The notes under the pieces were generated by a model. That model was not told the origin of the DNA and did not search any database. It saw nothing but the letters and a program-made list of their open reading frames with translations. A DNA stretch of 6,320 nt from Planctomycetota bacterium. Lineage in GTDB: Bacteria; Planctomycetota; Planctomycetia; Pirellulales; Pirellulaceae. Shown here piece by piece: positions 1 through 6,320 of the stretch (the first letter of the stretch is position 1; each line of letters starts with the position of its first letter). A program made the translations under genes and the position numbers. The DNA lies in the NCBI GenBank assembly GCA_026692885.1, contig JAPLNJ010000766.1, positions 1-6,320 of the forward strand, in the 5' to 3' direction.

Positions 1-52
1 CGGCGACAGCAACAGGCGGGGAAAGACGGGCATGTCCCAGCTCTTGGCAACC
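1..52. other. unassigned left edge
   Basis: This short stretch precedes the first palindromic element. I see no convincing start, stop or motif that would assign it to a gene. It could be intergenic or the edge of a neighbouring gene outside the window. Confidence 0.4.
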
Positions 53-223
53 GGCCTTGATCATAACGTTGCGCAAAACGCTAGCAGCAGGAGGTCAGGG
101 TGGCTGGGGCAGAGTGCAGCGATGCCCCAGAAATCGGGGACTGGGGCTTCGCTTAGGCTCAGCCACCAGCCACCCGGATCATGGCCAGCACCGACAGCCG
201 TGCGCAACGTTACGATCAAGGCC
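53..223 (+). mobile_element. MITE-like palindromic element, copy A
   Basis: This 171-bp element begins and ends with GGCC. Its terminal inverted repeats, 53-75 against 201-223, match at 22 of 23 positions and start GGCCTTGATC. A second pairing (GGGTGGCTGG near 98-107 with CCAGCCACCC near 166-175) surrounds the interior, which contains a perfect 8-bp hairpin (CTGGGGCA at 104-111, TGCCCCAG at 123-130). It aligns gap-free with the reverse complement of 2521-2691 at 156 of 171 positions. It has no coding capacity, so any mobility would need a transposase supplied in trans. The 9-bp flanks (44-52 and 224-232) do not match, so no target duplication is visible for this copy. It lies 85 bp past the stop codon of the glycosidase gene and could also act as an mRNA 3'-end structure. 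The '+' orientation is arbitrary and only marks it as opposite to copy B. Confidence 0.8.
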
Positions 224-282
224 GGCGGAACGAAAACAGGACCAGCCGTTTGGCGCCCGACTCCCCAATTTTGCACGGCCCA

Positions 283-307
283 GGGCGGGACCCATGGGGA
301 ACCGCCC
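283..307 (-). terminator. possible hairpin terminator after the glycosidase gene
   Basis: Directly after the TAA stop of the glycosidase gene the minus strand can form a stem of GGGCGG with CCGCCC, with an inner CCC/GGG pairing in the loop. No T-run follows; the next bases are GC-rich and then AAAATT. It is therefore not a classical intrinsic terminator and may only be an mRNA 3'-end stem. The larger palindrome at 53-223 lies just downstream and could serve the same purpose. Confidence 0.3.
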
Positions 308-308
308 G

Positions 309-2333
309 TTACTCCTGGGCAAATGTGATGATCAGGGGACGATCGCTCAAGGTCACGTCCAGCGAATCAACCTTGCCGGGGGTCTGAAGGGGCTCGGTCC
401 CGGCCGTCGGGTCGTAAACCTTGACCGCCGGGTAACTGCGCCCCAGGTGCACGGTCACCTGATCGGCCCCCTTCAACCGCTCACTCCAGACGACTAGCCA
501 AAAGGTACCGTCGCTCTTCTGCAGGAGCAGTTCATGCACCGTACCCGGCTGGTCCGGAATCGAGTAGTGCAGTTGGCCAGGCGGGACGGGTGAGCCCTGG
601 TCGGCCAGGATCGTCGTGAGGTTGTGCAGGTACGAGGCAGCTTTGCGCGGCTGGTAGTCAGGCCGGAAGAACCCGAAGGTTTGATTGCCACCTTCATCGG
701 TACGGTCGCGCAGCAGGTAGACGGCGGTGTGGCTCCAGCCCCGCTTGAATTGATCCAGATAGAGGCTCAGCAGATTCAACGCCTGGATGTCTTCCGTAAG
801 CGGTCCCTCGATCGTGCAACCGGTTTCCGTGGTCACGCGCGGCAGGCTCAACAATTCGGTTTCCGAATAGCCCCGGTAGTGCTTGGCCCAGGTGAGCCCG
901 TAGTTGCCGTACAGGCCGTCGACCTTGCACGCGGCAGTCGGATCGGCCGCATTCCACGTTTTGTTGTCCGCCAAGCCGGGCGACCCCGGATGGTAGATGT
1001 AGTTATGAACGTTGGCGAAGTCAGCGTACTGGGTGCCCTCGGGCATCAACGTGCGGGCGCCTTGGGGGATCTTCAGGAACTGCAATCCGACGTTGTCTAA
1101 CTCGGCGCCTCCCTCGCTGATCGACCAGACGGGGAATTTCTTCAACACCGGATCGCCGTGGACGGCTTGGTACAAATCGCGTTGGAGCTTCGCGACGGCC
1201 ATCCACGAGGGGGCTGGGCCGCCGCCTTTTTCTCCCTGATACGTGACGCCCCAGTTGTTCGGTTCGTTATTGCCTTCGAAGGCCAGCAGGGCACCGGCCT
1301 CCGCCAACTGCCTGGCCGTTTCCAGGAGCTGCTCCAGATCGGTGCCGCCGCTGACCAGGCCCCAGCTGAACCGGACGCCCGTTTGTCGGTGCAGGTCAAG
1401 ATAGGTGGACACGGTGGTGGGACCCTGCGTCGTAAGACCCTCAATGCCACCCCTGACCCAACGAAACCCCGCGTACTTGACCATCTCCATGGTCTTCGGC
1501 AGCGGTTGGCCGCGATCGGGGAAGGTGGTGACAACCCCGATGCTGTTCAGGAAATCCGTCACCGGGATGGCGGCCGTCACCGCAGCCTTGGCGGCCGGAA
1601 GGAGTTCCAGGACGATGTGGTTGAAGACCTGCTCATCGAAGTTCTCGGTTCCCAACAGCACCAGTTGGCTAAACGAACTGGTCGTGGTGTCGATGAACTT
1701 CACCGTCGCGCCGGCACCCTCGTTCCAGTCCTGGCCGGTGATGGTCCAGACCCCGTCGGCTTCCCGGGAGACCGTCAGACGACTCAAGCTGCCGCCGTCG
1801 CGAACGGACGCGCGGGTGGCGTCAATCTCCTCGGACGCCCAGGTCTTGTCCGTGGAGGGAGTCCCGTTGGCGACGGGGCAGAACTGTACCGCCCACTTCG
1901 CCTTGCAGCGGTGGACCTCAAAGGCATAACCGCTGCCCCTGGCATCCAAGAGCATGAACGCGATGGCGTCAGCGCCCTGGTCGACGTCTCCCCAGCCCCA
2001 GCCGTACTCGAGCGAAAGCGCGAGCTGCCTGGGGTTCTTCACCTCAGCAAACGTGTTGGTCAGAGAGCCGTTCGGCTTGTGGGCCGCAAAGCGGGCCACC
2101 AAACCGGGGTTGTTCGCGGCTTCTTTCGGGTACTGGAACACGTCCCATTCGCCCTTCGCCTTCCAGCCAAGTGCTGCGAAGTCCCCCTGGGAAAAGTCGG
2201 ACTTGATGACCGTTGAGTTGGGCTGAGTGGCCTTCTTCTCCGCGGGTGGCTGACCATCCGCATGTCGCCCCAGCAGGACGATGACCATCACGCTGACGAG
2301 TAGAGTGCCGACGAGAGCAGGCTTGTGCTTCAT
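309..2333 (-). CDS. exported lectin-like plus clan GH-A-type glycoside hydrolase
   Basis: This encodes a 674-residue exported protein, probably a glycosidase. Residues 1-27 form a signal peptide (MKHKP, then a hydrophobic run to about 22). Residues 44-246 resemble a concanavalin A-like lectin/glucanase (LamG-type) jelly roll. Residues 262-575 look like a TIM barrel of clan GH-A: FEGNNEPN (353-359) carries the Asn-Glu-Pro triad with E357 as probable acid/base, NVHNY (441-445) gives H443 and Y445, and TTETG (501-505) places E503 as probable nucleophile. Residues 585-672 form a C-terminal beta domain, as is common beside such barrels. Start choice: ATG at 2333 begins the signal peptide and has AGGAG 9 nt upstream; an ATG 60 bp further up would bury the signal. 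The family is inferred from motifs; GH39- or GH5-like is plausible, and the substrate is unknown. MITE-like elements lie on both sides. A non-catalytic carbohydrate-binding role cannot be excluded. Confidence 0.9.
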   Translation of the reverse strand: MKHKPALVGTLLVSVMVIVLLGRHADGQPPAEKKATQPNSTVIKSDFSQGDFAALGWKAKGEWDVFQYPKEAANNPGLVARFAAHKPNGSLTNTFAEVKNPRQLALSLEYGWGWGDVDQGADAIAFMLLDARGSGYAFEVHRCKAKWAVQFCPVANGTPSTDKTWASEEIDATRASVRDGGSLSRLTVSREADGVWTITGQDWNEGAGATVKFIDTTTSSFSQLVLLGTENFDEQVFNHIVLELLPAAKAAVTAAIPVTDFLNSIGVVTTFPDRGQPLPKTMEMVKYAGFRWVRGGIEGLTTQGPTTVSTYLDLHRQTGVRFSWGLVSGGTDLEQLLETARQLAEAGALLAFEGNNEPNNWGVTYQGEKGGGPAPSWMAVAKLQRDLYQAVHGDPVLKKFPVWSISEGGAELDNVGLQFLKIPQGARTLMPEGTQYADFANVHNYIYHPGSPGLADNKTWNAADPTAACKVDGLYGNYGLTWAKHYRGYSETELLSLPRVTTETGCTIEGPLTEDIQALNLLSLYLDQFKRGWSHTAVYLLRDRTDEGGNQTFGFFRPDYQPRKAASYLHNLTTILADQGSPVPPGQLHYSIPDQPGTVHELLLQKSDGTFWLVVWSERLKGADQVTVHLGRSYPAVKVYDPTAGTEPLQTPGKVDSLDVTLSDRPLIITFAQE

Positions 2334-2342
2334 AAAGACAGG

Positions 2343-2347
2343 CTCCT
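2343..2347 (-). promoter_or_regulatory. ribosome binding site of the glycosidase gene
   Basis: The minus strand reads AGGAG within AGAGGAG, 9 nt before ATG 2333. This supports the start at the signal peptide over the longer in-frame start at 2393. Confidence 0.65.
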
Positions 2348-2511
2348 CTGTTGCTGAAGTTTGGATGGCTGGGAAAGCCGCACTTGTCGCCACCCGGAAT
2401 TCCCGTTTGTTGGAGCCGATTCTATCGAGACGCGGCGGCGAGAGATATCGTGGGACAGCGTTTAATTTCAGTTTGGCAGCTGACTTCCCTACCAGATCGT
2501 TGTGGTTGGGA
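2348..2511 (-). other. probable leader and promoter region of the glycosidase gene
   Basis: This stretch lies between copy B of the palindromic element and the glycosidase ribosome binding site. It has AT-richer patches, such as the minus-strand GATAGAAT near 2420 and GAAATTAAAC near 2460, that could hold a promoter. I could not match a clear -35/-10 pair at proper spacing, so no specific promoter is called. No credible gene lies here. Confidence 0.3.
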
Positions 2512-2520
2512 CTCTTCCGC
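2512..2520. repeat. 9-bp target-site duplication, left copy
   Basis: CTCTTCCGC directly abuts the GGCC end of the palindromic element at 2521. It is identical to 2692-2700, which directly abuts the other end. A perfect 9-bp direct repeat flush with both element ends is the expected mark of transposition with a 9-bp staggered cut. Confidence 0.75.
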
Positions 2521-2691
2521 GGCCTTGATCGTCAGGTTGCGCACTCCTGTCCGTGCTGGCAACGGTCCGGGTGGCTGGCGGCTGAGCCTAAGCGAAGCCC
2601 CAGTACCCGGTTTCTGGGGCATCGCTGCACTCTGCCCCAGCCACCCGGACCCCCTGCTGCTAGCGTTTTGCGCAACCGTATGATCAAGGCC
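2521..2691 (-). mobile_element. MITE-like palindromic element, copy B
   Basis: This is a 171-bp copy inverted relative to 53-223 and about 91% identical to it without gaps. The terminal inverted repeats match at 20 of 23 positions. A perfect 15-bp inner stem pairs 2564-2578 with 2637-2651 (GGTCCGGGTGGCTGG), and an 8-bp hairpin lies within (2614-2621 with 2633-2640). Perfect 9-bp direct repeats flank it exactly, fixing the boundaries and indicating insertion by a transposase. It encodes nothing and no transposase is in the window, so it is non-autonomous. It sits 15 bp after the stop codon of the 485-residue protein gene, where its hairpin may end or stabilise that transcript. A 9-bp duplication is seen in several IS families, so the parent cannot be named from this alone. 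Confidence 0.85.
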
Positions 2692-2700
2692 CTCTTCCGC
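2692..2700. repeat. 9-bp target-site duplication, right copy
   Basis: CTCTTCCGC follows the GGCC end of copy B and matches 2512-2520 exactly. The pre-insertion site would have carried one copy, 6 bp past the stop codon of the 485-residue protein gene. Confidence 0.75.
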
Positions 2701-2706
2701 CAATCC

Positions 2707-4164
2707 TCATGGGGCTGGCACAGGCTGGGCAGGCGGGAAGTCAGAGGGCTTCTTGACGGTGCCGTCCGAGACTTGTCGGACAGCTTCAAGCATCTCCTGG
2801 TGTGTCTGTGGATACCAGCTGGGGCCGAGCAGTTTATCGAGCATCTGCATGGTCTCCGCGGGCGTTTGGCCAGTGTTCCGCTGGTGACGCTTCCAGAACG
2901 AGTCCCACCACCACGGCGGCTGGACTTTATAACCCTTGAATTCCGTCGGCCGAGTGGATGGCCCGCCAACCACCAGGCTGCCGACGTACGTGGCGTCTTT
3001 GTAGACCCGATTGATTTGCGAGGCAATCTGCTCGAGGTCGTCTTCGGAGACCACGCCGTTGCTGGTAGCTTTGTAGAACTGCACCGTGACGCGGATGGGA
3101 TACTTGGGATCACGACGGACAGGTAGTCCGGCAATCTCTGTGAATGGTCCCTCGACTTTGCCGTGCCCGATCACCGCCTCTTCCACATCACTCGCGGCCG
3201 GAGCGAGTCCGCCGCCCATCCCCATGCCGCCCAGCCCTCCCATGCCGCCCCCGAATCCACCCGCCCGCAACGGGTGTTTTTGCTTGAGGGGCACCTGGAT
3301 CAAGAGCACCATGTTCAAACCGGTCTCGCCAGCCGCCTCGGCCGTGGGACGCTGTGTGCTCGCCTCGCCGCGGTGTTCGGCGTTGAAGTCGCTCTGGCGC
3401 TGGCCGGTCAGACTGGCCCGCTCCCCGCGCTGGTTGAAGAACAAGCGTTGGCCCCACGTCGAGCCGGCCTGAAACCGATCACGCTGGTTGTCGATGACCG
3501 TGACGCTGGTGCCCTCGCGGGTCGCCAGGATGGTCAACACGGCCGGGTCGTCCTGTTGGGATTGGTAGTTGAACAGCACGGGGTTGAACTCCGCCACACC
3601 CTCGCGCGGGATCGGCAGGAAGCAGGCTTGTGCGCTGACCAGCACGTGCGTGTCCCGCGGCGCCAGCAGTGATGTTGCCTCGCCGACCCACGAGTCGGAC
3701 TTGGTCAGGTATTTCCGCAGGCCCCCGAGGAATTCGCGGAGCGAGATTTTCTGCAGCGACTCGCCCTGCTGGTTTCCCACCAGCAACTGGAATTGCTCCA
3801 GGGGCACATCGCCGGTCAGATCGGAGAAGTTCGGGAAACGGATGACGGGCATGCAGGTCAGGGCATATTCACCGGAACGCAGGTCCCGTTGCTGGACTTG
3901 GATGGTCATGTCGCTGATGTTGGGACCCACGGCCGAGTTGTAGTACCGGGCGGTGTCTTCCCACGTGACGTTGAGCACCTGCAAACCGTGCTTCATGGCC
4001 AGCCAACCGGCGGCCGGGTCGCTAACCATAGCGGCCGTAGCTGCGACCACTTTCTGATAGGCCTGGCAGGCTGCGACCTGTTGCGGATCAGGCTCAGCGG
4101 CTGATGCCAGGGCCGCCGCTCCCCATCCGCCGACCACCAACGACAACACGGCGAGCGGCCTCAT
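2707..4164 (-). CDS. exported conserved protein of unknown function (Gly/Met-rich linker)
   Basis: This encodes 485 residues. Residues 1-22 are a signal peptide (hydrophobic stretch ending ALASA, with cleavage before AEP), so the protein is exported. Residues 60-260 form a dense domain with segments such as MPVIRFPNF (105-113), HVLVSAQACFLPIP (173-186), EFNPVLFNYQS (192-202) and VLTILATREGTSVTVID (209-225). I recognise this as a recurring bacterial pattern but cannot name a family or activity. A low-complexity Gly/Met linker (302-319) separates it from a second part (355-485) containing RVTVQFYKATSNGVV (358-372) and a Trp cluster near 418-424. The C-terminus is Pro-rich. No catalytic motif is evident. 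The start has AAGGGGA 6 nt upstream and overlaps the stop codon of the STN-module gene by 4 bp, suggesting co-expression and possibly a shared process. Function unknown. Confidence 0.92.
   Translation of the reverse strand: MRPLAVLSLVVGGWGAAALASAAEPDPQQVAACQAYQKVVAATAAMVSDPAAGWLAMKHGLQVLNVTWEDTARYYNSAVGPNISDMTIQVQQRDLRSGEYALTCMPVIRFPNFSDLTGDVPLEQFQLLVGNQQGESLQKISLREFLGGLRKYLTKSDSWVGEATSLLAPRDTHVLVSAQACFLPIPREGVAEFNPVLFNYQSQQDDPAVLTILATREGTSVTVIDNQRDRFQAGSTWGQRLFFNQRGERASLTGQRQSDFNAEHRGEASTQRPTAEAAGETGLNMVLLIQVPLKQKHPLRAGGFGGGMGGLGGMGMGGGLAPAASDVEEAVIGHGKVEGPFTEIAGLPVRRDPKYPIRVTVQFYKATSNGVVSEDDLEQIASQINRVYKDATYVGSLVVGGPSTRPTEFKGYKVQPPWWWDSFWKRHQRNTGQTPAETMQMLDKLLGPSWYPQTHQEMLEAVRQVSDGTVKKPSDFPPAQPVPAP
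4161..4164 (-). promoter_or_regulatory. ATGA stop/start overlap (translational coupling)
   Basis: On the minus strand the ATG of the 485-residue protein and the TGA of the STN-module protein share ATGA. This 4-bp overlap is typical of translationally coupled operon genes. Confidence 0.75.
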
Positions 4165-5957
4165 TTCGAATCCCCTTGTTTTCGGAGTTTGCGCAGGTCA
4201 GCCAGCAGCCGACTCACTTGCCGTTGCACGGCTGCCGTTTGTGCGACACCCATATTGCCACGAAAGAAGACGATTCGACCAGGGCCGCCGACCATATCCC
4301 AGGAGCTCGGAGAGACGGTCTCTCGAATCACGACGGCCAATCGGTCTGCCGCCTGATCCCTTTTCGTGCCCGCGGGCAGCAGATCCGCCACGTCATGCCA
4401 GCTCAAGACAATCGGCGCAGCGGCTGTCTTGGCCGAATAGATCACAATCTGGCCGCGCGCGACTGACCACCATAAGTCACGGCCCTGGAGACACAAATCG
4501 AGCACGGTGGCCAAGGGCACATCCGCGAGCGAGATGGTCAACGGAGCGTCGAGGTCGGGCGGCCGGATCGCGGCCCGTCGGTCGAGCACGATCGGGCAGG
4601 CGGCCTTCTGGCTCAGTGTGGCGAGCGTCTGATCCAGCGAGGCCTTGGAGCACGACACCGAGGTGGGCTTGGCCAAGGTCTCGGCCAATGGATCTCGATC
4701 AGCGGCCGGTAGCCGGCCGTGCAAGCGTTGCTGGAGGCCTTTCAGCCAGTCCGTAATCTGGTCGTGCTCCGGCTCGCCCTGCAAGACGATCAGGAAGCCT
4801 TCGAAGGGTACCAAGGAACCCGCGCCCCCGGCTTCTTGCCATGTCTCCGGTGAGACGCAGTCCGTCAGCAGGCTGAGGACTTCGCTGTACTCGTAGTCTT
4901 CACCCGCTGCGCGGGTTTCGCCCTCCGGCAGCAGATCGCGCACGTCATAGATCCCCGTACGCCAATGGGTCCTGGCCAGCTCTTCGGTCGTAATGACAAT
5001 CACGCCGTGGCGAGGAACCCAGCCGAGGCCCAGCGGCTCGAGCAGCGTCCGGAGGGCCGCCTCGAGTGTCACGTCCTTGACGCTCAGCCTGGCCGGTGGG
5101 TCCGGCGGCAACCCCGCTTCGTCGATTTCGTCACGAGCCAACACCACGTCCACGTCGGCGGCGGCGGACAGTTTGACCACGGCGTCGGACAGTGGCGTGT
5201 CGTGCAGTTCGAGTGAGAGTTTGCTGCCGAGCGTCTTGGCCCAGGCCGCCTCCGCAGGATCGTCAACTTGTTTGTCGAGGCACACGCGCCGCACACGTCG
5301 CAACAACTCGGCGATCTGTTCGTGGCGGGCATCGGTCTGTGAAATCACCAGAGTGCCGGCAAAGGGACGCACCGCACCGAAGCCGCCGACTGCGTCCCAG
5401 GCCGTGGGGTCGATGATGGACGTGAGGATCTCGATCATCCGCTCGTAGTCTCCCGCGCTGGCTTTCGCGGGATCGAGGCCGCGGGCGCGGAGGAAATCGC
5501 TGACGTCGTAGACCACGGTTCGCAGCTGACGCTCGGCCTCCGTCTGCGTGGTGATGACCAGCACTCCGTCACGGACGAAGTAGGCCAACTTCAGCGGTTG
5601 GAGCAGTTGCTGCAGCGCGCCCCCCAGCGTGCCGTGGGTCAGTCGAATCGAAAGCGGCATGCTTGGGTCGATGCCCTCCGCCTCCAAGTGACGCTGGTCG
5701 AGCACCACGTTGATCTTGTGGGTCAGCCGCAGGGATTCGACCAAGGTGTCCAGCGGAAACCCGCGCAATTTCAGATCGGGCCGGCTGGCCAGGACTCTAG
5801 TCAAGGCCGCGTCGGACGTAACGTCGGCGCCGGAGGCGGCTAGGGGACTGGGTGGCTCGACACCCTTCCCAGGTTCTGCGGCCGCGCCAGGAACCGTCGG
5901 CGTCAGGGCGCCCAAGACCCTGCCGACCACGAGCCAGATGCCAAGAAATCGTCGCAT
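4161..5957 (-). CDS. exported protein with three tandem STN-like modules
   Basis: This encodes 598 residues with a signal peptide at 1-27 (MRRF, hydrophobic core, then PGAAA before EP). The rest is three tandem modules of about 160 residues: 62-225, 247-410 and 432-591. Each opens with a secretin/TonB short N-terminal (STN)-like fold: a helix, a VVLD-type strand, LSI/LSV/ISL before a 'V/T-L-x-x-A/V-L' helix, then a strand ending VITT, VITT or VIYS. Each continues with a second block carrying YDVSDFL, YDVRDLL or HDVADLL, then PTAW, PETW or PSSW, a GG pair, and a closing helix. STN domains usually sit at the N-termini of secretins and TonB receptors, but no pore or barrel domain follows. A periplasmic binding or scaffold role is an inference. 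ATG 5957 is chosen because it starts the signal peptide and has GGGGAAA 7 nt upstream; the frame stays open to 6314, but that extension is Trp/Arg-rich and lacks family-like features. Confidence 0.92.
   Translation of the reverse strand: MRRFLGIWLVVGRVLGALTPTVPGAAAEPGKGVEPPSPLAASGADVTSDAALTRVLASRPDLKLRGFPLDTLVESLRLTHKINVVLDQRHLEAEGIDPSMPLSIRLTHGTLGGALQQLLQPLKLAYFVRDGVLVITTQTEAERQLRTVVYDVSDFLRARGLDPAKASAGDYERMIEILTSIIDPTAWDAVGGFGAVRPFAGTLVISQTDARHEQIAELLRRVRRVCLDKQVDDPAEAAWAKTLGSKLSLELHDTPLSDAVVKLSAAADVDVVLARDEIDEAGLPPDPPARLSVKDVTLEAALRTLLEPLGLGWVPRHGVIVITTEELARTHWRTGIYDVRDLLPEGETRAAGEDYEYSEVLSLLTDCVSPETWQEAGGAGSLVPFEGFLIVLQGEPEHDQITDWLKGLQQRLHGRLPAADRDPLAETLAKPTSVSCSKASLDQTLATLSQKAACPIVLDRRAAIRPPDLDAPLTISLADVPLATVLDLCLQGRDLWWSVARGQIVIYSAKTAAAPIVLSWHDVADLLPAGTKRDQAADRLAVVIRETVSPSSWDMVGGPGRIVFFRGNMGVAQTAAVQRQVSRLLADLRKLRKQGDSK
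4171..4177 (-). promoter_or_regulatory. ribosome binding site of the 485-residue protein gene
   Basis: The minus strand reads AAGGGGA with a 6-nt spacer to ATG 4164. It lies inside the 3' end of the upstream gene, so initiation may be helped by ribosomes finishing that gene. Confidence 0.5.
4185..4664 (-). repeat. third STN-like module (protein-level repeat)
   Basis: This encodes residues 432-591 of the STN-module protein. It keeps the shared HDVADLLP, PSSWDMVGGPG and closing-helix pattern. It is the most diverged of the three: the strand before the second block reads VIYS rather than VITT, and it lacks the acidic insert between the DVADLL and PSSW motifs. Confidence 0.65.
4728..5219 (-). 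repeat. second STN-like module (protein-level repeat)
   Basis: This encodes residues 247-410. VIVITT (319-324), YDVRDLLP (337-344), SPETW (369-373) and VPFEGFLIV (383-391) match the equivalents in the first module in order and spacing. Both modules span 164 residues. Confidence 0.7.
5283..5774 (-). repeat. first STN-like module (protein-level repeat)
   Basis: This encodes residues 62-225: VLVITT (132-137), YDVSDFL (150-156), DPTAW (183-187), a GG pair (191-192), RPFAGTLVISQT (197-208) and a helix ending LLRRVRR. It is the clearest STN-like module and defines the pattern for the other two. Confidence 0.7.
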
Positions 5958-5964
5958 GACAGCA

Positions 5965-5971
5965 TTTCCCC
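5965..5971 (-). promoter_or_regulatory. ribosome binding site of the STN-module gene
   Basis: The minus strand reads GGGGAAA with a 7-nt spacer to ATG 5957. It is a modest match to a Shine-Dalgarno sequence but supports this start over the upstream in-frame ATG at 6314, whose AGGAGG abuts the codon with no spacer. Confidence 0.45.
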
Positions 5972-6026
5972 GCTGAGTGTTCCGCCGACGCGGGCGAGGC
6001 CCACACGCCCCAGCCTTCCTGATTCT

Positions 6027-6047
6027 AGGGATCTGCTGAGGATCCCT
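6027..6047. other. 7-bp perfect inverted repeat in the STN-gene leader
   Basis: AGGGATC and GATCCCT form a perfect 7-bp stem around a 7-nt loop, 70 bp upstream of ATG 5957. No T-run follows on either strand. It could be a leader hairpin or a protein-binding site, or chance. Confidence 0.3.
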
Positions 6048-6308
6048 CAACCATTTGCCGAGAAGAAGCTGGTCCGGGCGTCGTACGACAAGCTGGAACT
6101 TCAGCAGCCCGAGGCAGTGCCAGTCGCCCAGTTCGACACGTCCCTTGGAATGTCCCGTATGCCACGCACGGCATTCATCCCGCGCGGCAGTCGGCGGCTG
6201 TACGCCTTTGGCACCGAATCTGTGCCAGGACAACGTGAGCCCGGATTGGAGAACGACCCTAATGTACCCAGACCGGAGTCCCCATTGGTGCCCAAGCGAA
6301 TAATGTAG
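6033..6308 (+). pseudogene. possible plus-strand gene remnant without a standard start
   Basis: A plus-strand frame ending in TAG at 6306-6308 reads as plausible protein: it includes FAEKKLVRASYDKLELQQPE, AQFDTSLGMSRMPRTAFIP and GSRRLYAFGTESVPGQ, and its third positions are GC-rich in the 5' half. The first ATG/GTG/TTG in frame is GTG 6117, part-way through the coding-like stretch, so the 5' part lacks a normal start. CTG codons at 6033 and 6036 exist but have only a weak upstream AGGG. I do not recognise a family. It may be the tail of a gene cut off when the STN-module gene became its neighbour, or a chance open frame. It lies head-to-head with the STN-module gene. Confidence 0.25.
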
Positions 6309-6320
6309 CAGCATCCTCCT

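Follow-up and report, generated by a model that had tools for sequence, protein, structure and literature searches.

What is the 171-bp palindrome that occurs twice in the window (the whole 6,320-nucleotide stretch of DNA analysed), and does it constitute one mobile element or a combination of elements? A preliminary description had interpreted it as a MITE-like element with terminal inverted repeats, an exact 9-bp flanking duplication, no coding capacity and a second copy 2.3 kb away. All these structural features were recovered. Copy B, at 2521-2691, is a palindrome whose 23-bp terminal inverted repeats are 87% complementary. It is bordered on both sides by a perfect direct repeat, CTCTTCCGC, which is the sole direct repeat of at least 8 bp reported within 2490-2720. 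When folded as DNA, copy B forms one long hairpin (-62.4 kcal/mol, z -9.4; 0/200 shuffles as good), and the corresponding value for RNA is -114.1 (z -10.2; again 0/200 shuffles as good). Several open reading frames overlap copies A and B; these are mechanical calls for which we saw no evidence of real genes. The 171-bp element therefore combines terminal inverted repeats, small size and absence of a transposase gene, as is typical of MITEs. The positions of its parts, an outer shell that we name S1 and an inner hairpin that we name H1, are given in Table 1.

Table 1. Positions in the window of the parts of copy B, and of copy A
Feature	Position	Strand	Remarks
Left target-site duplication CTCTTCCGC	2512..2520	.	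exact 9-bp boundary repeat
Left terminal inverted repeat, shell S1, copy B	2521..2543	+	23-bp end
Left subterminal shell part, copy B	2544..2568	+	joins the left end to the core
H1 core, 78-bp REPIN-like hairpin	2569..2646	+	separate multi-copy repeat in Pirellulales
Right subterminal shell part, copy B	2647..2668	+	flanks core
Right terminal inverted repeat, shell S1, copy B	2669..2691	+	23-bp end
Right target-site duplication CTCTTCCGC	2692..2700	.	exact 9-bp boundary repeat
Copy A of the composite	53..223	-	inverted relative to copy B, 156/171 identical, without target duplication; H1 core at 98-175

The arms of copies A and B are separated by 2295 nt. Identity between the two copies is 21/23 for each of the ends, 18/24 for the left subterminal part, 76/80 for the core segment and 20/21 for the right subterminal part. 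The 63 stem pairs predicted for copy B are largely preserved in copy A: 58 are identical, one is retained through changes in both partners, one is retained despite a one-sided change, and three are broken by one-sided changes. The flanks of copy A match at 4/9 bases, and no direct repeat of at least 8 bp is present in 30-250. Since the two copies have both shell-hairpin junctions in common, the composite most likely moved as a single unit in the genome of the window. The shared junctions, the similar identity along shell and core, and the pairing of shell and hairpin into one long stem would also suit a simple MITE, namely a single-unit, internally deleted IS that spans all 171 bp and has the hairpin as part of its original sequence. 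As shown below, the distribution of shell and hairpin among relatives makes this reading improbable.

Two neighbouring genes occupy the region 2707-6314 next to copy B. One is a 717-aa open reading frame in which an STN domain (secretin/TonB N-terminal) was recognised; the other encodes a 485-aa protein that has no Pfam match at 1e-3. The 485-aa protein adjoins copy B; its best relative (60% identical, genome G129) is located beside different neighbours, and no element is present at that locus (L381), but the downstream neighbour there differs from that in the window.

Mobility of the shell was analysed on independent copies. A strict S1 end pattern, GGCCTTGATCGTAACCTTGC (20 bases, at most one mismatch), was run on 396 Pirellulales genomes and gave 36 matches in six of them; the reversed control gave 0. 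All six genomes belong to one family, in which they represent 6/119 genomes, so that the host of the window is probably a member of this family; matches in Pirellulales are also in keeping with a planctomycete origin. In the scanned loci, paired S1 ends delimited 20 distinct elements of 56-287 bp, three of which (L387, L393 and L397) are based on weak end matches and one of which (L145) carries its H1 label through a loose-pattern match. For the 19 elements having both flanks we compared the 8 or 9 bases that directly adjoin the element on either side, using 342 mismatched flank pairings as control. Flanking repeats of at least 75% identity were found for 13/19 elements versus 6/342 mismatched pairings, those of at least 85% for 10/19 versus 0/342, and perfect repeats for 8/19 versus 0/342. 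The 75% threshold was missed by six elements: copy A, L181, L235, L244, L387 and L397. Because flanking repeats so far exceed those of mismatched pairings, we conclude that S1 is a MITE that makes 8-9-bp target duplications. It is also dispersed, with two copies in the window in addition to the 36 strict end matches in six genomes. The MITE-like nature and approximately 9-bp duplication deduced originally from a single site are thus borne out by independent S1 elements of other genomes. The same counts bear on the view that the palindrome is an immobile regulatory or terminator hairpin with a chance 9-bp repeat. This view draws on the position of both copies, each of which closely follows, on its downstream side, the stop of a predicted minus-strand gene; with perfect duplications in 8/19 family members and none among 342 controls, its probability is negligible, although a mobile hairpin may later have been put to regulatory use.

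The centre of the element behaves differently from its ends. A 189-bp query matched at least 27 of the 396 Pirellulales genomes, mostly through query positions 58-135, i.e. window 2569-2646. Among the matches listed, seven genomes each had 12 to 56 H1 matches, in which palindromic copies are sometimes listed on both strands. Inspected by eye, H1 consists of two inverted imperfect palindromes and a spacer; it begins with GGGTGGC and ends with GCCACCC, and of the 92 copies gathered, which include the two in the window, 44 are 77-79 bp long. H1 is multi-copy in genomes that gave no match to the strict S1 pattern (e.g. G013, G047, G173 and G253), which argues against the hairpin being the interior of a simple MITE. 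The suggestion that such palindromes are common in planctomycetes hence applies, within Pirellulales, to the inner hairpin and not to the shell.

The sequence d(GCGNAGC) forms an exceptionally stable DNA mini-hairpin. It occurs on at least one strand in 71 and on both strands in 39 of the 92 collected H1 copies, counts that stand without an in-hairpin control; the window copies contain degenerate forms. The motif was rarer than its reversed control in random contigs of G173 (139 versus 309), G221 (89 versus 137) and G320 (115 versus 143), so that these samples, which are too sparse to gauge hairpin families, display no general GCGNAGC enrichment. Direct repeats at the edges of H1 itself were not in excess (0/91 with at least 7 bp; control rate 0.45%). 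Because of this, and because no Y1 gene was close by in the fetched loci (see below), mobility of H1 in its own right is deduced from its copy number. Like REPs/REPINs, H1 has two inverted palindromic units in a single hairpin and a high copy number per genome; since it has GGGTGGC/GCCACCC ends and neither a GTAG nor a CGTC tag, we do not class it as a member of the GTAG/CGTC-type REPs/REPINs. Two H1 loci deserve mention. At L001, an H1 fragment (332-366) lies ~170 bp from a 545-aa open reading frame (532-2169) that by eye looks like a transposase and may be IS1182-like. At L104 (340-503), a very long near-perfect inverted repeat surrounds the H1 core; it lies where a contig ends and may be a fold-back of the assembly.

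Shell and hairpin are separate modules that are combined differently in relatives. Shell S1 contains H1 in the window, the GTAACCCGAAGC hairpin (H2) in G221, the GTAGCCGAAGTC hairpin (H3) in G320 and G259, and the GTAGGGTG hairpin (H4) as well as another hairpin, H5, in G145; elements L052 and L149 have other interiors. The short S1 elements L017, L186 and L188 contain none of the hairpins H1-H5, and each of them has a perfect duplication. The most informative pair is found in G320, where the empty L186 (65 bp) and the filled L161 (139 bp), located at different sites with their own perfect duplications, are distinguished by one clean 74-bp block and a single mismatch in 65 aligned bases; insertion and deletion both fit this difference. 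That S1 occurs with other hairpins or with none, and that a clean block divides filled from empty shells, is not what a simple MITE predicts. The empty shells with perfect duplications of their own, together with the 8/19 versus 0/342 counts, likewise make it very improbable that a REP-like hairpin merely entered an existing palindrome at which the 9-bp repeat is incidental, even though REP dimers inserted in palindromes have been described (PMC3733652 section 7). The flank-duplication counts refute such a passive target for S1 only.

The converse combination, one hairpin in several shells, was also observed. H1 cores were located inside a larger inverted repeat (score of at least 24) in 16/91 cases versus 8/898 mismatched pairs; these 16 include the two window copies, the possible fold-back at L104, and L005, L036, L039 and L063, which all have the same outer sequence, S2. 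The outer sequences around H1 are of several kinds, among them GAGGGCATTTCAAAACC (S2) and those present at L021 and at L006. Eleven paired S2 elements, one of which (L018) is assigned to S2 only under a 5-mismatch pattern, contain H1 in six cases and the GTCATCCTGAGCG hairpin (H6) in five. We do not claim an IS630-like assignment of S2, given that a two-sided TA is present in just 3/11 elements. In G145, all 27 of the H2 loci fetched lie in one of two additional shells, 17 of them in TATACCGCTCGCGGTCGAGA and 10 in TATACTCNGCGCGGGCGC; 46/49 hairpin arms adjoin a shell end, as judged with shell patterns that allow mismatches and have no shuffled control, and the genome has 64 H2 pattern matches in total.

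Some hairpins reach very high copy numbers: H6 gave 174 unit matches in G173 and H2 gave 142 in G221 (controls 0). In the outer-palindrome test, H6 of G173 was not in excess inside larger palindromes (4/49 versus 46/957 controls at a score of at least 24), and H2 scored 6/19 versus 56/367; the controls of this test are inflated for H6 and H2, since copies that share a shell pair among themselves. On contigs C43, C177 (the stretch at L393) and C375 of G221, the H2-like unit GTAACCCGACGCGTAAGCGAGG forms short tandem runs. Outside Pirellulales, the H6 unit GTCATCCTGAGCGNAGCGAAGGATC has exact matches in 62 viral-contig stretches (L428-L489), and viral H6 hairpins with both flanks are located inside a larger inverted repeat in 5/30 cases versus 17/870 mismatched pairs. 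Two H6 hairpins of a single viral contig (L457:2416 and L457:10902) have similar flanks on both sides, which suggests duplication of a unit longer than the hairpin. The H1 pattern matched one viral contig, and plasmids and viral contigs gave no match to the element, its core 20-mer or the S1 ends. Shell-hairpin nesting may be more general than Pirellulales.

Together these results indicate, with a probability of roughly 80%, that the element is a composite, in which the centre of a non-autonomous transposon (MITE) holds another, nested repeat. The original MITE reading was correct as regards mobility and the 8-9-bp duplication and incomplete in that the element comprises two nested modules. 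It is this modular nesting, rather than the MITE and its duplication as such, that is the more interesting result.

The enzymes behind the two modules were sought in the neighbourhood of their copies. A full-length IS with the ends of the element, which the preliminary description had proposed to look for, was not found in the fetched loci around S1 ends, nor was any autonomous element or transposase with S1 ends: these loci contained short elements, decayed single ends and contig breaks. A broken Y1 fragment is located near one S1 end on G145:C604; in L407, the sequence past this fragment showed no other S1 end. Judged by duplication length only, candidate parents of S1 would presumably be IS256, IS1, ISL3, IS5/IS903 and IS1595. 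Y1 transposase matches numbered 97 and were present in 11/11 genomes searched. At the 30 of these 97 loci that were fetched, an H1 half-core was never found within ~500 bp of the Y1 domain (0/30) and was found at roughly 0.6-1 kb in 2/30, and a Y1 link for H1 is therefore unsupported in these 30 loci. No enzyme dedicated to the hairpin was found.

How hairpins come to reside in shells can be envisaged in two ways. The ends of S1 would be recognised by a transposase that makes the 8-9-bp duplications; the hairpin, as single-stranded DNA, would enter the loop of the extruded MITE palindrome, and the MITE transposase would then spread the loaded shell-hairpin pair. We put forward this route of loop entry followed by transposase spread tentatively. 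Its extension, according to which a hairpin-specific single-strand activity in Pirellulales, and perhaps wider, loads MITE loops that unrelated transposases distribute, so that one hairpin family uses several chassis, is more doubtful. Alternatively, the composite reading is right and hairpins were swapped by recombination, template switching or slippage at stalled forks, without a dedicated enzyme. The hairpin edges without direct-repeat excess, the lack of a fetched Y1 locus with H1 close beside it, and the insert of L161, which is flanked by short related sequences with TGCCA on both sides, are consistent with such an exchange, whereas the presence of the same hairpins at high copy both in and out of shells (174 H6 in G173, 142 H2 in G221) is harder to reconcile with it; we give it close to an even chance.

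If MITEs with clean target duplications transport such hairpins as interchangeable cargo, this would provide a concrete route of spread for REP-like palindromes outside the GTAG/RAYT systems, and filled and empty pairs such as L161/L186 make the shell-hairpin junction directly testable. There is also a consequence for classification: grouping repeats by interior can bring together unrelated transposons, and grouping them by ends can bring together unrelated cargos.

In the literature searched, outside of which most subscription journals fall, no description was found of MITEs whose REPIN-like cargo is exchangeable. The bacterial MITEs named in PMC3733652, which include Nezha, NEMIS, ERIC, RUP and others, are like S1 short, non-coding and hairpin-forming, with terminal inverted repeats and a target duplication. 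S1 differs from them in that a separate hairpin of high copy number fills its interior and varies between copies of one shell, and in that no parent IS was identified for it. REPINs, as presented in PMC3116915, are REP doublets that form hairpins; H1 resembles them in its two inverted palindromic units with a spacer, its single hairpin and its multiple copies, but has no GTAG start and, in the 30 of 97 Y1 loci fetched, no adjacent Y1 gene, and it sits inside a MITE. Nesting of mobile elements has a parallel in Thiomargarita, where, according to PMC4853749, a MITE lies in a group I intron, whereas here it is the hairpin repeat that lies in the MITE. The closest precedent for the nesting, REP-like dimers in a longer palindrome, is provided by PMC3733652 section 7, which describes REP dimers "inserted within long palindromic sequences" of Anabaena variabilis and Halothiobacillus neapolitanus, in neither of which REP-free palindromes were found, and GTAG-23 elements in small palindromes of Thermomicrobium roseum. 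That section mentions no target duplications; unlike the cases it describes, S1 shells have 8-9-bp duplications, exist in empty versions and carry several cargos.
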